The notes under the pieces: generated by a model
Database searches by the model: none
What the model saw: only the letters and a program-made list of their open reading frames with translations
Told to the model about the DNA's origin: nothing
Shown here: piece after piece, positions 1 through 64,000 of the stretch
How the letters are laid out: the number at the start of each line of letters is the position of its first letter
How positions within the stretch are numbered: position 1 is the first letter of the stretch
Assembly (NCBI RefSeq): GCF_024218775.1
Contig: NZ_CP100404.1
Span: 2,232,001-2,296,000 of the forward strand
DNA length: 64,000 nucleotides
Source: Haloarcula marina
GTDB lineage: Archaea; Halobacteriota; Halobacteria; Halobacteriales; Haloarculaceae
Reading direction: 5' to 3'
Made by a program: the position numbers and the translations under genes

Positions 1-57
1 GCGCTGATGGGCGGGCGCTGTTACGAACCCGACGACGGCAAACTCACGCCCATCTGA
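1..57 (+). CDS. 3' end of an unidentified gene (partial)
   Basis: The first 57 bases read open from the window edge through 18 codons to a TGA, ending in a polar peptide (CYEPDDGKLTPI). Codon use is GC-rich in third positions like its neighbours, and the phosphoesterase gene starts 40 bases later on the same strand, so a co-transcribed upstream gene is plausible. The visible piece is too short to assign a family. Confidence 0.4.
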   Translation, partial: ALMGGRCYEPDDGKLTPI

Positions 58-97
58 GGCGGGCCGCTTTTCTCCCGTCGTCGCCAACCCGACAGCG

Positions 98-847
98 ATG
101 CGTGTCGAACCGGTCCCGGGCGAACCCGCCGCCACCGTCCGCGCCGACGGGAACCGTCTGTTAGTCCTCGCAGACTACCACGCGGGCCTCGAAGCAGGCC
201 TGCGCTACGAGGGCGTAGAGCTCCAGTCGGCCGCCGAGCGCCGCCGCGAGCGAGTGCTGGCCCTACTGAACCGGACCGGCGCGGACCGCCTCGTCGTCCT
301 CGGTGACCTCGGCCACGCCATCGGCGACCCGTTCGACGACGAGCGCGAGGAGTTGGCGGCCCTGTTCGACGCCGTCGACGTGCCCGTGACGCTCGTGAAG
401 GGCAACCACGACGGCGACTTGGAGAGCGTGTTCGAGGCCTTTGGCGTCGACGTGACGATGACGCCGGGCCACGGGGTCCGCCTCGGCGAAGTGGGATTCG
501 TCCACGGCCACACGTGGCCGTCGCCGGACGTGCTGACGGCGGAGGTAGTCTGTATGGGCCACGAGCACCCCGTGGTCCGTCTGGAGGACGAGGTGGGCGG
601 GACGCGAAAGGAGCGGACGTGGCTCCGCGGGTCGCTCGTCGCCGACCCTTTTACCGACCACTACGGGCACGACGTGGCGCCGACGGCCGACCTCGTCGTC
701 TTCCCGGCGTTCAACGACCGCTCGGGCGGAACGTGGGTCAACGTCGACGGGCAGGACTTTCTCGCACCGTTCCTCCCCGACGGGATGACCGGAACGGAGG
801 CGTTCTTACTCGATGGAACGCGCCTCGGGCAGTACCGCCGAGTCTGA
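98..847 (+). CDS. PdeM-like metallophosphoesterase
   Basis: A 249-residue calcineurin-type metallophosphoesterase. The metal-binding series is visible in order: ADYHAG near residue 26, GDLGH near 69, GNHD near 107, then HGHTWP and MGHEHP in the second half. The length and the GHEHP ending match the PdeM/YPO-type family, which in bacteria is encoded with DNA ligase and an Lhr-type helicase. Here an Lhr helicase lies 1.8 kb downstream on the same strand, with two minus-strand genes between them, so a shared role in nucleic-acid repair is an inference. A nuclease or phosphodiesterase activity is likely; the substrate is unknown. The start is the first in-frame ATG, 40 bases after the previous stop. 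Confidence 0.85.
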   Translation: MRVEPVPGEPAATVRADGNRLLVLADYHAGLEAGLRYEGVELQSAAERRRERVLALLNRTGADRLVVLGDLGHAIGDPFDDEREELAALFDAVDVPVTLVKGNHDGDLESVFEAFGVDVTMTPGHGVRLGEVGFVHGHTWPSPDVLTAEVVCMGHEHPVVRLEDEVGGTRKERTWLRGSLVADPFTDHYGHDVAPTADLVVFPAFNDRSGGTWVNVDGQDFLAPFLPDGMTGTEAFLLDGTRLGQYRRV

Positions 848-852
848 GAGAA

Positions 853-1698
853 CTACTCCGCCAGCGCGGCTTCGAGTCTGTCGACGAGTTCCGTGTTGCC
901 GAGATACGTCGGCGTCCGGCCGTGGAGGCCGTCCGGGTCCACGTCGAGTAGCGACTGCTGGCCGTCCGACGAGCCACCACCGGCCGCCTCGACGAGGTAC
1001 GCCAGCGGCGCGGCCTCGAAGTGGACGCGCAGTTTCCCGCCGGGATACGTCTCCGTGGCCGGGTAGCCAAAGAGGCCGCCGTACTCCAAGACCTGCGCGA
1101 GGTCCGCGACGGTCGCACCGCCGTACCGGAGTTTCAGTTCACGGGCGAGTTGCTGGGCGAACTCGTTGACCCGGTCGGTGCGCTCGCCCGTCTTGCCCGC
1201 GATGCCGACGACGGTGGCTTCCTCGGGGAGCGTGAACGTCCCCCAGCGCTCGCTGTAGCCGTCCCGGAGGAGGTACTCTTGGACCACGTCGCGGTCCTCG
1301 CGAGCGACGGTCATCGTGGTGTACGGGCCGTACAGCACCATCATCGAGGCGACCATGTCACGGCCCGTCGCCGGGAGGTCCGAGTCGTAGACGCCGACGA
1401 TAGTGCCGACGGAGTTGTTCGAGGCGAGATTGGCCGACCCGTCCAGCGGGTCGATGGCGACGGTGTACCCCTCGCCGCAGTCGACCACGTCCTCTCGCTC
1501 CTCGCTCGCGTAGCCGCCGACGCCGTCGACGTAGCTGAGCGCGTCCCAGAACAGGTCGTCCGCCCACACGTCGCCGCCGACCTGTTGCTCGCCGCTGGGG
1601 TTCTCTGTTCCCGACCGGTTGGCGTAGTTGGCGAGGTTGCTCCGGAGGTAATGGGCGGTGTCTTTCACCGCGCGTTCGATGTCGTCCAGCGTGTTCAT
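853..1698 (-). CDS. fbp: Fructose-1,6-bisphosphatase, class I
   Basis: A 281-residue enzyme that hydrolyses fructose 1,6-bisphosphate to fructose 6-phosphate in gluconeogenesis. The metal-binding signature of the FBPase/inositol monophosphatase fold, DPLDGS, lies at residues 83-88, preceded by the acidic EERED stretch near 67. The C-terminal half has the FBPase-type segment [14 protein letters not shown] with the KLR substrate-binding residues. Haloarchaea use this class I enzyme rather than the archaeal bifunctional aldolase/phosphatase. The gene follows a creatininase-family gene on the same strand with a 69-base gap, so co-transcription is possible. It is convergent with the phosphoesterase gene, with five bases between stops. 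Confidence 0.93.
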
Positions 1699-1767
1699 CG
1701 CTCGGCCCTCGCTCGGTCCGCGCTCGTGTGCATGTCACCGAGAGGTCGAACGCCCACCGACATAAGG

Positions 1768-2538
1768 TTAGACGTGTCCCTTCGGTAGCAGGTCGTCGAA
1801 CCGCTGGTCGTCCAGCCAGTCACAGAGCCGACAGAGATGGTCGAGCGCTGCCGCGAACAGTTCCGCGCCCGCGTCGGCGGAGGCGTCGGTCTGGTCGCCG
1901 AAGACGCCGTTGTCCGTGGTGTCGATTGCATCGTAGAAGGTGCGAGCGCCGTGGACGCGGCCGGTCGTTTCGTCGAACTCGGCCAGTCCCCCGTCGCGAG
2001 CGTCCGCGATACGGTCCTCGTGGACCAGTTCGGGCGCGAGGTGCTGGATGAGGGCCGTCTCTTTCGGCCCGCCGTGCGGTCCGGGCGTCTCGAACAGTTC
2101 CTCGATGCGCTCGATGATGCTCTCGTCCCACATCCACTCGATGGCGTACATCGTCCCGTCGTCGCGGAGACGACGGCCCACTTCCCGCAGGTGTTCGACG
2201 TTACCGCCGTGGGCGTTGACGTAGACGACGCGGTCGATGCCGTGTGACGCGAGGTTCCGAGTGACGCTCTCGACGTAGTCCCGGAACGCGGGCGCGTCGG
2301 CCCACATCGTGCCGTGGAACTGCCGGTGGTGGGAACTCACGCCGATATTGACTGTCGGCGTACAGAGATAGCCCGTCTCTTCGGCGGCGGCGCGGGCCAA
2401 CGACTCGGCGATGATGTGGTCGGTTCCCTCCGGGAGGTGCGGCCCGTGCTGTTCGGTCGACCCGAGCGGAACCAGCGCGAGCGACTCCGACTCGAAGTAC
2501 GATTCGAGGTCCGGCCACGCCTCGTCGGCGAGATACAT
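1768..2538 (-). CDS. Creatininase-family amidohydrolase
   Basis: A 256-residue member of the creatininase superfamily of metal-dependent amidohydrolases. The first metal site is visible as GSTEQHGPHLPEGTD at residues 26-40, and the second as VNAHGGN near residue 110, followed by the usual acidic residue near 170 (GGPKETALI). Archaeal relatives include the FAPy deformylase ArfB of flavin and F420 biosynthesis and mycofactocin MftE, as well as true creatininases, so the substrate cannot be fixed from sequence. It is probably the first gene of a two-gene unit with fbp. It is divergent from the Lhr helicase gene across 88 bases. Confidence 0.82.
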   Translation of the reverse strand: MYLADEAWPDLESYFESESLALVPLGSTEQHGPHLPEGTDHIIAESLARAAAEETGYLCTPTVNIGVSSHHRQFHGTMWADAPAFRDYVESVTRNLASHGIDRVVYVNAHGGNVEHLREVGRRLRDDGTMYAIEWMWDESIIERIEELFETPGPHGGPKETALIQHLAPELVHEDRIADARDGGLAEFDETTGRVHGARTFYDAIDTTDNGVFGDQTDASADAGAELFAAALDHLCRLCDWLDDQRFDDLLPKGHV

Positions 2539-2626
2539 ACGTCACGTCCGTTCGGGACGCCCTTCAACGTACCCGACAACTCGGGACACGGTGTGCTTAA
2601 CCCGACGTAGTCGCTAGGAGAGGGCG

Positions 2627-5470
2627 ATGAGCGACGGGGTGACGCAGGGCCAAGACGCGTTCACGGCGCTCGGGAACGAGGTTCGCGCCGCCCTCTCGGA
2701 GCGCGGGTTCGCGACGCCGACGGAGCCACAGCGAAAGGCCATCCCGAAACTGGCGCGCGGCGACGACGCCCTCGTCGTCGCGCCGACGGGCACCGGCAAG
2801 ACGGAGACGGCGATGCTTCCGGTGCTTGACGCCCTCGTGCGCGACGAGGACGAGGGCGAGCGGTTCGGCATCGGCGCGCTGTACATCACCCCGCTCCGGG
2901 CGCTGAACCGCGACATGCGCGAGCGGTTGGAGTGGTGGGGCGAGACGCTCGGCCTCGACGTGGACGTGCGCCACGGCGACACCACGCAGTACCGGCGGAG
3001 CCAGCAGGCCGACGACCCGCCGGACGTGTTGGTGACGACCCCCGAAACCCTGCAGGCGATGCTCACCGGGTCGAAACTCCGGGTCGCGCTGGAAGACGTG
3101 GAACACGTCGTCGTCGACGAGGTCCACGAACTCGCCGCCGCCAAGCGGGGCGCGCAGTTGACCGTCGGCCTCGAACGCTTGCGGGAAGTCGCGGGCAGGT
3201 TCCAGCGAATCGGCCTCTCGGCGACGGTCGGGGACCCGCAGGAAGTCGGCCGCTTCCTGACCGGCGGCGGCCCGTGTTCGGTCGTGGAAGTCGACATCGG
3301 CAGTCGCCTCGACGTAGAAGTGGTCCGCCCGGAGGTCACCGACCGCGACGAACGCCTCTCCAGCGAACTCGTCACGGACGCCGAGACGGCCAGTCACGTC
3401 CGGTTCATCGACGACCTGATAGCCGAGAACGAGTCGGTCCTGCTGTTCGTCAACACCCGACAGACCGCCGAAGCGCTCGGCTCGCGGTTCAAGGAACTCG
3501 GGACGAACCTCGGCGTCCACCACGGGTCCCTCTCGAAGGAGGCCCGCATCGACGTGGAAGACCGGTTCAAAGCCGGGGAACTCGACGCGCTTCTGTGTAC
3601 CTCCTCGATGGAACTGGGCATCGACGTTGGCCGCGTCGACCACGTCGTTCAGTACGGCAGTCCGCGACAGGTGTCCAGACTGGTCCAGCGTGTCGGCCGC
3701 GCGGGCCACCGCCGCGACCAGATATCGTCGGGGACGGTGGTGACGACCCACGCCGACGACACGCTGGAAGCGCTCGCAATCGCCCGACAGGCGCGAAACG
3801 GCGACGTGGAACCGGCCGAGATTCACGACGGGAGCCTCGACACCGTCGCCAACCAGATTGCGGGCATCGTGATGGACTTCGGCGAGGTGCGAGCGATGGA
3901 CGCCTACCGGATACTCACTCGCGCGTACCCGTTCCGCGACGTGGACGAGGACGCGTTCAAATCGGTGGTTCGGGAACTGGCCGCGAACAACGTCGTCTGG
4001 CTGGACGAGAAGCGAGACACCGTCGAGAAGCGCCGCGGGACGTGGCAGTACTTCTACCAGAACCTCTCGATGATTCCCGACGAGGCCACCTACGACGTGG
4101 AGGACGTGGCCTCGGGCCAGCAAGTCGGGACGCTCGACGAGCGGTTCGTCGTCAACTTCGCCACCCCCGGCGAGGTGTTCGTCCAGCGCGGCGAGATGTG
4201 GCGCATCACCCACATCGACGAGGAGGAAGAGACGGTCACCGTCTCACCCATCGAGGACCCCGCCGGGGAGGTGCCGTCGTGGACCGGGTCGGAGATTCCT
4301 GTCCCGAAAGCCGTCGCCCGCGAGGTGGGCGAGCTGCGGCGCGTCGCCGGACGGCAACTGCAAGAGGGTGCGCCCGCCGATTCGGTCGCCAACCACGTCG
4401 CCGCCCGGTACGACGCCGACGCCGAGACGGTGGCCGACGGCCTCTCGCAACTGGAGGGTCACGACGCCCCGATACCCGACGACGGGACGATGCTCGTCGA
4501 GTTCCACGGCCGGGAAGTCGTCGTCAACACCTGCAACGGTCACCAGATAAACGAGACGCTGGGCCGGGTGCTGTCGTCGCTACTGGGTCAGCGGGCCGGG
4601 TCCTCCGTGGCGATGGAGGTGGACCCCTACCGCATCGAACTCGAAGTCCCGCGGCGCATCACCGCGGGCGACGTGGTCGAAGTGTTGGAGGAGACCGACC
4701 CGGACCACCTCGGTCCCCTCGTCGAACTGAGCCTGAAGAACGCCGACGCGCTGAAGTTCAAACTCGCGCAGGTCGCCACGAAGTTCGGGTCGCTCAAGCG
4801 CTGGCGCGGCCGCGGGTCGACGAACTTCGGTCGCGACCGACTGCTCGCGGCGCTGGAGGACACGCCGATGTACGAGGAGGCCCTGCGAGAGGTTCGTCAC
4901 GAGGACTTGGCGCTGGACGAGACCGCGGACCTCCTTCGGGACCTGCAATCCGGCGATATCGCCCTCGAAACCGTCGCAGACCGCACGCCGGTCGGCCTCG
5001 GCGGGCGCTCCTCAGGTCGGGAACTCCTCTCACCGGAGAACGCCGACGCGAGCGTCATCGAGACGGTCAGAGAGCGCATCCAGAGCGACCGAGTCATCCT
5101 CCTCTGCCTGCACTGTCAGGAGTGGGACCGCAAACAGCAGGTCGGCCGCGTCCGCGACCAACCCGAATGTCCGGAGTGCGGGTCGACGCACGTCGCCGCG
5201 CTGAACCCGTGGGCGGAGGAAGTCGTCGCCGCAGTGCGGGCCGACGAGAAAGACGACGAGCAAGAGAAGATGACCGAACGCGCCTACCGCGCCGGGTCGC
5301 TCGTCCAGAGCCACGGGAAGCAGGCCGTCGTCGCCCTCGCGGCCCGCGGCGTCGGGCCGCACAACGCCGCGCGCATCATCAATCGCCTGCGCGAGGATGA
5401 AGACGAGTTCTACCGCGACATCCTCCGGCAGGAGCGAGAGTACGCCCGGACCCAGTCGTTCTGGGGGTAG
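2627..5470 (+). CDS. Lhr-family DEXH-box helicase
   Basis: A 947-residue superfamily 2 helicase of the Lhr type. RecA domain 1 carries the Q-motif region, Walker A APTGTGKTETA near residue 52, and the Walker B variant DEVHEL near 166, with SAT (motif III) near 199. RecA domain 2 carries the SMELGIDVG and QRVGRAGHRR motifs V and VI. The Lhr-specific winged-helix and beta-barrel core follows. A four-cysteine zinc finger (CLHC ... CPEC) lies at about residues 826-855. Lhr proteins unwind RNA:DNA hybrids and DNA and act in DNA repair. The gene stands alone on the plus strand, and a PdeM-like phosphoesterase lies nearby. Confidence 0.93.
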   Translation: MSDGVTQGQDAFTALGNEVRAALSERGFATPTEPQRKAIPKLARGDDALVVAPTGTGKTETAMLPVLDALVRDEDEGERFGIGALYITPLRALNRDMRERLEWWGETLGLDVDVRHGDTTQYRRSQQADDPPDVLVTTPETLQAMLTGSKLRVALEDVEHVVVDEVHELAAAKRGAQLTVGLERLREVAGRFQRIGLSATVGDPQEVGRFLTGGGPCSVVEVDIGSRLDVEVVRPEVTDRDERLSSELVTDAETASHVRFIDDLIAENESVLLFVNTRQTAEALGSRFKELGTNLGVHHGSLSKEARIDVEDRFKAGELDALLCTSSMELGIDVGRVDHVVQYGSPRQVSRLVQRVGRAGHRRDQISSGTVVTTHADDTLEALAIARQARNGDVEPAEIHDGSLDTVANQIAGIVMDFGEVRAMDAYRILTRAYPFRDVDEDAFKSVVRELAANNVVWLDEKRDTVEKRRGTWQYFYQNLSMIPDEATYDVEDVASGQQVGTLDERFVVNFATPGEVFVQRGEMWRITHIDEEEETVTVSPIEDPAGEVPSWTGSEIPVPKAVAREVGELRRVAGRQLQEGAPADSVANHVAARYDADAETVADGLSQLEGHDAPIPDDGTMLVEFHGREVVVNTCNGHQINETLGRVLSSLLGQRAGSSVAMEVDPYRIELEVPRRITAGDVVEVLEETDPDHLGPLVELSLKNADALKFKLAQVATKFGSLKRWRGRGSTNFGRDRLLAALEDTPMYEEALREVRHEDLALDETADLLRDLQSGDIALETVADRTPVGLGGRSSGRELLSPENADASVIETVRERIQSDRVILLCLHCQEWDRKQQVGRVRDQPECPECGSTHVAALNPWAEEVVAAVRADEKDDEQEKMTERAYRAGSLVQSHGKQAVVALAARGVGPHNAARIINRLREDEDEFYRDILRQEREYARTQSFWG

Positions 5471-5554
5471 GCGTTCGCTCGGCTCAGCTCAGTTGCCGAA
5501 TCGACTCGCGGAGCGACGGCTGAGTGGGTCGTCGAGTCGCCTTCGAGATGTCCG

Positions 5555-6166
5555 TCAGGGGTCGTCGTCCGTCTCGTCCTCGTCGAGTCCGGCCATCTCG
5601 TGGAGCGGGCCGGGTTCGCCGCGGGCCTGTCGCGCGGCGCGTCCGGCGACCCGGCGCGCGAGCAGAAGGGCGACGACGGCGGCCAAACCGAGGACACTGA
5701 CGACGACGGCGGTTCCGTCCGGTACCACGGACGGCCCGCCCGAGAGGGCGTCGGAGGCGACGGCGAGGACCACCGCACCGACGCCAGCGACGACGAGATA
5801 GAGACCGCGCGCGAGGGCCGCGCTGGGGTTCGGAAGGCGTGATAAGTACGCCGCCGGGGCGACCCACCCGACGAACAGCAACCCAGCGAGCACCGGGAGC
5901 GAGAGGCCCCCGACGGCGATGACGACGGCGTAGCCGACGAGCGGACTGATGGCGATACCGAGCGCGAGACCGGCGAGTAACACCGCCCAGCGAGGGGCTT
6001 CCCGCGGTCCGGCGTCGAACGCCGCGTCCATCCGTTCGTCGAGCGCCGCGGCCACCGCTGGCGGGAGTAGTTGCTCGCCGCAGGACGGGCATTCGACCGT
6101 CACCGGCGGGGCGGACTCGCCGCAGGCCGGACACGATGGGGCCTCGTCGGCGCGCCACTCGTCCAT
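5555..6166 (-). CDS. Zinc-ribbon membrane protein, function unknown
   Basis: A 203-residue protein starting with a double CPxCG knuckle (SCPACGES and ECPSCGEQ, residues about 11-32), which predicts one cytoplasmic zinc ribbon. A short linker is followed by four hydrophobic segments at about residues 59-82, 86-106, 121-141 and 151-172, then an acidic tail. This zinc-ribbon plus membrane-bundle layout is common among haloarchaeal orphans and gives no biochemical function. It is transcribed alone, convergent with Lhr and divergent from the MutS-like gene. Confidence 0.7.
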   Translation of the reverse strand: MDEWRADEAPSCPACGESAPPVTVECPSCGEQLLPPAVAAALDERMDAAFDAGPREAPRWAVLLAGLALGIAISPLVGYAVVIAVGGLSLPVLAGLLFVGWVAPAAYLSRLPNPSAALARGLYLVVAGVGAVVLAVASDALSGGPSVVPDGTAVVVSVLGLAAVVALLLARRVAGRAARQARGEPGPLHEMAGLDEDETDDDP

Positions 6167-6334
6167 AGGACCCGCTTACTCCCCCGGGGGCTTGAGTGGC
6201 CCGGCCGCCAGTCGCCCGTTCCCGACGGGGACGCACTGGAACCGAAACGGAGACCGAGTGACGCCGTGAACCGTCGTCGAGCGCGAGGGAGAGCATGATA
6301 AACGCCTAAATCGGCCCCGCTCGTCGGGCCGTCC

Positions 6335-8092
6335 ATGCGACTGGAGGAGTACTGGGGTATCGGCCCGAAAACGTCCGACCTGTTGGCCGAGGAACTGGGC
6401 GTCGAACGGGCCATCGAGGCTATCGAGGCGGCGGACACGCGCGCGCTGACCGCGGCCGGACTCTCGCGGGGCCGCGCGACGCGCATCCTCCGGCGGGCCA
6501 CCGGCGCGGAGTCGATGGACCTGCTGGCGACGCGGGACACCCGCGACGTGTACAAGGAACTGCTCGACTTGGCGGAGGAGTACGCCGTCACGCCCGACGC
6601 CGCCGACCGCATTCGAGTCCTGACGCCGCTGCCGACGCGAGAAGCGATGACCGACCGCCTCGACGAGGTGCTCGAAGCGACCGAAACGTGGCGGACGCTC
6701 GGCGAGGCGGACCAACGGGCCGTCCTCGACGCCTTCGAGACGTACGACGTGGAGGGCGGCGAACGCTCGGCCGTCGAGACGGCGCTCGCCCTCAAGCAGA
6801 CGGGCATCGAGGGCGGTATCTTCGAGCAAACCGCGAACCTCGACGCCGACGCCCTCGAAGACGCGCGGGCCGCGCTCGTCGGACTCGCGGGCGAGGGCGA
6901 CCGCGTGGGCGACGGGGCCGACGACGAACTCGACCGCCTGCGGACGCAGTTGGGGCAAATCGAGGACCTCGCGGCGGCGACCCCCGAGGTGGCCGAGGCC
7001 GTCCAAGACGGAGCGCGACGACCATCGGAGTTTCAGGACGCGCTGGTGCGACACGTCACCGACCAGACGGGCGTCGACGGGACGCGGGTCCGGGACGCGA
7101 TGCCGAGCGAGGCGACGGACGCACAGGACTTCGTGGACGCCGCCCTGCGCAAACTGCGGCGGGCGCTCCGGACGGCCGTCGAGGAGCGCGAACGGACCGT
7201 CGCCGAGAGCCTCGAAGACGACCTCGCGGCCGCCCGCGACGACGTGGACGCCGCCGTCGCCGCCGTCGACTCGCTCGCCCTCTCGGTGTCGCTGGCGCGG
7301 TTCGCCGTCGCTTACGACCTGACACGGCCGACGTTCGTCGACCGCGAGACCATCGCCGTTCGTAACGCCCGAAACCTCGCGCTCGCGGACGTCGACGCGG
7401 TCCAACCGGTCACCTACGCCGTGGGCGACCACGACCTGGAGGTCCACAGCGCCAACGCGCCGCCGAGCGGCGACCGCGTGGCGGTCCTCACCGGCGCGAA
7501 CTCCGGCGGGAAGACCACTCTCTTAGAGACGCTGTGTCAGGTGCAACTGCTCGCGCAGATGGGGTTGCCCGTTCCCGCGGAGGCCGCCGAAGTCGGACTG
7601 GTCGACACCGTCGTCTTCCACCGCCGCCACGCCTCGTTCAACGCGGGCGTCCTCGAATCGACGCTCCGGTCGGTCGTCCCGCCGCTGACCGGCGGCGACC
7701 GGACGCTGATGCTCGTCGACGAGTTCGAAGCCATCACGGAACCCGGGTCGGCGGCGAACCTGCTCCACGGCCTCGTCACGCTGACCGTCGAACGCTCGGC
7801 ACTCGGCGTCTTCGTCACCCACCTCGCGGCGGACCTCGAACCGCTCCCCGAGGAGGCCCGGACCGACGGCATCTTCGCCGAGGGACTGAACCAGGACCTG
7901 GACTTGCAGGTGGACTACCAGCCGCGTTTCGGCACGGTCGGGAAGTCCACGCCGGAATTCATCGTCTCCCGACTGGTCGCCAACGCGGGCGACCCCGTCG
8001 AGCGGAGCGGGTTCGAGACGCTGGCGCGGGCCGTCGGCGAGGAAGCCGTCCAGCGAACCCTCTCGGACGCGCTCTGGACCGAGGGCGAGTAA
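6335..8092 (+). CDS. HhH-MutS family ATPase
   Basis: A 585-residue protein of the MutS superfamily. The N-terminal ~55 residues hold a helix-hairpin-helix-like segment (YWGIGPKTSDLLAEELG) that should bind DNA. The middle is a long charged helical lever, and the C-terminal ATPase has Walker A TGANSGGKTT near residue 388, Walker B LMLVDEFEA near 460, and the MutS-type THLAADL segment. There is no mismatch-recognition domain I and no Smr nuclease domain. It is therefore not a classical MutS1 or MutS2, and it fits the haloarchaeal MutS5-like group. Participation in recombination or repair is inferred only. Confidence 0.82.
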   Translation: MRLEEYWGIGPKTSDLLAEELGVERAIEAIEAADTRALTAAGLSRGRATRILRRATGAESMDLLATRDTRDVYKELLDLAEEYAVTPDAADRIRVLTPLPTREAMTDRLDEVLEATETWRTLGEADQRAVLDAFETYDVEGGERSAVETALALKQTGIEGGIFEQTANLDADALEDARAALVGLAGEGDRVGDGADDELDRLRTQLGQIEDLAAATPEVAEAVQDGARRPSEFQDALVRHVTDQTGVDGTRVRDAMPSEATDAQDFVDAALRKLRRALRTAVEERERTVAESLEDDLAAARDDVDAAVAAVDSLALSVSLARFAVAYDLTRPTFVDRETIAVRNARNLALADVDAVQPVTYAVGDHDLEVHSANAPPSGDRVAVLTGANSGGKTTLLETLCQVQLLAQMGLPVPAEAAEVGLVDTVVFHRRHASFNAGVLESTLRSVVPPLTGGDRTLMLVDEFEAITEPGSAANLLHGLVTLTVERSALGVFVTHLAADLEPLPEEARTDGIFAEGLNQDLDLQVDYQPRFGTVGKSTPEFIVSRLVANAGDPVERSGFETLARAVGEEAVQRTLSDALWTEGE

Positions 8093-8140
8093 CTGCCCCG
8101 ATGCGAGGGTTCAGGTATCTGGAGTCGCTATCTTGACACG

Positions 8141-8446
8141 ATGATACGTCGACTCCTCCCGGCCGGATACGCGTGGATGGTCGTCCAAGGTCTCCTCGCC
8201 GTCTTCCTCCCACGGCAGGCGATCAAACTGAACGCTAAGCTCCTCCTCTCGGGCTACGAGAACCCCGGTGACCTCGAACCCAAGGACTGGTACGTTCGGT
8301 CGACCCGGATCGCAGGCGTCGGCATGCTCGTCACCGGCCTGACCGGACTGCTCGCCGGAGAACTGGGTCCCGAGGACGACGCGGACGACGAAGACGACGC
8401 GGACGAGGACCTCGTCGAGATAACCGAAGTCGAAGACGCGGCCTGA
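8141..8446 (+). CDS. Small two-TM protein with acidic tail, unknown
   Basis: A 101-residue protein with two hydrophobic segments (about residues 8-25 and 55-71) and a strongly acidic C-terminal tail of alternating D, E and A from about residue 74. Between the helices lies a conserved-looking NPGDLEPKDWYVRSTR segment. It follows the MutS-like gene by 48 bases on the same strand and may be read through from it. No family function is recognised; the codon use and membrane topology support a real gene. Confidence 0.65.
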   Translation: MIRRLLPAGYAWMVVQGLLAVFLPRQAIKLNAKLLLSGYENPGDLEPKDWYVRSTRIAGVGMLVTGLTGLLAGELGPEDDADDEDDADEDLVEITEVEDAA

Positions 8447-8611
8447 CGCGGTCGCACCGCTATTTTCGAACCGGCGTCACCCCTCGAAACCGGAACCGCA
8501 AAATCCCGCGTGGTCACCGACGGCGGGTGCGTCGGTAGTCGTCGTCGCCATCTGTCCGTGTTCGTCGCTGCATTTCGAGAGCCATGAGATACGTCGTTCG
8601 CATGCTTCTCC

Positions 8612-8675
8612 TCGCCCCGTCGGGGGTCGAACCCGAAACCGGCCGCGGCCGGTGTCCGCCGGTGGACACAGGGCG
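8612..8675 (-). other. Compact tRNA-like cloverleaf (element 1)
   Basis: Read on the minus strand, these 64 bases fold as a shortened cloverleaf. The ends pair over 7 bp (CGCCCTG with CGGGGCG, one G-U). A GTCC/GGAC arm and an ACCGG/CCGGT arm follow, then a canonical T-arm TCGGG-TTCGACC-CCCGA directly before the 3' acceptor strand. The anticodon-like loop has only six bases, so this is not a normal tRNA. It begins 22 bases after the stop of the 8698-9006 gene, on the same strand. GC-rich DNA folds easily, so this may be coincidental. Confidence 0.35.
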
Positions 8676-8697
8676 TCGAGCGGGTGGTGGCGAAGGG

Positions 8698-9006
8698 CTA
8701 CCGCGAGTCGACGGCGATGTCGTCGACAGCGGTGACGCCGAACCCGTCGGCGAGTCGCTCTGCGACGGCCGTCCGCGGGTCCGTCTCCGCGGGAACCGCC
8801 ACTCGTACCGTCGCGTCGGCCGAGACGCGGATGTCGGTGAACGTCGGCCGCACGCTCGTCACTTGCTGGACCGTGACGGCGGCCACGCCGTCGATGCGGC
8901 CGAGAACGGCGGCGACGCCGCTCTCTAGGTCACCGGTCTCGCCGCGGGGGACCCGAAGCGAGACGTCGACCGATGCGTCGACAGGGGGAGTCGCTTGGAG
9001 CGACAT
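8698..9006 (-). CDS. Conserved-looking hypothetical protein
   Basis: A 102-residue soluble protein with alternating strand- and helix-like segments and a regular acidic haloarchaeal composition, including VAERLADGFGVTAVDDIAV near the C terminus. No motif or family is recognised. The ATG at 9006 is preferred over a further upstream start because the upstream extension is arginine-rich and would overlap the tRNA-like element at 9008-9074. The gene is thereby framed by two tRNA-like elements on its own strand, which might set both mRNA ends. Confidence 0.55.
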   Translation of the reverse strand: MSLQATPPVDASVDVSLRVPRGETGDLESGVAAVLGRIDGVAAVTVQQVTSVRPTFTDIRVSADATVRVAVPAETDPRTAVAERLADGFGVTAVDDIAVDSR

Positions 9007-9007
9007 A

Positions 9008-9074
9008 CGCCGACGACCGGAGTCGAACCGGCCCCGAAAGACGGGACGGGGGCTCACCGGGCGAGCCAGTCGGC
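9008..9074 (-). other. Compact tRNA-like cloverleaf (element 2)
   Basis: On the minus strand these 67 bases pair end to end (GCCGAC with GTCGGC). They contain a D-arm-like GCTC-GCCCGGT-GAGC, a CCCCG/CGGGG hairpin with a 10-base loop, and a T-arm CCGG-TTCGACT-CCGG with a canonical T-loop. The acceptor strand ends two bases before the ATG at 9006. The anticodon loop is too long and the variable region is absent, so a functional tRNA is unlikely. The 5S rRNA precursor in this same window has the identical T-loop and the same two-base spacing to the mature RNA. Confidence 0.35.
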
Positions 9075-9629
9075 ACCGCGGCTACCGGCGGGTAGCGATG
9101 TCTCTCTGTGTCGATGCGTGATTCCCGACCACCGACGGCGCGGCGTCAGCGGGGGTCTGAGCCGACACACGGGCGGTATCGCACGCCGGTCAGCGGTACT
9201 GCCGGGTCCGGGGAGCGGAGAACCGGCGGTGGCGGGATGTCGTATCGAGGGCGCACCGCAGTAGGTGTCCGCGCGACCGGACGGCCGTCCCACGGTGTGC
9301 CGTGCCCCTTACACTCCGGGCAGGGGCGGCCGAGCGGTGACCCGACCACACCAATCCCCGAGAAGGGAAACCGGAGCCACGAGGCGTCCGGCGGCCACGG
9401 GCCCGCCTGCGTACAGGCGGGCGGCGGCGTCGGACGCTGGGATTGGTGCGGTCATAGTCATGGGTTCACCGAGTCGAAACGTCGAGTGTATTTTCAACAA
9501 TGCGATGGCGTATATTAATTCTGTTGTACGGTTGATACCACATCGCACAGTCGGTGGTATTCCTGCGCGGTGAGAACCGTCTGCGGTTTTTACCCGCCTG
9601 TGCCGACGACGACTGCGTACGGACGACCG
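9075..9629. other. Gene-poor stretch before halocyanin
   Basis: No reading frame here has convincing haloarchaeal codon structure. One minus-strand frame contains a zinc-knuckle-like CPECKGHG peptide around 9310-9330 but lacks a supporting context. Visible structure includes a perfect 9-bp inverted repeat at 9401-9422 and an AT-rich patch at about 9489-9560 with a TATA-like GTATATTAA near 9513, which may be the halocyanin promoter. Confidence 0.5.
9401..9422. repeat. Perfect 9-bp inverted repeat, CGTA loop
   Basis: GCCCGCCTG and CAGGCGGGC are exact complements separated by CGTA. The hairpin is very stable but is not followed by a T-run on either strand, so it is not a clear terminator. It lies in the gene-poor region about 210 bases upstream of the halocyanin start. 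Confidence 0.6.
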
Positions 9630-10358
9630 ATGACGGACACACCCGCGTCGTCCCCGGAACTACGCATGACTGGTTCGATAACACGGCGACAGTTCGCGCA
9701 GGCGGCCGCCGGAGCGGCCGCGCTGGGCGCTACGGCGACGGTATCGGCACAGCAATCGTCCGAACCCGACTACGGCGGATGGTTCGACGGCGTCTCGAAC
9801 TACGACGGGACCGTCGACGAAACGGGACAGGACACCGTCGAGATAGCCGTCGGCGCGCAGGGCAACAACGGCGCGTTCGCGTTCAGCCCCGCCGCCGTTC
9901 GCGTCTCCCCCGGGACGGAGGTGGTCTGGACGTGGACCGGCGAGGGCGGCAGTCACAACGTCGTCTCCCCGAGCGATGGTCCGCTCGACTCTGGCGAACT
10001 CACCTCCGACGAGGGGACAAGCTACTCGCACACCTTCGACAGCGAGGGCGTCTACAAGTACGTGTGTGAGCCACACGAGGCGTTGGGAATGAAGGGGGCC
10101 GTCGTCGTCGGGTCCGCCGGTGGCGGGAGCGGCGGCGGTGAAAGCGGAACTACGAGCGCGAACGCGAGCGACGAATCGACGGCGACGGTCACGGAAAACG
10201 CGGCAGGGAGCGCCGAGAGCGGGGCCGAAAACGGTACCGCGGAATCGGGACGCACTGGGTCCGCCGACGGCCCCGTCGCGGCGCTCGTCGCCGTCATCTC
10301 GATGGCCTTCTTCTCGCCGCTGGCGTTCGCCGCCGTCGTCCGTCGGAACCTCGACTGA
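9630..10358 (+). CDS. Halocyanin-type blue copper protein
   Basis: A secreted plastocyanin-family electron carrier, 242 residues from the ATG at 9630; an alternative ATG lies at 9666. The Tat signal is ITRRQFAQAAAG at about residues 17-28, followed by an AxA-like cleavage region. The copper ligands of type I copper proteins are visible: H109 (GSHNVV), C146, H149 and M154 (CEPHEALGM). A low-complexity Ser/Gly/Glu linker (about 163-210) leads to one C-terminal hydrophobic helix, so the protein is probably anchored outside the membrane at both its folding site and its C terminus. It likely shuttles electrons in the respiratory chain. It is monocistronic. Confidence 0.9.
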   Translation: MTDTPASSPELRMTGSITRRQFAQAAAGAAALGATATVSAQQSSEPDYGGWFDGVSNYDGTVDETGQDTVEIAVGAQGNNGAFAFSPAAVRVSPGTEVVWTWTGEGGSHNVVSPSDGPLDSGELTSDEGTSYSHTFDSEGVYKYVCEPHEALGMKGAVVVGSAGGGSGGGESGTTSANASDESTATVTENAAGSAESGAENGTAESGRTGSADGPVAALVAVISMAFFSPLAFAAVVRRNLD

Positions 10359-10404
10359 CCGGGTCGGCCTAGGACTTTCTCCCCGGCGGCCCCACTCACA
10401 GACG

Positions 10405-10815
10405 ATGCCGTTCGAACTCCGTACTCATACCGCCGACATCGCCGTCGAAGCCACGGGGCCGACGCTCGGCGCGACGTTCGCCGCCGTCGCCGACGGCCTC
10501 GCCGCGGCGATGTGCGATGCGATACCCGACGACGGCGACCGGTTCGAAGTGACAGTCAGCGCCGAATCCCGCGAGGCGCTCCTGTTCGACTACCTCGACC
10601 GACTCATCTACGAGCGGGACGTTCGGAACGTCCTCCCGACGGACAACGAGGCCAGCGTCGAGGCGGGCGACGGCGACTGGCGCGTCGACGCCAGCGCCCG
10701 CGGCGTCCCGCTGTCTGCGGTGACTGCCCGGGAAATAAAGGCGGTCACGTACTCCGAGATGGCCGTAGGAGAGACCGAGAAGGGGTGGCGCGCCTACGTC
10801 GTCTTCGACGTCTAG
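10405..10815 (+). CDS. Archease, RtcB ligase cofactor
   Basis: A 136-residue archease. The N-terminal HTADIAVEA signature is at residues 7-15, and the C-terminal SEMAVGETEKGWRAYVVFDV-type ending carries the conserved acidic metal-binding tail. Archease activates the RNA ligase RtcB by promoting its guanylylation, and so supports tRNA exon ligation and RNA repair. RtcB is not in the window. The ATG at 10405 is chosen because the upstream in-frame extension reads through the halocyanin gene in another frame. Its stop overlaps the stop of the convergent membrane/zinc-ribbon gene by four bases. Confidence 0.93.
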   Translation: MPFELRTHTADIAVEATGPTLGATFAAVADGLAAAMCDAIPDDGDRFEVTVSAESREALLFDYLDRLIYERDVRNVLPTDNEASVEAGDGDWRVDASARGVPLSAVTAREIKAVTYSEMAVGETEKGWRAYVVFDV

Positions 10816-12065
10816 CCGTCCAGCCGTTCGCCGCAGTCCGGGCAGAACGTCGGCGTTCGGTCGGCGGGCAGTTCCGTGCCGCACTCGTCACAGGTGCGGT
10901 CCCCGGCGAATCCGGCCCGGTCGGGCGAGAAGACGGCCGTGTCCTCGAACGGGTCGTCCTCGCCCTCGTCCTCGCCCTCGTCCTCGCCCTTGTCGTCAGT
11001 GGACAGATCGTCGACGGCGGCCAGCGCGGTATCCGCTTCGGCGGCGTCCGCGGCGTGGCCCGGCGAGAACACTCGGGTACTCGAGTCGTCGTCCCCGGTT
11101 GTCCCATCCGGTGCCGGACCGTCCGACACCGCCGCGTCCTCGACTGCCCCCGTCGGCGCGTCGGTGGACTCGGCAACTGCATCGGCGTCGTGGGTCGCCG
11201 TGCTCTCGTCCCGCCCGCCTGTCGGCGGCCCCCCACCACCGGACGCGTGCGCCCCGGGCCGCATCGTCGGGAACCGCTGTCCGGCCCGACGAGTCGGGTT
11301 TTCGAGCGGTGCGCGGCGGCGGACGGCGGCCCCGGCGGCGGTCTGTGCAAGCAGGTAGCCGCTCGCCAGAACCGCCGGTACCGAGACGAGAGCCGGCAGC
11401 GCGATGCCGCTGTCGACCCCGGCCACGGTGAGGCCTATCGAGACAACACCCGAGACGCCGCTCGCCGTCGCGACTTCGGCGAACTGCTCGCTCAGTCCCG
11501 CCAGCGCGGTCGCGTGGACGAGCCACGCCGCACCCAGCGCGACGGCAGACACCCAGCGGACGGCGCCGAACAGACGGGGAACCGACAGCGCGTACACGCG
11601 GTAACCGTACGCGATAGTTCGAACGAGGAGGTGGACACTCGCCACCAGCGCGACGGCCGTGAGCGGTGCGGACCGACCGACCGTGAGCGATGCGACGAGA
11701 CAGCCGAGCATGACCAGCCCCGGCGGCGCGAGTAGTGTACTCGGGTGGTCGAGGCGATAGCGGGAGGCGAGGTTGCCGGTCTGGTTCAGAAACCGGCCGC
11801 CCGTGAGTCGGGACGCGACCAGCGCGGGGAGCACGAGCCACAGGACGACGGCCGCGGCCGCGAGGCCGGTCACCGCTTCGCCGCCGACGGTCGCGAGTGT
11901 ACCGTCGGCGAATCTCGGTGCGAACCGCCGCAGGCCGATGCCAGATGCGGCGACCCACGCGCCGTACGCCAGATAGCCGAGGCCGCCGCCGACGGCGACC
12001 CACCACTCGCTCCGCAACAGCGCGAGGGACCGTCGAAACTCCGAGCGTGGAAGGCGAGTCGACAT
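10812..12065 (-). CDS. Membrane protein with TxVFSP motifs and zinc ribbon
   Basis: A 417-residue protein, last gene of the VWA/kinase/phosphatase/FHA operon and 31 bases after the FHA gene. Residues 1-245 hold about six hydrophobic segments (near 22-42, 64-84, 112-128, 133-152, 168-188 and 205-240). A long acidic disordered region follows, then a C-terminal zinc ribbon (C392, C395, C408, C411). The linker has two copies of the same motif, STRVFSPG (T330) and DTAVFSPD (T376). Threonine before VF resembles the ETTSVF phospho-site of actinobacterial GarA, which FHA domains read. It may therefore be the kinase substrate and FHA anchor of the operon. The function itself is not known. Confidence 0.72.
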   Translation of the reverse strand: MSTRLPRSEFRRSLALLRSEWWVAVGGGLGYLAYGAWVAASGIGLRRFAPRFADGTLATVGGEAVTGLAAAAVVLWLVLPALVASRLTGGRFLNQTGNLASRYRLDHPSTLLAPPGLVMLGCLVASLTVGRSAPLTAVALVASVHLLVRTIAYGYRVYALSVPRLFGAVRWVSAVALGAAWLVHATALAGLSEQFAEVATASGVSGVVSIGLTVAGVDSGIALPALVSVPAVLASGYLLAQTAAGAAVRRRAPLENPTRRAGQRFPTMRPGAHASGGGGPPTGGRDESTATHDADAVAESTDAPTGAVEDAAVSDGPAPDGTTGDDDSSTRVFSPGHAADAAEADTALAAVDDLSTDDKGEDEGEDEGEDDPFEDTAVFSPDRAGFAGDRTCDECGTELPADRTPTFCPDCGERLDG

Positions 12066-12096
12066 GAGGGTGTAGTGGTGTGAAGGACCGCGCGAA

Positions 12097-13218
12097 TCAG
12101 GAGGTGTGGACGGTCAACGTCGCCACCCCGGACAGTTCGATTTCGTCGCCGGGGGCCACCGGTTCCCGGTCGCCCTTCTGGAGCATGCGCCCGCCGAGTC
12201 GGGTCGGGTTGTCGCCCAGGTCGACGAGGTAGAAACTGTCGGATTCGCGCACGAAGCGGACGTGTTCGCGGTGGATGCGGACCGCCTCGTCCTCGGGCCG
12301 TCCCGCGTCTGTCAGCGCCGCCCGGACTTCTCGTCCCACTGTGTCGCCGTCTCTAACCTCGATTTCACGCCCGCTCACCTCCAGCACCAGCGACTCGGGG
12401 ACCGATTCGTCGTTCGACGCGCGGAGCGCGTCGACGGCGTCTGTCTCGTCGTCCTCGGTGTCGCCCGAGCGATGGACTTCGAGGTCCTCGCCGCAGTTGA
12501 CGCAGAAACTGTCCGTCTCGTCTACGCCCGTCCCGCAACTCGGGCATTCCGTCAGCGGTTCGACGGGCGCGACATCCTGAACGTCGGCCCCGCAGTTCGC
12601 ACAGAAGTTGGCGTCGCCGTCGAGTTCGGTCCCGCAGTCCGGGCATTCGAGAGTGTCCGCGGCGTCTGCGTCTGCGCTGTCCTCGCCCGCCGAATCCCCC
12701 TCGTCGGGGCTCTCGACGCCTGTTTCCTCGGGCGGACTCGATGCCTCCGTGTCCGACTCGACGTCCGCAGACGGGTCGGCGGCTTCCGCATCTGCTCCGA
12801 CGGGGTCGGTGTCGCCCCCGTCCTCGGTGTCGAGGTCAACCGGGTCGACCGCTTCCGCGTCCGTCGCCGCGGCCTCCGTGTCGTCGGTCGTCGATTCCGT
12901 ACCGTCCGGTTCCTCGGCGACGCTCTCCTCGGAACTCGTCTCGTCGGCGTCTTCCGCCTCGCTGTCCGCTTCCGAATCGCCCCCGTCATCCGCCGCCAAC
13001 TCCTCGTCCGCCGACCGCTCGGTCCCCTGCGAGATGAGGTTCCCCTCGCTCTCTTCCTCGTCCGATTCGGAGTCCGCGTCCCCCGCGTCGGCTGCGTCGT
13101 CCGTGTACTGCCACTCGCCGCAGTCCGTGTTCGTACACCACCCGCCCGCTATCGCCGGGTCGAACGCTTCCCCGCAAATCGGGCACTCAACTGACTGTTC
13201 CGTGTTGGCGTCAGACAT
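12097..13218 (-). CDS. FHA-domain protein with three zinc ribbons
   Basis: A 373-residue protein. An N-terminal zinc ribbon (C12, C15, C28, C33) is followed by a very acidic disordered linker (about 38-185), two further zinc ribbons (CPDCG...CANCG and CPSCG...CVNCG, about 188-245) and a C-terminal FHA-like domain (about 275-373; IHREHVRF, VDLGDNPTRLGG, GDEIEL). FHA domains bind phospho-threonine peptides, so this is the likely reader of the kinase encoded two genes upstream. The ATG at 13218 is chosen because the longer upstream frame is arginine-rich and lies opposite the phosphatase gene. It is 49 bases after the PP2C gene in the same operon. Confidence 0.83.
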   Translation of the reverse strand: MSDANTEQSVECPICGEAFDPAIAGGWCTNTDCGEWQYTDDAADAGDADSESDEEESEGNLISQGTERSADEELAADDGGDSEADSEAEDADETSSEESVAEEPDGTESTTDDTEAAATDAEAVDPVDLDTEDGGDTDPVGADAEAADPSADVESDTEASSPPEETGVESPDEGDSAGEDSADADAADTLECPDCGTELDGDANFCANCGADVQDVAPVEPLTECPSCGTGVDETDSFCVNCGEDLEVHRSGDTEDDETDAVDALRASNDESVPESLVLEVSGREIEVRDGDTVGREVRAALTDAGRPEDEAVRIHREHVRFVRESDSFYLVDLGDNPTRLGGRMLQKGDREPVAPGDEIELSGVATLTVHTS

Positions 13219-13267
13219 TCTGGTTCGTAACGGGGTTTTGCGGGGAGTAAGAAAACAGTTACTGCCG

Positions 13268-14362
13268 TCATTCCTCGGTGAACATGACCGTCTCGCGGTC
13301 CGTGATATCGACAGCCGGGTCGACCGCGCGGACCGGTAAGCCCCCGTTAGTCGGCGTCGCCGGGAGCGTCGCATCGTCGAACAGCAAGACCGAGATGTTG
13401 TCTTTCCCACCTCGCTCGTTGGCGAGGGAGACGTACCGCTCGGCGGCCGCGTCGAGGTGGTCGGCGTCCAGCAACACGTCGCGGATCTCGTCGTCGGTGA
13501 CGACGGCGTCGAGAACGCGGTCGGCCGCCTCGTCGGATTTCCTCGACTCAACGTACGCCTCGTACAGATTCGGCGCATCGGTCTGGGCGTCGATGAGACC
13601 GTCGCTCGTAACCAGAACGGTGTCCTCCGCGAACAGTCTGACCGTCCGCGTGTCCACGTCGACGGTCGCTCGCTCGGCGTCCTCGTGGCCGGACCCGCCG
13701 AGAGCCCGGGTAATCTCGTTGCCGTTGGGGTGGACGTGCGCCTCGACGGCGTCGATTTCCCCGGCGTCTTCCCACTGTTGGACGACGGCGTGGTCTTTCG
13801 TCAGGCGGACGATTTCCTCGCGGGCGCTGTTGACCAGATAGGCGCGACTGTCGCCGACCCATCCGAGGTGGAGTTTGCCGTCGGCGTAGACGCCCGCGAC
13901 GACGGTGGTGTACGACTGGGTTCCCGACTCGCTCGCGTAACGGAGTATCTCGCGGTGAGTCTCGACGACGGCCTCTTCGATGGCTTGCTGTACGTCTTCC
14001 GGTCCGAGTGTCTCCGGCAGGACCCCGGCGTCGATGTCCAAGTCAAACGTGTCCGGATGGGTCCGAACCGCCCGAATCGCGACCGGCGCGAGTCGTTCCG
14101 CGAGGGCGGTGGTCGCGATGTACGAGGCCGCGTCGCCCGCGTCGTGGCCGCCCGCGCCGTCCGCGAGGACGAACGCGGCGGCCGAGCGGTTCGCGGGGCG
14201 GCCGTCCGCATCTTCACGTTCCTCTGATTCACTTGCCACCCGCGTCTGCCCCAGGTAGCCCTCCCGATGCCCCTCCTCGAAGACGGTGATAGAGACGCTG
14301 TCTTCGTTGATTCCCGCGCCGCGCTTCCGGTCGCCGATGTCGTAGTTGGTGCTGTATCGCAT
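13268..14362 (-). CDS. PP2C-family Ser/Thr phosphatase
   Basis: A 364-residue PPM/PP2C phosphatase. The metal-binding motifs are in family order: NEDS near residue 20, ADGAGGHDAGDAAS near 67, GWVGDSRAYL near 168, TSDGLID near 254 and a final DNISVLLFD near 325. It should remove phosphate from Ser or Thr residues, most simply those added by the kinase encoded two bases upstream, with which it is surely co-transcribed. The ADGAGGH in place of the usual ADGMGGH is a mild variation. Together with the kinase and the VWA protein it forms a TerY-P-like triad. The extra C-terminal ~30 residues after the last motif are unassigned. Confidence 0.93.
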   Translation of the reverse strand: MRYSTNYDIGDRKRGAGINEDSVSITVFEEGHREGYLGQTRVASESEEREDADGRPANRSAAAFVLADGAGGHDAGDAASYIATTALAERLAPVAIRAVRTHPDTFDLDIDAGVLPETLGPEDVQQAIEEAVVETHREILRYASESGTQSYTTVVAGVYADGKLHLGWVGDSRAYLVNSAREEIVRLTKDHAVVQQWEDAGEIDAVEAHVHPNGNEITRALGGSGHEDAERATVDVDTRTVRLFAEDTVLVTSDGLIDAQTDAPNLYEAYVESRKSDEAADRVLDAVVTDDEIRDVLLDADHLDAAAERYVSLANERGGKDNISVLLFDDATLPATPTNGGLPVRAVDPAVDITDRETVMFTEE

Positions 14363-14364
14363 GG

Positions 14365-15597
14365 TTACTCGGAGTGGAACTCGAACGTGACCCCGTAGGT
14401 GGGGTGGACCAGCGAGACGAGGTCGCCGTCGCGGAGGCGAATCGACTCCGGCGGGACGTTCCCGTGTCGGTCGGTCGGGTCCTCGCCCTCCCGCCGCAGT
14501 CGCTCCCGCCCCGTCTCACACAGGACGCGCTGCCACCCCGACCCCTTCTGGACGAACGTCCCGTTCAGGCTTCGGTCGACGAGGTACCAGTCGTCGCCCT
14601 TCGTGTCGAACTGGACCTGCACCGACGAGATGTACTCTCCCTGCGGGTCGTCGATGGTGATGGACGCGGGCGGCCCGCTTGCGCCCGCCCGGCCGATGGT
14701 GTCGCCGGGTTCGACCGCGAAAGTCTCGTCGGCCTGGATGTACCGGACCGAGGCCGTCGCCGGTGGCGTCGGGTCCTTCGCTTCCAGCACGTCCCGAAGG
14801 ACCGTCGCGTTCCGGTAGCGGTGGCGGTAGTCCGACTGCGTCGCCCGTTCGACGATTTCCGCGAGGTAGTCGTCGCAGTCGGCCCCGAAGTCGTGGGGGT
14901 TGACGCCGTCTTTCTTCGGGACGCTCCCTTTCAGCAGGAAGAGCAGGATTTTCCCGATGGAGTACACGTCCGACCACGGTCCCTGTCGCACGTCGCTCCG
15001 GCTTGCTTCGGCGACTTCGCGGGGCTTGAACGGGCCGAGAATGGTCGTGCCGCTGTTACCCGTCGACGGGTCGCCCGCCGCGTCGAACCCCGTCGCCGTG
15101 TTGAAGTCGATGAGCGTCGGCGTGATGTCGGGCGTGAGCATCACGTTCTCGGGTTTCAGGTCACGGTAGACGATTTCGTTCTCGTGGAGGAAGCCCATCG
15201 CGTCCGCGAGGTCGATGCCGATTTGCCGGACTCGCTCGGTGTCCTCTATCGGCCCGTGTTGCTCGATAACCTCGTCGAGTTCGATACCGCCCGCGACGAG
15301 TTCGACCACGAGAAACGGCGTGTCGCGCTCCTCGACGGTGTCGTACAGCGCCATCACGTTCTCGTGGCCGCCCGCCGCGGCGATGCGTTCGAGCGACTCG
15401 GCCTCCTTCTCGAAGTACTCCTCGATGATGCCAACGTCGTTGCGGGACTCGCTGTAGTTCGGGTGTTTCACCACCACGTCGCGGCCGGTCTGCCCGTCGA
15501 CCGCCCGGTAGGCCTTCGCGAACCCCCCCTGTCCGAGGAACTCTCCGAGTTCGTATCGACTGCCGATTACGTCGCCCGGTTCGGGTTCCCACGTCAT
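14365..15597 (-). CDS. Ser/Thr protein kinase with C-terminal FHA domain
   Basis: A 410-residue soluble kinase. The glycine loop is GQGGFAKAY at residues 22-30 and the catalytic lysine is K44 (VVVKHP). The catalytic loop YRDLKPENVML lies near 143-153. The magnesium motif is DFN (LIDFNTATGF, near 163) instead of DFG, which is unusual but keeps the aspartate. Residues about 285-405 form an FHA domain (GDTIGRAG, YISSVQVQF, VDRSLNGTFVQ), so the kinase can dock on phospho-threonine. There is no membrane segment. It lies between the VWA gene (53-base gap) and the PP2C gene (2-base gap). Activity is predicted, and substrates probably include operon partners. Confidence 0.93.
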   Translation of the reverse strand: MTWEPEPGDVIGSRYELGEFLGQGGFAKAYRAVDGQTGRDVVVKHPNYSESRNDVGIIEEYFEKEAESLERIAAAGGHENVMALYDTVEERDTPFLVVELVAGGIELDEVIEQHGPIEDTERVRQIGIDLADAMGFLHENEIVYRDLKPENVMLTPDITPTLIDFNTATGFDAAGDPSTGNSGTTILGPFKPREVAEASRSDVRQGPWSDVYSIGKILLFLLKGSVPKKDGVNPHDFGADCDDYLAEIVERATQSDYRHRYRNATVLRDVLEAKDPTPPATASVRYIQADETFAVEPGDTIGRAGASGPPASITIDDPQGEYISSVQVQFDTKGDDWYLVDRSLNGTFVQKGSGWQRVLCETGRERLRREGEDPTDRHGNVPPESIRLRDGDLVSLVHPTYGVTFEFHSE

Positions 15598-15650
15598 CGA
15601 TCAGGTCCCGTGACCGTCCCGCCCGCGGTGGTCGCCCGGTCGACCGTCGG

Positions 15651-16835
15651 TCACTTCTGGATACCCTCGTCGGTGACGATTTTCGTCGCATCGCTCTGTT
15701 CCTCGCGGCCGCCCTCCATCACCATCTCTGTCTGTCGTTCGGCCGATTTGACCGCCCGCGTGTCCGCGCCGTGAATCTGGGTCATCCGCTCGATTTGGGT
15801 CTGGGCCTCGGCGACGTTGCCCTTCCCCAGTTCCGTCTGGATGACCGTCTGCCGATGGTCGAGGTCGACTTCCTCGTTGTGCTCGCCCAGTTTCTCGGCG
15901 TCGTCGGTGTACTCGACGGCTATCTCGCCGGTCGCCGTCTCGCCGCTCGCGGTGAGCGTCACGTCCGCGAGCGTGACGGTTTCTCCGACTTCGTTCTGGG
16001 GTGCGTGAATCTTCAGGACGACGCGCTGTGTCTCGCGGTCCAGCAGGTCCGGAAGCTTCACCACCGCCGAGTTGTCCCGCCACCCCGGTCTGACCTGCTG
16101 TGTCTGCGGAAGCGCGCGGTACACCTCGCTCACCTCGACGCCGTCGGCCACGTCGAGTTCGAGTTGCGCGTCCGGCGCGACGACGGTTCCGGCCTCCTCG
16201 ACGGCTTCGCCGAAGAAGTCCTCGATGTCCCCGGGCGCGGCGAGGTGGGTCCACTCGCCGCGGGCCGTCGACCCCAGCGTGCGAATCGTCTCCTCGCGGT
16301 ACTCCTCGCCGATACCCGCCGACTTGATGCGGATACCCGCCTCGTCTATCTCCCGTGCGAGCGCCTCGAACTCCTCGGGACCGTTCGTGTTGTCCTTGCC
16401 ATCCGACAGCAGGAGTATCCGCCGGGCCGTGTTCCCGTCGTTGGGGAGGTGGTCGAGCGAGTCCGCGGCCACCGCGAGTCCGCTGTACATATCTGTGCCG
16501 CCGCCCGCCGCGATGTCGTCGAGGCAGTCCATCGCCTCGTCCCGAGTGATACCTCCCCATCGGGTCGCTTCGAGCGCGACAGTTACCTCGGTGTCGAAGG
16601 CGACGATGGAGAGGTAGTCGTCGTCCTCCAGCAACCCGAACACCCACTCGGCCCCCGCCCTCGCGCGCTCGATGTCGTCGCCCGCCATCGACCCGCTCGC
16701 GTCGATACACAGCGCGATTTGTCGGGTCGGCCGCGCCGTCTGTTGTCCCGGCTCGACCTCTATCTCGGCGGTGAGTTTCGCCCCCGACGCGGGGACGGAC
16801 GGCCGGTTAACGTCGGTCACGACGTTAGCTGTCAT
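15651..16835 (-). CDS. VWA-domain protein, TerY-like, first gene of signalling operon
   Basis: A 394-residue protein whose VWA domain (about 35-205) has an intact MIDAS: DASGSMAG near residue 45, GGGTDMYSG near 111 with the conserved Thr, and LLLSDGKDN near 143. A beta-rich domain follows (about 215-320), then a C-terminal helical segment rich in Q, E and T. There is no signal peptide, so it is cytoplasmic. VWA domains bind partners in a metal-dependent way. The order VWA-kinase-PP2C parallels the bacterial TerY-phosphorylation triad. A TATA-like box at 16861-16868 lies about 27 bases upstream of the ATG, indicating a leaderless or nearly leaderless operon mRNA. Confidence 0.87.
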   Translation of the reverse strand: MTANVVTDVNRPSVPASGAKLTAEIEVEPGQQTARPTRQIALCIDASGSMAGDDIERARAGAEWVFGLLEDDDYLSIVAFDTEVTVALEATRWGGITRDEAMDCLDDIAAGGGTDMYSGLAVAADSLDHLPNDGNTARRILLLSDGKDNTNGPEEFEALAREIDEAGIRIKSAGIGEEYREETIRTLGSTARGEWTHLAAPGDIEDFFGEAVEEAGTVVAPDAQLELDVADGVEVSEVYRALPQTQQVRPGWRDNSAVVKLPDLLDRETQRVVLKIHAPQNEVGETVTLADVTLTASGETATGEIAVEYTDDAEKLGEHNEEVDLDHRQTVIQTELGKGNVAEAQTQIERMTQIHGADTRAVKSAERQTEMVMEGGREEQSDATKIVTDEGIQK

Positions 16836-16860
16836 ACTGGTAAGACGGACTTACGAGCTA

Positions 16861-16868
16861 GTTATAAG
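16861..16868 (-). promoter_or_regulatory. Promoter of the VWA-kinase-PP2C-FHA operon
   Basis: The minus strand reads CTTATAAC, a haloarchaeal TATA-box match, centred about 29 bases before the VWA start codon at 16835. That spacing predicts transcription starting at or very near the ATG. The box is back-to-back with the NikR promoter. Confidence 0.6.
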
Positions 16869-16929
16869 TTTCCCCCGTCGCGGAACGAACGACCCGCCGT
16901 CGGTCGGTTCCACACTCATTCAATAATCC

Positions 16930-16937
16930 TTAATATG
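16930..16937 (+). promoter_or_regulatory. Promoter of the NikR-like gene
   Basis: TTAATATG on the plus strand lies about 25 bases before the NikR ATG at 16959, the usual spacing for a leaderless haloarchaeal transcript. The region between this box and the operon promoter is AT-rich and only about 60 bases long, so a NikR operator here could touch both promoters. Confidence 0.55.
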
Positions 16938-16958
16938 GAAGAGGGTGTCAGTTAATAC

Positions 16959-17387
16959 ATGACCGTCGTCAGTGTCTCCATGCCGGAGTCGCTACTGGAA
17001 CGCATCGACGAGTTCGCCGAGGAACACGGCTACACCGGCCGCAGCGAGATTATCCGCGAGGCCAGTCGGAACCTACTCGGCGAGTTCGAGGACAAGCGTC
17101 TGGAGGGGCGCGAACTGATGGGCATCGTCACCGTCCTCTTCGACTACGACACCACCGCCGTCGAGGAGAAGATGATGCACCTGCGCCACGAACACGAGGG
17201 ACTGGTCGCCTCGAACTTCCACAGTCACGTCGGCGAACACCGCTGTATGGAACTGTTCGTCTTAGAGGGCGACTTGGCGGAGATTTCGACCTTCGTCGGA
17301 AAGATTCGAGCGACGAAAGACACCCTCAACATCGACTACTCCGTGGTCCCCGTCGACGAGTTCGGGACGCTCACCGACGTCGAATAG
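16959..17387 (+). CDS. nikR: NikR-type nickel-responsive regulator
   Basis: A 142-residue CopG/ribbon-helix-helix regulator. The N-terminal ribbon-helix-helix ([19 protein letters not shown]) binds DNA, and the C-terminal ACT-like domain binds nickel. The four square-planar ligands of E. coli NikR (H76, H87, H89, C95) correspond here to H77, H88, H90 and C96 with identical spacing. Nickel-bound NikR normally represses nickel uptake genes, but none are in the window. The neighbouring divergent operon encodes the VWA/kinase system, which shares the intergenic region and may be a target; that is an inference. Confidence 0.9.
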
Positions 17388-17390
17388 GCC

Positions 17391-18032
17391 TCACTTTTCG
17401 AGGACGCGTTCGACGAGCGCCCCGACCGCGTCGAGTTCGTCCTCGTTGACCCCGTGGCCCATCCCCTCGTAGATGCGTTCGTCGACGTCCGCGTGCAACT
17501 GTTCGAAGACGGCCGTCGTCTCCTTCACTCGCTCCAGCGGGATGTGCGGGTCGACGTCGCTACACCCGACGAACACCGGCGTCCCGTCGAGGTCCCCCTC
17601 GTACTCGCTCCGGTCGATAGACTCGCCGATGAGACCCCCGGAGAGCGCCACCAGTCCGCCGTAGCGGCCGGGGTTGCGCGCGACGTACTCGCTGGCGAGA
17701 CAGGCTCCTTGCGAGAACCCGAGGAGGATGACTTTCGACAGCGGAATCCCGGCGTCGGTCGCCGTCTCGACGGCGTCTTCGACGGCCTGTAGGCCCGACG
17801 TTCGGCCGGGTTCGTTCTGCTCGACCGGCGCGAGGAACGAGTTGGGATACCACGTGTTCCGGGCGGCCTGTGGCGCGAGCAGCGCCACCCCGTCGCGGTG
17901 GACCTCGCGACCCATCTGAACGATGCTCCGGGCCGTCGCCCCGCGGCCGTGGACCAGCACCATCGCCGCTTCCGCCTCCCCGAGGTCGGTCCCCGCTGTC
18001 AGCAGTTGCTGGTCCTGATGCGGACCGCTCAT
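17391..18032 (-). CDS. Phospholipase/carboxylesterase-family hydrolase (MhqD-like)
   Basis: A 213-residue alpha/beta hydrolase. The nucleophile elbow GFSQGA is near residue 109, the acid sits in CSDVDPH near 164, and the histidine in GMGHG near 195, matching the small carboxylesterase family that includes Bacillus MhqD. In Bacillus, MhqD is encoded beside VOC dioxygenases and answers quinone stress. Here a two-domain VOC protein gene lies 130 bases upstream on the same strand, an arrangement that recalls mhqED. The ATG at 18032 is chosen because the upstream extension has no conserved content. The substrate is unknown. Confidence 0.82.
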   Translation of the reverse strand: MSGPHQDQQLLTAGTDLGEAEAAMVLVHGRGATARSIVQMGREVHRDGVALLAPQAARNTWYPNSFLAPVEQNEPGRTSGLQAVEDAVETATDAGIPLSKVILLGFSQGACLASEYVARNPGRYGGLVALSGGLIGESIDRSEYEGDLDGTPVFVGCSDVDPHIPLERVKETTAVFEQLHADVDERIYEGMGHGVNEDELDAVGALVERVLEK

Positions 18033-18162
18033 CGTCCGGCCTCCGGTGTCTCGATGTCTGTCCCCTGCGCTCTGTCGCTGCTGTCTCCGGTCGCCATACA
18101 CGGCATACCCGGTCAATCCTTTTCAGTAGCGCGTGTCAGAAAATGGCACACCAAGTCCGAAC

Positions 18163-18996
18163 TCACGTCCGGAGTCGAAGCGTGATGCCGTCGTCGTCAC
18201 TCACCGAGACGCCGTCGTCGTGCCTTCGCACCTCGTACCCGGCGTCGGCGAGTCGGTCACGGGCGGCGGTACGCGCCTTCTCGTCCGGCAGGCAGAGTTC
18301 GAACCACGCGAGGCCGCGACCGCTCGCGGGCGCGCTCCGGCGGTTCCAGACGTTCACACCGACGTGATGGTGATAGTCGCCAGCGGCGAGGAACAGCGCC
18401 CCCTCGTAGTTCGTCCGAACGTTCATCCCCAGCGCGTCGGCGTAGAAGGCGCGTGCGGCGTCGAGCGACGTGACTTCGAGGTGGACGTGGCCGATATCGG
18501 TCCCCACCGGTGCCGTCGACTCGCCGCCCGCCGCGGCGCGAACGCCCTCCATGTCCATCGGTTCCGTCGCCATCTCGACGCCTCCGTCGGACGTCTCGCT
18601 CCACTCTGCCCGCGGCCGGTCGCGGTACACTTCGACGCCGTTGCCTTCCGGGTCTCGACAGTACAGCGCTTCGCTGACGAGATGGTCCGACGCCCCGGAG
18701 AGTCGCCAGTCGGACTCGATTCGGTCGAGGGCATCGCCCAGCGCACTTCGGTCTGGGACCCGAACGGCCGTGTGGAACAGGCCCGCGGCGTTCCGCGGGC
18801 GCTCCGGTGCCGACGGGTCTTCGCGAAGTTCCAACAGCGGCGTCTCGCCGTCCCCGAGAACTACCGTGTCGGCCGAGCGGTCCTGAACCGTGAGTCCGAC
18901 CACGTCCTCGTAGAACGCGGCGACGGCCGCGCGGTCGTTCACCGTCAGTCCGACCCGGCCCACGCTCGTCTCGGCGGGAAGCCTCTCGCCAGTCAT
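18163..18996 (-). CDS. CatE-like two-domain VOC dioxygenase/glyoxalase protein
   Basis: A 277-residue protein of two vicinal-oxygen-chelate modules (about 8-125 and 160-275). Candidate metal ligands are H in GLFHTAV, E in NGVEVY and H in GHVHLEV, the pattern of Bacillus CatE-type catechol 2,3-dioxygenases. It may open catechol-like rings or detoxify quinone derivatives. It is upstream of the MhqD-like esterase gene on the same strand and divergent from a GH3 gene. The ATG at 18996 gives a start close to the first VOC strand; a longer start at 19038 is possible but unsupported. Confidence 0.83.
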   Translation of the reverse strand: MTGERLPAETSVGRVGLTVNDRAAVAAFYEDVVGLTVQDRSADTVVLGDGETPLLELREDPSAPERPRNAAGLFHTAVRVPDRSALGDALDRIESDWRLSGASDHLVSEALYCRDPEGNGVEVYRDRPRAEWSETSDGGVEMATEPMDMEGVRAAAGGESTAPVGTDIGHVHLEVTSLDAARAFYADALGMNVRTNYEGALFLAAGDYHHHVGVNVWNRRSAPASGRGLAWFELCLPDEKARTAARDRLADAGYEVRRHDDGVSVSDDDGITLRLRT

Positions 18997-19090
18997 ACAG
19001 TCATCTCCCCGCGGAGACACATAGCGGTTATGTCGCAACTTGTCGGGGTCAGAACCTCTTTACCGGGTCCGTTCGACCACGGAGTATCAG

Positions 19091-21178
19091 ATGGCACCGA
19101 CAACGCCCGATATCGACGGGATTCTCGCCGAACTGACCCGCGCGGAGAAGCTATCGCTCGTTCATGGGGCGGTGGACCCCGAGGGCACCGCGACGGGCTA
19201 TCTACCCGGCGTCGAACGGGTCGGCGTCCCCCCGTTCCGGATGGTCGACGGCCCCCTCGGCGTCCGTGCGGAGGGCAAGCGCGCGACGGCCTTTCCCGCC
19301 TCGCTCGCGACTGCGGCGACGTTCGACCCCGGACTCGCACGTGAACAAGCCGCGGCGATGGCCCGCGAAGCCACCGCCCACGGACAGTACTCGCTGTTGG
19401 CCCCCGGTGTCAATATCATCCGCGTGCCTCACTGCGGTCGGAACTTCGAGTACCTCTCGGAAGACCCCGTTCTCGCGGCGGACATCAGCCGCTCGCTCGT
19501 GGAGGGCATCCAGTCCGAGGACGTGGTTGCGACGGTGAAACACTTCGTCGCGAACAATCAGGAGACACACCGCACGACTGTCAGTGCCGACGTGGACGAG
19601 CGAACCCTCCGCGAACTCTATCTCCCGCCGTTCCGCGCCGCCGTGGAGGCGGGCGTCGGGTCGGTGATGACGGCCTACAACCGGGTGAACGGGACGCACA
19701 TGAGCGACCACGAGCGACTCGTCGGCGACGTGCTGAAAGACGAGTGGGGCTTCGGTGGCTACGTCGTCTCCGACTGGTACGGTTTGGAGACTACCGTCGG
19801 CGCGGCCAACGCCGGGTTGGACGTAGAGATGCCCGGCATCCCGGTCGAACCCGACGAGGGGGAGTTCGAGTGGCCCGACGGCATCCCGGACGCGACCCAC
19901 GCGGGCCTGTTCGGCGAACCGCTTGGCGCGGCCATCGACGACGGGTCGGTCCCGCCCGAGCGACTCGACGACATGGCCAGGCGGGTCCTCGGGCAGATGG
20001 CCCGTATCGGCCTGTTCAACGACGCCGAGCGCACCGGGGAACTCGACAGCGAGCGCCACCGCGACGTGGCCGAACGAGTCGCCGCCCGCGGCACGGTCCT
20101 GCTCGACAACGACGGCGTCCTCCCGCTTGCCGACGACGCGGACGTTGCCCTCGTCGGCCCGCACGTCTACGAACCGAAACTCGGTGGCGGCGGGTCCTCC
20201 GAGACGACGCCCATCCACGCTGTCAGTCCCGTCGACGGCTTCGAAGCACGCGCCGACGGGTCCGTGACCGTTGCCCGGGGTGTCGAGGAAATCGAGTCCG
20301 TCTCTCTGTTCGACCTCCTCCCCTTCGTCGAGGGCGGCCGCGAGGATACCGAGTCCCCGGGTCCCGACACCGACCCGTCACTCGACGCGGCCGTCGACGC
20401 GGCCGCCGAGGCGGAGGTGGCCGTCGTCCTCGTCCGCGACGCGACGACCGAGGCCCGGGACCGGGATTCGCTCTCGCTACCGGGGCGACAGGACGAACTC
20501 GTCGAGGCCGTCGCCGCCGCCAACGACCGGACCGTCGTCGTCCTCCGAACGGGTGGCCCCGTCGAGACGCCGTGGCGCGACGACGTGGCCGCCGTCGTCG
20601 AGCAGTGGTATCCCGGACAGGCCGACGGCGACGCGCTGGCGAGCGTCCTCTACGGTGACCGTGACCCCGCCGGTCGCCTCCCCGTCACGTTCGCTCCCGA
20701 AGAGACGTACCCGACCACCGACGAACGGCGGTTCCCCGGCGTCGACGACGTGGCCCGCTACGACGAAGGTGTGTTCGTCGGCTATCGTCACTTCGACTCG
20801 GCCGACGCCGACCCGACCTACTCCTTCGGTCACGGTCATTCGTACGCGGCGTTCGAGTACGGCGACCCGCGAGTCGACGACGGGACAGTCTCCATCCGCG
20901 TCGAGAACGTCGGCGAGCGTCCGGGCCGTGAAGTCGTCCAAGCGTACGTGCGACCCCCCGAAGACGCACCGGTCGACCGTCCGGTCCGCGAACTCGGAGG
21001 ATTCGCGTCGGTGCCGCTTTCACCCGGCGAATCCCGAACTGTCACGCTCACACTCGACGAACTCGCGTTCTCGCGGTACGATTCGGCGTCGGGTTGGACC
21101 GTCGACTCTGGCACGTACACCGTCGAAATCGGTCGGTCCGCCGCCGACATCCGTGGAACGGTCGGCGTCGAGCGCTGA
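19091..21178 (+). CDS. Glycoside hydrolase family 3, cytoplasmic
   Basis: A 695-residue GH3 enzyme, probably a beta-glucosidase. The N-terminal TIM barrel carries the nucleophile region VVSDWYG near residue 226, and KHFVANNQE near 150 carries the K-H substrate-binding pair. The alpha/beta sandwich follows (about 330-540), then a C-terminal fibronectin III-like domain (about 590-690; YSFGHGHSYAAFEY). There is no signal peptide, so it should act on imported oligosaccharides. A larger, secreted GH3 paralogue lies at 40.9-43.7 kb. It has no sugar-transport neighbours; an ABC substrate-binding gene follows 184 bases later. Confidence 0.92.
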   Translation: MAPTTPDIDGILAELTRAEKLSLVHGAVDPEGTATGYLPGVERVGVPPFRMVDGPLGVRAEGKRATAFPASLATAATFDPGLAREQAAAMAREATAHGQYSLLAPGVNIIRVPHCGRNFEYLSEDPVLAADISRSLVEGIQSEDVVATVKHFVANNQETHRTTVSADVDERTLRELYLPPFRAAVEAGVGSVMTAYNRVNGTHMSDHERLVGDVLKDEWGFGGYVVSDWYGLETTVGAANAGLDVEMPGIPVEPDEGEFEWPDGIPDATHAGLFGEPLGAAIDDGSVPPERLDDMARRVLGQMARIGLFNDAERTGELDSERHRDVAERVAARGTVLLDNDGVLPLADDADVALVGPHVYEPKLGGGGSSETTPIHAVSPVDGFEARADGSVTVARGVEEIESVSLFDLLPFVEGGREDTESPGPDTDPSLDAAVDAAAEAEVAVVLVRDATTEARDRDSLSLPGRQDELVEAVAAANDRTVVVLRTGGPVETPWRDDVAAVVEQWYPGQADGDALASVLYGDRDPAGRLPVTFAPEETYPTTDERRFPGVDDVARYDEGVFVGYRHFDSADADPTYSFGHGHSYAAFEYGDPRVDDGTVSIRVENVGERPGREVVQAYVRPPEDAPVDRPVRELGGFASVPLSPGESRTVTLTLDELAFSRYDSASGWTVDSGTYTVEIGRSAADIRGTVGVER

Positions 21179-21362
21179 CCTCGTCACCCAAAACCGGCAT
21201 ATTTCCCCGTCGTCTGTGACGACCGCCGGTGTTCAGAACAGTATCGAAAGGAACGAGAGGCCCAGAGAAGGTCGAATTCCACCGATATCGGTGTCTCAGT
21301 TGTGCGACGATTTTGACGCCGCCTCGCTCCCTAAGGTCCTCAGGACGTTAGTACGGGTACCT

Positions 21363-22370
21363 ATGACCGAACGACCGACACTCTCTCGGCGTGCGTATCT
21401 CGCTGGAACCGGCGCGGCCGCTACATTCGGCCTCACCGGATGCCTCGGTGCGAGCGGTGCCGACTCGCTCTCCGTCGCGTACATGCCAATCTTCCCCGAC
21501 CTCCAGTACTTCGTGATGGAGTCCGAGGGCTATCTGGAGGAAATCGACGCGACGATAGAGGGCAACGAGTTCACGGACGGCCCCGCCATCGTCCAAGCCT
21601 ACGGCGGCGGCGAACTCGACGTGGCGATGTTCGGCATCGTCCCGTCGATGATCGTCATCGACCGAGGGATTCCCGCCAAAGTCACCGCCGCGAACATCAA
21701 AGAGCCGATGGCTATCCTCGCCCACGACGACCTGCAGGCGCTGTGGGAAGAACACGGTTCCGACGCCTTCGCCGTCTGGGAAGAGCAGAAGGGACAGAAG
21801 TTCCGGTTCGGAACCTTCCCGCAGGGGTCCGTGCCCGACGTGCTCCTGCGCTACTGGCTCAGCGAACAGAACGTCGACACCTCGGCGGTCGACATCATCG
21901 AAATCAACGGTGCCAACGCCGTCTGGCAGGCCATCGCCAACGGGGAAGTCGACGGTTCCTCCATCATGGAACCGGTCCCGACTCGCGTCTCACAGGCGGA
22001 CGTCCCCGTCTCCACGTTCCGACTCGCGAGCGAAATCATGCCGGGCCAACCCGCCGCCGTGACGCTCATGAGCGACGAGATTCGCGGCACGGACGTCGCC
22101 GCACAGTTCCTCGAACAGCACGTCCGCGCGACGGAGTTCATCCAGAACAATCCCGAACCGACCGCCGACATCGTCGAGTCCGGTATCGGGATGCCCGCCG
22201 ACCAAGCGCTCTCGGCGTTGCAGGGTCCCCTCTCGACGTTCGTCACCGACCCAAGCGAAATCGAGAACGGCACGCAGATATTCTCGGAGTTCGCCGCCCA
22301 GAACGGACAGATAGAGCAGGCGCTATCGCTCGACGAGATATTCGACTACGGCGTTTACGACAGCCTATAG
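21363..22370 (+). CDS. ABC transporter substrate-binding lipoprotein (SsuA/TauA/NrtA type)
   Basis: A 335-residue solute-binding protein. The N-terminal Tat lipoprotein signal is SRRAYLAGTG followed by a lipobox ending at Cys (GLTGCLG, near residue 26), so the protein is attached to the outer face of the membrane. The mature part shows the NMT1/THI5-like fold used for sulfonates, taurine, nitrate and aliphatic pyrimidine precursors (SVAYMPIFPDLQYFVMESEGY; DVAMFGIVPSMI). It is the first gene of a transporter operon, 25 bases before the permease. A DsrE-family gene beyond the ATPase hints at sulfur compounds. The substrate cannot be read from sequence. Confidence 0.88.
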   Translation: MTERPTLSRRAYLAGTGAAATFGLTGCLGASGADSLSVAYMPIFPDLQYFVMESEGYLEEIDATIEGNEFTDGPAIVQAYGGGELDVAMFGIVPSMIVIDRGIPAKVTAANIKEPMAILAHDDLQALWEEHGSDAFAVWEEQKGQKFRFGTFPQGSVPDVLLRYWLSEQNVDTSAVDIIEINGANAVWQAIANGEVDGSSIMEPVPTRVSQADVPVSTFRLASEIMPGQPAAVTLMSDEIRGTDVAAQFLEQHVRATEFIQNNPEPTADIVESGIGMPADQALSALQGPLSTFVTDPSEIENGTQIFSEFAAQNGQIEQALSLDEIFDYGVYDSL

Positions 22371-22395
22371 ACCCCACACGAACACACCCACAACA

Positions 22396-23202
22396 ATGGC
22401 TATCGACGTTACCGAAGAAGTCGACCGGTCCGACGAGTCACTCGTCGGCGCGGCGGCCGATATCGACGCCCGGGGCGCGGCCCGCGGACTCCTCGGCATC
22501 GCCGCGTTCGTCCTCCTGTGGTGGCTCGCGTCGCTGACGCAGGCGCCCTACGTCCTCCCGTCACCGTTCACTGTGGCGACGACGTTCTACGGCGAAGCCA
22601 CGGGCGGCGGGATGCTCACCGCCCTCGGCAACAGCATTCTCCACTGGGTCCCCGGCGCCGTCGTCGGCACCGGACTGGGAATCGCAGCGGGCATCGCGCT
22701 CGGGTGGAGTCCCCTCGTCGACGACATCTCCTCGCCGGTCGTCCGCGTCCTTCGGCCCGTCCCGCCATTGGCGCTCATCGGCTTCGCTATCGCGTGGTTC
22801 GGCATCAATCACGCCGGGGCCGCGTTCATCATCGCCATCGGGGCGTTCTGGATCAACTTTTACGCGACGTACGGCGGCGTCGAAGGAGTCTCGGAGGACC
22901 TTCTCGACGTGGCCCGGAGCCTCGGCGTGCAAGGCGACTTCGAACTCATCCGCTCCGTCGTAGTTCCCGCGTCGCTCCCCGAGATTACTACCGGCGTCCG
23001 AACCGGTATCGGCCGCTGCTGGATGCTCGTCGTCGCCTCGGAGATTTTCGGCGTTCCCGGTATCGGCCGCCGCATCCTTCGCGCCTCGAACAACTTGCAG
23101 GTCGACGTAGTCATCACCTACATCCTCGTGTTGAGCCTGATGTTCCTGCTCGTAGACGTCGCGTTCCGCGCGTTCCAACGGAGGGCCCTCGCGTGGCGAT
23201 GA
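22396..23202 (+). CDS. ABC transporter permease (SsuC/TauC type)
   Basis: A 268-residue inner membrane subunit with about six transmembrane helices. The EAA loop for contact with the ATPase is recognisable near residues 165-185 (DVARSLGVQGDFELIRSVVVPASLPEI). It forms the channel for the substrate delivered by the lipoprotein encoded upstream. Its stop overlaps the start of the ATPase gene (ATGA), so the two are translationally coupled. Confidence 0.9.
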   Translation: MAIDVTEEVDRSDESLVGAAADIDARGAARGLLGIAAFVLLWWLASLTQAPYVLPSPFTVATTFYGEATGGGMLTALGNSILHWVPGAVVGTGLGIAAGIALGWSPLVDDISSPVVRVLRPVPPLALIGFAIAWFGINHAGAAFIIAIGAFWINFYATYGGVEGVSEDLLDVARSLGVQGDFELIRSVVVPASLPEITTGVRTGIGRCWMLVVASEIFGVPGIGRRILRASNNLQVDVVITYILVLSLMFLLVDVAFRAFQRRALAWR

Positions 23203-23975
23203 ACGACGACGAACCGAACGCCGACACAGCGACGCCGCGCGTCCGTATCCACGGCATCGGCAAGCAGTACGACGGGACCAACGGCCTCGTCCGAGCGCTG
23301 GACGGTGTCTCCTTCGACGTTACCGCCGGGGAGTTCGTCTGTATCGTCGGCCCCTCCGGGTGTGGCAAGACCACCCTATTCCGCATCATCGCCGGACTGG
23401 AGGACCCGACCAGCGGCACCGTGTTCCTCGACGGCGACTCCGTCGACGGACCCGGTCCCGACCTCGGTCTCGTCTTCCAGGAGTACCACCTGTTCCCGTG
23501 GCTCACCGTCGCCGAAAACGTCGGCTTCGGTCTCGAAACGCAGGGCGTCGAGAAGGACGAGCGCACTCGTCGGGTCCAGTCGCTCGTCGACCTCGTCGGC
23601 CTCGGCGGGTTCGAAGACACCTACCCGCGCGACCTCTCGGGCGGCATGAAGCAACGAACGGCCCTCGCCCGCGCGCTCGCTATGGACCCCGGACTCCTCC
23701 TCATGGACGAACCGTTCGGTGCCGTCGACGCACAGACCAAGAAGATGCTCCAAGACGAACTGCTGGACATCTGGACCGAGACGGGCAAGACCATCCTCTT
23801 CGTCACTCACGACGTGGACGAAGCCGTCAAACTCGCCGACCGCGTCGTCGTCATGGGCAAGGAACCGGGTCACGTCCGCGAAATCATCGACGTCGACATC
23901 GAACGCCCCCGGTCGCGGGCCGACGACGACTTCGACACCATCTACCAACGCATTCTGAACCTCATCCAGAACTGA
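23199..23975 (+). CDS. ABC transporter ATP-binding protein (SsuB/TauB type)
   Basis: A 258-residue nucleotide-binding subunit. Walker A is GPSGCGKTT near residue 50, the Q-loop FQEYHLFPW is near 92, the signature LSGGMKQR is near 147 and Walker B LLLMDEPFGAVD is near 165, followed by the switch histidine (FVTHDVDEA). It energises import together with the permease encoded just upstream. The ATG at 23199 is chosen because it overlaps the permease stop and gives the standard family length. Confidence 0.92.
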   Translation: MNDDEPNADTATPRVRIHGIGKQYDGTNGLVRALDGVSFDVTAGEFVCIVGPSGCGKTTLFRIIAGLEDPTSGTVFLDGDSVDGPGPDLGLVFQEYHLFPWLTVAENVGFGLETQGVEKDERTRRVQSLVDLVGLGGFEDTYPRDLSGGMKQRTALARALAMDPGLLLMDEPFGAVDAQTKKMLQDELLDIWTETGKTILFVTHDVDEAVKLADRVVVMGKEPGHVREIIDVDIERPRSRADDDFDTIYQRILNLIQN

Positions 23976-23980
23976 CAGCG

Positions 23981-24340
23981 TTAGGGTCGAATATACGCGT
24001 CTCCCTTCGACTGTCGGCGAGTGAGTTCACCCATCGCTGTCGGTACCACTCGGACACCGTCCACCAGCATCGACGTATCGATGTCCGCCGCGTCGAGCGA
24101 GTTACGGCACACGCACACGTCGACATCCTCAGCAACCAGTGTTTCGACCGTCCCTGCCGTGACAGCCGACGCTAAAACGTGCCCGGCGCCGCCGCCGTTG
24201 CAGACCACGGTGATGTCACTATCGAGTGTCTCGTCGTCGAGTAGATTCGCCACGTTCCTGAACGCTCGTTCTGCGTACTCCCGGCCGCTCTCGGGAACGT
24301 GAAAGACGGTTCCGTACGCGTCGGTGTCGTGGCGCACCAT
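23981..24340 (-). CDS. DsrE/DsrF-like family protein
   Basis: A 119-residue soluble protein of the DsrE-like fold. The fold features are the SDITVVCNGGGAGHVLAS segment near residues 40-57 and DVCVCRNSLDAADI near 74-87, with a cysteine pair C75/C77 where DsrE-type sulfurtransferases carry their active cysteine. It is convergent with the ABC ATPase gene, with five bases between them, so it is not in that operon. A role in sulfur handling is likely only if the cysteines are reactive. Alternatively it is a structural DsrE relative of unknown function. Confidence 0.78.
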   Translation of the reverse strand: MVRHDTDAYGTVFHVPESGREYAERAFRNVANLLDDETLDSDITVVCNGGGAGHVLASAVTAGTVETLVAEDVDVCVCRNSLDAADIDTSMLVDGVRVVPTAMGELTRRQSKGDAYIRP

Positions 24341-24402
24341 ACCTTTCGGTCGATACCGGTGAGTGAAAGCCTTCCCCCAGCGCGGCCGCTCGTCATATAT
24401 GC

Positions 24403-24435
24403 AAAAAGCCCGCGAGAGCGATTACTCTCACGGGC
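24403..24435 (-). terminator. Terminator of the rRNA operon
   Basis: On the minus strand, GCCCGUGAGAG and CUCUCGCGGGC pair over 11 bp (one G-U) around a UAAUCG loop, followed directly by UUUUU. It sits 21 bases after the 5S 3' end. The U-run is typical of archaeal termination; the hairpin may instead protect or help process the 3' end. Confidence 0.75.
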
Positions 24436-24456
24436 CTCGAATGAATAGGTATGAAT

Positions 24457-24578
24457 GGTGGCGGCGAACCAACGTTCCCAGAGGCTCGCGCACTCCAGTA
24501 CTTACTGGAACGCTGGCGGGCTTATCTTCCGTGTTCGGGATGGGTACGGGAGGCAACCCCGCCGCTATGGCCGCCTAA
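24457..24578 (-). rRNA. rrf: 5S ribosomal RNA
   Basis: A 122-base 5S rRNA on the minus strand. It begins TTAGGCGGCC and ends GCCGCCACC, which pair to form helix I, and it contains the conserved CCCGTACCCATCCCGAACACGG-type loop region. It is the last gene of the rRNA operon. The ends are set by comparison with haloarchaeal 5S from memory and could shift by one or two bases. Confidence 0.93.
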
Positions 24579-24580
24579 CG

Positions 24581-24617
24581 CCGAGTCACGGAGTCGAACC
24601 GTGATGCTCCAACTCGG
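24581..24617 (-). other. Mini-tRNA processing element before 5S rRNA
   Basis: On the minus strand, CCGAGT pairs with ACTCGG around a T-arm CACGG-TTCGACT-CCGTG. The element ends two bases before the 5S start at 24578. In Haloferax volcanii a tRNA-like element at this place is recognised by tRNase Z to make the 5S 5' end, and this element looks equivalent. Confidence 0.75.
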
Positions 24618-24632
24618 TCAGTCGATGAATTC

Positions 24633-24668
24633 GTACGTGCGATCCAGTTTGCGCCTGGACTCGTTCAG
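24633..24668 (-). other. 3' arm of the pre-23S processing stem
   Basis: This 36-base segment is complementary to 27649-27684 over a 15-bp and a 14-bp block separated by a 7-base unpaired middle. The two arms bring the ends of 23S rRNA together in the helix cut by the archaeal bulge-helix-bulge splicing endonuclease. Confidence 0.8.
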
Positions 24669-24707
24669 TCGACGAGTAATCGTCGGTGAATCGAGTCACA
24701 GTGCGTA

Positions 24708-27628
<2,921 letters not shown>

Positions 27629-27648
27629 CGTCGTTGTGACTCGTTAAA

Positions 27649-27684
27649 CTGAACGAGTCCAGTGGACGCCTGGATCGCACGTAC
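27649..27684 (-). other. 5' arm of the pre-23S processing stem
   Basis: The partner of 24633-24668 (see there). On the minus strand it reads GTACGTGCGATCCAG, a 7-base middle, then CTGGACTCGTTCAG, and lies about 20 bases before the 23S start. Confidence 0.8.
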
Positions 27685-27868
27685 ACACGGTTTCATACTC
27701 GCCCCCAAGGTGGTAGATGGTAGGCGAATCGACCCTTCCCAGCCGCGGTTTCACCCGGGTTGGTGCATCAGTCGTCGCACCCATACCCGAAGGCATGAGT
27801 GCGAGATACGGACCCGTCGGGAGTTGCACCCGACATCCCCGTGAGGGGATTCCGTCTCGGAGCGGTCT
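27685..27868 (-). other. 16S-23S spacer core, no tRNA-Ala
   Basis: This is where haloarchaeal operons usually carry tRNA-Ala(UGC). No tRNA is present: no TTCGA T-loop lies in a tRNA context and there is no TGC anticodon arm. Instead, on the minus strand, three simple hairpins occur: ATCCCC/GGGGAT, TCGGG-TGCAACT-CCCGA and TCGCACTCAT/ATGGGTGCGA. The second resembles a T-arm with a non-canonical loop and could be a tRNA remnant. Confidence 0.6.
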
Positions 27869-27897
27869 TGTGAGCCCAAGGGCCCATACAGTGGTCA
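27869..27897 (-). other. 3' arm of the pre-16S processing stem
   Basis: This 29-base segment pairs with 29519-29547. GGGCTCACA is matched by TGTGAGCCC, and ACTGTATGGG by CCCATACAGT, with a small internal mismatch. It forms the bulge-helix-bulge-type stem for excision of pre-16S rRNA. Confidence 0.8.
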
Positions 27898-27974
27898 GCG
27901 TACGCTCTGACAGTGCGGGTGGCAAAAGCCACCAGTGTAAGGTGGGTCGAGGCAGAGCCTCGATCCCGGTCTGT

Positions 27975-29445
<1,471 letters not shown>

Positions 29446-29518
29446 GTGCTGACTAAGTCAGCGGCGGAAGTGGTTGCACTCCGTCGGAAGCGTAACCCAT
29501 CGACTCCTACGTCGATGG

Positions 29519-29547
29519 TGACTACTGTATGGGTCCGTGGGCTCACA
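29519..29547 (-). other. 5' arm of the pre-16S processing stem
   Basis: The partner of 27869-27897. It lies about 75 bases before the 16S start in the transcribed leader. Confidence 0.8.
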
Positions 29548-29710
29548 TCAGATTCCATCTTGACGGCGGACCGCAGGGGTGGAATCCTCATACTCTCGAA
29601 GTCCCGCGAGGGACTTCTGCGAGAGACACCTCGCATAGGTCACGAGGCGTCGTGTCGTCCCGGTCCGTTGCGGCCCGGGGCGACCTTCGCATCATATCCG
29701 ATGGGAGGGG

Positions 29711-29720
29711 TATACATAAA
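29711..29720 (-). promoter_or_regulatory. rRNA operon promoter
   Basis: The minus strand reads TTTATGTATA, followed about 25 bases later by TGATGCGAAGG, close to the TGCGAA-type start region seen at haloarchaeal rRNA promoters. The predicted transcript starts near 29690, about 245 bases before 16S. No further repeated promoter copies were seen between here and 30014, though several hairpins occupy the leader (for example a GTCCC/GGGAC stem near 29603-29617). Confidence 0.6.
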
Positions 29721-30014
29721 TGACTCGTCTCGCGGCCGCCCTGTGCAAGCCACACATAGCCCACACGTGACGTGAGTACATCACACAGCAAACCGCAACA
29801 CATCACTGGAACAGACGGACCAAATATACTGTAGTCGATAAGTTGTTTTCCTGTTATTTTGGCAGTCCACTGACTCGGCGCTACGTACTGCTAATAGCTC
29901 TCCAGATGGGGTGCAAGGTAGCCGACGAATCCGGTGTCTCGACGGGCCAGTCAGACTCGGCGCGGGAGAAAGAATCGTCTCTCGGGAACTACACGGCTCG
30001 GTAAGATGCGGTAA

Positions 30015-30311
30015 TCAGGCAGTCAGGGAGTCGATGTGGCCCTCAGCGCGGAGCTGGTCGGCGTCCTGCCCCTCGTAGCGCCACTCGATGTTGGCCTTCT
30101 CGTCCTGCCAGTCCCACGGTTCGGCCAGCACGATGTCGTCCTCGTTAATCCACGTCCGGAATTTCATCCGGCCAGGGATGCGCCCGAGGCGGGTCACGCC
30201 GTCCTCACAGAGGATGCGGACGTGGTTGCCGCCGAGGTGTTCTGTTACGACTGCAAACATCTCGTCACTTGTAGGCATGCGGAGGTTCCGCCGCCCTGTA
30301 TCTTCGCTCAC
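30015..30311 (-). CDS. eif1A: Translation initiation factor aIF-1A
   Basis: A 98-residue aIF-1A, an OB-fold protein that binds the small ribosomal subunit A site and helps place initiator tRNA. The OB core is recognisable ([21 protein letters not shown], then WINEDDIVL and W-D-W-Q-D). The start is GTG at 30311: a TATA-like CTTATAGG at 30333-30340 sits about 26 bases upstream, predicting a leaderless mRNA starting at that GTG. An internal ATG at 30278 would remove part of the basic N-terminal tail. Its place just upstream of the rRNA operon on the same strand suits a translation gene, but a separate promoter lies between. Confidence 0.94.
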
Positions 30312-30459
30312 ACCTGTAATATGTCCCCTCAGCCTATAAGTGGACTGAGAGTTGCGATACCGCGTACCACGCGGCCGACCGTTCGTGCGTTTCGTCGGAG
30401 TCGAGAGACTGCTGAGGCTATCGAAGAGAGAGTGACGGCGAGAAATCGAAGCGGCGGCC

Positions 30460-30696
30460 TCAGTCGGCGGTGAGCGTCAGCGGTTCGTCGCTCTCGGCGA
30501 CCATATCGGACGTGAGTCCGTCGGCGAGGGCGAAGACGGCGTCTTTGTGATCTGTCTTGGACTTGTGGATGGATGTCGGTTTGACACCGAGTGTCGCGTA
30601 CTCGTCGTGTTCGACCGAGGTCTCGGCTTCGGCCTCGTAGTGGTGCTGTACTTGTGCGAGGAGACTGTGCAGGTGAATGAGTTCTTGCTTCTTCAT
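30460..30696 (-). CDS. UPF0058 family protein
   Basis: A 78-residue archaeal protein of the UPF0058 family. The N-terminal helix [21 protein letters not shown], with its histidine pairs, and the [21 protein letters not shown] core are the family marks. The histidines suggest metal binding, but the role is unknown. It is monocistronic. A perfect palindrome overlaps its predicted promoter (30726-30735), suggesting a dedicated regulator. Confidence 0.88.
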
Positions 30697-30697
30697 G

Positions 30698-30736
30698 GAT
30701 AGTACCGGCTAATAGACCAAGGGATATAGTACTATC
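30698..30736. promoter_or_regulatory. Inverted repeat at the UPF0058 promoter
   Basis: GATAGTAC at 30698-30705 and GTACTATC at 30729-30736 are exact complements 23 bases apart. The second overlaps the perfect palindrome ATAGTACTAT (30726-30735). On the minus strand this contains the TATA-like CTATATCC about 30 bases before the ATG. The arrangement looks like an operator placed over the core promoter and start site. Confidence 0.5.
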
Positions 30737-31150
30737 TTGCCAAATGTTATCATGTTGAGGCGGGCGCGACGGCACTGGTTCCCATCCCCGTCTCGAAATG
30801 CGGCACCATCCGTGGGGCTGACCGACGGTTTCCGGAGTGATACGCTCGCCGTTTCCGGTTGTCAAACCGCTACTCGTGTGCGGGTGCAGGCGCGGTGTAA
30901 ATACTGTATCTGGGGGCTTGACGCGGCTACCGATGGAAAGTATGTGTACCCAGCGTCCTGCTATCGGACATAGAGCGCAAGCATCAGTTTCCGCATATTT
31001 TTACCACCGTTGTTCCCATCGTGAGTGAATATTTGTGGGATAGAGCGACCGAAACGACTAATCATGACTGCAAAGTTGTCCATAAACAACCACGACAATA
31101 TATCAGTTTTCGTATAGTTTATCCCGTTGGAGGGCGAAGAGGTAGCTACC
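30737..31150. other. AT-richer intergenic stretch, no supported gene
   Basis: About 410 bases with lower GC than the surroundings and no frame with haloarchaeal codon bias. TATA-like strings occur near 31098-31125 (ATATATCAG and GTATAGTTTAT) and could serve the small plus-strand frame at 31151. Confidence 0.5.
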
Positions 31151-31258
31151 ATGAACTGGAAACACCCACGAAATGAGACGAAAGCGGCAGCGAAACAGAG
31201 TGAGGCCAGCAGCGGGACTCGCTGGTCCTTCATCGCCGCCGCGAGCCTCGTCGCGTAA
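31151..31258 (+). CDS. Candidate 35-residue small protein
   Basis: A short frame opening with ATG after a Shine-Dalgarno-like GAGGTAG six bases upstream and TATA-like sequence about 30-50 bases upstream. The peptide has a charged N-terminal half (MNWKHPRNETKAAAKQSEA) and a short hydrophobic end (WSFIAAASLVA). There is no family match and chance is a real alternative. Confidence 0.25.
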   Translation: MNWKHPRNETKAAAKQSEASSGTRWSFIAAASLVA

Positions 31259-31298
31259 TCGACACACAACTTCTTTCGACGCCGACCGTCTAGCGACG

Positions 31299-31451
31299 CT
31301 ACTCTTCGACGGCGTCGTGCGGACCGACCGGACCGTGGTTCGGGCACGCGCCAGCGATGGGCGTGGCGTTGAGACAGCAACCTCGACGGGTTCCGGCGAG
31401 CAGCCCCGTCGCTAGTGGTTCGCCGCACCGGCGACAGCGAAGCGTTCCCAT
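31299..31451 (-). CDS. Small zinc-finger protein, 50 residues
   Basis: A 50-residue frame beginning MGTLRCRRCGEPL, with a CxxCG knuckle at residues 6-10 and further cysteines in GCCLN and ACPNHG, enough for one or two zinc sites. Haloarchaea encode many such one-domain zinc micro-proteins, some tied to stress or biofilm traits. It lies 52 bases after the BKACE gene on the same strand and may be co-transcribed. It is too short for many gene finders. The function is unknown. Confidence 0.55.
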   Translation of the reverse strand: MGTLRCRRCGEPLATGLLAGTRRGCCLNATPIAGACPNHGPVGPHDAVEE

Positions 31452-31503
31452 GCCCGCTAGTCGGCCCGAACCGTGTAACCGCTTCCGGACTCGTGCGTCA
31501 CCC

Positions 31504-32352
31504 TCACTCAGACAGTCCGAGAATCTCGCGGGCCTCGTCGGTGGTCGCGACGGGACGACCGAGTTCGTCGGCGACGCGGACCACGCGTTCGACGAGTTGC
31601 GCGTTGCTCTCTGCGAGTTCCCCGCGGTCGTAGTAGACGTTGTCCTCGAGGCCGACGCGGACGTGGCCGCCGAAGAGAATGCCCATGGTCGCGAACGGGA
31701 GTTGGTGGCGGCCGAACCCGAGCGTGTTGAACTGCGCGCCCACGGGCAGGTCCGAGATGGCGGTGAGGAAGTTCTCCGGGCGCGGGCGCGTGAGCGTCCC
31801 AGGCCCGAAGATGAGCGTCGCGTACACCGGGTCGGCGAGGTCACGACGCTCCAGCAGTCCGTACACTTCGTTGCGGTGGCCGTCGTTGAACACCTCCAGT
31901 TCGGGCTTGATGCCTCGGTCGACCATCTCTGCGTGGAGCGAGTCGACGAGGGCGCGCGTGTTCTCGCTCGTGAGGTGGTCGTACCGGTTCAGCGGCCCCA
32001 TGTCGAGCGACGCCATCTCCGGCGGCGGGTCGGTCCGGAGCGGGCGGTGTCGGTCAGCGTCCGGCGCGCCCGTCCCGCCCGTCGAGTGCTGGATGATTAC
32101 GTCGTCGGTGTGCCGCCGGACGGCGTCGTCGATTTCCTGAAACCGCTCGGTGGCGAAACTCCGCTCCCCGTTCGGCCGTCGCGCGTGCAGGTGAACGACA
32201 GACGCACCGGCCGCTTCGACGGCCCCGGCGGCCTCGCCTATCTCTTCGGGCGTCTCGGGGACGTTGGGGTTCGCCTCCTTCCCGTGGACCCCGCCGGTCA
32301 GCGCGGCGGTGACGACGAGCGGGGCGCGGTCGAGAAAGGCCTCGTAGGTCAC
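31504..32352 (-). CDS. BKACE-family beta-keto acid cleavage enzyme
   Basis: A 282-residue TIM-barrel zinc enzyme of the BKACE (3-keto-5-aminohexanoate cleavage) family, which condenses a beta-keto acid with acetyl-CoA to give acetoacetate and a new CoA ester. Family marks are TAALTGGVHGKEANPNVP near residues 15-32, SVVHLHARRPNGE near 50-62 with the zinc histidine pair, and QHSTGGTGA near 88-96. Substrates differ between subgroups and are not fixed here. The start is GTG at 32352, overlapping the stop of the upstream small cysteine protein gene (GTGA), so the two are translationally coupled. Confidence 0.9.
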   Translation of the reverse strand: MTYEAFLDRAPLVVTAALTGGVHGKEANPNVPETPEEIGEAAGAVEAAGASVVHLHARRPNGERSFATERFQEIDDAVRRHTDDVIIQHSTGGTGAPDADRHRPLRTDPPPEMASLDMGPLNRYDHLTSENTRALVDSLHAEMVDRGIKPELEVFNDGHRNEVYGLLERRDLADPVYATLIFGPGTLTRPRPENFLTAISDLPVGAQFNTLGFGRHQLPFATMGILFGGHVRVGLEDNVYYDRGELAESNAQLVERVVRVADELGRPVATTDEAREILGLSE

Positions 32353-32555
32353 GTGTCCGCACTCCCCTCCTCACCGGTTCCCTCGTGCGCGCGGTAAATC
32401 TCGCAATGCCGTTCGTGAGCGAGTTCGTAGCGGTCGTTACAGATGTCCGCCCGCATCGGCTGGACGAATTCGTCGACAACTGTGCAGAAGGCGCGGGCCT
32501 CGTCGAACGACTGTTCGTCGCCCGTCTCGCGATACGCCAGATAGGGACAGCCCAT
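32349..32555 (-). CDS. Small four-cysteine protein coupled to BKACE
   Basis: A 68-residue protein with C3, C24, C39 and C51 plus H47 and H50, a set able to hold a metal or Fe-S centre. No family is recognised. The gene overlaps the BKACE gene by four bases and precedes it in the operon, so it may be a partner or metallochaperone of that enzyme; this is inferred from coupling alone. Confidence 0.6.
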   Translation of the reverse strand: MGCPYLAYRETGDEQSFDEARAFCTVVDEFVQPMRADICNDRYELAHERHCEIYRAHEGTGEEGSADT

Positions 32556-32679
32556 GCGTCACGTAATCGGGCAGACGTGTTAACGGCTTACTCACTGTGA
32601 GTGAGCTAGTAACCCTCACGTCCCCGGGTGACACCCGGGTGAGGAAAGGACCACAAGGAGCGGCCACCTATCAGTGTCC

Positions 32680-33633
32680 ATGTCACCCGAGACGACCGGG
32701 CTCCACCACGTGACTGCAATCGCCGGTGACCCACAGCGTAACGCCGACTTCTACGTCGGCGTCCTCGGCCTGCGGTTCGTGAAGCGGACGGTCAACCACG
32801 ACGACACCGGGACGTACCACTTCTACTTCGGTGACGGCGAGGGCACGCCGGGGACGAACATCACCTTCTTCCCGTGGACCGACCGCGGACGACAGGGCGA
32901 ATTCGGCGCGGGACAGACACAGCATACGGCCTACCTCATCCCCGAGGACGCCGTCGAGTACTGGACCGAGCGACTGGAGTCCCACGGAATCACCGTCGAG
33001 CGGACGGAGCGATTCGACGAGACGGTCCTCCAGTTCGAGGACCCCGACGGCATCGGACTGGAACTCGTCGCCGCCGATGCAGAGACGGACGCCGTGCCGT
33101 GGCCCGACGGCCCCGTCCCCGAGGAGCATCAGCTACGAGGGTTCTACTCGGTGACGCTGGCCGTCGAGTCGGTCGGGCCGACCGCGGAGATTCTCACCGA
33201 CGTGCTCGGGTACGAACACGAGGCGACCGAGGACGGGCGACACCGCTACCGGAGCGCTGGCGGCGGGTTCGGGTCGGTCCTCGACGTGGTCGAGACGGAC
33301 CAAGAGCGGGGGCGGATGGGCGTCGGCACGGTCCACCACGTCGCCTTCCGCGCGGAGAGCACCGAGGAGCAGGCGGCCTACCGCGAGGCGTATATCGAGA
33401 AGGGCCTCGAACCCAGCGAGATAATCGACCGGAAGTACTTCCACGCTATCTACGCCCGCGAACCCGGGGGCGTCCTCTTCGAGATCTCGACGATGGGGCC
33501 TGGCTTCACCGCCGACGAGGACTTCGGGGAACTCGGCGAATCGCTCACACTACCCGATTGGCTCGAAGACGAACGCGAGGCCATCGAAGCGCAACTCCCG
33601 CCGTTCGAGGGGCCGAACGCCCCCGCGGAGTGA
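32680..33633 (+). CDS. Ring-cleaving VOC dioxygenase (MhqO/MhqA-like)
   Basis: A 317-residue two-module VOC protein. The opening GLHHVTAIAGDPQRNADFYV and RFVKRTVNHDD segments are typical of the MhqA/MhqO group, which cleaves hydroquinone-type rings using Fe(II). Likely ligands are the His near residue 9, H in VHHVAFR and E in LFEIST of the second half. It precedes an Fe-ADH gene resembling maleylacetate reductases by nine bases, so the pair probably forms an operon. The ATG at 32680 is preferred, with a GTG two codons upstream as the alternative. It is divergent from the BKACE unit. Confidence 0.87.
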   Translation: MSPETTGLHHVTAIAGDPQRNADFYVGVLGLRFVKRTVNHDDTGTYHFYFGDGEGTPGTNITFFPWTDRGRQGEFGAGQTQHTAYLIPEDAVEYWTERLESHGITVERTERFDETVLQFEDPDGIGLELVAADAETDAVPWPDGPVPEEHQLRGFYSVTLAVESVGPTAEILTDVLGYEHEATEDGRHRYRSAGGGFGSVLDVVETDQERGRMGVGTVHHVAFRAESTEEQAAYREAYIEKGLEPSEIIDRKYFHAIYAREPGGVLFEISTMGPGFTADEDFGELGESLTLPDWLEDEREAIEAQLPPFEGPNAPAE

Positions 33634-33642
33634 GTGGTACTG

Positions 33643-34860
33643 ATGCCCGGACAACTCCCGGACGACGCGCCCCCGTTCCGGTTCGAGTACGACTCCGCGA
33701 CGCTCCGTTACGGCCCGAACTGCGTGGCGGCGCTGGGCGACGAACTGGCCGAACTCGACTGCGACCGGGCGCTCGTCGTCACCGGGTCGACCGTCGGGTC
33801 GACGCCTGCGGTGATGGACCCCGTCGAAGACGGCCTCGGTGAGTCGCTCGCGAGCGTCTTCGCCGAGACGACACCCGCAAAACGATTGGGGACGGCCTAC
33901 GACGCGCTGGCGGCCTACGAACGTCACGACGCGGACGCCATCGTCAGCGTCGGCGGCGGTAGTAGCCTCGACGTGGCGAAAGTGCTCGCCGTACTGGTCG
34001 CGACCGACCGCGACCCTGACGCCGTCGGCGAGGCGTTCGTCGAGACGGGAACGCTCCCGATTCCGGAGAGCGGTCTGCCCCCGATTCTCGCCGTCCCGAC
34101 GACGCTCGCCGGGGCCGACCTCTCGATGGTCGCGGGCGTCACCGCCGACCCGGCGACGTGCCCAGTCGGGGAACCGGCCAGCGGCGGCATCTCCGACCCG
34201 CAACTGATGCCCACGGCGGTGTGTTACGACCCGGAACTCCTCGCGACCACACCCCGAAACGTCCTCGCCGCTTCCGCGATGAACGGCTTCGACAAAGGCG
34301 TCGAAACGCTGTACGCGAGCAACGCGACGCCGGTGACCGACGCCACGGCGATGCGCGGCCTCTCGCTGTTACGGGACGGTCTGCTGGCCTTCGGCGACGG
34401 CGAGGAGAGCGACGCCGTGTACCGGACGCTCGCGCGCGGCATCGTGCTCGTCCAGTACGGTATCTCCCGACCCGGTGAGACGACGCTCTCGCTGATTCAC
34501 GCCTTCGGCCACGGGCTGACCCGAACGTACCCGGTCCAGCAGGGCGCGGCCCACGCCATCGTCGCGCCCCACGCCCTCGACTGCGTGTTCGACGCCGTCG
34601 ACGGCCGCCGGGACCTGTTGGCAGAAGCGTTCGACGTGTCCGACGCCGAGGACCCCGCCGACGCCGTCGTCGACAGCGTGGCCGCGGTCGCCGACGCGCT
34701 GGACCTGCCCACCCGCCTGCGGGACGTGGACGGCCCCACACGCGAGGAGTTCCCCGCCGTCGCGGAGGCGGTCCTCGCCGACTCGTTCATGGCGAACGCC
34801 CCCGATGAGTTCGACCCGACGCGCGAAGACATCGAGGCGGTTCTCGACGCGGCGTGGTGA
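33643..34860 (+). CDS. Iron-type alcohol dehydrogenase, maleylacetate reductase-like
   Basis: A 405-residue iron-containing alcohol dehydrogenase family protein. The nucleotide region VSVGGGSSLDVAK lies near residue 105, followed by VPTTLAGADLS. Metal-binding histidines sit in IHAFGHGLTRT near 285 and QGAAHAIVAPH near 300. The family includes maleylacetate reductases of aromatic pathways. Its position nine bases after a hydroquinone-type dioxygenase gene supports that role, but other alcohol or aldehyde substrates remain possible. Confidence 0.85.
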   Translation: MPGQLPDDAPPFRFEYDSATLRYGPNCVAALGDELAELDCDRALVVTGSTVGSTPAVMDPVEDGLGESLASVFAETTPAKRLGTAYDALAAYERHDADAIVSVGGGSSLDVAKVLAVLVATDRDPDAVGEAFVETGTLPIPESGLPPILAVPTTLAGADLSMVAGVTADPATCPVGEPASGGISDPQLMPTAVCYDPELLATTPRNVLAASAMNGFDKGVETLYASNATPVTDATAMRGLSLLRDGLLAFGDGEESDAVYRTLARGIVLVQYGISRPGETTLSLIHAFGHGLTRTYPVQQGAAHAIVAPHALDCVFDAVDGRRDLLAEAFDVSDAEDPADAVVDSVAAVADALDLPTRLRDVDGPTREEFPAVAEAVLADSFMANAPDEFDPTREDIEAVLDAAW

Positions 34861-34892
34861 CCGCACCGAACCGAAAAGTAGCTATCTGGCGC

Positions 34893-35336
34893 TCAGTTGC
34901 CGGCCGACTGCTCTAAGAGCGCGACGAACTCATCGTCGACGTCGGTGTGGTGGTGGATTATCTTCCACTCGTCGTCCACCAACCGATACACGTTGGTCGC
35001 TCTGACCTCGAGACTGACTGGTTCCCCTGCGAACGTCATCGACACCTTTTCGGTGGCGATTTCGTACGCGGTGTCTTCGAACACGCGGATGAACTGGTCG
35101 GCCCGCGTGACCTCCCCGTCCGAGGACATCTCTGCGACGGCGCTCCACGGCCCTCGCACCTCCTCCCAGCCGATTTCCCGACCGCCGATGGGATGCATCG
35201 TCGTCACGTTGTCGTCGTGTGCCCAGACGCTCGACATCGGTTCCGGGTCCCCGTTGGCCATCTGCTCTAGCGCGTCGTAGAACCGGTCGGACGCCTCCCG
35301 TACCGCCACTTCCGCGCTCGTCTCTTGTGATGACAT
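34893..35336 (-). CDS. SnoaL/NTF2-like protein
   Basis: A 147-residue protein with the NTF2-like cone fold of the SnoaL/DUF4440 group: an N-terminal helix with SDRFYDALEQMANGD, then DDNVTTMHPIGG, GWEEVRGPW and a final WKIIHHHTDVDD strand. The family includes ketosteroid isomerase-like enzymes and many proteins of unknown role, so no reaction is assigned. The ATG at 35336 is taken because the seven codons upstream look non-conserved. It is convergent with the Fe-ADH gene. Confidence 0.8.
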   Translation of the reverse strand: MSSQETSAEVAVREASDRFYDALEQMANGDPEPMSSVWAHDDNVTTMHPIGGREIGWEEVRGPWSAVAEMSSDGEVTRADQFIRVFEDTAYEIATEKVSMTFAGEPVSLEVRATNVYRLVDDEWKIIHHHTDVDDEFVALLEQSAGN

Positions 35337-35540
35337 AGCAATCCATACCGACACGCCGTGAGGATTTATAGGGATGTTGCCACTTACTGACGAGAGTGGG
35401 GCGTATCACCGCCGTAACCGGATTACGAGGAGGTTGCCGTACGTTGATTAGTGCGGGCGCGCAACCGTCGGTACGGTATCACATTCGGAGCGAGGTGGAC
35501 GGCCGACGACGAGACAGCACTGGCGGAATTCCACACGACG

Positions 35541-36815
35541 ATGCCGACTGACACCGACGAGGCCCCAGAGGCCGCCGACGGGCAAGCCACACCGATTGGC
35601 CAACAGCGCGCCGGTCGCTGGCGGATGCTGGCACTGGTCGGCCTCGCCGAACTGCTGGCGATGTCGCTGTGGTTCAGCGCGTCGGCCGTCGCCCCGGAAC
35701 TGACCGCCCAGTGGGGCCTCACGCCGACGGAATCGGCGTGGCTCACCAGCGCCGTCCAGATAGGCTTCGTCGTCGGCGCGGTGACCTCCGCGGCGCTGAC
35801 CCTGTCGGACGCCGTTCCCACGCGCTATCTGTTCGCCGCCTCGGCGTTCGCGGGCGCGGCGCTCACCGCGACACTCGGCCTCGCCGTCGACAGCGCCGGT
35901 CCGGCCATCGCGCTCCGGTTTCTCACGGGTGTCACCCTCGCTGGCGTCTACCCGCCGGGGATGAAACTCGTCGCCGGATGGTTCCGGGGACGGCGCGGCC
36001 TCGCCATCGGGTCGCTGGTCGGCGCGCTCACCCTCGGGTCGGCACTGCCGCACCTCGTGCGGGCCGTCGGCGGCGTCGGACGCCCGCAGTTCGTCCTGCT
36101 CGTGGCCGCCGGACTGGCGACGGTGGGCGGCCTCCTCGTCCTCGGCGCGCGCCCCGGCCCGTATCAGTCACCGGCCGCACCGTTCGACCCCGGCGCAGTC
36201 AGGCGTATCCTCACCGACCGGGCCACGATGCTGGCGAACCTGGGCTACTTCGGCCACATGTGGGAACTGTACGCGGTGTGGACGTGGATTCCCGTCTACC
36301 TCGCCGCGAGTTTCGCCGCCCGTGAGGGAGCACTCGCGACGCCGACGGTCGCCGCGTTGCTCGCGTTCGGCACTATCGGTATCGGGAGTCTGGGCGCGCT
36401 CGTTGCGGGCGTCCTCGCCGACGACTGGGGCCGGACCACGGTCACGAGCGCCAGCATGGTCGTCAGCGGCAGTTTCTCCGTACTGGCTGGCGTCGTCTTC
36501 GACGCGCCGCTTTTCGTGCTGGTTCCGTTCCTCGCCGTCTGGGGGTTCACCATCGTCGCCGACTCCGCACAGTTCTCGGCCTGCGTGACCGAACTCGCGG
36601 AGGAGCGCTACGTCGGGACGGCGCTGACCCTCCAGACGGCCGTCGGATTCCTGCTCACCATCGGCTCTATCCAGTTGCTCCCGGTGGTGGCCGCCCGCGT
36701 CGGGTGGCAGTGGGCGTTTCTCCCACTCGCCGTCGGCCCCGCCGTCGGGACCCTGGCGATGTGGCGGCTCCGCGGCTCGCCCGCGTCACGCGCGTTAGCT
36801 AGCGGGAACCGCTAA
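35541..36815 (+). CDS. Major facilitator superfamily transporter
   Basis: A 424-residue carrier with about 12 hydrophobic helices and the MFS loop 2-3 and loop 8-9 basic patches (FRGRRGLAIGSL; LADDWGRTT). The N-terminal LLAMSLWFSASAVAPEL helix resembles nitrate/cyanate-type and drug-type MFS members, and the substrate is not identifiable. The ATG at 35541 leaves a ~30-residue polar N-terminal tail. Its stop overlaps by four bases the stop of the convergent flavoprotein gene. Confidence 0.88.
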   Translation: MPTDTDEAPEAADGQATPIGQQRAGRWRMLALVGLAELLAMSLWFSASAVAPELTAQWGLTPTESAWLTSAVQIGFVVGAVTSAALTLSDAVPTRYLFAASAFAGAALTATLGLAVDSAGPAIALRFLTGVTLAGVYPPGMKLVAGWFRGRRGLAIGSLVGALTLGSALPHLVRAVGGVGRPQFVLLVAAGLATVGGLLVLGARPGPYQSPAAPFDPGAVRRILTDRATMLANLGYFGHMWELYAVWTWIPVYLAASFAAREGALATPTVAALLAFGTIGIGSLGALVAGVLADDWGRTTVTSASMVVSGSFSVLAGVVFDAPLFVLVPFLAVWGFTIVADSAQFSACVTELAEERYVGTALTLQTAVGFLLTIGSIQLLPVVAARVGWQWAFLPLAVGPAVGTLAMWRLRGSPASRALASGNR

Positions 36816-38233
36816 GATTCCAGTTTCCCACGGAGTACCTTCGCGGCGACGAGAATCGGGTCCCACACGGGGCTGAACGGCGGCGCGTACGCCAAGTCGA
36901 GTCGTTCGAGTTCCGCGACCGTGAGGTCCGATTCGAGTGCCGTCGCCAGCGTGTCGATGCGGATGGCCGCCCGGTCCCGCCCGACGATGGACCCGCCAAG
37001 GACTCTCCCCGTCGGTCGGTCGGCGGTCAGCGTCACCGTCGTCTCGTCGCCGCCGGGGTAGTACCCGGACCGCGACCCGGCGTCGATAGACACCGAGACG
37101 GGGTCGAATCCCGCGTCGCTGGCCCGCTCCTCGTGGACCAGTCCGGCGCGCCCACACTCCAACTCGAACGCCTTGACGACGGCCGTTCCGGCCACGTCGC
37201 CGACCGGTTCCGGTCGACCGGCCACCGTCTGTCCGATGGCCCGTCCGGCCCGGTTCGCGGTCAGTCCGAGGGGGACCCACGTTGACGCACCGGTGACGGC
37301 GTGACGGTCTTCCGAGCAGTCTCCGGCGGCGTAGACGGTGTCGACGTTCGTCTGCCCGTACTCGTCGACGGCGACCGCTCCGGACTCGCCGAGTTCGACC
37401 GGCGTCCCGTCGAGGAGGTCGGTGTTCGGTGCGATGCCGATGCCGACCAGCGCGAGGTCCACCGGCACGCGTCCCTCCTCGTGGACGACGGCCGCGACGC
37501 TGTCGCCGCCCGCGAGTTCGGTGACCGCGGTGTTCAGGTGGACCGTCACGCCTTGTTCACGCAAGTGCTCGGCCACCCGTTCACAGACGGCGTCTCCGAA
37601 CTGCGGGAGGAGGTGCGGCCCCCGCTGGAAGACGTGTGTCTCCAGTCCGTGCGCGCGGAACGCCTCGGCCATCTCGATGCCGACGTAGCCGCCGCCGACG
37701 ACGGCGACTCGGTCCGGCGGGTCGCGGTCGGCGTACCGCTCGACGAGTTCGGCATCGACGTACTCGATGGACGTGTCGACGGCCGGTTCGTCCGGGTCGG
37801 CCAGCGCCGCCCGGACCGCCGCCGCCGAGTCGAGGCCGTGCATAGTAAAGGCCATCGCTCGGTCGCTCCCCGGAATCGGGTCCGTGACGGCCTGCGCGCC
37901 GGTAGCGACGAGGAGGTCACTGTATGACTGTTCGAACTGCTCGCCGTTGCCGTCGACAGTCACGGCCTGTGCGTCGGTGTCGACGGCGACCACTTCGTGT
38001 TCGCGTCGGAGGTCGATGCCGCGCTCGGCGGCCTCTTCCGGCGACAGCGAGAGGAGGTCGGTCAGGCGGTCCACCTCGCCTTTCACGTAGTACGGCGTCC
38101 CGCAGTGCGCGTACGACACCCACTTGCCCCTCTCGAAAACGAGTACGTCACCGTCGGGGTTCTCGCGCCGATACTTGCTGGCCGCGCTGAGTCCGGCGGC
38201 GTCGCCGCCGACGACGACGAACGGGTCGTCCAT
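36812..38233 (-). CDS. CoA-disulfide reductase/NADH oxidase-like flavoprotein
   Basis: A 473-residue FAD- and NAD(P)H-dependent disulfide oxidoreductase. The FAD motif is VVGGDAAGLSAASK at residues 7-20. A single redox cysteine, C44, in SYAHCGTPYYV is the hallmark of CoA-disulfide reductases and water-forming NADH oxidases. The second nucleotide motif GGGYVGIEMAE is near 175, and TVYAAGDC near 305 contacts FAD. The C-terminal dimer domain ends YAPPFSPVWDP. It probably defends against oxidative or electrophile stress. It is divergent from an HxlR regulator, with about 110 bases between the start codons. Confidence 0.88.
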   Translation of the reverse strand: MDDPFVVVGGDAAGLSAASKYRRENPDGDVLVFERGKWVSYAHCGTPYYVKGEVDRLTDLLSLSPEEAAERGIDLRREHEVVAVDTDAQAVTVDGNGEQFEQSYSDLLVATGAQAVTDPIPGSDRAMAFTMHGLDSAAAVRAALADPDEPAVDTSIEYVDAELVERYADRDPPDRVAVVGGGYVGIEMAEAFRAHGLETHVFQRGPHLLPQFGDAVCERVAEHLREQGVTVHLNTAVTELAGGDSVAAVVHEEGRVPVDLALVGIGIAPNTDLLDGTPVELGESGAVAVDEYGQTNVDTVYAAGDCSEDRHAVTGASTWVPLGLTANRAGRAIGQTVAGRPEPVGDVAGTAVVKAFELECGRAGLVHEERASDAGFDPVSVSIDAGSRSGYYPGGDETTVTLTADRPTGRVLGGSIVGRDRAAIRIDTLATALESDLTVAELERLDLAYAPPFSPVWDPILVAAKVLRGKLES

Positions 38234-38343
38234 ACCGAAGGTGTCACTCGGGAGTTACCTAACTGTTCAGTACCGCTATAGTTACCACAGGTGAGTTAGT
38301 TACGAGACGTGACTTTTTGTCGCCCGAGCGCGAACAGTGCGAT

Positions 38344-38715
38344 ATGAGCGACGGCGGCGAACGGTTGGAAGTCTGGTGTGCCGGGAAGGACTGGTGTCCG
38401 ATTACGACGACGGCGAGTCTCATCGGCAAGAAGTGGCATCCGGTCATCGTCCATCGCCTGCTTACCGACGGCCCGTCGGGGTTCAACGACCTGAAGTCGA
38501 GCGTCGACGGCATCTCCTCGAAAGTACTCTCGGACAGCCTCGAAGACTTACAGGAGAAGGGACTGGTGGACCGCGCGGTCATCAGCGAGCAGCCCTTTCG
38601 CGTGGAGTACTCGCTGACCGAACGCGGTGCGTCGCTGGAACCCGTCATCACCGCGATGGCCGAATGGGGCCAAGAACACCTTCGGCCACCGGAGGAGGTC
38701 GACGGCGGTCGGTGA
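38344..38715 (+). CDS. HxlR-type (DUF24) winged-helix regulator
   Basis: A 123-residue regulator with the HxlR fold: LIGKKWHPVIVHRLL, then LKSSVDGISSKVLSDSLEDL (recognition helix) and the wing. Two N-terminal cysteines, C12 and C18 (WCAGKDWCP), occur. C18 aligns by eye with the redox- and quinone-sensing cysteine of Bacillus YodB/CatR. Those proteins control quinone-detoxifying enzymes, which matches the neighbouring flavoprotein and the dioxygenases nearby. The promoter region has repeated AGTTAC strings (38255, 38279 and 38296) that could be operator half-sites. The start is the ATG at 38344; an upstream TTG is possible. Confidence 0.85.
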   Translation: MSDGGERLEVWCAGKDWCPITTTASLIGKKWHPVIVHRLLTDGPSGFNDLKSSVDGISSKVLSDSLEDLQEKGLVDRAVISEQPFRVEYSLTERGASLEPVITAMAEWGQEHLRPPEEVDGGR

Positions 38716-38732
38716 CGACGCGCGTCGGTACT

Positions 38733-38909
38733 TCACACCCAGTCGGCGAGCGAGACGGTGTGGGTCGCCTGAATCCACGCGTCGTCCCGCTCGGTGTCGT
38801 AGATTATCGCGCTGTCGCCGGTCGTGACGGAGCGGTAGCTATCGAACCGGCCGGAGTCCGGGCCGGTCGTCGGGAGTCTGTCGTCGCCGTCGTGCGTTTT
38901 CGAAACCAT
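38733..38909 (-). CDS. Small haloarchaeal protein (DUF7331-like)
   Basis: A 58-residue protein whose conserved-looking core runs SYRSVTTGDSAIIYDTERDD followed by AWIQATHTVSL. This matches a short family widespread in haloarchaea, with no known function. It is convergent with the HxlR gene, with 17 bases between stops. The start ATG at 38909 is the only one that avoids a serine- and arginine-rich extension. Confidence 0.65.
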   Translation of the reverse strand: MVSKTHDGDDRLPTTGPDSGRFDSYRSVTTGDSAIIYDTERDDAWIQATHTVSLADWV

Positions 38910-39066
38910 GAATCGTGTGTTAAGGGGCGTCTGTCGACTAGGTAGTAAACTACCACTCGACGACAGATAGTGTCGCGGTAACCGGGGGGTAATCGAGGCC
39001 CCGGGACGGGACACCGGGCGAGGAGTTAACGTCGCTCGAACTGACAGGACCGTGGAGTGATTCGAG

Positions 39067-39930
39067 ATGCGCGACTCCGAGTTCGACCTCACGGCCCCCG
39101 AGTTGACCGAAGACGACTTCCTCACGCTCGACGACCCCTACTTCGACCCCGAGAACGTCGCCGTCGTCACCGGCGCGGCGTCCGGCATCGGTCGCGCGAC
39201 GTCGGTCGCCCTCGCCGCAAACGGCCTCACCGTCGTCGGCGCTGATATCGACACGGACGGCCTCGCGGAGACGGGCGACATCGCCGACGACTGCGGCGTG
39301 TCCGGCGTGTTCCACGGCGTCGAGACGGACCTGACCGCGGACGACGACGTCGAAGCGGTCGTCGACGCGGCCGCCGAGGAGGGCGACCTGCGCTTCGTCG
39401 CCAACATCGCCGGGATGCAACACATCGCGAGCATCCCCGAGTTCCCGATGACGGAGTACGACCGCCTGACGGACGTGATGCTCCGAGCGCCGTTCAAGGT
39501 GACACAGGCCGCGATGGCGCACATCCGAGACACCGACGACGGCGTCGGCGCTATCGCCAACATGTGCTCGGTCCACGGCCACTACGCGACGACGGACAAG
39601 GCGGCCTACATCACGGCGAAACACGGCCTCGTGGGGCTGACGCGGGCCATCGCCGCCGAGGGGGCGGGCGCGCTCCGGGGCTTCTCGGTGAGCGTCGGCT
39701 ACGTGCTGACGCCGCTGATGGTCGACCAAATCGAGGACACCGCCGCGGAACGCGGCATCTCCGAGCGGGAAGTCGTCGAGAACGTGATACTCGGACAGGC
39801 CCGGACGAAGGAGATGATGACCCCCGCGGAAGTCGCGAACCTGTTCGTCTTCGGGTGTTCGCGCCACGCGAAACACCTCAACGGCGGCGACTTGCTGTTC
39901 GACGGCGGCTACACGCACACTTACGAGTGA
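39067..39930 (+). CDS. Short-chain dehydrogenase, 3-hydroxybutyrate dehydrogenase-like
   Basis: A 287-residue SDR. The cofactor motif TGAASGIG lies at residues 35-42, the NAG-equivalent ANIAGMQ near 114-120, and the catalytic YxxxK in AAYITAKHG near residue 180. The C-terminal NGGDLLFDGGYTH is typical. The overall pattern (ASIPEFPMTEYD, YVLTPLM) is closest to D-beta-hydroxybutyrate dehydrogenases, which interconvert acetoacetate and 3-hydroxybutyrate. The ~30-residue acidic N-terminal extension is unusual. It stands alone. Confidence 0.83.
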   Translation: MRDSEFDLTAPELTEDDFLTLDDPYFDPENVAVVTGAASGIGRATSVALAANGLTVVGADIDTDGLAETGDIADDCGVSGVFHGVETDLTADDDVEAVVDAAAEEGDLRFVANIAGMQHIASIPEFPMTEYDRLTDVMLRAPFKVTQAAMAHIRDTDDGVGAIANMCSVHGHYATTDKAAYITAKHGLVGLTRAIAAEGAGALRGFSVSVGYVLTPLMVDQIEDTAAERGISEREVVENVILGQARTKEMMTPAEVANLFVFGCSRHAKHLNGGDLLFDGGYTHTYE

Positions 39931-39965
39931 AAATCCGGTCCGCCGGAAGTCCCGTGTCACGGGAC

Positions 39966-40271
39966 TCAGCCGTCCGTTCCGGTCCGACTCTGGACGTACA
40001 GATAACCGTCGGTGTCGAGTGTCACGCGCAGGCCGTCGTAGTTGAACGACACACTGAGGCCGTCCCCGTTCTCGCCGTACCGCCGGGAGAGGAGTGCGTC
40101 CAAGGCGTCGGGGTCGATGGCGTCGGCGAGCGGTGGCATCGCTTCCGTCTCTCGGCCGATGGCCTCGGCGATAGTCTCGACGAGGGTCACCGTCGGCGAC
40201 GTGACCGGCGACCACGACCCGCTAATCGGGTGCGGTAACGATAGTTCAGCGTCCGCGTCTTCTGTTGCCAT
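39966..40271 (-). CDS. HalOD1 output-domain protein
   Basis: A 101-residue single-domain protein. The helix TLVETIAEAIGRETEAMPPLADAIDPDALDAL, followed by a short beta-sheet ending VSFNYDGLRVTLDTDGYLYV, is the HalOD1 pattern. These haloarchaeal output domains are found alone or behind receiver and sensor domains, and their target is not known. Another HalOD1 gene is at 45017-45316. Confidence 0.83.
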   Translation of the reverse strand: MATEDADAELSLPHPISGSWSPVTSPTVTLVETIAEAIGRETEAMPPLADAIDPDALDALLSRRYGENGDGLSVSFNYDGLRVTLDTDGYLYVQSRTGTDG

Positions 40272-40458
40272 GCCGTGTCACGTACCGTCACCAAAGATTC
40301 CACCTCGGTGTCACATATAGCTACGTCGAACGTTCGGGTAAGACGCGCCCCATTCGCTCGCGAGTTGGTTCTCGCCGCACTTCGGCTACGTTCCACCTCG
40401 TCACCACCGGCGCAGACCGGCCCTGCCAGTTTTGCCCGTGCGCGCCCTAGGTCGGTGT

Positions 40459-40869
40459 ATGCCAGTCACTGACGACGACGAACTCCGTGAGATTCTCGGC
40501 TTGAACCGCGTCGCGGTCGTCGGGTGTTCCGCCAGTCCCGGGAAGGACGCCCACGAGATACCGAAGTACCTCATCGAGCAGGGATACGACGTTGTTCCAG
40601 TGAACCCCTTCGCCGACGAGATATTCGGCCGCGAAGTGTACGATTCGCTCGCCGACGTGCCCGGCGAAGTGGACATCGTCGACGTGTTCCGACCGAGCGA
40701 AGAGGTCAGCGGCATCGTCGACGAGGCGTTGGCCCGCGATGACGACGCCGTCATCTGGTTGCAGTTGGGCATCCACGACGACGAGGCCGTCGAACGCGCC
40801 GAGGAGGCCGGTCGCCGCGTGGTGCAGGACCGCTGTATGAAGCCGACTCACCAGCGTCTCCTAGCCTAA
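40459..40869 (+). CDS. CoA-binding protein (YccU-like)
   Basis: A 136-residue Rossmann-fold CoA-binding domain protein. The nucleotide loop VAVVGCSASPGKDAHEIPKYL is at residues about 13-33, with VDIVDVFRPSEEV near 75 and a final DRCMKPTHQRL that carries the family's conserved Cys. Single-domain relatives bind CoA or acyl-CoA, but their role is unclear. The ATG at 40459 matches the family length. It is convergent with the large GH3 gene, with four bases between them. Confidence 0.88.
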   Translation: MPVTDDDELREILGLNRVAVVGCSASPGKDAHEIPKYLIEQGYDVVPVNPFADEIFGREVYDSLADVPGEVDIVDVFRPSEEVSGIVDEALARDDDAVIWLQLGIHDDEAVERAEEAGRRVVQDRCMKPTHQRLLA

Positions 40870-40873
40870 CGGG

Positions 40874-43669
40874 TTACTCCCGAATCCGTCGCACCGCTTC
40901 GGCGGCGACGCCGACCAGCGCGGCACCGACGGTAAAGCCCGGTCCGGACCCGCCGGTAGTCGACTCGGCCGTCGACTGCGCCGCCTCGGTGTCGGCGTCG
41001 GTCGCACTCTCCGCAGGGGTAGTTGTCGCGGTTTCCGTCTCGGTCGTGGACTGCCCGGAGTCGCTCCCGCTATCCGAACTGCCCTCCGATAGTGACCCGA
41101 CCAGTTCGACGGTCGCCTCGCCGCGGATATCCCGGGACGATGCCCCGACGAGAACGTCGAACTCGCCGTTCTCGACCGTCCAGGAGTCCGTCTCCGTCGA
41201 CCAGTACTGGAACGCGTCCGCACCCAGCGACACCTCGACGGTGCGGGTCCCGCCCGCCGGAACCTCCACCTTCTGGATACCCTTCAGTTCCTTAGGCGGG
41301 CGCTCGACGACGGGGTCTCGCTCCCCCACGTACACCTGCACGGCCTCGCTGGCGGCCACGTCGCCGGTGTTGGTCACGTCGACGCTGACCGTGACGCCCT
41401 CCTCCGGGGTCGTCGTCGAGCGAGACAGCGAGACCGACCCGTACTCGAAGTCGGCGTAGGACTCGCCGTGACCGAAGGGAAACAGCGGTTCGATGTCCGC
41501 CTCGTCGAAGTGCCGATAGCCGACGAAGACACCCTCGTCGTAGAAGACGTTCCCGTCCACACCCGGATAGGCGCGGCCTTCGTCGGGCAGTGAAGTGACC
41601 TCCCCCGGGAGGTAGTCGTCAAGGGATGCCGCGAAGGTGACCGGCGTCTTCCCCGAGGGAACCACCTCGCCGAACAGGAGTTTCGCCACGGCGGTCCCCG
41701 CTTCCTGTCCGGGGAACCACGTCTGCATGATGGCGGGCACGTCCTCGACCCACGGCATCGCCACCGGCGTCTCGGTGTTCAACAGGAGAACGGTGTCCTC
41801 GTTCGCGGCGGCCACCTGCGAAACGACTTCGTCCTGATTGCCCGGCAACGAGAACTCGTGTCGGTCGTCTCCATAGAAGGTGTCACTGCGGGCGAGGACG
41901 ACAGCCACCTCCGCGTCAGCGGCCGCGTCCACCGCGGCCTCGATGGCAGACGGTCGGTTCCACTCGAGTCGGACCGGGGCCGTCCCGACTGCGTCGACGC
42001 GAATCTCGTACGTCTCGCCCGCCTCCAAGGTGAGCGCCGCTTCCTCCCCCTTCGGGCCGAAGAACCCGCCCCCCTCGTTTTCGACGACCGTCTCGCCGTC
42101 GACGGTGAGACTGCTCGCGGCCTGACTCGTGAGCGTGAACGCGAACGTCCCCGACTCGGGCGCGGTGAGCGTCGCTTCCCAGCGAACCGTGACGGTGTCG
42201 CCGTCGAAGGCGTCCCGTTCCTCGCCGGTCAGTTCGACCGCGTCGACGCGTTCGCTCCGCGTCGGCGACCCCGACCAGTCCCCGTTAGCGTACACCCGGC
42301 GAGTGAACCCGTCGCCGCCGTCGTTCCCGTGGGCGGGCGTGAACGCGTCCGGCCCCGCGAGTTCGGACTGCTCCGTCGACACCGTCGTCACCGACACGTC
42401 GTCGGCGACCTGTTCGATGCCCTCGGTGAGACCGACCCGCCGGAGCGCGGTGACGGTGTCGCTCCCGCCGATACCCTCCTTGAACTCGGTCGGCGTCGGG
42501 CCCACGATGGCGACGTCGCTCACGTCCTCGTCCAACGGCAACAGGTCCCCTTCGTTCTGGAGAAGGACCGACCCCTCCTCGGCCATCTGCTCGGCCAGCG
42601 AGAAGTGCTCGTCGGTCCCTCGTGCGGGTTCGCTCCCGACCTGGTCGCCCCCGAGTGCGCCGATTTCCTGCTGTGACCGGAGGCCGCGAAGTACCTGCCG
42701 GTCGACGACGCCCTCGCGCAAGCGGTCGGCTTCGACGGCCGACGCCAGCGACTCCCCGAAGTGGTTCGCCGACGGCATCTCGATGTCCAATCCGCTGACC
42801 GCCGCGTCGACGGTGCTGTGGGTCCCGCCCCAGTCGGAGACGACGAACCCCTCGAACCCCCAGTCTTCGCGCAGAATCTCTTCGAGGAGGTAGTCGTGTT
42901 CGGAACAGTAGGTCCCGTTGACGCGGTTGTAAGCAGGCATGACTGCTCCGGCGTCGCCTTCGGTGACCGCCTCGCGGAACGGCGGGCAGTAAATCTCTCG
43001 GAGCGCTCGCTCGCCCACCACGACGTTGTGCTCCGAGGTCGAGAAGTAGTCGTAGACGTTCCCCGTCGTACTCGCCTGATTGTACGCGACGAAGTGTTTC
43101 AGCGTCGCGACGACGCCCTCAGACTGGACGGCCGACGTGTACTCGCGGGCCATCTGCGCCGAGAGGTACGGGTCCTCGCCGTACGTCTCACCGCCGCGGG
43201 CGTGTAGCGGGACGCGGAACGTGTCCATCGACGGCCCGAGGAGAATCTGCACGTCGCCGTCTTTCACCTCGCGGGCGATTGCCTCGCCCTGTCGTGCCGG
43301 CAACTCCGGGTCGAACGTCGCCGCGACGGCGATTGGATGCGGAAACGCCGTCGTGGGGTCGCCCAATCGCGCGCCAGTCGGCCCGTCTGCCATCCCCATT
43401 CCGGGCACGTCGAGTCGTTCGACGCCTTCGAGGTAGCCCGCGATACCGCTCGGGCCACCGCTACCCCCGTGTGTCCTCCGAACTTTCTCTTCTAAGGTCA
43501 TCTCCGAGACGAGCGCCCCGAGGTCGTCAGTTCCCTCCTGTGCGGCCGTCACACCGGCCGCTCCGAAGAGAGACGCCGCTGCCGCTACCGCCCCCGTCGA
43601 CCGCATGAACGTTCGCCGGGACGTGCCACTTCCGTCGCCACCGTCAGTCAGATTTGGTTCGTCTGCCAT
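40874..43669 (-). CDS. Secreted GH3 beta-glucosidase with PA14 insert and PGF-CTERM anchor
   Basis: A 931-residue exported enzyme. The Tat signal is SRRTFMRSTGAVAAAAS near residues 16-32. A GH3 TIM barrel follows (VVSDWGGTHSTVD near 270 holds the nucleophile Asp; KHFVAYNQ near 196). The alpha/beta domain is interrupted by a PA14-like carbohydrate-binding insert (about 455-575), then comes a fibronectin III-like domain (about 720-830). After a Ser/Thr/Glu-rich spacer the protein ends in GPGF plus a hydrophobic helix and RRIRE, the PGF-CTERM signal cut by archaeosortase A for lipid anchoring. It degrades extracellular beta-glucosides. It is divergent from a TrmB-like regulator. Confidence 0.9.
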   Translation of the reverse strand: MADEPNLTDGGDGSGTSRRTFMRSTGAVAAAASLFGAAGVTAAQEGTDDLGALVSEMTLEEKVRRTHGGSGGPSGIAGYLEGVERLDVPGMGMADGPTGARLGDPTTAFPHPIAVAATFDPELPARQGEAIAREVKDGDVQILLGPSMDTFRVPLHARGGETYGEDPYLSAQMAREYTSAVQSEGVVATLKHFVAYNQASTTGNVYDYFSTSEHNVVVGERALREIYCPPFREAVTEGDAGAVMPAYNRVNGTYCSEHDYLLEEILREDWGFEGFVVSDWGGTHSTVDAAVSGLDIEMPSANHFGESLASAVEADRLREGVVDRQVLRGLRSQQEIGALGGDQVGSEPARGTDEHFSLAEQMAEEGSVLLQNEGDLLPLDEDVSDVAIVGPTPTEFKEGIGGSDTVTALRRVGLTEGIEQVADDVSVTTVSTEQSELAGPDAFTPAHGNDGGDGFTRRVYANGDWSGSPTRSERVDAVELTGEERDAFDGDTVTVRWEATLTAPESGTFAFTLTSQAASSLTVDGETVVENEGGGFFGPKGEEAALTLEAGETYEIRVDAVGTAPVRLEWNRPSAIEAAVDAAADAEVAVVLARSDTFYGDDRHEFSLPGNQDEVVSQVAAANEDTVLLLNTETPVAMPWVEDVPAIMQTWFPGQEAGTAVAKLLFGEVVPSGKTPVTFAASLDDYLPGEVTSLPDEGRAYPGVDGNVFYDEGVFVGYRHFDEADIEPLFPFGHGESYADFEYGSVSLSRSTTTPEEGVTVSVDVTNTGDVAASEAVQVYVGERDPVVERPPKELKGIQKVEVPAGGTRTVEVSLGADAFQYWSTETDSWTVENGEFDVLVGASSRDIRGEATVELVGSLSEGSSDSGSDSGQSTTETETATTTPAESATDADTEAAQSTAESTTGGSGPGFTVGAALVGVAAEAVRRIRE

Positions 43670-43714
43670 CAGAAGCACGAATTGTGCGCCAATAAATAAA
43701 CATTTGCATGATTA

Positions 43715-43730
43715 TTGGGCCCAAAATTGG
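43715..43730. promoter_or_regulatory. Overlapping palindromes between GH3 and TrmB-like genes
   Basis: TTGGGCCCAA (43715-43724) and CCAAAATTGG (43721-43730) are both perfect 10-bp palindromes sharing four bases. They lie in a very AT-rich 180-base divergent region. On the minus strand the site is about 15-25 bases upstream of a TATA-like TTTATTTATT at 43690-43701 for the GH3 gene, a position suited to activation of that promoter. Confidence 0.5.
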
Positions 43731-43850
43731 AATATATTTTTCAAAGTCACAAAATCTTTTGATTCGATTACGCCCACGGCGAAAACATAATCTCCCCGAC
43801 ATCAAATCGATACAGTGATTACGGGACCTCCGTCAATGTGGCCTATCTCC

Positions 43851-44906
43851 ATGGGTCAGGACACCACTCTCGTCGACCGGCTCCAGCAGTTCGGGTTCAC
43901 CGAGACGGAAGCCAGCGTATATCTTGCAGTGGTGGAGCGCGGCGAAGCGACGCCGAGCACCATCGCCTCTGCGGCCGGCGTCTCCTCGAGTTACGTCTAT
44001 CAGCTCTGTACCCAACTGGAACAGCACGGCGTCGTTTCCGTCGAGGACCACCACTCGCCGACGCGGGTGCGGGCAGCACCGCCGTCGGAAGCGCTCCAAG
44101 CCCGATTGGAGACGATGAGCGAGACGATGGAGGAGGTTGCCGACCGATACGAACGCCCCTCGAAAGACTTCGAGGCGCTGGAAGTCGTGCGTTCTCGGCC
44201 GACCCTGCACAAGCGGTTCAGACAGGCCATCGAGAGCGCCACCGAGGAGGTGTTCGCGGTCGTCCCCGCGGAGATGGTTCCAGAGATTGCCGACGCGCTC
44301 GAAGACGCGGTCGAACGGGACGTCTTCGTCTTGCTCGCTATCGCCGGGTCGACGGACGCGTTCCAGAACGAGACGCTGTCCAACGTCGCCACCGTCGTCC
44401 GGTCGGGGGTCAGAGGGATGACGGTGTGTCTCACGTCCGACCGTTCACGAGGCATCATCTCACCGGCGGAGATGCTCGACTGGAAACACGGCGACGCGGA
44501 GGCGATACACTTCGAGAACCGCACAGTCTCACTCTCGGTCGAGAGCGCGTTTCTGGGCTCGATGTGGCCCGCCTCGGAGGAACTGCTGCTCCGTCGCCCC
44601 ACCCCGCTACCCGAATCGTACGACAGTTTCAGACGGGCCGTCTACGACGCGACGCTCCACCACCGTACGGGCCGAAACGTCGCCGTGACCTTCCGGGCAC
44701 GCCCCACAAACACGACGGAGACGCCGACCGAACGGACCGGGACGCTGGCAGGGACCAGACAGGGCCTCGTCGAGGAACGCGACGTGGAGTTCGGGATGGA
44801 GAACTCAATTCTCGTGGAGACGGACGAGGGTGAAGTCAGCGTGGGCGACATCGGGGCGTTCCTCGAGGACTACAAAGCGGAACACGTCTGGCTCGAACCG
44901 CTGTAG
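43851..44906 (+). CDS. TrmB-like sugar-responsive regulator
   Basis: A 351-residue TrmB-family regulator. The N-terminal winged helix (LQQFGFTETEASVYLAVVERGEAT; SSSYVYQLCTQLEQHGVV) spans about residues 7-75, followed by a short coiled coil. A phospholipase D-like sugar-sensing region (about 105-235) and a C-terminal beta-rich domain complete the protein. Archaeal TrmB proteins bind sugars and control sugar transport and metabolism genes. Divergence from the secreted GH3 gene suggests direct control of it. The ATG at 43851 was chosen; an ATG at 43836 adds five residues. Confidence 0.87.
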   Translation: MGQDTTLVDRLQQFGFTETEASVYLAVVERGEATPSTIASAAGVSSSYVYQLCTQLEQHGVVSVEDHHSPTRVRAAPPSEALQARLETMSETMEEVADRYERPSKDFEALEVVRSRPTLHKRFRQAIESATEEVFAVVPAEMVPEIADALEDAVERDVFVLLAIAGSTDAFQNETLSNVATVVRSGVRGMTVCLTSDRSRGIISPAEMLDWKHGDAEAIHFENRTVSLSVESAFLGSMWPASEELLLRRPTPLPESYDSFRRAVYDATLHHRTGRNVAVTFRARPTNTTETPTERTGTLAGTRQGLVEERDVEFGMENSILVETDEGEVSVGDIGAFLEDYKAEHVWLEPL

Positions 44907-45016
44907 GTCGTTCCGGACCCGCCGAAGCGACTCTCGCTTGCCGGCTGTTTCAAATCGTGATAACACCGGTCGGTATTCATTAGCAAGTAACACGATGTGG
45001 TATACGATTGTGTTCG

Positions 45017-45316
45017 ATGACGGGTACTGAACGTGCCGACGAAGCCCGCTACAGCGGTCACGACGAGCAGATACGACATCGGTTCGACTGGGCCGAAACA
45101 TCCCCGAGCGAAGCGGTCAGTCGCGTCGTCAGCGTGGCGTCGAATCGCGGGGTGACCGCGGTCGAACCGCTGTACGAGTCCGTCGACTTGGGCGCAGTGG
45201 ACCAGTTACTGCAATCGACGTCGTCGGATAAATTCGAACTCACGTTCGTGCACGATGGCTTCCGTATCTGCGTGCAGAGGGACGGCGAAGTCGTCGCCAC
45301 GCCCGTCGACGAATGA
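45017..45316 (+). CDS. HalOD1 output-domain protein
   Basis: A 99-residue HalOD1 protein: FDWAETSPSEAVSRVVSVAS, then VEPLYESVDLGAVDQLL and a C-terminal FTFV-like sheet (KFELTFVHDGFRICVQRDGEV). A TATA-like GGTATACGATT at 45000-45008 lies very close to the start, and the better promoter candidate is further up near 44975. It is a small signalling output module of unknown target. Confidence 0.83.
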   Translation: MTGTERADEARYSGHDEQIRHRFDWAETSPSEAVSRVVSVASNRGVTAVEPLYESVDLGAVDQLLQSTSSDKFELTFVHDGFRICVQRDGEVVATPVDE

Positions 45317-45398
45317 CCCGCCACGACGCCGACGACCCCCGTCGAACGGGACCGCGGAGAAGCCAACCGTTTTCCTCGCCGACGGCCTGACTCCTGGT

Positions 45399-45632
45399 AT
45401 GGACGCAGACGAAGTCAAAGCCCTCATCGAAGCCGAGATTCCCGACGCCGACGCGACGGTGACGACACCGCGGGACCCAGACGACGACAAGCACTACGCC
45501 GTCGAGGTAGTCTCGCCAGCCTTCGAGGGCGAGTCGCTAGTCGACCAGCATCAACTCGTCCACGACGCCCTCGGCGAGCACCTGACGCGGGACATCCACG
45601 CCATCGAACTCCGCACGTCGACGCCCGAGTGA
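45399..45632 (+). CDS. BolA-family protein
   Basis: A 77-residue BolA protein. The helix-turn segment DADEVKALIEAEIPDADATV and the C-terminal helix pair SLVDQHQLVHDALGEHLTRDIHAIELRT are the family core, with H in DQHQLVHDAL as the invariant Fe-S partner histidine region. BolA proteins form [2Fe-2S] heterocomplexes with monothiol glutaredoxins in iron and redox control. The glutaredoxin gene follows 60 bases downstream on the same strand, a strong functional match. The ATG at 45399 gives the normal family size. Confidence 0.88.
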   Translation: MDADEVKALIEAEIPDADATVTTPRDPDDDKHYAVEVVSPAFEGESLVDQHQLVHDALGEHLTRDIHAIELRTSTPE

Positions 45633-45692
45633 GCGGTCCCGCCCGAAGGGAACGGCGGTACGCATTTCCCTGCCCGACTGTTACGAGGGGAC

Positions 45693-46031
45693 ATGAGCTT
45701 CGAACCAGAAGAACTCTCGCGCGAGGAAGTCCAGACGAAGGTCGCAGAGACAATCGAGAACAACGAGGTGGCCCTGTTCATCAAGGGGACCGAACTGATG
45801 CCCCAGTGTGGCTACTCGCGGAAGGCGTTGGGCCTCATCGGCCAGTACCGCGACGACGTGGCGACGGTGAACGTCCTCACGGCGACGGAGGCGTACCGCG
45901 AGGCCCTATCGGAGTACAGCGGCCGCGAGACGATTCCGCAGACGTTCGTCGACGGCGAGTTCGTCGGCGGGAGCGACATCCTAGAGCAGTTAGACGAGAA
46001 CGGCGAACTGGAACAGACCCTGCAGGCGTAA
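45693..46031 (+). CDS. Monothiol glutaredoxin-like protein (CGYS)
   Basis: A 112-residue glutaredoxin fold. The active site is C39 in MPQCGYSRKAL, a monothiol variant of the CGFS motif. The cis-proline region is GRETIPQTFVDGEFVGGSDIL, typical of Grx4/Grx5-type Fe-S carriers. Haloarchaea use gamma-glutamylcysteine rather than glutathione, so the thiol ligand may differ. It is paired with the BolA gene upstream and probably carries a shared [2Fe-2S] cluster. Confidence 0.92.
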   Translation: MSFEPEELSREEVQTKVAETIENNEVALFIKGTELMPQCGYSRKALGLIGQYRDDVATVNVLTATEAYREALSEYSGRETIPQTFVDGEFVGGSDILEQLDENGELEQTLQA

Positions 46032-46146
46032 CCGTCGCTGGTCGCGTCGGGCGCGAAGAAAGCGGCTTTTCGGCGGTGAGCGGGTCGCGAGCGGCCGCGT
46101 CGGTCGGCGGCCGCCGCACTCGGCCAGTATCCTCGGTCAGCAGTCG

Positions 46147-46320
46147 TCAGTCGTCGTCTTTCATCTCGCCGAGGCGGTCGACGAGGTCGCTGGTCGACGC
46201 TTCGGTGTCGAACGACACCTCGCCGTCGTGGTCGTTCTCGTGGACGGCCACGCCGTCGTCGTCGTCCGTGTCCACGTTCTGGTCTTTCTGCTCGGACTCG
46301 TCGTAGCTACCAAAACCCAT
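46147..46320 (-). CDS. Small acidic haloarchaeal protein (DUF5786-like)
   Basis: A 57-residue, very acidic protein beginning MGFGSYDESEQ and ending in the helix TSDLVDRLGEMKDDD. This start and end pattern is shared by a short haloarchaeal family without known function. The gene is independent, on the minus strand between glutaredoxin and FttA. It is short enough to be missed by gene finders. Confidence 0.72.
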   Translation of the reverse strand: MGFGSYDESEQKDQNVDTDDDDGVAVHENDHDGEVSFDTEASTSDLVDRLGEMKDDD

Positions 46321-46530
46321 AGTAGGAGGGAGTGGCCTCGGCGACTAAAAACGGACGATGTCCACGCTCGTCGGCGAGCGGTATCGCGTCACACGCCCCC
46401 ATCGAGTCCTCGCCGAAGTCGTCCCACGAAGCAAAGGTTCTTATCCGTGGTCGCTTATCGGCTAGATAACGACATTCGATAGCCGTTGTTCTTCGACGGC
46501 CGAAGTCTCCAATCGCAGTTTCCCGCATAC

Positions 46531-48453
46531 ATGAGTACCGCAGACGAGACACTGGAGAAGATTAAAGCACAGGTCGAAGCCGAGACGCCGGACGACATCA
46601 CCATCGCGTCGGTCACTTTCGAGGGACCGGAACTGGTCATCTACACGCCCGACGCGAAGGAGATAGCCAATCGCGACGGCATCGTCCGGAACCTCGCACA
46701 GACGCTTCGCAAGCGTATCAACATCCGTCCGACGCAGACGGCGCTGGTCCCGCAGAACGAGGCCCGCGTCAAGATAGAGGAGACCATCCCGGAGAACGCC
46801 GGGGTGCAAAACCTCGATTTCGACGATTCGACGGGCGAGGTGTTCATCGAGGCGGAGAAACCCGGCCGCGTCATCGGTCGCCACGGCGAGACGCTGGACC
46901 AAATCGCCGCGAGCGTCGGGTGGACGCCCGAAGTCGTCCGCACGCCGCCGATGGAGTCCTCGACGGTGTCGAACGTCCGGAACTTCCTCAAGCAGGAACG
47001 CGACGAACGACGAGACATCCTCGAGCGCGTCGGTCGGCAGATAAACCGGCCCCTGACCGCCGACGACGACTGGGTCCGACTGACGACGCTGGGGTGTTGC
47101 CGGGAAGTCGGGCGCGCCTCGTTCATCCTCTCGACGCCCGAGTCCCGCATCCTCATCGACTGCGGCGACAAGCCGGGTGCGGAGGGGGAAGTGCCGTACC
47201 TGCAAGTCCCAGAGGCGCTGGCGGCGGGGCCGAACTCCATCGACGCCGTCGTCCTCACGCACGCGCACCTCGACCACTCCGCGCTCATCCCCATTCTGTT
47301 CAAGTACGGCTACGACGGCCCCATCTACACCACCGCGCCGACGCGGGACCTGATGGGTCTGCTCCAACTGGACTACCTCGACGTGGCCGCAAAGGAAGGC
47401 CGCGCGCCCCCATACGAGAGCCAGCAGGTTCGAGACGCGCTGAAACACACTATCCCGCTGGAGTTCGGCAACGTCACCGACATCGCGCCGGACATCAAAC
47501 TCACCATGCACAACGCGGGCCACATCCTCGGCTCCGCAGTGTGTCACTTCCACATCGGCAAGGGCCGGTACAACGTCGCTTTCTCCGGGGACATCCACTA
47601 CAAAGACACCCGCCTGCTGGACGGCGCGGTCAACGACTTCCCCCGTGTCGAGACGCTCGTCCTCGAATCGACCTACGGCGGGAAGAACGACTATCAGACG
47701 GACCAGAAGGACTCCGAGCGCGTCCTCAAGCGCGTCATCAACGAGGCCCACGAGAAGCAGGGCCACATCCTCATCCCCGCCTTCGCCGTCGGTCGCTCCC
47801 AAGAGTTGATGCTCGTCTTAGAGGAGGCGATGCGGAAGGGCGACATCCCGACGATGCCCGTCTACCTCGACGGGATGATTCGCGAGGCGACGGCCATCCA
47901 CACCGCCTACCCCGAGTACCTCCGGGAGAGCCTCCGCAACCGCATCCTCTACGAGGACGAGAATCCCTTCCTCGCCGAGCAGTTCCAACAGGTCGACGGC
48001 GGCGAGGAGATGCGACAGGACATCGTCGACGAGGAACCCGCCATCATCCTCACCACCTCGGGGATGGTCACCGGCGGCCCCGTCATGTCGTGGCTCCGCT
48101 TCCTCGGCGGCGACCCGGACAACACGATGGTCTTCGTCGGCTATCAGGCCGAAGGGACCCTCGGACGGCAGATTCAGCGCGGCCAGGACGAAATCACGCT
48201 CGGGGACACCAGCGGTCCGCGGGCGGAGCGTGTCAGTCTGAAGATGGACGTAGAGACGGTTGACGGCTTCTCCGGCCACGCCGACCGGCAGGGACTGGAG
48301 ACGTTCGTCGAGACGATGCACCCCCGACCCGAGAAAGTCCTCTGCGTCCACGGCGACGAGAGTTCGACCAACCAACTCTCCTCGGCGCTGTACCAGAAGT
48401 TCAACATGCGGACGTTCAACCCGAAGAACCTGGAGACGTTCCGCTTCGTCTGA
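46531..48453 (+). CDS. fttA: Transcription termination nuclease FttA (aCPSF1)
   Basis: A 640-residue archaeal CPSF1. Two N-terminal KH-like domains (about 1-145; VIGRHGETLDQIA is the KH GxxG loop) precede a metallo-beta-lactamase domain (HAHLDHS near residue 244 with the zinc ligands) and a beta-CASP domain, with the final HADRQGLETF and VHGDESS segments. FttA cuts nascent RNA and releases RNA polymerase at gene ends, and it is universal in archaea. The ATG at 46531 gives the family start (MSTADETLEKIK). It is convergent with the DHH gene; the two coding regions abut without a gap. Confidence 0.95.
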   Translation: MSTADETLEKIKAQVEAETPDDITIASVTFEGPELVIYTPDAKEIANRDGIVRNLAQTLRKRINIRPTQTALVPQNEARVKIEETIPENAGVQNLDFDDSTGEVFIEAEKPGRVIGRHGETLDQIAASVGWTPEVVRTPPMESSTVSNVRNFLKQERDERRDILERVGRQINRPLTADDDWVRLTTLGCCREVGRASFILSTPESRILIDCGDKPGAEGEVPYLQVPEALAAGPNSIDAVVLTHAHLDHSALIPILFKYGYDGPIYTTAPTRDLMGLLQLDYLDVAAKEGRAPPYESQQVRDALKHTIPLEFGNVTDIAPDIKLTMHNAGHILGSAVCHFHIGKGRYNVAFSGDIHYKDTRLLDGAVNDFPRVETLVLESTYGGKNDYQTDQKDSERVLKRVINEAHEKQGHILIPAFAVGRSQELMLVLEEAMRKGDIPTMPVYLDGMIREATAIHTAYPEYLRESLRNRILYEDENPFLAEQFQQVDGGEEMRQDIVDEEPAIILTTSGMVTGGPVMSWLRFLGGDPDNTMVFVGYQAEGTLGRQIQRGQDEITLGDTSGPRAERVSLKMDVETVDGFSGHADRQGLETFVETMHPRPEKVLCVHGDESSTNQLSSALYQKFNMRTFNPKNLETFRFV

Positions 48454-49497
48454 TTACTCCTCTGTCGTCTCGTCTTTCGACTTCGTCTCCCGTTCCGTGA
48501 GGTTGAGCGCCACGAACAACCGGTTGGTGATTACCTGTTCGACGATATCGACCAGTTGGGTGTCGTCGGTGGTGTAGTCCGAGAAGATTCCCAGCGGGAT
48601 TTCTCCGCCAGCCATCTCGCGGTGGCCGCCCGCGCTCCCAACGTCCTCGAACGCCTCGTGGAGCACCTCGCCGATGTGGACGCGCGCGTCCGTCGACCGG
48701 CCGCTGAGTTGAATGCTGTCCTCGACGATACCGAAGACGATTGCGGTCTGGATACCTTCGAGGGTCGCGAGATAGTCGGCCGCCTGCGGGAGGGCGTCCC
48801 GTTCGCTCGTCCGTCCGACGTGCGAGACGAGGACCGACCCGCGGACGACGCGGTTCTCGATGGCGTCGCCGATAGCGTCGATGGTCGCCCCGCTGACCGC
48901 CGGAGAGGAGAGTTTCTGGAGGAGGTCGATATCCGCGTAGTCGTGGAGGTAAGCGGCCGCCTCGTACTCCGCTCGCGTGGCCCCGCGGAGGAAGCCCAGC
49001 GTCTCCCGACGGATGGCGAACAGCAGCGCCGTGGCGACGCGCGAACTGGGGTCCATCGGCAGTTCCCTGACGTACTCGGCGAGGATAGTGGCCGTCGCGC
49101 CCACACCTTCGCGATGGTCGACGATGTCGGCCACGATGTCCTCGACCGGGTGGTGGTCGACGACGATGTCGACCGGTGTTCCCTCGGGGACGCGGTTGTT
49201 GACACCGACTATCGCGTGGTCGACAAACGCTAAGAGGGACCCTTCGGGACGGTTTCGCACCAGTTCCGGGTCGAACGGCTTCAACTCCACGTCGAGGAGG
49301 TTGACGAACGCCCGATTCTGCTGGTGGGATATCTCGCCGCTGTAGAGGATTCGTCGCTCGTCGATACCGGCGCTCGCGGCGATTTGGCCGAGTGCGACGG
49401 CGCTCGCGAGACAGTCCGGGTCGGGGTTGTTGTGACAGATGATAGTGAGGTCATCGCTCTCGGCGAGGCGGTCCCATAGGGCTTGGGCGCGACTCAT
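48454..49497 (-). CDS. DHH-family phosphoesterase
   Basis: A 347-residue DHH/DHHA1 phosphoesterase. The N-terminal domain has HNNPDPDCLASAVAL near residues 20-34, FVDHA near 92 and the DHH motif VVDHHPVEDI near 116. The C-terminal DHHA1 domain ends with GSAGGHREMAGGEIP, the substrate-binding GGH. Relatives (NrnA, RecJ-like, GdpP-type) degrade oligoribonucleotides, pAp or cyclic dinucleotides. Which of these applies is not visible. Confidence 0.9.
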   Translation of the reverse strand: MSRAQALWDRLAESDDLTIICHNNPDPDCLASAVALGQIAASAGIDERRILYSGEISHQQNRAFVNLLDVELKPFDPELVRNRPEGSLLAFVDHAIVGVNNRVPEGTPVDIVVDHHPVEDIVADIVDHREGVGATATILAEYVRELPMDPSSRVATALLFAIRRETLGFLRGATRAEYEAAAYLHDYADIDLLQKLSSPAVSGATIDAIGDAIENRVVRGSVLVSHVGRTSERDALPQAADYLATLEGIQTAIVFGIVEDSIQLSGRSTDARVHIGEVLHEAFEDVGSAGGHREMAGGEIPLGIFSDYTTDDTQLVDIVEQVITNRLFVALNLTERETKSKDETTEE

Positions 49498-49644
49498 CGT
49501 TCGTAGTTGTCGCCCCTCCTACAAGCCATTACTGCCCGAACTGAGGCGAGCGACGGCCACGTGCCACAGCGACCGCCTCGGCGAGCGAACCGTGGCCGGC
49601 GAGGTTCGCACCAGTCTCGGCTACGCCGCCGGTATCGCCGACCG

Positions 49645-50514
49645 TCACTCCTCGGGAGTGCGCGTCGTCAACACCGGAACGGGCGACGACCGAACGAGTT
49701 TGGAAGTCACGCCGCCGAGCGCGTACCAACTGAAGTTCGTCTGCCCCTGTGTCCCCAACGCGAGGAGGTCCACGTCGTTGTCCTCGACGTACCGCTGAAT
49801 CTCTCGGTGAGGGTGACCGTATCTGAGCGACCCGACGACATCGTCGAGCGTCCCCTCGGCCGTCGCCACCGCCTCGTCGAGAATCGCCTGCGCGTGAGCG
49901 TCCAGTTCGGACTCTTTGATCACAGACCGGGCATCCGGACCGAGCGTTCCCGTCTCGACGACGTGGAGGACGTGGAGGGTCGCATCCGTGGACGACGCGA
50001 GGTCGGTCGCCTCGGCGAGCGCCCGGTTCGCGCCCGCGCTGCCGTCGGTCGGCACGAGGACGTCGGCGGCGGGATAACGGTACGATCGGTCTCCGTCGGG
50101 GTTGACCACGAGGACGGGAACCGGTGCGGTGTTGACCACTCCCTCGGTGACGCTTCCGAGGAGGACGCGTTCGATACCGCTGCGTCCGTGGGTCGGCATC
50201 ACCACGAGGTCGGCGTCGTACCGGTCGGCGTGGTCGACGATGGTCGCCGCGGGGTCCCCCTGAACGACTTCCCCATGAGCGTCGATGCCCGCCTCGCGTG
50301 CCCGTTCGACCGCGTCGGCGACGATTCGCTCGCCCGCCTGTTCGAGGGCGTCGACGATTTCACCCCGCACGTCGGTGACGCTGTCCCGGTTCGTGTCCGC
50401 CACGTTGAGGACCGAGAGCGTGGCGTCGTGGGCCGCCGCGACGTCGAAGACGTAGTCCAATACCGATTCGGCCGTTTCGCTCCCGTCGGTGGGAAAGAGG
50501 ATGTGGTCGTACAT
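49645..50514 (-). CDS. Universal stress protein, tandem domains
   Basis: A 289-residue protein of two UspA domains (about 1-140 and 147-289). Each has the ATP-binding signature of G-x2-G-x9-G-S/T type: PTHGRSGIERVLLGSVTEGVV in the first and GTQGQTNFSWYALGGVT in the second, which deviates from the consensus. The first domain opens MYDHILFPTDGSE. It is probably a nucleotide-dependent stress regulator, next to a P-type ATPase on the same strand. A second tandem Usp gene lies at 54844-55761. Confidence 0.9.
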   Translation of the reverse strand: MYDHILFPTDGSETAESVLDYVFDVAAAHDATLSVLNVADTNRDSVTDVRGEIVDALEQAGERIVADAVERAREAGIDAHGEVVQGDPAATIVDHADRYDADLVVMPTHGRSGIERVLLGSVTEGVVNTAPVPVLVVNPDGDRSYRYPAADVLVPTDGSAGANRALAEATDLASSTDATLHVLHVVETGTLGPDARSVIKESELDAHAQAILDEAVATAEGTLDDVVGSLRYGHPHREIQRYVEDNDVDLLALGTQGQTNFSWYALGGVTSKLVRSSPVPVLTTRTPEE

Positions 50515-50601
50515 GGGGTAGTGGCGTTGGGCTGTCAGCTCAGGACAACTGTTGTCGCAGCGAGAGCATAAAACGATGGGCGCGAAGCGGCACGCGCACT
50601 C

Positions 50602-53184
50602 TCACCTCGTCCGCGAGCGTCGCCGAACGTAGGCGGCGACGGCGAGATACCCCGGGAGGGCGAGGAGGAGCGTTCCGGCGAGGAGGCCCCAGTCGGCGAG
50701 TCCCAGCGGCACCGTCCCGAAGTACTCGTTCAGCGGCGTGTACAGCACCGCCAGTTGGAGCACCGCGGAGACGGCGATAGCGCCCGCGAGCCACGGGTTC
50801 GAGAACGTCGGCGTCTCGCCGAGCCATCGGATGACGTACAGTTTCTCGAACTCGATGGCGACGAATCCGGTGAACACCATCGTCATCGCGTACGGCGTCA
50901 CCGCCCGCGCCCCGTCGAGCGTCAGGAACAGGAGGCCGAGCATCACCGCCGTCGACACCGTCCCGATACCCGCCATCAGGCCCAGCATGCCCCGGCCGAC
51001 GATGCCGCGGTCGGGGTCGCGCGGCGGCCGGTCCATCACGTCCTCGCTGGCCGGGTCCGCGCCGAGCGCCACCGCCGGTAGGCCGTCGGTGAGCAGGTTT
51101 ATCCAGAGCAACTGCACGGCGGGCAGGACGAGATAACCGAACAGCGACCCGATGAAGACGATAGCCACCTCCGCGACGTTGGCGCTCAGGAGGTACGCGA
51201 CGAACTTCCAGACGTTGTCGAAGATGGCGCGGCCGCGTTCGATGGCCCGTTCGATGGTCGCGTAGTTGTCGTCCAGGAGGACGATATCGCTGGCCTGTTT
51301 CGCCACGTCCGTCCCGCGGATCCCCATCGCGACGCCGATGTCGGCGTTCTTCAGCGCCGGCGCGTCGTTGACGCCGTCGCCGGTCATCGCCACGCGGTGC
51401 CCGTTGGCCTGTAACGCCCGGAGGATTCTGACCTTGTGTTCTGGCGCGGTGCGGGCGAACACGTCGACGGACTCGACGCGCTCTCGCAACTCCTCGTCGT
51501 CCATCGCCGCGAGTTCCCGGCCCTCCATCACCTCGGTGTCCATCCCCAGCGAGTCGGCGATAGCGGCCGCGGTCCGGACGTTGTCTCCGGTCACCATCTT
51601 CACATCGATGCCCGCCCGTTTCGTCGCCGCGATGGCGTCGGCTACCTCCTCTCGGGCGGGGTCGATGAGGCCGACGAGGCCGACGAAGACGAGGCCGCCG
51701 GTCAGGTCGTCCTCGCCGTCGGCGTCGTCCGCGTAGGCGACGGCCAACACGCGAAGGGCGTCGTCAGCGAAGGCTCGGACCTGCTCACGGACCCGCTCTC
51801 TGCGCTCGTCGGTCATCTCCTCGACGCCCGCTCCGGTCACGACGCGACCGGCCTTCGAGAGGACGACTTCCGGCGCGCCCTTGACGTACGCCCGGTCGTC
51901 GTGGACCGTACCCATCCACTTGCGCTCAGAGGAGAACGGAATTTCGTCGGTGCGGGGATTGGCGTCGCGCAGGGCGGCCACGTCGATACCGGCCGACTCC
52001 GCGGCGTCGACGAGGGCGCGTTCGGTCGGGTCGCCGTCCTCGTCGTCCGGCGTCGCGTCGTTGCACAGCGCCGCCCCGCGCAACAGCAACTCGACGCGGT
52101 CCGGAACCGTCACCTCCGCTTCGGACGGCCCGCCGAAGTCGACCACGCCGTCGTTGACCCACATCCGACTGACGCTCATCTGCCCGCGGGTGAGCGTTCC
52201 CGTCTTGTCGGTGCAGATGACGTCGACGCCACCGAGCGCTTCGACCGCCGGTAGCCGCCGGACCAGGGCGTTCTCGTCGGCCATCCGTCGCACCCCGAGT
52301 GCCAGCGTCAGCGTCACGACGGCGGGGAGGCCCTCGGGGACGGCGGCGACGGCCAGCGAGACGGCGGTCAGCGCGGCCTGAAACGGGTCCGTGCCCTGCG
52401 CGAGCAGTAACGGGACGACGAGCGCCGCCAGAATCACGACGCCGACGCCGAGTTTCCGACCGAGCGAGTCGAGTTCGCGCTGGAGCGGCGTCTCCGTCGT
52501 CTCCGTCCCCGCGAGTTCCGCCGCGATAGCGCCGACTTCGGTGTCCATCCCCGTCGCAGTGACGACGGCGACGCCCCGTCCGCGGGTGACGTTCGTCCCC
52601 TTGTACACCATCGGCGTTCGTTCCGCCAGCGGCGTGTCCGCGGGAACCGGGGGCGTGTGCTTGCCGACGGGCACGCTCTCTCCGGTGAGGGCCGACTCGT
52701 CGGCTTCGAGACCCGTCACCGAGACGAGGCGACAGTCCGCCGGGACCACGTCGCCGCCCGTCAGTTCCACCACGTCGCCGGGCACTATCTCCGTCGCGGT
52801 CACCTCCTCGGTGGTTCCGTCCCGACGGACTATCGCCGTCGGTGCGGTGAGTTCCCGCAACGCGGCGAGACTCGCCTCGGCCCGGTAGTCCTGTACGAAC
52901 CCGAACAGGCCGTTGGCGAGGACGATGACGGCGATGAGTACGGCGTCGACGGCGTGCCCGGTCCACAGCGACAGCGCGGCGGCGACCACGAGAACGTAGA
53001 TGAGGACGCTCCGGAACTGGCTGGCGAGAATCGTGAGGAGCGACCGGCCCGCCGCCTGCGTGACGGCGTTCGGGCCGTACTCCTCGCGTCGGCGACGCGC
53101 CTCCGCCCCCGAGAGGCCGTCATCCCCGGATTCGAGGCGCTCGAACACGTCCGCGACCGGCCGAGAGTGTGCTGGCGGGTCCAC
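50602..53184 (-). CDS. P-type cation ATPase (PMR1/SERCA-like)
   Basis: An 860-residue P-type ATPase, probably moving Ca2+ or another cation out of the cell. The cation-ATPase N-terminal domain ([21 protein letters not shown]) is followed by the actuator loop LTGESVPVG, the phosphorylation site [10 protein letters not shown] and the hinge [21 protein letters not shown], with about ten membrane helices. Helix 6 contains the type II-like [15 protein letters not shown]. No ATG lies near the domain start, so the GTG at 53184 is chosen; longer starts read into the DUF211 promoter region. It is divergent from the DUF211 gene across 87 bases. Confidence 0.9.
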
Positions 53185-53271
53185 GGCGATGACTAACTCG
53201 GCCGACCACCAAGTGTGTTTTCCGCTGACACGGGACGCGGTTTTACGTGGCGGCCGCTCGGAATGAGAGAC

Positions 53272-53562
53272 ATGGCACCCGTTCGACGGTTGGTACTGGA
53301 CGTGTTGAAACCCCACGACCCGCCGCTCCCCGAGTTCGCAGAGCGAGTCAGCGAGACCGAGGCGGTCGACGGCGTCTCCGTCTCGCTGGTCGAACTCGAC
53401 AGGGAGGTGCAGAACGTCGCGCTCACCGCCGTCGGCGAATCGCTCGACGCCGACGCCGTCGAGTCGACTGTCGAGGAACTGGGCGGGACGGTCCACTCAG
53501 TCGACCTCGTGGCCTGCGGGGACCGCGTCGACCCCATCCGCCCGACGCCGCGGGACAGTTGA
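53272..53562 (+). CDS. DUF211 family protein
   Basis: A 96-residue archaeal DUF211 protein (MAPVRRLVLDVLKPHDP; GTVHSVDLVACGDRV). Structures of the family show a ferredoxin-like fold that assembles into rings and can bind metal ions. Its stop overlaps or nearly touches the next gene, a VIT-like membrane protein, and the pair recurs in haloarchaea, which suggests a metal-transport accessory role. The ATG at 53272 begins exactly at the family start. Confidence 0.88.
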   Translation: MAPVRRLVLDVLKPHDPPLPEFAERVSETEAVDGVSVSLVELDREVQNVALTAVGESLDADAVESTVEELGGTVHSVDLVACGDRVDPIRPTPRDS

Positions 53563-53567
53563 GCGGC

Positions 53568-54149
53568 GTGGACTCCCCTCGCTCGCTACTGCGTCGAATC
53601 CTCGGCGACGAGGACGTGCTCTCCATCTCCAGACGCTACTTCGTCTCCAACGGGTTCGACGGCACACTCACCTGCATCGGCGTCGTCATCGGGTCGGTCC
53701 TCTCGGGGGTTCCCGACGGCGTGACGGTCGTCAAAATCGGCCTCGGCGCGGCCGTGGGGTTGGGAACGTCGGCCGTCTGGAGCGTCTGGGAGATAGAGCG
53801 CGCCGAGACGCGCGCGGAGATTCGCCGCCTCGAACGCGCGATGCTCACCGACTTGGACGACACGCGTATCGAGCACCAACAGCGCGGCGCGCGACTGTTC
53901 CACGCGGTCATGAGCGGCCTCGGACCGACCGTCGGCATCCTCCTCCCGTTGACGCCGTTCCTCCTCGAAGGGACGGTCCTGACACTGACCGAGGCGGCGG
54001 CCGTCGCCGTCGGTATCGGCATCGCTATCCTCGGCGTGTTCGGGGCGTATATGGGGTCCATCTCGGGCCAGCGGTGGTACGTCGCCGCGGCCCGGATGGC
54101 GCTCGCTGGCGTGGTCGTCGCCGCCGTCAACCTCGTCCTGCCGGGGTGA
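53568..54149 (+). CDS. VIT1/CCC1-like membrane protein (TIGR00267 type)
   Basis: A 193-residue membrane protein with about five hydrophobic helices, in the VIT1/CCC1-like TIGR00267 group. Family marks are SISRRYFVSNGFDGTLTCIG near the N terminus and GAYMGSISGQRWY near residue 158. VIT1/CCC1 relatives move iron or manganese. The start is uncertain: GTG at 53568 or TTG at 53559, which would overlap the DUF211 stop. It is co-transcribed with the DUF211 gene, and convergent with the pyridoxamine oxidase-like gene with one base between stops. Confidence 0.82.
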   Translation: MDSPRSLLRRILGDEDVLSISRRYFVSNGFDGTLTCIGVVIGSVLSGVPDGVTVVKIGLGAAVGLGTSAVWSVWEIERAETRAEIRRLERAMLTDLDDTRIEHQQRGARLFHAVMSGLGPTVGILLPLTPFLLEGTVLTLTEAAAVAVGIGIAILGVFGAYMGSISGQRWYVAAARMALAGVVVAAVNLVLPG

Positions 54150-54150
54150 C

Positions 54151-54603
54151 TCAGAGGTTGCCCGGCCGCGATTCGACCCGACCGGTGAGGTGCCGCGGAA
54201 CGAGGCGGTAGAACTCGAAGGAGACGACGCGCGTCGGATTGTCGAAGATGTCTATCAGCGGTATCTCGACGCGGTCCATGCCGTCGAGCGTGTCAGTCGC
54301 GATAGACTCCTCGTGGGCGTCCTCCAGTCGGCCGTCGGCGACGACGCTCCGCCACCGCTCGTCCTCCTCTCGATGCACCACGAACGAGGCCGCCCGGTCG
54401 TTCAGTTCGGGTTTCGAACTGTCCGGCCCGACCGCGAGGCGGAAGTAGAACACGTCGCCCTCTGGGTCGTAGCCGTAGGAGACGGGCACCGTGTAGGGCG
54501 GGTCGTCAGTCTCGTTCGACAACGAAAGCACGCCGACGCCGCCGTTCCCGAGGAAGGCCTCGATTTCCTCGTCGTCCATCGCCACGTGGCTGTCACTGTC
54601 CAT
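54151..54603 (-). CDS. Pyridoxamine 5'-phosphate oxidase-like flavin protein
   Basis: A 150-residue split beta-barrel protein of the FMN/F420-binding PPOX-like family. Recognisable parts are GGVGVLSLSNETDDPPYTVPVSY near residues 20-42 (flavin-phosphate strand), VFYFRLAVGPDSSK near 50, and ASFVVHREED near 72. Members reduce or oxidise varied substrates or bind heme, and true pyridoxine synthesis is unlikely at this size. A TATA-like GTTATAGG at 54626-54633 predicts a short leader. Confidence 0.85.
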   Translation of the reverse strand: MDSDSHVAMDDEEIEAFLGNGGVGVLSLSNETDDPPYTVPVSYGYDPEGDVFYFRLAVGPDSSKPELNDRAASFVVHREEDERWRSVVADGRLEDAHEESIATDTLDGMDRVEIPLIDIFDNPTRVVSFEFYRLVPRHLTGRVESRPGNL

Positions 54604-54647
54604 ACCACCAGTTGTGTCGCACGACCTATAACTTATGACCACCGGCC

Positions 54648-54791
54648 GGAGTGCGTCGGCATCGGAGTGCGTCGGCATCGGAGTACGTCGGCATCGGAGT
54701 ACGTCGGCGTCGGAGTGCCTCAGCGTCGGAGTGCGTCGGCGTCGGAGTGCCTCAGCGTCGGAGTGCGTCGGCGTCGGAGTGCGTCGGCGTT
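54648..54791 (+). repeat. Nine-copy 16-bp tandem repeat
   Basis: Nine head-to-tail copies of a 16-bp unit, consensus GGAGTGCGTCGGCRTC, fill exactly 144 bases. Units 1-2 are identical; units 3-4 carry GTACG, and units 5 and 7 carry GTGCCTCAG, so substitutions have accumulated and one two-unit block was itself duplicated. There is no unique spacer, so it is not CRISPR. It lies between the PPOX-like gene and the 3' end of a Usp gene. Confidence 0.9.
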
Positions 54792-54843
54792 AGAGCCTGT
54801 CTCCGTCGAGGGATGTCGTTGTCCGGCACTGCGGACGGCGTGT

Positions 54844-55761
54844 TCACTCCGCGATACCGTCGCCGCCGCCTTCCGTCCGTCCGCGCGTACTGACCGTCAG
54901 CACCGGCACGGGCGCGCGGCGAACGAGTCGCTCGGCGGTACTCCCCAGCAACACGCGGTCCAGGCCGGTCCGGCCGTGGGTCCCCATCGCCACGAGGTCA
55001 ACGTCGTTGTCCTCGACGTACTCCAGGAGGGTGTTCGCGGGGTGGCCGACATCCACGCGGGTGACGGCGTCGACACCGACGTCGGCCGCGGCCTCGGCGA
55101 CGGCGGCCGCGGCGGCCTCGGCGTTTTCTTCTAACTGTTGGACCAGTCCGGGCGGCACGCCCATCTCAGCCCCTGTCGCCACGTCGCCGAGGTCCACGAC
55201 GCTGACGGCGTGGACCGTCGCGCCGACCCGTGCGGCGATAGCCACGGCGTGTGCAACGGCCGCCGTCGCCTCGCCGCTCCCGTCCGTCGGGACGAGAATG
55301 TCCTCACAGGCCGTGACGGACTGGCCGGCGCCCTCCGCCCGAATCGTGAGCACGGGGACCGCCGACCGGCGAACGACCCGCTCGGCGACACTTCCGAGGA
55401 CGTACCGCGAGAGGCCCCGACGGCCGTGGGTTCCCATCACCACGAGGTCGACATCGTTCTCGTCGGTGTACCCGAGGACGGCGTCTGAGGGCGTTCCCCG
55501 AACCACCGCCGACCGGACAGCGTCGACGCCCGCGACGGCCGGTTCGAGGGCGTCGATGGCCGACTCCGCCTCGCGTTCGAGGCGGTCGAGATACTCGTCG
55601 TCGACGCCGCCCGCCGAGAACGGCCCGGCCGCCGCCGACACGTCGACGACCGTGAGCAGATGCAGCGTCGCGTCGAAAACCTCGGCGAGAGACGCCGCGT
55701 ACTCGGCCGCGGCGACGGCGTGGTCGCTCCCGTCCGTCGGTACGAGGATGTGGTCGTACAT
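54844..55761 (-). CDS. Universal stress protein, tandem domains
   Basis: A 305-residue protein of two UspA domains, each opening with an ILVPTDGS-type strand. Both carry a full ATP-binding signature: GTHGRRGLSRYVLGSVAERVV and GTHGRTGLDRVLLGSTAERLV. Both halves are therefore probably ATP-binding, unlike the second half of the paralogue at 49.6 kb. It lies between the tandem repeat and the replication origin region and is transcribed alone. Confidence 0.92.
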   Translation of the reverse strand: MYDHILVPTDGSDHAVAAAEYAASLAEVFDATLHLLTVVDVSAAAGPFSAGGVDDEYLDRLEREAESAIDALEPAVAGVDAVRSAVVRGTPSDAVLGYTDENDVDLVVMGTHGRRGLSRYVLGSVAERVVRRSAVPVLTIRAEGAGQSVTACEDILVPTDGSGEATAAVAHAVAIAARVGATVHAVSVVDLGDVATGAEMGVPPGLVQQLEENAEAAAAAVAEAAADVGVDAVTRVDVGHPANTLLEYVEDNDVDLVAMGTHGRTGLDRVLLGSTAERLVRRAPVPVLTVSTRGRTEGGGDGIAE

Positions 55762-55847
55762 CGGTGACTGGGAGATACGCGGCCGGTACTGATAGTCCTA
55801 CGTCACGACTGTCGTCGAACGGAACACCGTCGGCGGCGGGGCCACCC

Positions 55848-55871
55848 CCACCCCACCGTGTCCAGTGTTCC
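55848..55871 (-). promoter_or_regulatory. ORB-like box A
   Basis: A 24-bp match, on the minus strand, to the box shared by six sites here (GAACACTCGACACGGTGGGG, then TGG). This copy has CTGGACAC in place of CTCGACAC. It resembles archaeal origin recognition boxes with the halophile G-run. Confidence 0.7.
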
Positions 55872-55930
55872 CGGACAGTGAGCAGGGAAGGGCGATGGCG
55901 GCGGCGAGTGAACGCGGCGTCGTTCCCGTC

Positions 55931-55954
55931 CCACCCCACCGTGTCGAGTGTTCC
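55931..55954 (-). promoter_or_regulatory. ORB-like box B
   Basis: A perfect consensus copy on the minus strand, between the Usp gene and orc1/cdc6. It has the same orientation as boxes A and C. Confidence 0.75.
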
Positions 55955-56034
55955 CGAACTGTCGGCCGACGGCCCCAGTCGCGCGGCGGAAACCACCGAC
56001 AGCGGCATCGCAGACGACAGCGTCAGCGGGGGAC

Positions 56035-56058
56035 ACCCCCCACTGTGTCGAGTGTTCT
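56035..56058 (-). promoter_or_regulatory. ORB-like box C
   Basis: A copy on the minus strand with a slightly altered G-run (GTGGGGGGT), 29 bases after the orc1/cdc6 stop codon. Confidence 0.65.
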
Positions 56059-56086
56059 CACCGCAACGGACACCGCGCCCCCGTCC

Positions 56087-57295
56087 TCAGATATGCCGGG
56101 CCACGTCGTTGGGCAACACGATGTCGTCGAGTTCCCGAACCACGTCGCAGACGAGGTCTAGCGGCACGTCGAACTCGTACTCGTGGTACTGTCCGCCTGC
56201 GCGACCCTCGTTGCGGACGGTGCGCTGGAGAATCCCGACCATCGCGAGGTCGGCGAGATGGTCGTGCATCCGTCGACGGACCAGCGGGTCCGTTCCCGAG
56301 CGGTCGGCCACGGAGCGGTAGACGGGGTATATTTCGCGGACGCGAGCGGGCATCGCCTCCTCGAAGGCCAGCGAGAGCGTCGCGATGAGCGTCAGGTGGC
56401 CGTGGTGTGTCAACTCGCGCATCCCGTGTCGAATCTGCCCGCGTTCGAGTTCTTGGGACGCGTCACGGACGTGGTCTTCCACGATAGGTGGGTCCCCCGC
56501 CGTCCGCGCGATGTCCCCCGCTTTGTACAGCAAGTCGAGCGCCTGCCGCGCGCTCCCGGTGTCTTGGGCGGCGATGGCGGCACAGAGTTGGAGGACGCCC
56601 GACGAGAGGGCGTCGTCTCGGAGCGCGCCGTCGACGCGCTGCGTCAGAATCGACTCCAGTTCCGGAGCCTGATACGGCGGGAAGTGAATCTCCTCCTCGC
56701 AGAGCGTGTCCTTGACCTTCGGCGAGAGCGTCTCACGGAAGCCGAAGTCGTTACTGATGCCGATGACGCCCGGTTTGACCGAGTCGAGGTAACCGTTCGA
56801 CCGGGCGCGCGGGAGTTCGTAGAGGATGTCGTCGTTCTCGCCGATGTGGTCGATTTCGTCCAGGACCAGCAGCACCGTCCCGCCAACGTCTTCCAGTTCG
56901 TCGTACAGCATGTCGAAGACGGTCTGTTGGGGGTAACCGGTCGTGCTTATCTGCTGGTTCGCCGGGCGGAGGAGGTTCACGAGGTTCGCGGCGACCTGAT
57001 ACGACGAGGAGAAGTTCGTGCAGTTCAGCCAGAACACCGAGAGGTCCACGTCGTCGTAGGCGGCCACGTCCTGTTTCAGGTGCGAGAGCAGGAACCGCGT
57101 GACCGCCGTCTTGCCGACGCCCGCCTTCCCGTAGAGGAAGATGTTGCGCGGTTGCGCGCCGTTGATGACCGGTTGGAGCGCGTTCTCGTAGGCGGCCAGT
57201 TCGTCGTCGCGCGCGGCGATTGAATCGGGCTGATAGTCCTCCCGCAGCATGTCCTCGTCGCGGAACACGTCTTCGTCGCGGGTGAACCTCGCCAT
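56087..57295 (-). CDS. Orc1/Cdc6 replication initiator
   Basis: A 402-residue archaeal Orc1/Cdc6 AAA+ protein. Walker A is GKAGVGKT at residues 56-63 and Walker [11 protein letters not shown] near 140. Sensor regions follow, and a C-terminal winged helix (about 310-395; [19 protein letters not shown]) completes it. These proteins bind origin recognition boxes and load the MCM helicase. Three ORB-like boxes lie on each side of the gene, so it probably serves a linked origin. The ATG at 57295 follows a TATA-like TTTTATACG about 25 bases upstream. Haloarchaea carry many orc paralogues; which one this is cannot be said. Confidence 0.95.
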
Positions 57296-57362
57296 TGCAC
57301 CACCGTATGGACAACCATCGTATAAAACCACCGTGTCGAATGCGTCGAGTGAACCGCTCACA

Positions 57363-57386
57363 CCACCCCACCCTGTCGAGTGTTCT
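57363..57386 (-). promoter_or_regulatory. ORB-like box D
   Basis: A consensus copy on the minus strand (ACTCGACAGGGTGGGG core), 68 bases upstream of the orc1/cdc6 start codon and in the same orientation as boxes A-C. Confidence 0.75.
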
Positions 57387-57520
57387 GTCGACGACGGCGT
57401 GGCCTCTTGGGACGCTTCGCCCGAGCGAACGTGAATGGTCCGGTCCGACTTCGCCGACGGTCACGTCCGGGTTCGGGGCTTCGGCCGAAACCGGGACGAA
57501 CCCTCCCGACGGAACGGGCG

Positions 57521-57544
57521 AGAACACTCGACACGATGGGGTGG
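57521..57544 (+). promoter_or_regulatory. ORB-like box E
   Basis: A consensus copy in the opposite orientation (plus strand, ACTCGACACGATGGGG core). With box D it forms an inverted pair about 135 bases apart, the usual architecture of an archaeal origin. Confidence 0.75.
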
Positions 57545-57643
57545 GAGAGGGACGACGAGTCGACGCGGTGAGTCGAAGAATCGACACCACCCACAGCGCC
57601 GACCCCGTTCGAAGAATCAGTTTCGTCCGCCCCGAGTAGTCAG

Positions 57644-57667
57644 AGAACACTCGACGCGGTGGGGTGG
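57644..57667 (+). promoter_or_regulatory. ORB-like box F
   Basis: A consensus copy on the plus strand (ACTCGACGCGGTGGGG core), 14 bases from the stop codon of the livF-like gene. Confidence 0.75.
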
Positions 57668-57680
57668 GACCGTCCCCGCC

Positions 57681-58394
57681 CTATCCGCCGAGATAGAGTT
57701 TCGACACGTCGTCGTTGTCCAGTAAGTCCTCGGCGGTGTCCTCGAACCGCACCGTCCCCTGGTCGAGGACGTACCCGCGGTCCGAGATACCGAGTCCCTT
57801 CGTCGCGTTCTGTTCGACCATGAGGATGGCCGTATCGAGGTCGTTGACGGCCTGTACGTGCCCGAACACGTCGTCGGCGGTGTTGGGTGCGAGACCCGCG
57901 GACGGTTCGTCGATGAGGAGCACGTCGGGTTCCATCACCAGCGCGCGAGCGAACGCGAGCACCTGTCGCTGGCCGCCAGAGAGCGTCCGGGCCTTCGCCG
58001 ACCGCGTCTCGTCTAACAGCGGGAACCGCTCGTACAGCGTGTCCATGACCTCTTCGAGACCCTCCGACCGGGCGACACCGCCCATGCGGAGGTTCTCGTC
58101 GATGGTGAGCGACCCGAACACGTTGTCCGTCTGGGGGACGTAGCCGATACCCTCCCGGACGATGTCCTCGGGGGCCATCCCGCCGATGTCGTCGCCGTGG
58201 TAGGTGACCGACCCCTCCCACGGCGTCAACATGCCGAACACCGTCTTCAGTACCGTCGACTTCCCGGCCCCGTTCGGGCCGATGAGACAGACGATTTCGT
58301 TCCGTTCGAGATGGAGCGTCAGGTCGTCGAGGACCTGCACCTCGCCGTAGCCGCTGTCGACGTGCGAGAGTTCGAGAATCGCGTCGTCGGACAT
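57681..58394 (-). CDS. livF: Branched-chain amino acid ABC ATPase, LivF-like
   Basis: A 237-residue ABC ATPase of the LivF type. Walker A is GPNGAGKST near residue 38, the signature LSGGQRQVLAFARALV is near 137, and Walker B LLIDEPSAGLAPN near 157. With LivG it powers import by the LivHM channel. The ATG at 58394 lies two bases after the livG stop; a GTG at 58400 overlapping that stop is an alternative start. It is the last gene of the operon and ends beside the ORB cluster. Confidence 0.93.
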   Translation of the reverse strand: MSDDAILELSHVDSGYGEVQVLDDLTLHLERNEIVCLIGPNGAGKSTVLKTVFGMLTPWEGSVTYHGDDIGGMAPEDIVREGIGYVPQTDNVFGSLTIDENLRMGGVARSEGLEEVMDTLYERFPLLDETRSAKARTLSGGQRQVLAFARALVMEPDVLLIDEPSAGLAPNTADDVFGHVQAVNDLDTAILMVEQNATKGLGISDRGYVLDQGTVRFEDTAEDLLDNDDVSKLYLGG

Positions 58395-58396
58395 GG

Positions 58397-59215
58397 TCAC
58401 GGACTCCCCCCGAGGTAGGCGTCGATGACGCGCTTGTCGGTCTGCACCGCCTTCGGCGCGCCCTCCATCAGCACGCTCCCCTGGTCCAAGACGATGACCG
58501 GGTCGGCGAGGTTCATCACGAAGTCCATGTCGTGTTCGATGAGCAAGAACGTGGTTCCCTGTTCGTTGAGACGCCGAATTTGCTCGGCGAGTTTGTTCCG
58601 CAGCGTCGGGTTGACCCCCGCCGCGGGTTCGTCCAGCAAGAGCAGTTCCGGTTCGGCGAGCATCGCACGGGCCAGTTCGACGAGTTTCATCTGCCCGCCC
58701 GAAATCTTCGTCGCTGGTTGGGTAGCGAGGTGGTCTATCTCGAACTCTTCGAGGATGCGCTCGGCGTCCTCGAGGTTCGCCGATTCGCGCTCCCCGACCG
58801 TTCCGGGTCTGAAGAACAGATTCAGGAACGACTCGCCGGGTTGCTCGCGCGGGCCGACGAGCATCGCCTCCCGAACCGTCATCCCCTCCAGTTTCCGCGG
58901 CGTCTGGAACGTTCGGATGAGGCCGTGGTCGGCGATTTCGTACGGTTCCAACCCGGTCACGTCCGCGCCGTTGACCTCGACGCGGCCGCCGTCGGGTTCG
59001 TAGAACCCGGAGACGAGGTTGAACAGCGTCGACTTCCCCGCGCCGTTCGGGCCGATGAGGCCCGTAATCGTCCCGCGTTCGACGGCGAACGTGGCGTGGT
59101 CGGTGGCGGTCAGCGCGCCGAAGGACTTCTGTAAGTCCTCGACGCGCAGGACCACGTCGTCTTTCGAGAGATTCGCTTCCGTGTCCGACCGCGTCACCTC
59201 CGTCTGTTCACTCAT
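58397..59215 (-). CDS. livG: Branched-chain amino acid ABC ATPase, LivG-like
   Basis: A 272-residue LivG-type ATPase. Walker A is GPNGAGKSTLFN near residue 54, the LivG-specific extension RTFQTPRKLEGMTV follows, the signature ISGGQMKLVELARAM is near 163 and Walker B LLLLDEPAAGVNP near 183. The ATG at 59215 overlaps the livM end by eight bases, indicating tight coupling; an in-frame start three codons upstream exists. Confidence 0.93.
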   Translation of the reverse strand: MSEQTEVTRSDTEANLSKDDVVLRVEDLQKSFGALTATDHATFAVERGTITGLIGPNGAGKSTLFNLVSGFYEPDGGRVEVNGADVTGLEPYEIADHGLIRTFQTPRKLEGMTVREAMLVGPREQPGESFLNLFFRPGTVGERESANLEDAERILEEFEIDHLATQPATKISGGQMKLVELARAMLAEPELLLLDEPAAGVNPTLRNKLAEQIRRLNEQGTTFLLIEHDMDFVMNLADPVIVLDQGSVLMEGAPKAVQTDKRVIDAYLGGSP

Positions 59216-60434
59216 CGGTCTCACCCGCCTGCACGTCGCGGACGCCCGAGTCCAGCGTCCCCGGTGCTCTGTCGACGACGCTGGGCCAGATGAGTTCGCG
59301 CTGCGGCGGCAACACGCCCTGCGGCCGGTAGCGCATCAGCAAGACGATGAGCGCCCCGATGAGCAGGAGGCGAAGCGGCGCGACGTTCGAGGTGAGCCAA
59401 CTGAGGTCGAACTCGAGGGCGACGACGCCGAGGTCCACGACGAAACTGCTGATACCGCTGAGGAAGCGCGTCCCCTCGCGGATGGCGACGATGACGAACC
59501 CGCCGAACAGCGCCCCGCGGTTCGAACCACTGCCACCGAGGATGACGGCGACCCAGACGTAGAACGTCGTCACTGGGTCTAAGTCGCCGGGACTCACGAA
59601 CAGATTCAGGTGGGCGTAGAACACGCCAGCCAGCGCCATGATGAGGCTCCCGAGGACGAACGACTGCATCTTGAAGCCGTACGTGTTCTTCCCCAGCGCC
59701 CGCGCGAGGTCCTCGTCGGAGCGAATCGTCCGGAGGACGCGGCCCCACGGCGAGCGGTGGGCGCGCCGCAGGATAGCGTAACTGCCGCCGACGAACCCGA
59801 GAACGACGACGACGTTCAGGAGCGCGCTCCAGAACGGCGTCTCCAAGACGATTTCCGTTCCGGGGAGCGGTCTGACGACCAGTCCCGGCATCGTCTGGGG
59901 GAGCGTGGCCAGCACGGGCCACCCCTCGAAGAACTGCGGGATGCCGCGGACGCCCGCGCTCCCATTGGTCCACTGCCGTTCGTTGAGGACGACCAGTCGG
60001 ACGACTTCGGCCAGTCCGAGCGAGGCGATGGCGAGGTAGTCCGCCCGCAGTCGGAGCGTCGGAATCCCGATAGCCAGCGCGAGGAGCGCCGCCACCACGA
60101 GTGCGACGAGCAGGCCGACGACCGGGACGAACCCGCCCGCGATGGGCGAACTGCTGGCGCTCATCAGCGCCGTCCCGTACGCGCCGATACCGAAGAAGGC
60201 AGCGACGCTGAAGTTGATGAGGCCGGTGAACCCCCACTGTGAGTTCAGCCCGAACGACAGCAGGGAGTACATCCCGGCGATGCCGACGAGATACAGGAAG
60301 TACGTCGGCGCGAGCGCTCCCGTCAGCAGGCCGACGACGAGGAGCGCCGCGAACCCGACGATAAACGCGACGACGGCCCGTTCGGCCCCGGTGAGGTCCG
60401 CCCAATACCCCCGCGGGTCGGAGACGACCCGCAT
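59208..60434 (-). CDS. livM: Branched-chain amino acid ABC permease, LivM-like
   Basis: A 408-residue permease with about ten hydrophobic helices. The LivM family segment SLGLAEVVRLVVLN near residue 148 and RAHRSPWGRVLRTIRSDEDLARALG near 228 (contact loop) are recognisable. The first ~20 residues are a polar cytosolic tail. One base separates it from livH. It forms the channel together with LivH. Confidence 0.92.
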   Translation of the reverse strand: MRVVSDPRGYWADLTGAERAVVAFIVGFAALLVVGLLTGALAPTYFLYLVGIAGMYSLLSFGLNSQWGFTGLINFSVAAFFGIGAYGTALMSASSSPIAGGFVPVVGLLVALVVAALLALAIGIPTLRLRADYLAIASLGLAEVVRLVVLNERQWTNGSAGVRGIPQFFEGWPVLATLPQTMPGLVVRPLPGTEIVLETPFWSALLNVVVVLGFVGGSYAILRRAHRSPWGRVLRTIRSDEDLARALGKNTYGFKMQSFVLGSLIMALAGVFYAHLNLFVSPGDLDPVTTFYVWVAVILGGSGSNRGALFGGFVIVAIREGTRFLSGISSFVVDLGVVALEFDLSWLTSNVAPLRLLLIGALIVLLMRYRPQGVLPPQRELIWPSVVDRAPGTLDSGVRDVQAGETDE

Positions 60435-60435
60435 C

Positions 60436-61395
60436 TCAGACCGCCTCCCCGGCGATGCCGTTCGGCCGGACGAGCAACACGGCCACCATGATGACGAAGG
60501 CGATGGCGTTGGCGTACTCGATGCCGATGGTGATGCCGAAACTGTCCGGGACGAGGGGCAACAGCGCCCCCATGTCGGTCAGGAGCCTGATGTCCGACAG
60601 CACCGGCGTCAGTTGGTTTATCATGCCGATGAGGAAGCCGCCGAGCATCGCGCCGTAGACGGACCCGATGCCGCCGAGGATGACCGCGGCGAAGATGAGC
60701 AGGAGGAGGTTGAACCCCATCCGGGGCGACAGTTGGTTGTAGAGGCCGAGGAAGACGCCGCCGGACCCGGCGAGTCCCGCGCCGAGTATCCACGTCCACA
60801 GTTTGATGCGGTCGGTTCGGATGCCGCTGATACGGGCGAGGTCCGGGTTGTCGGCCATCGCCCGCATCTTCCGCCCGAGGTCGGTGTACTGGAGCAAGAC
60901 GTGCAGGCCACCGACGAGGACGGCGGCCGAGGCGACGATAGCCACGTCGTGGACCGTCACTCGAACCCCGTAGGGGAGCAGCGCCTCGATAGGGCGAAGC
61001 GACTGAATCTGATAGCGCGTGAAGTCCGCGCCGAACCCGATTTGGATGATGGCGCGGTAGATGAACGCGATACCGATAGACGTGATGAGCAGTTCTATAG
61101 AACCGGCGTTCATCCCCTCGTAGACCACTTTCTCCGTGACGATGGCGACGACGGCCGCGACGGCGATACCGGCCAGTAGCGCCACGAAGAAGCCGTACGG
61201 GAGGCCGAGCACCGCGCCGCCGAGTCCGCCGACGGCGCCGAACGTGACGAACGCCGCGTACGCGCCCACCGTCATCGTGTCCCCGTGAGCGAAGTTGGCG
61301 AAGTCGGCGATGCTGTAGATGAGGGATAGCCCGATGCTCCCCAGCACGATGATGCTGCTGAACACCAGCCCGCTAGCGAGATAGTCGAAGACCAT
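60436..61395 (-). CDS. livH: Branched-chain amino acid ABC permease, LivH-like
   Basis: A 319-residue permease with about eight hydrophobic helices. The N-terminal GLVFSSIIVLGSIGLSLIYSIADFANFAHGD is the LivH signature, and RKMRAMADNPDLARISGI near 190 is the EAA-like loop contacting the ATPase. It lies eight bases after the substrate-binding gene and one before livM. Confidence 0.93.
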   Translation of the reverse strand: MVFDYLASGLVFSSIIVLGSIGLSLIYSIADFANFAHGDTMTVGAYAAFVTFGAVGGLGGAVLGLPYGFFVALLAGIAVAAVVAIVTEKVVYEGMNAGSIELLITSIGIAFIYRAIIQIGFGADFTRYQIQSLRPIEALLPYGVRVTVHDVAIVASAAVLVGGLHVLLQYTDLGRKMRAMADNPDLARISGIRTDRIKLWTWILGAGLAGSGGVFLGLYNQLSPRMGFNLLLLIFAAVILGGIGSVYGAMLGGFLIGMINQLTPVLSDIRLLTDMGALLPLVPDSFGITIGIEYANAIAFVIMVAVLLVRPNGIAGEAV

Positions 61396-61403
61396 TGGTC
61401 GAG

Positions 61404-62735
61404 TTACGACTCGATGAAGCCGGTTCCGACGTAATCGTGGTCCTCGACGGTCAGAATCTGCAGGAATCCCACGGGGTCACCGTTCTCGTCGAAGTCGATG
61501 GGGCCGCTGACGCCCTGGTAGTCCACGTCGTCGGGGCCGCCGCCGTCGGCGAGTATCTGACTGGCTGCTTCGAAGGAATCGACCTGTTCGCCCTCCGGCC
61601 TGGTCACGTCGCGGACCGTCTGCTGGAGGGCCGCGCCCGTGAACTCGTCGGCGGCTTGAATCGACAGCGCGGCGACGACCACGCAGTCGTAGGCGTAGGC
61701 CGACCACGCGGTCGGTTGCTCCCCGTACGCCTCCTCGAACGTGGAGGCGAACTGCTGATAGTTGTCCTCCTCTACGGGCGCGGACGGGACGACGATTTTC
61801 ATGCCGTCCATGCTCCCCTCTGGCGTGTTCTCGATGACGTTGTCACCGGAGACGGAGTCAGCGCCGTAGAACTGGGCCTCGTAGCCGCTGGAGTACACCT
61901 CGTTGACCATCGTCGCGAACTCGGCCTGATAGGTGATGAACAGCCACGCGTCGGCCCCGGAACTGTTCATCTCGGAGACGACGCTGGAGTAGGACTGCTG
62001 TTCCTGGTCGTGGGGGCTGTTGTAGGCGATTTCGCCGTCCCACGCCTCGACGAAGGCGTCGGTGAGGCTCTGGCCGTAGTCGTTGTTGACGTACGTGACG
62101 GCGACGCTGTCGTAGCCGTCTTCGGCGATGATGTTCGCCAGCGCCGTCGACTGGGTCCGCCCCGTCGGTGACATCCGCAGGAGGCCGGGGAAGTCCGTGA
62201 GCGAGAGCCCCGTCGAGTTCTGACTCAGTTGAACCACGTCGGTTCCCTGAATGACGCTCTCGTAGATGGCCAGCGAGACGCCGGACCCGACGGCCCCGAT
62301 GAGGAACGGGACGCCGTCCTGGTTGACGAGTTTCTGCGCCGCCGAGACGCCGCCCTGACTCTCGCTCTCGGAGTCCTCTTCGATGATGGCCAGTTCGCGG
62401 CCGTCGATGCCGACGTCGTTGACGGCCTCCAGGGCGAGTTCCTTCCCGCGCTGGTTTCGCTCACCGAACGCCGACAGCGACCCGGTGAGGGAATTGACCA
62501 TCCCGATATTGTACGGTCCCGAGTCTCCGCTCCCGCCGTCTCCGCCCTCCGTCTCGGTACTCTCTGTGTCACCGCCGCCACCGCCATCGCCACCGTCGCT
62601 CCCGTCGCTGCCATCGCCGCCGTCGCTGTCGTCTGTCGTACTCACACACCCCGCGAGTCCACCGAGTCCGGCCAGTCCCGCGACCTTCAGCATCTTTCGG
62701 CGGTTCAGCTCGTCCGTCGGTTTTCGAGACACCAT
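61404..62735 (-). CDS. LivK-like substrate-binding lipoprotein
   Basis: A 443-residue solute-binding protein, first gene of the liv operon. The N-terminal Tat lipoprotein signal is NRRKMLKVAGLAGLGGLAGC, with the lipobox Cys near residue 32, followed by a long Asp/Gly/Ser spacer (about 33-70) that projects it from the membrane. The mature domain is the leucine-binding-protein type I fold (GMVNSLTGSLSAFGERNQRG). Ligands of such proteins include branched-chain amino acids, amides and urea. Divergence from proline dehydrogenase hints at amino acid use. The ATG at 62735 precedes the twin-arginine. Confidence 0.9.
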   Translation of the reverse strand: MVSRKPTDELNRRKMLKVAGLAGLGGLAGCVSTTDDSDGGDGSDGSDGGDGGGGGDTESTETEGGDGGSGDSGPYNIGMVNSLTGSLSAFGERNQRGKELALEAVNDVGIDGRELAIIEEDSESESQGGVSAAQKLVNQDGVPFLIGAVGSGVSLAIYESVIQGTDVVQLSQNSTGLSLTDFPGLLRMSPTGRTQSTALANIIAEDGYDSVAVTYVNNDYGQSLTDAFVEAWDGEIAYNSPHDQEQQSYSSVVSEMNSSGADAWLFITYQAEFATMVNEVYSSGYEAQFYGADSVSGDNVIENTPEGSMDGMKIVVPSAPVEEDNYQQFASTFEEAYGEQPTAWSAYAYDCVVVAALSIQAADEFTGAALQQTVRDVTRPEGEQVDSFEAASQILADGGGPDDVDYQGVSGPIDFDENGDPVGFLQILTVEDHDYVGTGFIES

Positions 62736-62894
62736 GTCTATGTGCATCAATGACTATATCCCCCGTTAACCTCGTCCCGACCATGGACGGGACTGGTCGC
62801 TCAGGCCCCGGCAACCGGCTTAAATCCGTCGCGAGCGTCGCCGAAACATTTGGTCGGGTTCCGTTATAGGTGGGTTTAGGCCTGAGCCGTCTCC

Positions 62895-63722
62895 ATGATA
62901 CCACCCATTGCCAGCAACTTCGTCGCTGGCGAGACGCCCGAGGCGGCGATGGCCCACGTCGACGACCTGAACAGGCGCGGCGTGCGCGGCATCCTCAATC
63001 TCCTCGGGGAACACTACGACGACCGCGCGGACGCCGACGCGGACGCGCAGGCGTACGTCGACCTCGTCCGCGCACTCGCGGCGCGAGACACCGACTCGTG
63101 CATCTCGGTGAAGCCCAGTCAGATCGGACTGGACATCGGCGACGAGGTGTTCGAAGAGAACCTCGCGCGCATCGTCGACGCCGCCGACTGCCTCGTCTGG
63201 ATAGACATGGAGGACCACGAGACGACCGACGTGACGCTGGACGCGTTCGAACGACACGCCCGGGAGACGGACGGGAACGTCGGCGTCTGTGTCCAAGCGA
63301 ACCTCAAACGGACGCGGGACGACCTCGAACGCCTTGCGGACCTGCCCGGAAAGGTCCGGTTGGTGAAGGGGGCGTACGACGAACCCGGCGACATCGCCTA
63401 CCGCGAGAAGGCCCGCGTCGACCGAGCGTACCGGGAGGACCTCGAATTCATGTTCCGGGAGTTCGACGACGGCATCGCGGTCGGCAGTCACGACCCGGCG
63501 ATGGTGAGCCACGCCCGCGAACTCCACGCCGAGTACGGGACGCCCTTCGAGGTCCAGATGCTGACCGGTGTCAGAGAGACGGCGCAGTTCGAACTCGCCG
63601 AAGAAATCGACGTGTATCAGTACATCCCGTACGGAACCAAGTGGTTCTCGTACTTCTACCGACGAATCAGGGAGCGAAAGGGGAACGCGCTGTTCGCGTT
63701 GCGGGCCGTCGTCGGCCGGTAA
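62895..63722 (+). CDS. Proline dehydrogenase
   Basis: A 275-residue PRODH domain enzyme that oxidises proline to pyrroline-5-carboxylate with FAD. Core segments are CISVKPSQIGLD near residue 70, VWIDMEDHE near 102, RLVKGAYDEPGDIAY near 155, VGSHDPAMV near 195 and a final YIPYGTKWFSYFYRRIRERKGN with the conserved substrate-binding RRxxER. This compact form equals the monofunctional PRODH of thermophiles and haloarchaea. A TATA-like GTTATAGG at 62863-62870 lies about 28 bases upstream, so the mRNA is nearly leaderless. It is divergent from the liv operon. Confidence 0.92.
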   Translation: MIPPIASNFVAGETPEAAMAHVDDLNRRGVRGILNLLGEHYDDRADADADAQAYVDLVRALAARDTDSCISVKPSQIGLDIGDEVFEENLARIVDAADCLVWIDMEDHETTDVTLDAFERHARETDGNVGVCVQANLKRTRDDLERLADLPGKVRLVKGAYDEPGDIAYREKARVDRAYREDLEFMFREFDDGIAVGSHDPAMVSHARELHAEYGTPFEVQMLTGVRETAQFELAEEIDVYQYIPYGTKWFSYFYRRIRERKGNALFALRAVVGR

Positions 63723-64000
63723 TCACGGGTCGAGCAGTTTCGCCTCGGCTTTTCGGAGATGTTCCAACAGCGTCGTCTTCGAAACGTCCATGTCGGCCGC
63801 GAGTTCGCGGGTGGACACCTCGCGAGGCCACTCGTAGTAGCCCGACTCCTGTGCGTGTTCGAAGACGTTTCGCTGGGCGGCCGTGAGCGAGTCGAGACGC
63901 TGGTCGCGTTCGGACCCGGCGGGTTCGGAGGCCGTGATTGCGGCGACGCTCACCTCCGCACCGGCCTGTTCGCGGACGCTCTCAAGCGCCGGTTCTATCT
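63723..64000 (-). CDS. HTH-10 (Bat-like) transcription regulator, C-terminal part
   Basis: The minus-strand frame is open from its TGA at 63723 to the window edge, giving the last ~91 residues. The C-terminal helix-turn-helix of the Bat/HTH-10 family is visible: LTAAQRNVFEHAQESGYYEWPREVSTRELAADMDVSKTTLLEHLRKAEAKLL. The sequence upstream of an internal GTG at 63953 keeps coding character, so the gene starts outside the window and may carry a sensor domain. It is convergent with proline dehydrogenase with no gap and may regulate it. Confidence 0.88.
   Translation of the reverse strand, partial: IEPALESVREQAGAEVSVAAITASEPAGSERDQRLDSLTAAQRNVFEHAQESGYYEWPREVSTRELAADMDVSKTTLLEHLRKAEAKLLDP

Follow-up and report, generated by a model that had tools for sequence, protein, structure and literature searches.

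The window analysed is a stretch of 64,000 nucleotides of Haloarcula marina (contig NZ_CP100404.1). A run of five open reading frames lies on its minus strand, every one starting with ATG, in the order vWA, kinase-FHA, PP2C, zinc-ribbon/FHA and membrane/zinc-ribbon protein. The spacings between them are, in order, 53, 2, 49 and 31 nt, identical to those of the tightly packed five-gene set described in the initial annotation. Ahead of the first gene stands a putative promoter element, GAAACTTATAA. Its TATA begins 32 nt upstream of the vWA ATG, a position that would suit a leaderless haloarchaeal transcript. The genes, the promoter element and the main domains are as follows.

15651..16835, minus strand: vWA protein with ArnB architecture (vWA domain interrupting a beta-sandwich, helices at the C-terminus, flexible tail), 394 aa
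14365..15597, minus strand: Ser/Thr kinase (PknB-like) with a C-terminal FHA domain, 410 aa
14365..14712, minus strand: kinase FHA domain, in which Arg303, Ser (YIS) and Asn345-Gly-Thr are canonical
13268..14362, minus strand: PP2C-type phosphatase with intact metal ligands, 364 aa
12097..13218, minus strand: zinc-ribbon/FHA protein (protein 4), laid out like ArnA (ribbon at the N-terminus, acidic linker, two more ribbons, FHA), 373 aa
12097..12396, minus strand: protein 4 FHA domain, with Arg296 and Asn337 kept and His (IHREH) in place of the usual phosphothreonine-binding Ser
10812..12065, minus strand: membrane protein (protein 5) with about six TM segments, a disordered acidic tail and a C-terminal zinc ribbon, 417 aa
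10833..10892, minus strand: C-terminal zinc ribbon of the membrane protein
16861..16873, minus strand: putative promoter element GAAACTTATAA, read from the sequence

The domain content proposed for the five proteins was confirmed. In the vWA protein, the Pfam VWA match is above cut-off (6e-15), and the MIDAS is intact and invariant (D45xSGS, T114, D145). The predicted model (pLDDT 90.8) aligns along the whole chain with ArnB (8s05_A, Z 33.5, rmsd 3.1, 353 residues aligned), with the ArnB paralogue 5a8j (Z 29.4) and with a bacterial structural-genomics protein, 4fx5 (Z 37.0). When the family profile was compared with the PDB, ArnB ranked first (E 3.5e-21). The split beta-sandwich and C-terminal helical bundle, a trait of Arn-type vWA proteins, are present in the model; no Pfam match to the ArnB_C sequence domain (IPR040929) was found at E values up to 1. 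Judged by its predicted fold, the vWA protein is a three-part protein of ArnB type and not a stand-alone vWA. The likeness of ArnB, vWA2 and a Catenulispora protein had already been noted by Hoffmann et al. (PMC6509490).

The kinase carries, as had been proposed, its own FHA domain, with both Pfam matches above cut-off (Pkinase 1e-29, C-terminal FHA 4.5e-7). K44, E65, D146, N151 and D164 are invariant in orthologues, and the motifs YRD and DFN, which replace HRD and DFG, are likewise conserved. PknB is the top PDB match of its profile (2e-39), and by this comparison the kinase is PknB-like. Among the phosphothreonine (pThr)-binding residues of its FHA domain, R303 is invariant, and the Ser and N345 are conserved at 90% or more. 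A six-frame search of the genome with Pfam FHA returned nothing, although the kinase itself passes the cut-off in hmmscan, which marks a sensitivity limit of that search. The phosphatase matches Pfam PP2C_2 (2e-9) and PP2C (1e-7) above cut-off, its metal ligands are invariant in orthologues, and it belongs to the Stp1/PstP group.

In protein 4, Pfam detects the ribbons above cut-off (Zn_ribbon_3 and DZR) and gives no match for FHA. Its FHA fold is supported by three routes. The domain aligns with the kinase FHA in a profile-profile comparison (97%, E 5e-11); its profile places the GarA and Rad53 FHA domains near the top of the PDB matches (E about 1e-4); and its AlphaFold2 model (pLDDT 94.9) matches FHA structures (Foldseek E 8e-6, Z up to 13.3). 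Protein 4 combines an N-terminal zinc finger and a C-terminal FHA domain in one chain, as ArnA does. The canonical Arg/Ser/Asn set is incomplete, Ser being replaced by His here and in most close relatives, and distant relatives (L019 and L115, for example) have the canonical residues. Because His sits at the usual Ser position, pThr binding by this reader is uncertain. In the membrane protein, the zinc ribbon falls short of the Pfam cut-off, yet orthologues keep all four of its Cys without variation.

We searched 391 genomes of the haloarchaeal class with protein-family profiles. Kinase, PP2C and protein-4 FHA were each found in 52 of them, and comparison showed the three lists to be identical; the vWA protein occurs in all 52 and in 8 more. 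These 52 genomes represent 15 genera and 3 families. The idea of a system had been expected to fail if the genes co-occurred in close relatives only; it survived this test, and the co-occurrence in 52 genomes excludes chance. The distribution is patchy, two genera (g8 and g9) including members with and without the module. The genes adjoin one another in nearly all 52 genomes, and in the fetched loci holding all four core families they lie together, in a few orders; an exception is genome G199, whose reader lies about 70 kb from the rest. Given the identical genome lists and this adjacency, it seems that genomes inherit or lose the module as one block, genomes of one genus not being independent observations.

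Two types of locus were distinguished. In the Haloarcula-like type, each of the five families is present in 22 to 29 of 30 loci, as called by a simple gene caller, and no other flanking family reaches more than 14 of these 30. In the second type the order is reader-vWA-kinase-PP2C, the membrane protein is divergent or nearby, and a second FHA kinase is often present. The second-type PP2C has a C-terminal extension that looks FHA-like by inspection and gives weak cross-matches to the kinase profile; Pfam detects no FHA in this extension. The membrane domains of the two types are homologous (hhalign 98.9%, E 3e-17).

A kinase, a PP2C and an FHA protein are also what the T6SS employs, and in Agrobacterium Fha binds pThr14 of the membrane protein TssL (PMC3953482). 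The module resembles this PpkA/PppA/Fha pathway in its kinase, PP2C and FHA reader, and in a membrane protein for which we propose a pThr read by FHA; it differs in having a vWA scaffold and no secretion-system genes. One metagenome-assembled genome (L017), with two gp19 tail-tube genes beside the core, suggested that the module might fire a contractile injection system. The class-wide count led us to reject this candidate: gp19 genes occur in 8 of the 52 module genomes versus 72 of the 339 without the module, and none is present in the genome studied here, so that there is no statistical link to tail-tube genes. Control of an injection system is therefore most improbable.

The initial annotation had read the operon as TerY-triad-like, with a separate FHA reader and a membrane anchor added. 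A triad of this kind, with extra parts, would be a system against stress or phages. The same three enzyme classes, vWA, PP2C and kinase, are indeed encoded together, and an anti-T7-like-phage activity has been described for TerY-P (PMC7699616). However, the actinobacterial kinase/PP2C/vWA sets have a stand-alone vWA and a kinase with a zinc ribbon and a beta-rich domain (PMC7159879), whereas here the vWA is of the three-part ArnB type, the kinase has FHA as its fusion partner, the zinc ribbon is on the FHA reader, and a reader and a membrane protein are added. A search for TerD (PF02342), the only Ter protein covered, found none in this genome, control genomes being positive. PADLOC gave 0 matches for the vWA and PP2C, a result whose weight depends on PADLOC holding TerY-P models. 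Unlike a sporadic defence gene, the module is carried by 24 genomes of the same genus, and none of the genus is among the listed non-matches; no DNA-processing or defence genes were recognised near the operon. In view of the different architectures of vWA and kinase and the absence of TerD, we do not file the module as a TerY triad, and a TerY function is very unlikely. The complete write-read-erase circuit that accompanied this label fared better, in that the module appears self-contained, with a writer, readers and an eraser.

The closest characterised system, which the initial annotation did not name, is the Sulfolobus ArnA/ArnB/ArnC/PP2A network. Both have the whole-chain ArnB fold of the vWA, a reader combining zinc ribbon and FHA, and separate Hanks-type kinase and phosphatase, and in both a phosphorylated C-terminal region is proposed as the FHA ligand. 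In Sulfolobus, pThr on the C-terminal helical bundle of ArnB is read by the ArnA FHA, the zinc-finger contact being phosphate-independent (PMC12852372), and ArnA/B is dissociated by PP2A (PMC7472852). The differences from ArnA/ArnB/ArnC/ArnD/PP2A are that the haloarchaeal kinase and phosphatase share an operon, that the operon phosphatase is a PP2C and not a PP2A, that the kinase has its own FHA, that a six-TM protein with a tail motif is added, that protein 4 has more ribbons than ArnA, and that the vWA lacks a detected ArnB_C and carries its tail motif after, not within, the helical bundle. The layout is Arn-like, but we do not count the module as a member of the Arn system, because no ArnB_C sequence domain was detected and the operon phosphatase is not a PP2A.

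An Arn-like regulator could have archaellum or pilus gene expression as its output. Arn governs archaella and ups pili in Sulfolobales (PMC12852372, PMC10470591), ArnA/ArnB-like proteins are encoded in the operon, and archaellin genes are present in the genome. These lie about 1.8 Mb from the operon, however, the module occurs in only 52 of 391 genomes, and its components differ (PP2C, FHA on the kinase, membrane protein). Such an output is thus rather unlikely.

What is new in this analysis is a conserved T-R-[VI]-[FY] motif in the tail of the six-TM protein, together with similar Thr motifs at the ends of the vWA and PP2C tails.

11061..11081, minus strand: membrane-protein tail motif STRVFSP, residues 329-335, proposed pThr tag
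10923..10943, minus strand: second membrane-protein tail motif DTAVFSP, residues 375-381, in the Haloarcula-like branch only
15669..15689, minus strand: vWA C-terminal tail motif ATKIVTD, residues 383-389, proposed pThr site
13280..13300, minus strand: PP2C C-terminal motif DRETVMF, residues 355-361, proposed pThr site

The membrane-protein tail, from the last TM segment to the zinc ribbon, measures 95 to 294 residues and is unalignable, yet it keeps T-R-V-[FY]-x-P. In an alignment of 23 sequences, the only tail columns conserved at 90% or more are TRV.P; in an alignment of 14 sequences of the second type, the conserved stretch at this threshold is essentially TRI. The motif was first noticed in the Haloarcula-like type and then looked for in the second, where [DEQ]-T-R-I-[FY] was present in all six membrane proteins first inspected. 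T-x-[VI]-[FY] occurs in 41 of 45 detected membrane proteins, against 1.2 in shuffled tails, a comparison that takes no account of relatedness. The four matches without the motif, with tails of 16 to 58 residues, are probably other proteins. Throughout, Thr is the most constant residue of the motif.

The T-x-V-F pattern of the tails recalls ETTSVF, the motif of GarA and OdhI. A published form of that motif is ETTS (PMC5448819).

The vWA proteins end with ATKIV[TD]D or TTVV[YF]D. A loose pattern, picked after the tails had been inspected, matches 33 of 37 distinct tails (shuffling expectation 3.9) and 1 of 7 tails of vWA proteins without the module. The motif is missing from three divergent clusters (L121, L122, L123). 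In the Haloarcula-like type the PP2C ends with D-R-[ED]-T-V, a pattern also fitted after inspection, and T358 is invariant in an alignment of 12 sequences; the extended PP2Cs of the second type have a C-terminus without it.

We infer that the tail motifs serve as pThr tags: the kinase would write them, FHA domains would read them and PP2C would erase them. They could instead be docking, sorting or degradation signals, the five genes working by another route. The tail threonines are putative phosphosites, and the reader FHA has no usual Ser, both of which leave room for such a role. A signal of this kind is nevertheless unlikely, as Thr is the residue that varies least in the motif, and the GarA-like pattern occurs alongside a PknB-like kinase and a GarA-like FHA.

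The reading we prefer, and consider probable though far from assured, is that the operon encodes a self-contained haloarchaeal phosphothreonine switch. It builds on the genes and their domains, the intact catalytic residues, co-inheritance, the ArnB and FHA folds and the conservation of the tail motifs. Weighing against it are the YRD and DFN of the kinase in place of HRD and DFG, the His in the reader FHA, and the lack of the vWA motif in three divergent clusters and of the PP2C motif in the second type. The PknB-like kinase would phosphorylate Thr in the flexible tails of its partners, at T-R-[VI]-[FY] in the six-TM protein and at the C-terminal motifs of the vWA (ATKIV[T/D]D) and the PP2C (D-R-E-T-V). 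The FHA domains of the kinase and of the zinc-ribbon/FHA reader would bind these tags, and phosphorylation would thereby gather kinase, reader and ArnB-like vWA scaffold, with the membrane protein as the probable meeting place. Phosphate-independent contacts, such as the ArnA zinc finger makes with ArnB, may come from the vWA MIDAS and the zinc ribbons. PP2C would strip the phosphate, and the assembly would dissolve. Precedents are the binding of phosphorylated ArnB by ArnA, the dissociation of the two by PP2A, and the binding of Fha to pThr14 of TssL.

More specifically, and more tentatively, the switch may be a dedicated pThr pathway to the six-TM protein, in which the kinase writes, two kinds of FHA read and PP2C erases T-x-[VI]-[FY], a motif common to membrane tail, vWA scaffold and phosphatase. 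It would then be an archaeal counterpart of PknB/GarA on an ArnAB-like scaffold, a reading that is possible without being the one we would expect to hold in full. With the actinobacterial PknB/PstP/GarA system it shares the T-x-V-F type of motif, a kinase that matches PknB best in the PDB and an FHA for which GarA ranks among the best matches. It differs in that the motif is on separate proteins and not on the FHA protein, PASTA is lacking, and a vWA and zinc ribbons are added.

No experimental description of the haloarchaeal module was found in the literature searched, chiefly open-access papers. A general FHA/vWA signalling role in archaea was foreseen by Makarova et al. (PMC4858521), and a 2023 paper on Saccharolobus islandicus ArnA stated that FHA proteins within archaea are conserved in Crenarchaeota alone and occur occasionally in other groups (PMC10470591). 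Most of what is known of archaeal Ser/Thr signalling comes from Sulfolobales, in which kinases, phosphatase, ArnA and ArnB are to some extent dispersed. Here a complete module lies in one operon, in several haloarchaeal families of which some members are probably genetically tractable, and specific threonines are predicted as sites. This makes stand-alone kinase/phosphatase/reader circuits in archaea, the role of an ArnB-type scaffold and signalling to the membrane testable.

Further substrates were sought with the DNA pattern T-x-V-F-[ST]-P, which has 15 matches in the genome. Those in likely genuine genes are the two membrane-protein sites and one inside a UspA-like domain, and no extra substrate was retained; broader patterns would yield mostly chance matches.

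ArnAB-like modules reach into haloarchaea, and bacteria have clusters homologous to them. Chloroflexota and Bacillota are the groups with such related clusters, and in two uncharacterised ones (Oscillochloris L020, Bacillota L034) PP2C, vWA and zinc-ribbon/FHA genes lie side by side, the vWA being homologous over its full length. They differ from the haloarchaeal module in that the zinc ribbon is on the PP2C or the kinase, and no tail T-x-[VI]-[FY] was found in either. Their vWA proteins end with [AG]TR[RK]LTQ, and in the Bacillota cluster kinase and PP2C are fused.

The kinase of the module (window 14365-15597) has YRD where HRD is usual and DFN where DFG is usual, both substitutions being conserved across the kinase family. 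Its FHA domain was not recovered by a six-frame Pfam FHA search of the whole genome; hmmscan does recover it. Haloarchaeal FHA proteins may be under-annotated. In two of the loci fetched from other genomes (L115:11215-14527 and L119:8640-11582), a variant PP2C is accompanied by a second FHA kinase whose catalytic motifs are less canonical.

Variants of the PP2C phosphatase were also found:

L115:11215-14527, L119:8640-11582, L019:8001-9770, PP2C extended at its C-terminus by a stretch whose sequence resembles an FHA domain
L007:8001-9365, L008:2940-4295, L012:8001-9341, PP2C orthologues into which very roughly 80-110 residues are inserted after residue 41

In the C-terminal extensions of L115, L119 and L019, no FHA domain was detected by Pfam.

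The operon is flanked upstream by a regulator, retained next to it in 8 of 30 loci of the Haloarcula-like type:

window 16959-17387, divergent to the operon and 123 nt upstream, NikR-like regulator

Divergent versions of the module come with further proteins:

L017:9465-16647, L018:9003-13985, L131:3120-4514, adjoining HEAT-repeat proteins, of which some bear a zinc ribbon at the C-terminus, together with membrane HEAT-repeat proteins of very large size
L130:599-3642, L131:17168-18739, L121:8503-11991, PQQ beta-propeller/zinc-ribbon proteins, a CAP-domain protein and an additional weak FHA protein

The adjoining HEAT-repeat proteins are possible effectors. Two gp19-like tail-tube genes adjoin the vWA/kinase/PP2C/FHA core in Halobacteriales archaeon QS_8_69_26 (L017:248-2226); across the haloarchaeal class, such genes are not enriched alongside the module.

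ArnB-like vWA genes also occur with no neighbouring kinase or PP2C, in loci L124-L129 and L133, and their products mostly lack the C-terminal Thr motif (ATKIVTD in the window), the proposed pThr site.

Follow-up and report, generated by a model that had tools for sequence, protein, structure and literature searches.

A conserved T-x-[VI]-[FY] motif, a candidate phosphothreonine docking tag, in a haloarchaeal kinase/FHA operon and in related clusters

Ser/Thr kinases are common in archaea and, to our knowledge, few of their targets or readers are known. The docking of phosphothreonine (pThr) on FHA domains is already known, as are ArnA and ArnB of Sulfolobus, and FHA domains are described as preferring pThr (PMC6509490; this and the other papers named by PMC number are cited here from excerpts). 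Like the locus described below, the Sulfolobus system has a zinc-finger/FHA protein (ArnA) and a three-domain VWA protein (ArnB); in Sulfolobus, the C-terminal threonines of ArnB are phosphorylated and then read by FHA (PMC6509490, PMC12852372). The Arn module includes the kinases ArnC and ArnD and a PP2A phosphatase, and ArnC consists of an OB and a TPR-like region followed by the kinase (PMC12852372). In the system of mycobacterial GarA and corynebacterial OdhI, which operates with PknB/PknG, a Thr-x-Val-Phe peptide is read by an FHA domain, as we propose here; however, GarA carries peptide and FHA in one protein and controls metabolic enzymes, whereas in our case the tag and the candidate reader are separate (PMC8546545). 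In the mycobacterial PknB system, FhaA uses its FHA domain to bind pT382 in the C-terminal tail of CwlM (position 385 being Phe), and the partition of CwlM between membrane and cytosol depends on this FhaA-bound tail (PMC6180346). GarA T22-S-V-F25 and CwlM pT382/F385 have a T-x-x-F shape in common with the tag described here (PMC8546545, PMC6180346), but the proteins of the CwlM/FhaA system are unrelated to those of our locus and serve a cell-wall function, and the excerpts describe no transferable tail shared by multiple proteins (PMC6180346).

Two further systems share parts of the gene content. Haloarchaeal FHA proteins are tied to Ser/Thr kinases in the Halo_FHA ESCRT loci, whose authors suggest recognition of phosphorylated cargo; those loci differ in having Vps4/ESCRT-III with an FHA/CdvA-like fusion, and a docking motif is not described in the excerpts (PMC10936438). 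Kinase, PP2C, and standalone vWA genes are also adjacent in some actinobacterial neighborhoods, but these are GTPase-centered conflict systems, for which the excerpts describe no FHA tag (PMC7159879). In the portions of the open-license literature consulted, searched among other things for archaeal FHA motifs and for a Haloarcula phosphoproteome, we found no description of the tag, of the membrane protein that carries it, or of tag-bearing islands; the open-license literature likewise yielded no report of phosphorylation or binding for the proteins of the operon.

The window analyzed is a stretch of 64,000 nucleotides from Haloarcula marina. Based on the window annotation and a domain scan, five minus-strand genes form one operon, in the order VWA, kinase-FHA, PP2C, ZnR-FHA, and a membrane protein, hereafter MEM (Table 1). 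An earlier reading of this DNA from the sequence alone (the sequence-only reading) had placed two FHA proteins and a kinase in the operon. All are present, although one of these FHA proteins is the kinase, and the PP2C phosphatase and the VWA protein, which that reading did not mention, are encoded there as well. The start of ZnR-FHA was placed at the ATG of MSDANTEQ, and the kinase is 82-85% identical to its matches in four named Haloarcula/Halomicroarcula genomes. In our interpretation, MEM is probably a six-helix anchor bearing T-x-[VI]-[FY] phosphothreonine docking tags that the operon kinase writes, FHA reads, and PP2C erases.

Some features of the surroundings can be mentioned here. Divergent from the operon is a plus-strand gene for a ribbon-helix-helix regulator (16959-17387), which we take to be NikR-like from its sequence and which possibly controls the operon. 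A convergent plus-strand ORF, presumably archease-like, ends at 10815 and shares 4 bases (10812-10815) with the end of MEM. A defense-system identity for the operon was considered and rejected, as the PADLOC matches come via the kinase only.

Table 1. Coordinates of the operon genes and of their domains and motifs in the window
Feature	Position	Strand	Remarks
MEM, 417 aa	10812..12065	-	Six predicted TM helices, disordered acidic cytosolic tail, C-terminal zinc ribbon
MEM C-terminal zinc ribbon (C392, C395, C408, C411)	10821..10892	-	Zn_ribbon_3 E 0.0015, under cut-off
MEM motif 2, DTAVFSPD, residues 375-382	10920..10943; T376 codon 10938-10940	-	Genus-level duplicate
MEM motif 1, STRVFSPG, residues 329-336	11058..11081; T330 codon 11076-11078	-	T330 in 55/55 rows
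ZnR-FHA, 373 aa, with a zinc ribbon and an FHA domain at the C-terminus (ArnA-like candidate reader)	12097..13218	-	
FHA domain of ZnR-FHA	12100..12390	-	Pocket Arg, His (replacing Ser), Arg, Asn conserved
PP2C-type phosphatase (putative eraser)	13268..14362	-	PP2C_2 2.4e-9; Stp1/PP2C 8e-42, under curated cut-off
PP2C C-tail motif ETVMF (T358)	13280..13294	-	T358 44/44
Hanks-type Ser/Thr kinase fused to FHA (putative writer and reader)	14365..15597	-	Pkinase 1.2e-29, FHA 4.5e-7
FHA domain of kinase	14545..14700	-	R303, S324, N345 invariant
VWA, ArnB-like three-domain protein	15651..16835	-	Domain scan, sequence and structure matches
VWA tail motif ATKIV (T384)	15675..15689	-	T384 44/44, V387 44/44
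VWA tail motif QTEMV (T369)	15720..15734	-	T369 44/44, V372 44/44

By hydropathy, MEM has six hydrophobic helices, and the positive-inside rule puts both ends, tail included, in the cytosol. The predicted model, which is weak (pLDDT 54, four sequences), has helices at residues 7-47, 67-92, 108-129, 133-153, 163-188, and 219-251, and is disordered over residues 252-389 (pLDDT < 50). Searches with the membrane domain against Pfam, NCBIfam, and PDB folds returned no match. The domain scan found no FHA in MEM, which carries the peptide type only, so that it does not have the GarA/OdhI family combination of FHA and ETT peptide in one small protein. All four zinc-ribbon Cys are present in 35 of 37 representative rows of the MEM alignment. 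In genus g13 (L165, L171), the MEM orthologs stop soon after TKVF/TKIF and the zinc ribbon is absent. At two loci (L146:10431-11653, from G022, and L002), MEM lies in two overlapping frames with recognizable halves, the second with both motifs, owing to either a frameshift or a sequencing error.

The sequence-only reading had singled out STRVFSPG (T330) and DTAVFSPD (T376) in the 417-residue MEM, 46 residues apart, and both motifs are indeed found at these positions. Its comparison of T-x-VF with the ETTSVF of GarA also holds at the motif level (GarA T22-S-V-F). A family-wide search matched MEM in 57 of 146 genomes; two short matches (G046, G129) were excluded, leaving 54 loci which, with the window, make 55 alignment rows. 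(The short match in G046 has no T motif ahead of its zinc ribbon.) T330 is identical in all 55 rows, and each also has T-x-[VI]-[FY] at this site (TRVF in 36, TRVY in 12, TKVF in two, and TQVF, TGVF, TEVF, TRIY, and TKIF in one each). Among the 37 rows below 80% identity, T330 is the sole invariant column of the linker. The mean pairwise identity of 36 representatives is 0.79 in the motif versus 0.40 in the zinc ribbon, 0.36 in the TM part, and 0.12 in the linker. T376 occurs in 27 of the 30 rows from the genus (25 with F, two with Y) and in none of the 25 rows outside it, all of which have the kinase. Thus, the persistence that was to be expected wherever kinase and FHA are kept is seen for T330 but not for T376 outside the genus. 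Since T330 is found everywhere and T376 only in the genus, T330 is, as far as the alignment indicates, the ancestral site and T376 a later, genus-level duplicate. A PP1-type RVxF phosphatase docking motif was also considered for this site and rejected; such motifs have a spacer residue between V and F, which the TRVF of MEM lacks.

Two FHA domains in the operon are candidate readers. That of the kinase has the canonical Arg/Ser/Asn pocket, with R303, S324, and N345 each present in 46 of 46 sequences. In ZnR-FHA (numbered here on a 368-aa form), the pocket consists of R291 (49/50), H311, R312, and N332 (each 50/50), so that the entire family has His at the canonical phosphate-binding Ser position (50/50), and Ser stands at that position in 9/9 f7/f8-type ZnR-FHA homologues listed (L175-L182, L188). 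ArnA, too, deviates one position on, where its Arg-147 replaces the Asn normally found (PMC6509490), and R312 is the equivalent Arg of ZnR-FHA. Of the 25 ZnR-FHA orthologs scanned, 15 have a Pfam FHA match, that of the window itself being below detection. When the ZnR-FHA profile was compared with solved structures, the best FHA match was GarA, including its pThr22 form, with a marginal E of 0.005, and the zinc part weakly matched 8s05_C (E 0.05).

The likeness to the Arn module extends to ZnR-FHA and VWA. ZnR-FHA combines zinc and FHA parts in one protein, and the VWA model has the vWA domain, beta-sandwich, and C-terminal helical bundle of the Arn type. It matches ArnB (8S05, the structure of the ArnAB complex) and a paralogue (5A8J) over the full length, both (8s05_A, 5a8j) being among the top six Foldseek hits, with alignments of 386-395 columns. 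Against 8S05, the TM score is 0.59-0.60, for a model of moderate quality (pLDDT 67.5), and the sequence match to ArnB has an E of 9e-7. The enzymes are of other kinds: there is a kinase-FHA fusion and a PP2C here, with no kinase of the ArnC type and no PP2A. Two more differences from Arn are the single operon that these genes share with a tag-bearing membrane protein and the absence of a known link to the archaellum, whose expression the Arn module controls.

Threonines of a similar kind occur in the tails of two other operon proteins. In VWA, T369 lies in [QE]-T-x-[IML]-V and T384 in A-T-[KRQ]-[IV]-V, and in PP2C, T358 lies in R-x-T, each in 44 of 44 sequences. These invariant threonines are followed at +2 by a hydrophobic residue, whereas +3 is variable (V, M, I, F, and others, with polar residues or Gly in some PP2C tails), which makes the tags looser than the MEM motif. 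Because the VWA and PP2C tails bear the same type of tag, the operon can be read as comprising writer, eraser, readers, and tagged partners. In clusters of other families, the VWA tail ends in TTVV[YF] in nine (L175-L182, L188) and lacks this ending in L173, L174, L185, L186, and L187.

The distribution of the genes was evaluated in the same 146 genomes, 57 of which have the kinase (counted at E <= 1e-60). MEM and kinase occur together in 54 genomes, of 55 with MEM and 57 with kinase. The three genomes with kinase and no MEM (G082, G101, G104) all have distant kinases. Only G020 has MEM without kinase; VWA is also absent from it, and its ZnR-FHA profile matches are weak and cover only the zinc part or the linker. 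At this locus (L145), MEM adjoins the NikR-like gene, which in other loci comes before VWA, so that the remaining four operon genes look excised. The second site is missing here and the first has become TGVFTQ, which may represent degradation after the loss of kinase, VWA, and ZnR-FHA, although T-x-V-F is still kept; the case is a single one and no more than suggestive. In nearly all loci, ZnR-FHA and MEM are direct neighbors, and L154 and L155 have the two together with the kinase elsewhere in those genomes.

The docking-site proposal of the sequence-only reading is, as a whole, partly supported, and it missed that the motif occurs beyond MEM. Clusters L173-L188 contain kinases of other families or distant kinases and were picked by kinase similarity alone; genes in the fetched loci were called with a crude composition score. 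The 112 non-core neighbor genes of these clusters hold 56 x-x-[VIL]-[FYM] sites with disordered surroundings, and Thr leads 25 of them versus 3.9 expected (nine of the 25 are from one protein). In the flank control, which used all 359 non-core genes of L119-L172 and a cluster distance of 6.5 kb, Thr leads 10 of 159 sites versus 9.9 expected. A gene resembling the multi-TM/zinc-ribbon protein of L179 is present in L175-L182 and L188, and in 9/9 the zinc ribbon is preceded by T-[RQ]-I-F (the L175 protein has only 259 aa and is a weak match). As in MEM, a disordered tail, the motif, and a zinc ribbon are found in these proteins, with weak sequence similarity; hhalign of MEM with the f7-cluster multi-TM tagged protein, a single comparison, gave a probability of 56 and an E of 1e-4.

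A search with a profile built from the motif and zinc ribbon of 18 tails gave 26 matches in the G082 genome and 13 in that of G383, and many of these lie around the kinase clusters. In the islands of G082, G383, G343, and G147, the tag lies within the last 110 residues in 29 of 97 non-core genes. Thr is first in 38 of 65 island sites (6.5 expected), Ser in three (5.1 expected), and the reversed motif occurs twice; the figure for Thr is biased upward, as L253-L256 were fetched via tail-profile hits, and the L173-L188 count is the cleaner test. Controls gave 6/118 (6.7 expected) for 378 flank genes and 2/15 (0.8 expected) for 45 window genes. The f7/f8-type clusters gave only 4/15 (0.8 expected), as several of their MEM-like genes escaped the gene caller. 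The N-terminal parts of 20 tagged proteins scanned are unrelated, with domains that include PQQ propellers, HEAT repeats, DnaJ, cold-shock, TBP, and pentapeptide repeats, or with no match. In many tails, the motif is located just ahead of a zinc ribbon, and many others end in the motif without one (in L254, L255, L256, and L185). The island tails and the MEM rows both show Thr rather than Ser with a hydrophobic or aromatic residue at +3, as is characteristic of FHA ligands, and the strong preference for Thr over Ser in independent tails (38 vs. three) fits FHA reading.

Other explanations of the motif must be weighed. One is chance, or the composition of acidic, Thr-rich linkers: the motif is short, and T, D, E, and S abound in the linkers of haloarchaea. 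However, 54 of 54 delimited MEM linkers carry T-x-[VI]-[FY], versus 1.15 expected when each linker is shuffled, and the MEM motif is therefore not due to chance (L147, with TEVF, was dropped from this calculation because the QRxP anchor is absent). With T330 as the only invariant linker column, and with low counts for the reversed and Ser-first controls, this explanation is already contradicted and retains next to no probability. A phosphorylation-independent short linear motif, with strand pairing to a zinc ribbon or to the VWA beta-sandwich and Thr kept for packing, would accommodate the frequent position before zinc ribbons and the retention of T-x-V-F in G020, where the kinase is absent. 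The ArnA zinc finger, moreover, binds ArnB directly in unphosphorylated ArnAB (PMC12852372). We nevertheless think such a motif improbable, given the many tails without a zinc ribbon and given that the tag is concentrated around genes for kinase, phosphatase, and FHA proteins, with no excess in flank genes.

If the threonine is a phosphosite, it might instead be read by a non-FHA partner (the VWA metal site or helical domain), or it might alter tail charge or turnover. The kinase and phosphatase encoded with MEM, the ability of the VWA metal site to take acidic ligands (PMC6509490), and the atypical His-for-Ser pocket of ZnR-FHA are all consistent with this. We judge it rather unlikely, however, in light of the hydrophobic/aromatic class retained at +2/+3 in 55/55 MEM rows and of the three Ser versus 38 Thr in independent tails, the signature of FHA reading. 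A sub-case of FHA docking, compatible with it, is that the tag recruits substrates mainly to the kinase's own FHA (for priming or processivity) and that ZnR-FHA has no role. This is a possibility that we hold tentatively, as the full canonical pocket in the kinase, versus His for Ser in ZnR-FHA, speaks for it, but ZnR-FHA is a neighbor of MEM in nearly every locus, and the pair stays together in L154 and L155, where the kinase lies elsewhere in the genome.

Under the FHA docking interpretation, the operon kinase would phosphorylate T330 of MEM and, in this genus, T376, and the FHA domain of the kinase or of ZnR-FHA would bind pThr together with the aromatic residue at +3. The kinase would also phosphorylate the tails of VWA (T369, T384) and PP2C (T358) for binding by FHA domains, so that phosphorylated writer, eraser, readers, and tagged partners would gather at the membrane, until PP2C reverses the phosphorylation of the MEM tag and releases the assembled module. 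What the sequences show is conservation, the domains present, the residues of the FHA pockets, the co-occurrence of the genes, and a recurrence of the tag that is specific to Thr; phosphorylation, FHA binding, the pairing of FHA with tag, and the signal output are inferred. Counting against docking are the T-x-V-F retained by a MEM without kinase (G020), the His for Ser in the ZnR-FHA pocket, the looser motifs of the VWA and PP2C tails, and the absence of T376 outside the genus.

More broadly, we lean slightly toward a transferable C-terminal pThr tag, [DEN]-T-x-[VI]-[FY], that conscripts unrelated proteins to an FHA/kinase/PP2C/VWA hub, with MEM as the minimal membrane-anchored case. The clients would then, on balance, be beta-propellers, HEAT arrays, DnaJ, cold-shock, TBP, and multi-TM proteins, with the tag often beside a zinc ribbon. 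The locus joins a kinase, a phosphatase, candidate readers, and a predictable tag, and the tag would allow candidate clients of an archaeal kinase to be listed from sequence alone and tested in tractable Haloarcula. If the transferable tag is real, it amounts to a phospho-linear-motif signaling code in archaea; if the client islands are real, archaea own a modular phospho-tag system of a kind thought typical of eukaryotes and actinobacteria.

In the genome of the window itself, the DNA pattern T-x-[VIM]-[FY]-x-P, which is blind to the VWA and PP2C motifs, has 32 matches; two are the MEM sites, and none of the other 30, read in frame, was judged to be in a disordered tail (only three were judged to lie in long plausible ORFs). 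Fragments of this genome with 108 genes, a pattern-picked and thus biased set, have Thr first in three of 24 sites (1.4 expected). One tail-profile hit in this genome, the gene at 366954, was rejected: its zinc ribbon lies upstream and its tail is without the motif.

The island of G082 (L253, L174, L254) covers ~50 kb around a kinase/FHA/VWA/PP2C cluster and includes many proteins of unrelated domain content with T-x-[VI]-[FY] at their ends, frequently followed by a zinc ribbon. The second island, in G383 (L255 and L187), has tagged cold-shock, PQQ propeller, HEAT, and TBP-domain proteins. In L173 (12720-16001, minus strand), a HEAT protein encoded by a 1094-aa ORF has an acidic C-terminal tail with about nine SE-T-[IL]-IM-xP-type repeats, resembling SETIIMQPG, and one DTRVFDP, and is possibly a multivalent FHA scaffold.
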